A DNA stretch of 10,323 nt, taken from assembly GCA_002699335.1 (NCBI GenBank), contig PACG01000052.1, positions 42,137-52,459 of the forward strand. The letters run 5' to 3'. Source of the DNA: Candidatus Poribacteria bacterium (GTDB lineage Bacteria; Poribacteria; WGA-4E; UBA9662). A program made the translations under genes and the position numbers. Under the pieces are notes generated by a model, which was not told the DNA's origin, did no database searches, and saw nothing but the letters and a program-made list of their open reading frames with translations. Shown here piece after piece: positions 1-10,323 of the stretch. The number at the start of each line of letters is the position of its first letter. Position 1 is the stretch's first letter.

Positions 1-376
1 GGGCATCAAAAAATCTTTCCTGGTTAGTATCTTCATCCAAGCGGAACGCGTAGATGTAAATGAGCATCCCATAGCCGTGAGCCTCCAGGCAAGTTGTCCG
101 GTTATCTTGGTAATCGACAAATGCTGCGAGGTTAACTTGTTGGCGAAGCCTATAATATTTATTGCTCCAGTATTGATAGTAATTCTGAAGCTTGATGTTG
201 CCTGAGCCTTGGGCAATGGACTCAAGACCTGAACCCAGAAATAGACACATGGCAATTAAGGATAGGTGCATTCTGCTGATAGACCAAGGCTCTTGTGTTC
301 GGGCTTTCGTCTGACCAAAGAGATGATGAGCGAAGTCTATGTCACAGCGAGAATAGGAGATGAAGACGTCTGACAT
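1..376 (-). CDS. TIR-domain N-terminal fragment fused in frame to a GH8 family glycosidase (partial, runs off window)
   Basis: An open frame starts at ATG 374-376 and runs without a stop off the left edge (125 codons visible). Residues 1-31 begin MSDVFISYSR and continue DIDFAHHLF...EPW, the usual start of a bacterial TIR domain (strand A with F-I-S-Y-S, then the first helix). After W31 the match stops. From M36 (ATG 269-271) there is a signal-peptide-like stretch, MHLSLIAMCLFLGSG, then N-Y-Y-Q-Y-W-S-N-K-Y-Y and, near residue 100, LEAHGYGMLI. GH8 enzymes (endoglucanase, chitosanase, lichenase, xylanase) carry S-E-(A/G)-x-G-Y-G-M, with the Glu as general acid; here Ser is replaced by Leu. GH8 enzymes are usually secreted, so an N-terminal TIR piece would bury the signal peptide. 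Either translation starts at 271, where I see no good ribosome site, or this is a recombination product. A sigma70-like promoter fits the 376 start. TIR call moderate, GH8 call good. Confidence 0.68.
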   Translation of the reverse strand, partial: MSDVFISYSRCDIDFAHHLFGQTKARTQEPWSISRMHLSLIAMCLFLGSGLESIAQGSGNIKLQNYYQYWSNKYYRLRQQVNLAAFVDYQDNRTTCLEAHGYGMLIYIYAFRLDEDTNQERFFDA

Positions 377-406
377 GAGAAAAAGAGAGACTAGTTGCTT
401 ACAGCT

Positions 407-435
407 ATTTTATAGCAATGCAAATTACAAGTCAA
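407..435 (-). promoter_or_regulatory. Sigma70-type promoter for the TIR/GH8 frame
   Basis: On the minus strand TTGACT (430-435) and TAAAAT (407-412) are separated by exactly 17 bp, and each hexamer matches the consensus at 5 of 6 positions. The predicted transcript would start near 400, giving a leader of about 25 nt before the ATG at 376. The leader is pyrimidine-rich (CTCTCTTTTTCTC) and has no Shine-Dalgarno sequence. Confidence 0.55.
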
Positions 436-520
436 CAGGATCAGATTAGATGGGAGAGTTGGCTGGTTTTGTATAGATATCGACACATCTTCCAATCTCT
501 TCCGCCATCATCAAGGGCTT

Positions 521-540
521 AGCCGCCAAACCTTGGGGCT
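521..540 (-). terminator. Hairpin directly after the lipoprotein stop codon
   Basis: AGCC-G-CCAA / ACC / TTGGGGCT forms an 8-bp stem with one bulged G and a 3-nt loop. It begins two bases past the lipoprotein stop (543-545) in the minus-strand direction. There is no U-run after it, so it is at best an imperfect terminator or an mRNA 3'-end stabiliser. Confidence 0.3.
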
Positions 541-542
541 GA

Positions 543-1160
543 TCAATTTAGTCTAAATGTATTGATGAAGGTATCGAAATCTTTCTCCCAAAACTTAACG
601 GTTTTCTGAGGTCCAGTTACTTTGAAAAACCATAGGCCAGTGTTAGTTTCAGCGATAACTGCCAATAATGCGTAGCCTTTGAGTTCTATTTTTGGTCCGT
701 CCATCATCATTGGCATTCTAGATTTGAGATGTGTTCCCTGGACAGAAACGATATGCACCGGTATCTGGTTGATAACCTTGGATTCTTGCTTGGCCCAATT
801 AGATTCTGCAGTGTTTGGAGGCGCTATGAACTGTTTTTTCCATCGATCGATATTGCTATCAACAGAACCTCCGATACCTTTGAAGATTGCTAGTGTTGCC
901 GGATCACTACCTTCTGGACCGGGCAATTCATATTGGTCGTGTCGCATAGATGAAGATGGTTCTTGTTGTAACCAATCGGCAGGAGGAGTATAGGTCAGAG
1001 AAGTATTGTCTGGGGATTGGGAAGGATTTTTCCCATTTGAAGTTTCAATGGAAGCGTTTGGCAAGGCTTCTGATGTTTCCTTGCTCTGACAACTGATAAA
1101 CACTGAAATGATACATATCGTAATTGGCAACCAGAGGTGAAACTTATTAATTTGCAACAT
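543..1160 (-). CDS. Putative lipoprotein of unknown function
   Basis: This 205-residue protein has a basic start, a hydrophobic segment at residues 8-22 and a lipobox-like FISC with Cys24, so it is probably a secreted, membrane-anchored lipoprotein. Residues 25-56 are a Ser/Thr/Asn/Pro-rich linker. The globular part begins LTYTPPADW and contains SSSMRHDQY, GSVDSNIDRWKKQF and TGLWFFKVTGP, ending in a helix with FINTF. I recall this arrangement (a Y-x-x-P-x-x-W start, a G-S-V-x-x-N-I-x-R-W core and W-F-F-K-x-T-G-P near the end) from uncharacterised proteins of Planctomycetes, Verrucomicrobia and Acidobacteria; no function is known to me. The ATG at 1158-1160 follows AAGGGAG with a 7-base gap, which fixes the start. 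The frame is intact, unlike the hydrolase upstream, so it is probably expressed independently. Confidence 0.85.
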   Translation of the reverse strand: MLQINKFHLWLPITICIISVFISCQSKETSEALPNASIETSNGKNPSQSPDNTSLTYTPPADWLQQEPSSSMRHDQYELPGPEGSDPATLAIFKGIGGSVDSNIDRWKKQFIAPPNTAESNWAKQESKVINQIPVHIVSVQGTHLKSRMPMMMDGPKIELKGYALLAVIAETNTGLWFFKVTGPQKTVKFWEKDFDTFINTFRLN

Positions 1161-1193
1161 TATTTTACTCCCTTAACGAGACAGTTCTGTGTA

Positions 1194-1214
1194 GTCTGTT
1201 TATGGCGAACAGAC
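1194..1214. repeat. Perfect 7-bp inverted repeat upstream of the lipoprotein gene
   Basis: GTCTGTT (1194-1200), a 7-nt spacer and AACAGAC (1208-1214) form a clean hairpin or dyad. It lies in the ~100-bp gap between the dead hydrolase and the lipoprotein start. It could be an operator for the lipoprotein, or the end hairpin of the hydrolase transcript without a U-tract. The function is undecided. Confidence 0.35.
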
Positions 1215-1260
1215 TTCCAACCTCTTTCTATAATTGAGTTTAAGGCTTAGTTTGTTAGTC

Positions 1261-1953
1261 TCAGCGTGAATGTTTTAAGAACCATTCGTATAGCTCTGGA
1301 TTGTCGTAGGTTCTTGTCCAGGAATCGTGACCCGCTTCTGGGTAGAATGCAAACTTGACATTTCCTCCGTTTACTTTCAACGCTTCCACTATCTCTTCCG
1401 ATCTTTCAGCTAGAACAACAGTACCCTTTTCCCCGTGGAATGTCCAAACAGGAATATTCTTTAGAGCTCGTGCCACTCGGCGTGACCCATCACCTCCGCA
1501 GATCGAGCAATGGCCGCAAAACGTTCAGGATGCATGCTGGCAAGAGACCACATCCCAAAGCTACTTATTACTCAGCCTCATCAGGTAAACTTGCTCGTGT
1601 CCACTTCGTATTTTTTTATAATCTCATCCACTAGACCGTTAATCATACGAAGTTGGCTTGACTACCATGAATCTTTAGGGCACTGAGGTGATACTTTAAT
1701 GAATGGGAAGTCAGGATTTTTTCCCACAACTTTCGGAATACCATGTTTTTTACTAAGTCCAGATTATTCCCGCGTTCTCCAGCACGATGAAGAAAAATGA
1801 TCAAAGGCCATTTTGAGGCAGGGGGCTTGACCGAACAAAAAGAAGGTAGTCAGGCTGAAATGTGATGTTCAAGGTATAGCCTCTCTGTGAGATTGATGAG
1901 CTTTCTTCTGTTGCAGAAAAGCTATCAGCGGCAAATGATCACAAGATGAACAT
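1261..1953 (-). pseudogene. Alpha/beta-hydrolase (esterase/phospholipase-carboxylesterase type), multiply frameshifted
   Basis: Joining the minus-strand frames rebuilds most of a hydrolase of the secreted esterase/PHB-depolymerase-like group. Pieces in order: Y-L-L-F near 1840; KWPLIIFLHRAGERGNNLDL (oxyanion-hole region; family has H-G-A-G-E-R-G); HGIPKVVGKNPDFPFIKVSP and QCPKDSW; NGLVDEIIKKYEVDTSK; F-G-M-W-S-L-A-S-M-H-P-E-R-F-A-A-I-A; GGDGSRR; and FHGEKGTVV, then YPEAGHDSW with the catalytic His. Damage: frame breaks near 1840 and 1745-1751 (A-run), a TAG at 1662-1664 where Trp is expected, scrambling of the G-L-S-M-G-G nucleophile motif at ~1566-1585, and one missing base near 1505. The Asp expected after G-E-K is Gly, so the triad is lost twice over. 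The last 71 codons (1261-1476) remain open but are only the C-terminus. The 5' end is uncertain; ATG 1951-1953 is one candidate and is followed four codons later by a stop. Confidence 0.85.
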
Positions 1954-2020
1954 TGAAAAACAAGTGAGAATAATACCGGGCATATATAAAAGTTGTAGAG
2001 TCCAAATCTGTATCTGAAAG

Positions 2021-2049
2021 ATTATAACTTGTTTGCCCCGGTTTGTCTA
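2021..2049 (-). promoter_or_regulatory. Near-consensus sigma70 promoter for the hydrolase pseudogene
   Basis: On the minus strand TAGACA (2044-2049, 5 of 6 matches to TTGACA) is followed after exactly 17 bp by a perfect TATAAT (2021-2026). Transcription would begin near 2014 and run into the alpha/beta-hydrolase remnant. The promoter has kept its sequence although the gene has not. Confidence 0.6.
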
Positions 2050-2052
2050 GAA

Positions 2053-2068
2053 TCACAACCGGTTGTGA
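2053..2068. promoter_or_regulatory. Perfect 16-bp palindromic operator (LacI/GalR-like)
   Basis: TCACAACCGGTTGTGA is a perfect palindrome with a central CG, a shape typical of LacI/GalR-family sugar regulators. It ends three bases upstream of the -35 hexamer at 2044-2049, a natural position for a transcription factor site. No regulator gene is in the window, so the family assignment is inference. Confidence 0.5.
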
Positions 2069-2279
2069 CTCCCAATGGAGGCAACAATTTGAGATGCTAA
2101 AAGGTCCGCCACATGGCGAAGTCAACTAGACTCGACAAAAGTCTGGGAAGAGACTCATTCGGAGGAAATACAATGCGTCCACTAAGTTTCAGGAGGACAG
2201 GTTTGAAGGTTTACAACAGGCAGAAAGTGTTTTAGACAGGGTTTGATTTGATTCGATCAGCGTATACAGGAGGGTAAAA
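2069..2279. other. Non-coding stretch
   Basis: I see no supported gene on either strand here. It separates the minus-strand promoter/operator from the possible plus-strand remnant. Its right end carries AGGAGGG (2268-2274), a strong Shine-Dalgarno-like sequence on the plus strand. Confidence 0.4.
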
Positions 2280-2455
2280 ATTAGATGGCGTCCGACTTCA
2301 GTCGGCGTTTGGTTGCTAATGTGGGCCGTTTTGGTGAGGCTAATCTATGCTGAAGATGGAAACGAAGTGGTTGTCGGAAGTGATGAGGGACTAAAAGGAG
2401 TTAAAAGTAACATCGATAAAGGCTATCTGACGAATTTCAATGACAACGGTAAGAT
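2280..2455 (+). pseudogene. Possible plus-strand remnant of an exported protein, start codon lost
   Basis: After AGGAGGG (2268-2274) a plus-strand frame reads, from 2280, IRWRPTSVGVWLLMWAVLVR and then LIYAEDG, resembling an export signal (basic start, hydrophobic core). It then continues EVVVGSDEGLKGVKSNIDKG. At the position 5 nt after the Shine-Dalgarno, where an ATG would be expected, the codon is ATT. An ATG at 2285 is in another frame and gives only 22 codons. The frame stays open to 2564 but beyond 2455 it lies antisense to the GH32 C-terminus, so any real gene was truncated there. No family is recognised. The call rests on the ribosome site plus signal-like composition only. Confidence 0.22.
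2292..2305. repeat. Short perfect hairpin CCGACT-TC-AGTCGG
   Basis: A 6-bp perfect stem with a 2-nt spacer lies inside the possible plus-strand remnant. It resembles the core of small dispersed palindromic (REP-like) repeats, but only one copy was noticed in the window. Confidence 0.3.
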
Positions 2456-4003
2456 TTACCACGAATTAGTAGTTCGCATCTCCCAAACATCCAAAGATTT
2501 TAAGGTTGTCTCGCCCCCAGAGGAAAATACCGAGACGCCGAGACTATCCTCACGGGTTGGGTAGATCCGTTGGGTCATACACTGTCTTCCGTTGGCAAAG
2601 ATCTCTAATACAGAACGATCCAAAAAGATATGGAGTTTTAGCCTCTCTCCATCGGCTAATTCGAATGGGGCTTGCTGAGTACTAGCGTATCGGTCGGCAT
2701 CGTCCAGACCTTCAGGTTCATCACGTGGGGTAAAGCGAGGGTATTTCACCGTTTTATCCAGAGTCGATTTGGAGAAATCAATTATTAGGCTATCACTTTC
2801 TGGCATATAAAAAACGGCCGTCTCTTCTACGCCGTCAGGCGAACGTTGTACCTTGAGGCCGAATGTTGTTGCTGTACTAGAATCAAATTCAGCTATCAGT
2901 TCTAAACAATTTCCGCTAACCTCTTTGATTACCATCTCAGATGTTAGTCGAATTCCTGCCCAACGTCGATGATTCCAGCGCAAAGTTTCCAGTTCTGGAA
3001 CTGGTTCGATTCCCAGTGTGCCATCTTCCGCTAGAGAGAGTACACGTGGTAAGGTCATCACGGAGGCCCAACCAGACGACCGTAACTGCTCCCACGGTCT
3101 GGTTTCACGAATCCAACCGAAGAAGATGCGGCGGCCTTTGCCATCCAACAGCGTTTCGGGGGCCGACAACTGGCCGCCAGGCCAATTCATTCGCCCGTGT
3201 ATCTGGGGCAAAAATTGTTCTTCTAGATAGTGACCCAGATAGTAATGGGCCATGCCATAGGGACGATGACCGTGCATTAACAGCATATGTCTATCACCAA
3301 GGGGGAAAAAATCAGGACAGGCACAGTCCTCAACTTCGTCAGTCCAGTCGCGGTTTGACTTATAAAATGGACCTCGGTATTGCCAGTTGATCAAGTCGGT
3401 TGAAATGAAGAGGCTGGTCGTGTCTCCTTCATAGCCTTGGCGACTGTTTTTGTTCCCAATCAGCGCGTGATATACACCGCCCTCATACCAGGCGCAGGGA
3501 TCAAAAACGGTGTACTCCTGCGATTGTTTCGGAATCGGTATGACTGGATTTTCAGGCAACGGAGTCCAGTGATTTAACTCATCGTCGGTGCTAATGGCGA
3601 TGCAGGTGCCCTGACCGGGTACATGGTAAATTAGGGTTGGTACTGGTGCATTTTCGATGGCGTCACCGCTGTAGATGCCTTGAGGCGTTGAACCGTCGGC
3701 CGCAGGTTTGATAGCGGGTGGATGCTGAATCCAATGCACCAGGTCATGGCTAGACGAGTGATCAAAGACGGGCAACCACTGTATATTGCTTGGTTGATCA
3801 GGAATTGGCAGTGGCATCCGACCCAGATAGAAAACGTGGTATCGGCCTTTCCAGAAAATAGTGCCGTTGGCATCATTAAAAAACCCGTCTGATGGAAGCA
3901 AGTGGTAACGGGGCCTGTGTCGATCTGCCCATAATCTATCACGTAATTCACGTGCGTGCTGGACAAAGGTCTGGATCTGTTCCGCCACTGCTGATGTGTT
4001 CAT
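2456..4003 (-). CDS. Glycoside hydrolase family 32 protein (beta-fructosidase/levanase/sucrose hydrolase type)
   Basis: This 515-residue enzyme probably cleaves terminal beta-fructosyl bonds in sucrose, inulin or levan. The five-bladed propeller starts at ~33 with YHLLPSDGFFNDANG; Asp44 in N-D-A-N-G corresponds to the nucleophile of the family's N-D-P-N-G. FDPCAW (Asp168) replaces the usual R-D-P, and the acid/base region is EDCACPDFF (225-233) instead of W-E-C-P-D. The likely acid is Glu225, but the shift is unusual. The C-terminal beta-sandwich has the typical LHIFLDRSVLEIFANGR at 457-473. There is no signal peptide, so it should act in the cytoplasm on imported sugar. ATG 4001-4003 is preferred to one 26 codons upstream, because GGAG lies 9 bases before it and the extra residues lack family character. 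Homology is intact throughout. Exact substrate unknown. Confidence 0.88.
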   Translation of the reverse strand: MNTSAVAEQIQTFVQHARELRDRLWADRHRPRYHLLPSDGFFNDANGTIFWKGRYHVFYLGRMPLPIPDQPSNIQWLPVFDHSSSHDLVHWIQHPPAIKPAADGSTPQGIYSGDAIENAPVPTLIYHVPGQGTCIAISTDDELNHWTPLPENPVIPIPKQSQEYTVFDPCAWYEGGVYHALIGNKNSRQGYEGDTTSLFISTDLINWQYRGPFYKSNRDWTDEVEDCACPDFFPLGDRHMLLMHGHRPYGMAHYYLGHYLEEQFLPQIHGRMNWPGGQLSAPETLLDGKGRRIFFGWIRETRPWEQLRSSGWASVMTLPRVLSLAEDGTLGIEPVPELETLRWNHRRWAGIRLTSEMVIKEVSGNCLELIAEFDSSTATTFGLKVQRSPDGVEETAVFYMPESDSLIIDFSKSTLDKTVKYPRFTPRDEPEGLDDADRYASTQQAPFELADGERLKLHIFLDRSVLEIFANGRQCMTQRIYPTREDSLGVSVFSSGGETTLKSLDVWEMRTTNSW

Positions 4004-4364
4004 ACCTTTTTTCTCCACGGCCTGGGGATGCAGGCACAATGATGATTTTTGATGGCATACCTGCCACCTGACTAAAGCCAACGTCGATAACCGCTCTCGG
4101 ATCGGTATAGCCGACTATTTCCGCGCACTTTAGTTTAGACAACAGGAGAATTTTTACCTCGGGACCTTGCCATAAGCCCGAGAAGTGATATCCGAAGGAC
4201 TGCTGACATTAATTGGCTTTAAAATCTGGAATGGGTACAGGCACACCAAATCGCCCAACAATCAATGGGTTGCTCGCAACCAGTTGCTTAGGGTGAGTTG
4301 AAAAACCTAAGGCAACCTGTAACAACGAGACAGTGCCAATCTCTCGTTGGATACGCCACCCAAC
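3948..4364 (-). pseudogene. Unidentified coding remnant broken by a TAA, possibly a LarA/DUF2088-like C-terminus
   Basis: One minus-strand frame looks protein-like across this span and is interrupted only by TAA at 4209-4211. The upstream part reads WRIQREIGTVSLLQVALGF, then HPKQLVASNPLIVGRFGVP and IPDFKAN before the stop. The downstream part reads GPEVKILLLSKLKCAEIVG, DPRAVIDVGF and PSKIIIVPASPGR. The beta-strand / short helix / V-P pattern of the second part is reminiscent of the C-terminal domain of lactate racemase-like (DUF2088) proteins, a weak resemblance only. The two parts could also be the tail of one gene and the remains of another. No start codon or upstream extension was found. 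The downstream part overlaps the 5' end of GH32, which suggests a dead gene rather than an operon partner. Confidence 0.3.
4013..4016 (-). promoter_or_regulatory. Ribosome binding site fixing the GH32 start
   Basis: GGAG on the minus strand lies 9 bases before ATG 4001-4003. The longer frame from 4081 would run through this site and through the end of the upstream coding remnant. Confidence 0.55.
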
Positions 4365-4444
4365 TTAAAAAGTCGTAATTTGCAATTTTGACTCCTCGCA
4401 TCTTTGTCTGATGGAAGACACATGAGACGAATGCGTCCTGTTTA

Positions 4445-5396
4445 CTGGCGTTGCGAGAACCAGCCTCGCGTAATCCTTTGAAGTAGCCCACGGCGAATAG
4501 CTGTGCTATATGGGGTGAGTTATCGAAGCTGTCGTCGCCCATTTTTGGGTAGTGATCTGGGCGACAGACGCCTTCATAACCGACGTCGCGGTAGGCACGT
4601 AGGCATTCCACTAGATCGGTTTGACCGTCATCGTGAAATGTTTCGGCGAACTTCTCAGGGTGCCTCTGACGTCGCGCAGGTGTACAAAGCAGATCTTCTT
4701 CTGTTCCCCGAACTGGCGGATGGCGGCCGGTAGTTCATCGGTCATCAGGGAGAAGTTCCCCTGGCAAAGCCCGATGCCGTTGGCCGGACTCGGTACCAGG
4801 TCGACTATTCTCTGATAGTTGTCGATGCTGCTCATGATGCGAACTACGCCGCGGATAGAGGATAAGGGCGGATCGTCCGTGTGCATGGTCATTTTGACAT
4901 CGGCTTCCTCAGCAACGGGTACCACCCACTGTAGAAAGTATCTGAGGTTCTCCCACTGCTGTTCCTCTTCGACCAGACATTTGGTCAACGTTCATCGCGG
5001 AGTTGGTCATGGTCGTAACCCCGCTGACCTGAGCTCCGCCACGTGAAGGAATGGCGTATGATGTCCTCAGTACGCCGATGATAGGCATCTACATGCTCCA
5101 GACGGGGATCCCTGCCTTCCCCATGTTGCGCAGAAACGTGCATACGATTTCGATTTCTTCCTCCCGTCCAGCCAAACCGAGCTTAATTTTCTCCATGGGA
5201 TTCGATCACCGACATCTCAAACCCATTCTTTTCGTAGCTGGTTTTAGCCCACATCAGGGATAAATAGCTCCACGGTTGCTCTTCCTCGCCATATAGGCTG
5301 TAGACTGATACCGGATACGGCGTGTTTGAGACCGCACTGCTTCATCAGTGTCGAGGTAACTCCCGCTTCCGGGGACATATGAAGGGCAACTTCCAT
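4445..5396 (-). pseudogene. uxuA: Mannonate dehydratase (UxuA family), multiply frameshifted
   Basis: UxuA converts D-mannonate to 2-keto-3-deoxygluconate in glucuronate breakdown. The start is sound: ATG 5394-5396 follows GGAG by 8 bases and reads MEVALHMSPEAG. After a break at ~5290-5297: QPWSYLSLMWAKTSYEKNG and MSVIES; a break near 5193; MEKIKLGLAGREEEIEIVC, then FLRNMGKAGIPVWSM, TAG (5089-5091), VLRTSYAIPSRGGAQVSG; breaks near 5005 and 4987; EEEQQWENLRYFLQWVVPVA, MTMHTDDPPLSSIRGVVRIM, VPSPANGIGLCQGNFSLM, CFVHLRDVRG; a break near 4657; FHDDGQTDLVECLRAYRDVG, RPDHYPKMG and LFAVGYFKGLREAG. The family's metal-site residues (Cys of L-C-Q-G, His of V-H-x-R-D, Asp-His of R-P-D-H) are still present, so the decay looks recent. 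The C-terminal end is approximate. Confidence 0.88.
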
Positions 5397-5489
5397 GATA
5401 TTATCTCCTCTCGTTAGATAGTTAAGGTTTTGCTGGTTAATATCTTGTTGCTTCCTCACTTCGAAATCATTGTCTTTCAACTTTAACGG

Positions 5490-5518
5490 AGTATAACGGC
5501 AGGAACAGGCCTGTTCCT
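5490..5518 (-). promoter_or_regulatory. Perfect 18-bp palindrome overlapping a promoter upstream of the mannonate dehydratase remnant
   Basis: AGGAACAGGCCTGTTCCT (5501-5518) is a perfect palindrome. On the minus strand TATACT (5490-5495, 5 of 6 matches to TATAAT) follows it after 5 bp, so the dyad would cover the -35 region (GGAACA, poor match, 17-bp spacing). This fits a repressed promoter for the uronate gene, with a leader of about 85 nt. It also lies past the UGSC stop, but there is no U-run to make it a convincing terminator. Confidence 0.45.
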
Positions 5519-5566
5519 CCACGGTGTCCCCTTCTACTGGTTTTGGAGACTATACCATCCTACATG

Positions 5567-6088
5567 TCAGGCCTGTAGTTGCTGTAGAATTGCTTCTATG
5601 GCCCCATCTGCCAGTGCTCGCATCTCTTCATCCTTGCGATCCTGGATGGGATGGGCAACAAAAACCCGGGCTGCGTCAAAACCCAGGGCCCCAGCCTGTG
5701 CCTGAGCCGCCTGCTGAAACACTTCGGAGGCGACAAAAACGGTCGGAATCCCGCGCGCTTCTAAATTGGTTGTGTCGTGCACACTGCACGTAGTGCAAGA
5801 GCCTCAGTCAGCTAGTCCTTCCACTATCAGATCGCATTCCGACACGATCTTCTGCTGCAAATCCACCGGTGCCGGCCGTGTAAAGGTCGGCTTACGATAG
5901 CGATTGACCTTCAGTCCCCGTCCTGATAACTGGGATTCCAGCTGATCCAAAAACACATCGCCCCGATTCTTGGAAATATCCAGCAACCCAATGGTTAACC
6001 CCTGCAGTGAACTAGGGCGTTCTACCCGGTTTCGCACAGTCGGTTTCTGTTCTGAAGTAGGATCTAGTAATATGCGTTTCTCACTCAT
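5567..6088 (-). CDS. UGSC-family selenoprotein with in-frame TGA (Sec95)
   Basis: ATG 6086-6088 to TGA 5567-5569 gives 174 codons, with one internal TGA at codon 95 (5804-5806). Read as selenocysteine it yields C-D-L-I-V-E-G-L-A-D-U-G-S-C-T-T-C-S-V-H-D-T-T-N, the signature of the UGSC (seleno)protein family, whose non-Sec members have Cys there. The match continues on both sides: GLTIGLLDISKNRGDVFLDQ (30-49) before, and RGIPTVFVASEVFQQAA after, so this is not a pseudogene break. Cys98 and Cys101 could form a selenenylsulfide with Sec95; the fold looks Rossmann-like with no signal peptide, so a cytoplasmic redox role is likely. The reaction is unknown to me. Its ATG overlaps the previous stop (ATGA) and has GGGAG 8 bases before it. 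TGA also ends this and neighbouring genes, so decoding needs local signals plus selA/B/C/D elsewhere. Confidence 0.9.
5774..5806 (-). promoter_or_regulatory. Candidate bacterial SECIS hairpin after the Sec codon
   Basis: Starting at the UGA (5804-5806), the mRNA can pair UGCAC (5797-5793) with GUGCA (5782-5778), with outer C-G and U-A pairs after one mismatch and a 10-nt apical loop containing G. This location, just inside the coding region, is where bacterial SelB-binding hairpins lie. A competing tight hairpin (UGCAC-UAC-GUGCA, 5797-5785) is also possible. No folding energy was calculated. Confidence 0.45.
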
Positions 6089-7509
6089 TTGATGATCTCC
6101 CTGGTTACAGACTTACTGCCGCCCCAACTACTAATAATAGCGGAAAATAACCCCGCTTCTCCGCCGGCTCGAATAATATATGGCGCGCCCGACCTAAACT
6201 TGGGCCGGGTTTGGGGGGCTTCAACCCGGCCGGGCGAAATCCCTTCTACTATCCCGTCCGCACCCGCTTTCAGTTCTTGTACCGGCATTTCCAATAACTG
6301 CGCCAACCGCTGCTGTAAACGGTCCTTGGACCATCCCGCTTCGTCATATCGGCGCGAATGCTCCGGCGAAATGACCAGTACCGGGGTAGGAGCATTGGCA
6401 TGTTTCGGATGTCCATCAACTTTCAAACAGGCGGCAAAGGATCGTGTTAGAGACTCGGGATGCCGGGAGGCTTGGTCCATCACCGGCTGAACCCCACTGG
6501 CGGCAAACAAACTCACCGTTGAGGCCTGCGAGGAAAACCCCCGCTCGACGGCCAATGACTCCCACTGCGAATCGATCTCTCGTTCGGCAAAACAAAATGT
6601 ATATTTCCCCGGATACCCGAGCATTCCCCGATCCACTCCACCGGGCACACCACCACCCACATTGCGAATGACCAACTGCAGCGTCCGGCCGATAGTAGCA
6701 TTAGCCCGATTCCCCTGTCCCAAGGCATTCACTCCCCAATTCATACCAATTTGCCCTGCTATGGGGCCGTTCACCACCACCATCGGTGTAGCAAAAAAAG
6801 TGGTGGCCAACAAGCCGTGCATGCCAAAATCTTCCATTAGTGCCGCTTCTACCGCTGTTAATACCACCGGTAAATACTCCGGCTTACACCCGGCCATCAC
6901 GGCATTAACGGCGACTTTCTCTACCGTACAGGTGTTGTAATTGGGCGGTATAATCCCCACCACCTCATCCGGCCCGCGATGGGTGCCGGCCAACATCTGT
7001 CGCACACGGGCCTCCGTTGGTGGTACCACCGGTAGACCATCGGACCAGCCTCGCTCAAAGCAGGCTTCCACCTCATCTTCTAAAGCGCCAAGCTCAATCT
7101 GCCGAGAGGTCAGTTGCATCTCTCCCCAGCGAACGGCCAGTGCTTCCTCCACGCCCGGTTCAACACTTTTGGAACCGCATCCGGGTCGGGTTTCGGGAAG
7201 ATGCATCCCCAGACCACCGATCCGGCTTACCGCCTCCCACTCGCTCCGATTCCAGCCCACTGTACGTTGGACCTCCCGTCCACCGTTCGTCCTGATTAGT
7301 GTGGGAACAGTTTCAATATTTAGCCGATAAGAGTGCTCCAAACGGGTATCGTCCACCACCTGAGCAATACCTGCTGGGAAATCAGGATCGTCCTGTGTAT
7401 AAACGGTGAGAGAACGCCTCTCCAGTTGATTCAGAACAGGTTCAACCAGTCTGCAGGTCGGACAATCATATTTAACGACAGCGATTAAACTATCTGACAG
7501 TTGGTTCAC
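6085..7509 (-). CDS. Thioredoxin-like protein with large uncharacterised C-terminal domain, partner of the UGSC selenoprotein
   Basis: This 474-residue protein begins with a thioredoxin-like domain (about 1-95): a beta strand SLIAVVKYD, then Cys16-Pro-Thr-Cys19, a helix, and T-V-P-T (67-70) at the cis-proline position. Residues ~125-474 form a second domain I cannot name. Notable segments are GWSDGLPVVPPTEARV (154-169), IIPPNYNTCTVEKVAVNAVM (186-205) with AGCKPEYLPVV, a Gly/Asn-rich stretch N-G-P-I-A-G-Q-I-G-M-N (247-257), GGGVPGGVDRGMLGYPGKYT (285-304) and SSWGG near the end. There is no signal peptide or membrane segment. Cys residues at 111, 150, 194, 208, 306 and 361 could take part in thiol chemistry. 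It starts at GTG 7507-7509, overlapping the small upstream frame (GTGA), and its TGA overlaps the UGSC start (ATGA). I infer it supplies electrons to, or forms a complex with, the selenoprotein. The frame is intact. Confidence 0.85.
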   Translation of the reverse strand: MNQLSDSLIAVVKYDCPTCRLVEPVLNQLERRSLTVYTQDDPDFPAGIAQVVDDTRLEHSYRLNIETVPTLIRTNGGREVQRTVGWNRSEWEAVSRIGGLGMHLPETRPGCGSKSVEPGVEEALAVRWGEMQLTSRQIELGALEDEVEACFERGWSDGLPVVPPTEARVRQMLAGTHRGPDEVVGIIPPNYNTCTVEKVAVNAVMAGCKPEYLPVVLTAVEAALMEDFGMHGLLATTFFATPMVVVNGPIAGQIGMNWGVNALGQGNRANATIGRTLQLVIRNVGGGVPGGVDRGMLGYPGKYTFCFAEREIDSQWESLAVERGFSSQASTVSLFAASGVQPVMDQASRHPESLTRSFAACLKVDGHPKHANAPTPVLVISPEHSRRYDEAGWSKDRLQQRLAQLLEMPVQELKAGADGIVEGISPGRVEAPQTRPKFRSGAPYIIRAGGEAGLFSAIISSWGGSKSVTREIIK

Positions 7510-7643
7510 CCGATATTTTCCTGGGTATTTATTATTGTATTGATTATTGCATCTTGGGTTGGAGTCACCTGATCTTCATCTATAGGAATTGATCCGTCCA
7601 GAGGGCGACCGAGCCATCCATCATCCTCTCTGGCCAAAGTCAT
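7506..7643 (-). CDS. Small 45-residue protein, first gene of the selenoprotein operon
   Basis: ATG 7641-7643 to TGA 7506-7508. The protein reads MTLAREDDGWLGRPLDGSIP, then I-D-E-D-Q-V-T-P-T-Q-D-A-I-I-N and ends N-T-Q-E-N-I-G. It is acidic, with a compact W-L-G-R-P-L-D-G motif and a predicted amphipathic helix at its end, and has no signal or membrane segment. The stop overlaps the GTG start of the thioredoxin-like gene by four bases (GTGA), the same coupling seen at the next junction. A family is not recognised. No strong Shine-Dalgarno precedes the ATG, and the promoter candidate would leave only a ~20-nt leader. It could be a real small subunit or simply a translated leader that loads ribosomes onto the next gene; the protein-like composition favours the former. 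Confidence 0.5.
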   Translation of the reverse strand: MTLAREDDGWLGRPLDGSIPIDEDQVTPTQDAIINTIINTQENIG

Positions 7644-7668
7644 GCGCACTGCCTAACCAGACAATATC

Positions 7669-7697
7669 ATCTTATCAAAAAGGATGAAACAATGCAA
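7669..7697 (-). promoter_or_regulatory. Weak promoter candidate for the selenoprotein operon
   Basis: TTGCAT (7692-7697) and TAAGAT (7669-7674) lie 17 bp apart on the minus strand, about 25 bp before the small frame. The matches to consensus are poor (3 and 4 of 6), so confidence is low. Confidence 0.25.
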
Positions 7698-7782
7698 CCC
7701 TTAGATTCAACCACTAAAAATCAGCCTAAAGAACGGTGAAAGAAAAAAGAATCGTATTTCCATTCTAACGGCCAGTTCCAGA

Positions 7783-8985
7783 TCAAATCTGCCACTTTTC
7801 ATTAATTTCTTCCTGATACCCCGAAACTCTATCCTGGTAAACATCCTCGAACTTGACTGACTCTCCGCACCATCCGGATTCGTAAATGGCATTACATACC
7901 GCTTGCGCTTTTAGCCCATCGACACCGTCGAGTTCCGGCCGGCGACGGTGTCGGACAGCATCCAGAAAATCGTATACTTCCAGAGCCACGCCTTCAGTGA
8001 TGCTGTGTGGAAATAGCCTCTCCTTCTCTTCCGGGCTAAGGCTTTCCAGATAGGCTCTTTGCAGATCCTCTTTTTGCCGTTTGCTGCCGTCCCACAGTTG
8101 CAGTTCGGGTTCTTGAGGATAACCGCCGCCACTGTAGATGGAGCCAAGACTTCCATGGTAGCTATTGTAACCCATACCGTGGCCCGGTGCGGCTGAAGTG
8201 CTTACCCATTGCCCCATCACACCATTTTCGAAGGTGATGGTGGCTAAAGCCGTATCCTCAACCGTCTGAGCGACATAATGCTTTTCAGCGTCCGGAAACT
8301 GAAACTGGCTCAGATTATCTACCCGGGCGTAGATTTCGTCTGGTTCCCCAAAGAAATAGATCAACAAATCGACGTAGTGTACTCCACCATCAATGATCCC
8401 GTTGCCACCGCTGGTCAGCTTGTTTCTTCGCCAGACCATGGGATCGTCACGTAAACGGGTTTCCGGGTCGGTAGCCCCGCTGATACCCTGACGAAAGAAC
8501 ATCCGCGGCTGACCCACCATTTTTTCCTTGTTGATCATCCATTCGACTGTTCGCGGGCCCACCCAACGCCGTACCTGTTCCGCCGTAGCCAGAATTCGAT
8601 TGTGCTTCTTGGCGCTCTGAATCATCTTATGACCCGCCCGGATGGTGACGGCCAGTGGTTTTTCCACTATCACGTCCAACCCGGCCTCAAAACAGAGAAT
8701 AGCCAGCGAATGGTGCAGAAAATGTGGGCCACAGATATCAGCCGCGTTCAACGACTCTTTATCCAGCATTTCGCTAACATCGCTGTACACGTTTGGCTGA
8801 ATGCCGTTCTGAGTTTGGTTGGCTGTGCTGGCAAAATCTCGTGCCCGGTTTTCATCCACATCACACATCGCAACGAAGTCGAAGATGTCAATTCCTTGAT
8901 TCTTGAGATAGATATAGGCGTTCAGATGCGCCCGCGCCATCCCACCACAACCGATAATAGCAAGTCGTATTTTATCTGTTTGCAT
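7783..8985 (-). CDS. Gfo/Idh/MocA family NAD(P)-dependent oxidoreductase
   Basis: This 400-residue protein has the N-terminal Rossmann fold with IRLAIIGCGGMARAH (G12-x-G14-x-x-A17), M-C-D-V-D ending the second strand, and the family's E-K-P at 108-110, whose Lys is the usual catalytic or substrate-binding residue. The C-terminal alpha/beta domain contains GGNGIIDGGVHYVDLL (~193-208), matching the conserved D-x-G-x-H-x-x-D signature, so the active site looks complete. Members oxidise or reduce sugars, inositols or sugar acids; the substrate cannot be told from sequence. ATG 8983-8985 is chosen over GTG 8989-8991, because AAGGAG (8991-8996) lies 5 bases before the ATG and overlaps the GTG. It stands ~140 bp upstream of the selenoprotein operon with a separate promoter candidate between them, so co-transcription is uncertain. 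A role in sugar metabolism fits GH32 and UxuA nearby. Confidence 0.92.
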   Translation of the reverse strand: MQTDKIRLAIIGCGGMARAHLNAYIYLKNQGIDIFDFVAMCDVDENRARDFASTANQTQNGIQPNVYSDVSEMLDKESLNAADICGPHFLHHSLAILCFEAGLDVIVEKPLAVTIRAGHKMIQSAKKHNRILATAEQVRRWVGPRTVEWMINKEKMVGQPRMFFRQGISGATDPETRLRDDPMVWRRNKLTSGGNGIIDGGVHYVDLLIYFFGEPDEIYARVDNLSQFQFPDAEKHYVAQTVEDTALATITFENGVMGQWVSTSAAPGHGMGYNSYHGSLGSIYSGGGYPQEPELQLWDGSKRQKEDLQRAYLESLSPEEKERLFPHSITEGVALEVYDFLDAVRHRRRPELDGVDGLKAQAVCNAIYESGWCGESVKFEDVYQDRVSGYQEEINEKWQI

Positions 8986-8990
8986 TGTCA

Positions 8991-8996
8991 CTCCTT
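8991..8996 (-). promoter_or_regulatory. Ribosome binding site fixing the oxidoreductase start
   Basis: AAGGAG on the minus strand, 5 bases before ATG 8983-8985. The alternative GTG two codons upstream overlaps this site and so cannot be the start that uses it. Confidence 0.7.
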
Positions 8997-9233
8997 ATTT
9001 GATTATGGGATAGTGTTCCAGAAGTACATAGCCTACTTACTACAACAAATCCTGTCCTTCGGATTACCTCCTTTTTATTTAAAAGGGCTCCCTTGCTAAA
9101 GATGCGAATGGTACAGACTGAGAGTATATTGATACTGTTTCTTCGATCAGATACATTCGTGGTGGCAACCCAAGGCCGTTGGTGGGGGTAAAATCATCAA
9201 CTCTAGAGCTATTCAACACGCACGATAAAGACA

Positions 9234-9297
9234 TTACCTGAGTATTGATAACAGCAAAGAGCTATGTCTCGATTCATATCCCCTGGCACTCAGGTAA
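9234..9297. repeat. 10-bp perfect inverted repeat enclosing 44 bp at the pectate lyase 3' end
   Basis: TTACCTGAGT (9234-9243) and ACTCAGGTAA (9288-9297) are perfect inverted copies. The pair straddles the stop of the pectate lyase remnant (9274). It may be the remains of a small non-autonomous element or a long-looped hairpin. The 8997-9233 stretch to its left holds no gene that I can support on either strand. Confidence 0.35.
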
Positions 9298-10323
9298 CAG
9301 GTACAGGCTGAGATAAACCGACAAACCGTGGAGACTATTGACGTACTCCTCCAGGTTGGTGTAACCATCGCCGTTATTGGGATCTTCCGGATTCAGGTCG
9401 TTGGCCCTTTCCCAGGCACCAGGCATGCCGTCGCGGTCACGGTCCCAATCGCTGGACCGACGCTCCATGGGGTAACTGTCTCAACCTCCAACCTGGTTCT
9501 GTGAATCAATCAGTGTTCCCTTTTGCGCGACGATATTTTCGATGCTGCGCTCGTCCACAGTATCGTGTACCAGGGAGCAACCTGAGTATTTCAGACAGCT
9601 TGCGTAGGCATCCCTAGCGCTTTGTGTGGGTAGGGTAAACACACCGCAATCGATTTCTGTGCCTTCAATGCCAGCGATCGTGTGATGTGGACATGTAGTT
9701 GCCCGTATTCGTATAGTCTAGTGCCGTAAAGTTGTCACGGTTGAAGGCCTCGGGTATACCATCAAAGTAATTGCCTTGGGCGAATCCTTTGGCCTTGGTT
9801 GGGTTGTGGTCTTTCATACGCAATGGCTGCACCGAACGGTCTTTTTTACAGGGCCCGGGTCGATAGTAGTTGTTGATGACATTCATCTGAACACCTCCCA
9901 GGTTGGTTCGGCTGCTCCAATTGTAATTGACGTAGTCGCGAAAGTCCACAATCCAGTCCGCTCCCCCTTTTTCAACGCTCCTATGGTCGGGTGCCGATTG
10001 CGCGAGGTGGTGTAGATAATGTGGTAAACGGTGGTGTTGCCAAAGCAATCGCGTAGAGAAGTGGCCATGGCATGCTCGCCCTTGTGGTGTAGAGATCGAT
10101 TCAGTGCCTCGCTGGCGATCATCCACTGGAGGGTCATGTTCTCGTTTCCCCGATAGTCGGAATTGCCGTCAATCCCCCAACTCAGGGACAAATGTCGAGA
10201 ATAACCTGATCGTTATAGTCCACGGCCCGTCCGGCCCAGACCCTTTTTCCTTGTTCTCGTCGTCCAATCTCATGCGCAGGTAGCGAACGATAATATGCTT
10301 ACTGTGCTTGATAGAAAAGTTCC
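9274..10323 (-). pseudogene. Pectate lyase-like (PL1-type) gene, frameshifted and cut by the window edge
   Basis: Joined minus-strand frames rebuild a secreted pectate lyase-like beta-helix protein, which would cleave polygalacturonate by elimination. In order: NFSIKHSKHIIVRYLRMRL; D-Y-N-D-Q-V-I-L-D; LSLSWGIDGNSDYRG; NMTLQWMIASEALNRSLHH, then K-G-E-H; TTVYHIIYTTSRNRHPTIG; DFRDYVNYNWSSRTNLGG; MNVINNYYRPGP; G-I-E-G-T-E-I-D; PTQSARDAYASCLKYSGCSL; and the calcium-binding-like tail DRDRDGMPGAWERANDLNP with GDGYTNLEEYVNSL, common at the end of such proteins. Breaks lie near 10228, 10193, 9965 and 9670, and a TGA at 9481-9483 falls after V-G-G where the family has Trp. The 5' end and signal peptide are beyond the window. 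Together with dead UxuA this implies loss of pectin/uronate use. Confidence 0.85.

Follow-up and report, generated by a model that had tools for sequence, protein, structure and literature searches.

We propose, with a probability of roughly 0.6, that the selenoprotein UGSC is one half of a widespread and so far unrecognised two-protein selenoenzyme. The other half, for which there is no Pfam or NCBIfam model, would itself constitute a new selenoprotein family, in which a Cys-to-Sec switch at PG(C/U)GS had a single origin, acquired a SECIS hairpin of its own and, provided one short contig has been binned correctly, passed between Actinomycetota and Poribacteria. The starting point is a stretch of 10,323 nucleotides from a Candidatus Poribacteria bacterium (hereafter the window), which we hold with great confidence to contain an intact gene of the UGSC family along 6088-5567. 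The features on which the argument draws are as follows.

5567..6088, minus strand: UGSC-family selenoprotein gene, 173 residues, selenocysteine (Sec) at 95, stop TGA at 5569-5567; matches to NF041046 and PF24696
5804..5806, minus strand: TGA in frame at codon 95, decoded as selenocysteine; all 31 named loci have TGA in this column, and 7 stop-free homologues have Cys
5786..5806, minus strand: U-G-S-C-T-T-C redox motif, residues 95-101 (alignments A1 and A4)
5776..5790, minus strand: SECIS-type hairpin CGUGCA-GUG-UGCACG, 6 bp, loop 19 nt after the UGA, with covariation
6085..7509, minus strand: partner gene, 474 aa, with N-terminal thioredoxin domain, PGCGS linker and unclassified core; its stop overlaps the UGSC start (ATGA)
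7453..7464, minus strand: CPTC motif of the partner thioredoxin domain, residues 16-19; K13, C16, T18 and C19 invariant in 19 sequences
7177..7179, minus strand: Cys111 of the partner (PG-C-GS); six homologues elsewhere have a TGA in frame instead
6094..7125, minus strand: partner core domain, residues about 129-472; in relatives mostly the core alone, away from UGSC

The UGSC gene and its family

The minus-strand frame from 6088 to 5567 runs for 173 codons before its stop, and its sole interruption is the TGA of codon 95 at 5806-5804. An earlier note on this DNA had joined two short ORFs across this codon, and its coordinates, spacing and motif proved exact: the ORFs at 5804-6088 (94 aa, ATG start, TGA end) and 5567-5782 (71 aa, GTG start) share one frame, with only the TGA and seven codons (5803-5783) before the GTG of the second. 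Reading the TGA as U yields a 173-residue protein containing DUGSCTTC. The search of this joined protein against the UGSC models, which the note had proposed, gave 158.6 bits for NCBIfam NF041046 (cut-off 125) and 154.7 bits for Pfam PF24696 "UGSC" (cut-off 25). The homology claimed to continue across the TGA was borne out, as each half alone also matches the NCBIfam model (54.8 and 82.7 bits) and the Pfam model (58.5 and 75.1 bits); the NF041046 cut-off is passed by the joined protein only and the PF24696 cut-off by each half and by the whole. Alignments A1 (18 rows) and A4 (17 rows) show no variation at residues 95-98 and almost none at residue 101, which is other than Cys in some paralogues.

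The window protein has in common with the family represented by NF041046 and PF24696 that it passes both cut-offs, carries Sec in U-G-S-C and conserves the flanking residues, and it shows no essential difference from it. As the family has been published since at least 2008, the window gene is an additional member of a known family, which the available text of the review PMC13188914 places among the selenoproteins with largely uncharacterized functions. Within the window, ARAGORN found no tRNA gene and no Rfam family reached its gathering score.

Conservation of the TGA codon

The nearest relative, locus L068 (Candidatus Poribacteria isolate Arabian9_MAG_50), and the nearest genome, G001, are apparently one assembly, with the same match coordinates and with tRNA-like hits at identical places. 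Window and G001 have 30% of sampled 31-mers in common, and nucleotide identity to L068 is 91.5% across the largest aligned block. The L068 protein is 96% identical and has the same TGA; its pairing of residues 1-172 with 172 codons upholds the absence of any indel asserted in the note. Against L068, dN/dS is 0.11 before the TGA and 0.20 after it, based on few changes (nonsynonymous to synonymous, 3.5/9.5 before and 4.0/6.0 after).

A scan of named genomes, by their titles from several phyla (Poribacteria, Latescibacterota, Actinobacteria, Myxococcota, Chloroflexi and others) recovered TGA at the Sec column in all 31 loci. UGSC matches were obtained in 49 of 58 relatives (G001 included); each of the 47 relative rows that span the model from position 15 or lower to position 170 or higher contains exactly one TGA, and the TGA column was confirmed in 30 loci from 30 of these 49 relatives. 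Among 198 genomes of the order around locus L077 (Acidimicrobiales by its title), UGSC occurs in 95, with at least 150 rows, of which among those listed 143 have one TGA and 7 have none; all seven stop-free homologues carry Cys at the Sec column. Homologues placed by a search for U/C-G-S-C comprise 80 TGA forms and the 7 Cys forms.

A SECIS-type hairpin

Codons 100-104 of the family are nearly frozen as xCG TGC AGT xTG CAC, with few exceptions in the wider set of 80 TGA forms. Columns 100, 101, 102 and 104, all inside the hairpin, have the lowest synonymous diversity among 66 scorable codon columns, and the same four are lowest among 68 columns once the set is reduced to 25 sequences by thinning at 85% identity; normalised values are 0-0.35 at these columns versus a mean of 0.83-0.84 elsewhere. 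The family consensus is CGUGCA-GUN-UGCACG with the loop 19 nt past the UGA, and all six pairs are intact in 79 of 80 TGA forms versus none of the 7 Cys forms, a count that leaves out L001 (the same place as L068), L098 (its contig stops within the motif), L164 (UGSC truncated ahead of the Sec codon) and a single short hit in L171. Across 56 distinct rows 99.7% of cells are paired, and double changes occur at two pairs (6 cells), the compensatory exchanges being C-G to G-C and G-C to A-U. The covariation score is 0.079 versus 0.025 when shuffled, with 0 of 500 shuffles as high; two other covariation measures were equalled by 25 of 500. With the 3' strand shifted by 3, the score is 0.065, near that observed, but only 41% of cells are then paired.

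The bacterial SECIS model in the available part of PMC13188914 (the legend of Fig. 2) comprises a loop of 3-9 nt, a stem of 4-16 bp, a G in the first two loop positions, a spacing of 16-37 nt and an MFE at or below -7.5. The window hairpin satisfies these constraints as given there, with -9.5 kcal/mol in a 39-nt context. By energy alone it is unremarkable, since 150 of 200 shuffled sequences reach an equal or better fold; a 52-nt fold of the window prefers a competing hairpin, and pair probabilities are 0.35-0.53. Folding energy is uninformative for the window, and covariation was used instead. SelB would recognise the hairpin at 5790-5776 and insert Sec at UGA-95. One group of UGSC paralogues (L173-L175 and L184) reads UGSCTSW and thus has Trp where the motif would have its third Cys; here TGC has become TGG and GTG has become GTC, so that a C-G pair is swapped for G-C and the SECIS pair is kept.

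Selenocysteine machinery in related genomes

A tRNA-Sec scored above cut-off in 54 of the 58 relatives and in 25 of the 31 genomes of named loci, at a cut-off that also admits hits near 47-53 bits and is passed by 5 of 14 control genomes; the best hit is at least 70 bits in each of the 54 and at least 64 bits in each of the 25. The four relatives without a tRNA-Sec over cut-off (G001, G037, G043 and G051) all have the TGA form of UGSC. Among 8 genomes tried, 6 have SelB, 6 SelA and 7 SelD above cut-off. The nearest genome, G001 (80% complete, 530 contigs), yielded neither tRNA-Sec nor SelB over the cut-offs, with SelA (577 bits) and SelD (367 bits) both above. Its SelD (locus L061) contains an in-frame TGA in CAGUASKLDPG, from which we infer that this genome uses or recently used Sec. 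The gene for tRNA-Sec, selC, adjoins selB in G002, G003, G004 and G007, both other searched genomes of the G001 family showing this adjacency; given this arrangement and 80% completeness, one missing contig could explain the gap in G001. As for the other three, G037 (94% complete) has SelA, SelB and SelD with no tRNA-Sec over cut-off, G043 (96% complete) has SelB and SelD with no tRNA-Sec or SelA over cut-off, and G051 (81% complete) has SelD with no tRNA-Sec, SelA or SelB over cut-off.

Across the 198 Acidimicrobiales genomes, with tRNA-Sec counted at E below 1e-10, 84 have both UGSC and tRNA-Sec, 11 UGSC only, 31 tRNA-Sec only and 72 neither. Three of the 11 (G142, G243 and G268) have only Cys forms among the matches listed and the other eight have TGA forms; G108 and G231 have only the Cys form among the matches listed, yet possess tRNA-Sec. 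A strong tRNA-Sec hit is missing in 8 of the 84 genomes with a TGA form among the matches listed.

Selenocysteine, decay or other decoding

The surroundings of the gene lend some colour to an ordinary nonsense mutation, by which UGSC would be a pseudogene in a decaying region: compared with the frames of L068, the window has 5 stops along 5411-4626 and 4 stops along 10194-9331, and the remark in the earlier note that many genes here are broken was a fair one. The UGSC gene nonetheless retains the identical TGA of all 31 named loci, has a low dN/dS downstream of it, differs from L068 by no further stop and no indel, and carries a covarying hairpin that is missing from the Cys forms, and we regard decay as extremely improbable. 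It is no more credible that the TGA is decoded as another residue, through TGA assigned to Trp or through general suppression. The failure to detect tRNA-Sec and SelB in the nearest genome speaks for such decoding, but the stop-free homologues have Cys rather than Trp in 7 of 7 cases, a SECIS-type hairpin accompanies the TGA, the partner and UGSC genes both terminate in TGA, and the SelD of that same genome has its TGA at what we take to be the active-site Sec/Cys position. With the same TGA in the nearest relative and the 31 named loci and a hairpin that covaries with the TGA forms, the UGSC TGA almost certainly represents selenocysteine and not decay. The original reading of the gene as a UGSC selenoprotein is one on which family models, the TGA/Cys column, low dN/dS on both sides and the covarying hairpin agree.

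The region around UGSC does contain broken genes or assembly errors, and the UGSC gene is not among them. At 4288-5411 (minus strand) a frame that is open for 330 codons in L068 is broken, the five stops being followed by a second piece, and the pieces match mannonate dehydratase UxuA; 9331-10194 (minus strand) is 58% identical to a 316-codon open stretch of L068 and is apparently a decayed gene. The UGSC pair is flanked on one side by an open glycoside hydrolase family 32 gene (beta-fructosidase-like, 2456-4081, minus strand) and on the other by a Gfo/Idh/MocA oxidoreductase (7783-8991, minus strand).

A partner gene that accompanies UGSC

Directly upstream of UGSC, and overlapping it by four bases, lies a gene, not mentioned in the earlier note, with a dN/dS of 0.15 against L068 that adjoins UGSC in all 31 named loci, the thioredoxin domain being missing in L070 and L074. 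No Pfam or NCBIfam model matched the partner above cut-off. In the predicted structure (mean pLDDT 74, much of the linker below 50) the N-terminus adopts a thioredoxin fold with CPTC as its CxxC, and all but a few of the best 50 structure matches are thioredoxin-fold chains or complexes holding one; VIA-align matches cover residues 1-112 only. Two fumarate hydratase matches span most of the model at an rmsd of 17-19 and, given the quality of the model, carry little weight for the fold of the core. The core domain occurs in 49 of the 58 relatives, nearly always without the thioredoxin domain, and a protein search with it returned at least 8000 homologues.

The two genes coincide in distribution. 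The 58 relatives comprise 48 with both, 1 with UGSC only, 1 with the partner only and 8 with neither, and the 198 Acidimicrobiales genomes, with the partner counted at E below 1e-50 and many pairs side by side, comprise 92, 3, 2 and 101, respectively. Presence agrees in 56 of 58 (Fisher p 4e-8) and 193 of 198 (p 4e-50), p-values that overstate independence as the genomes are related. On these sequence comparisons, the partner is a near-obligate companion of UGSC.

Thirty genomes of the window's order (loci L014-L043) hold a different UGSC clade, 42-46% identical to the window copy and without an adjacent partner. In a tree of the partner, the window's pair groups with Latescibacterota. These comparisons suggest that the pair in the window was acquired by lateral transfer.

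Conserved neighbourhood was also considered as a clue to function and set aside: when ORFs of 61 loci were clustered, the partner was the only cluster, besides UGSC and the frames overlapping it, found in all 31 named loci, and the remaining clusters listed belong to few loci each or to one of two locus sets. For pairs in which the partner lacks the thioredoxin domain, short-chain dehydrogenases adjoin in L173, L174 and L178 of the order around L077, and other neighbours, within ten hand-chosen proteins, are an aldehyde dehydrogenase, a Rieske protein and an amidohydrolase, a hint of a link to catabolism. Four genomes of that order (G101, G207, G238 and G264) have 6 to 10 UGSC matches each.

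A probable second Sec site in the partner

A single TGA interrupts the partner in the relative G003 and in five full-length rows among the matches listed (loci L100/L164 for G003, and L159-L163). All six TGAs align with Cys111 of the window partner, giving PG-U-GS where the window has Cys. Residue 111 was compared across 61 distinct places (70 rows covering it, with 9 repeats removed by handle; forms without the thioredoxin domain fall out), and is TGA in 6, Cys in 55 and nothing else. The UGSC gene beside each of the five TGA-bearing partners carries its own TGA, and in G003 the contig ends within the UGSC gene, ahead of this codon. The partner TGA is followed by an 8-bp hairpin, GUCGACCC-CGGGC-GGGUCGAC, with the loop 20 nt after the UGA; it is complete in 5 of 6 TGA forms, the sixth being one pair short. 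No complete copy occurs among the 55 Cys forms, of which two retain 7 of the 8 pairs.

The six TGA forms make up one side of a branch (100/99 at the fork) in the tree built from 62 partner rows, and a single origin of the Cys-to-Sec change is likely on this comparison. The branch mixes G003, of the window's family, with Acidimicrobiales genomes, and one reading is that the TGA-bearing partner spread by lateral transfer. As the G003 contig is 3,796 bases long and its assembly is given as 6% contaminated, mis-binning is possible. Outside the six-form count stand TGA-bearing paralogues without the thioredoxin domain in G165, G264 and G222, matched from residues 82-111 on, and there are core rows with extra stops whose matches begin at residues 89-102: one in G040 has 2 TGA plus 2 TAA, and three others have TAA.

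The TGA-bearing partner apparently represents a second, unregistered selenoprotein family. The string GUGS is absent from the available text of the 2026 review PMC13188914, where occurrences of UGS and PGU belong to other entries, and the passages covered from papers naming UGSC, in a collection with few subscription papers, contain no description of this partner.

Comparison with known systems and proposed mechanism

A fusion reported in the GOS selenoproteome, UGSC/Unknown_1 (PMC2398784), likewise joins UGSC to a second conserved domain. According to the part of that source available, such fused domains as a rule have a conserved Cys. The partner differs in being a separate gene with a thioredoxin domain; as far as that source describes it, the fused domain could be the partner core. 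A further likeness is to multi-selenoprotein operons (grdA-grdB, SAO and Tso; available text of PMC13188914), in which adjacent selenoprotein genes are thought to cooperate, as the TGAs of partner and UGSC lie side by side in five genomes and perhaps in G003. UGSC is absent from section 9 of that review, on such operons, in the text available.

The structure model of UGSC (pLDDT 87.9) finds its best matches in flavodoxin, lumazine synthase and receiver domains. The structure matches listed include no thioredoxin, a missing match that does not exclude the fold, and a PDB sequence search gave nothing significant (best E 1). The flavodoxin-like prediction differs from the thioredoxin-like fold suggested for UGSC in the part of PMC2398784 available.

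Two other accounts of the protein were weighed. UGSC might be a short relative of GrdB/PrdB of glycine/D-proline reductase, with the partner standing in for the pyruvoyl subunit; PrdB and GrdB function together with further subunits whose genes lie close by. A UxxC motif holds the Sec in these proteins as in UGSC, and a weak profile alignment sets Sec on Sec, but its hhalign probability is 0.8% (with a profile of only 10 PrdB-like sequences, all from the window's order), PF07355 is hit by 0 of 18 UGSC members at E up to 10, and there is no detectable sequence relation beyond the motif. The PF07355 matches in the 58 relatives represent a separate PrdB-like protein with its own TGA, and the relation, which we consider very unlikely, was dropped. 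This protein (loci L105-L124), corresponding to the C-terminal half of PF07355, reads FLTPV-U-PxCNQS across the TGA; matches occur in 50 of the 58 genomes, and eleven read through. Somewhat less remote, and still unlikely, is that UGSC works by itself, in the manner of a generic thiol peroxidase or of a thioredoxin-like protein, and has an incidental neighbour. This would fit the thioredoxin-like fold suggested in the available part of PMC2398784 and the flanks of UGSC in the window's order, where the partner core was not beside UGSC in 30 of 30 loci (flanks of up to 1,500 bases each side) and the core gene lies elsewhere. Against it, the two genes are present together or absent together even where they are unlinked (both, neither and discordant in 48, 8 and 2 of 58 genomes and in 92, 101 and 5 of 198), and the predicted structure is closest to flavodoxin, lumazine synthase and receiver domains, with no thioredoxin among the matches listed.

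For the preferred two-protein selenoenzyme, the Sec site, its hairpin and the gene pairing are read directly from the DNA, and the chemistry is proposed as follows. The UGSC product would be a small alpha/beta protein with a predicted flavodoxin-like fold, in which Sec opens the helix that comes after the third strand and Cys98 and Cys101 lie further along. UGSC and partner would form a complex acting as one selenol/thiol reductase, in which the Sec selenolate would attack the substrate, Cys98 or Cys101 would resolve the intermediate, and electrons may return via the CxxC of the partner thioredoxin domain and Cys111. We give this two-protein reductase mechanism about an even chance; complex formation, the electron path and the reductase chemistry are its inferred elements.

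If the proposal is true, the paired Sec sites would share one electron or catalytic path. The near-obligate pairing with a protein that has a thioredoxin domain makes UGSC function testable as a two-protein system, and the partner Sec site of six genomes would mean an additional selenoprotein family and reveal the position of a second redox centre.
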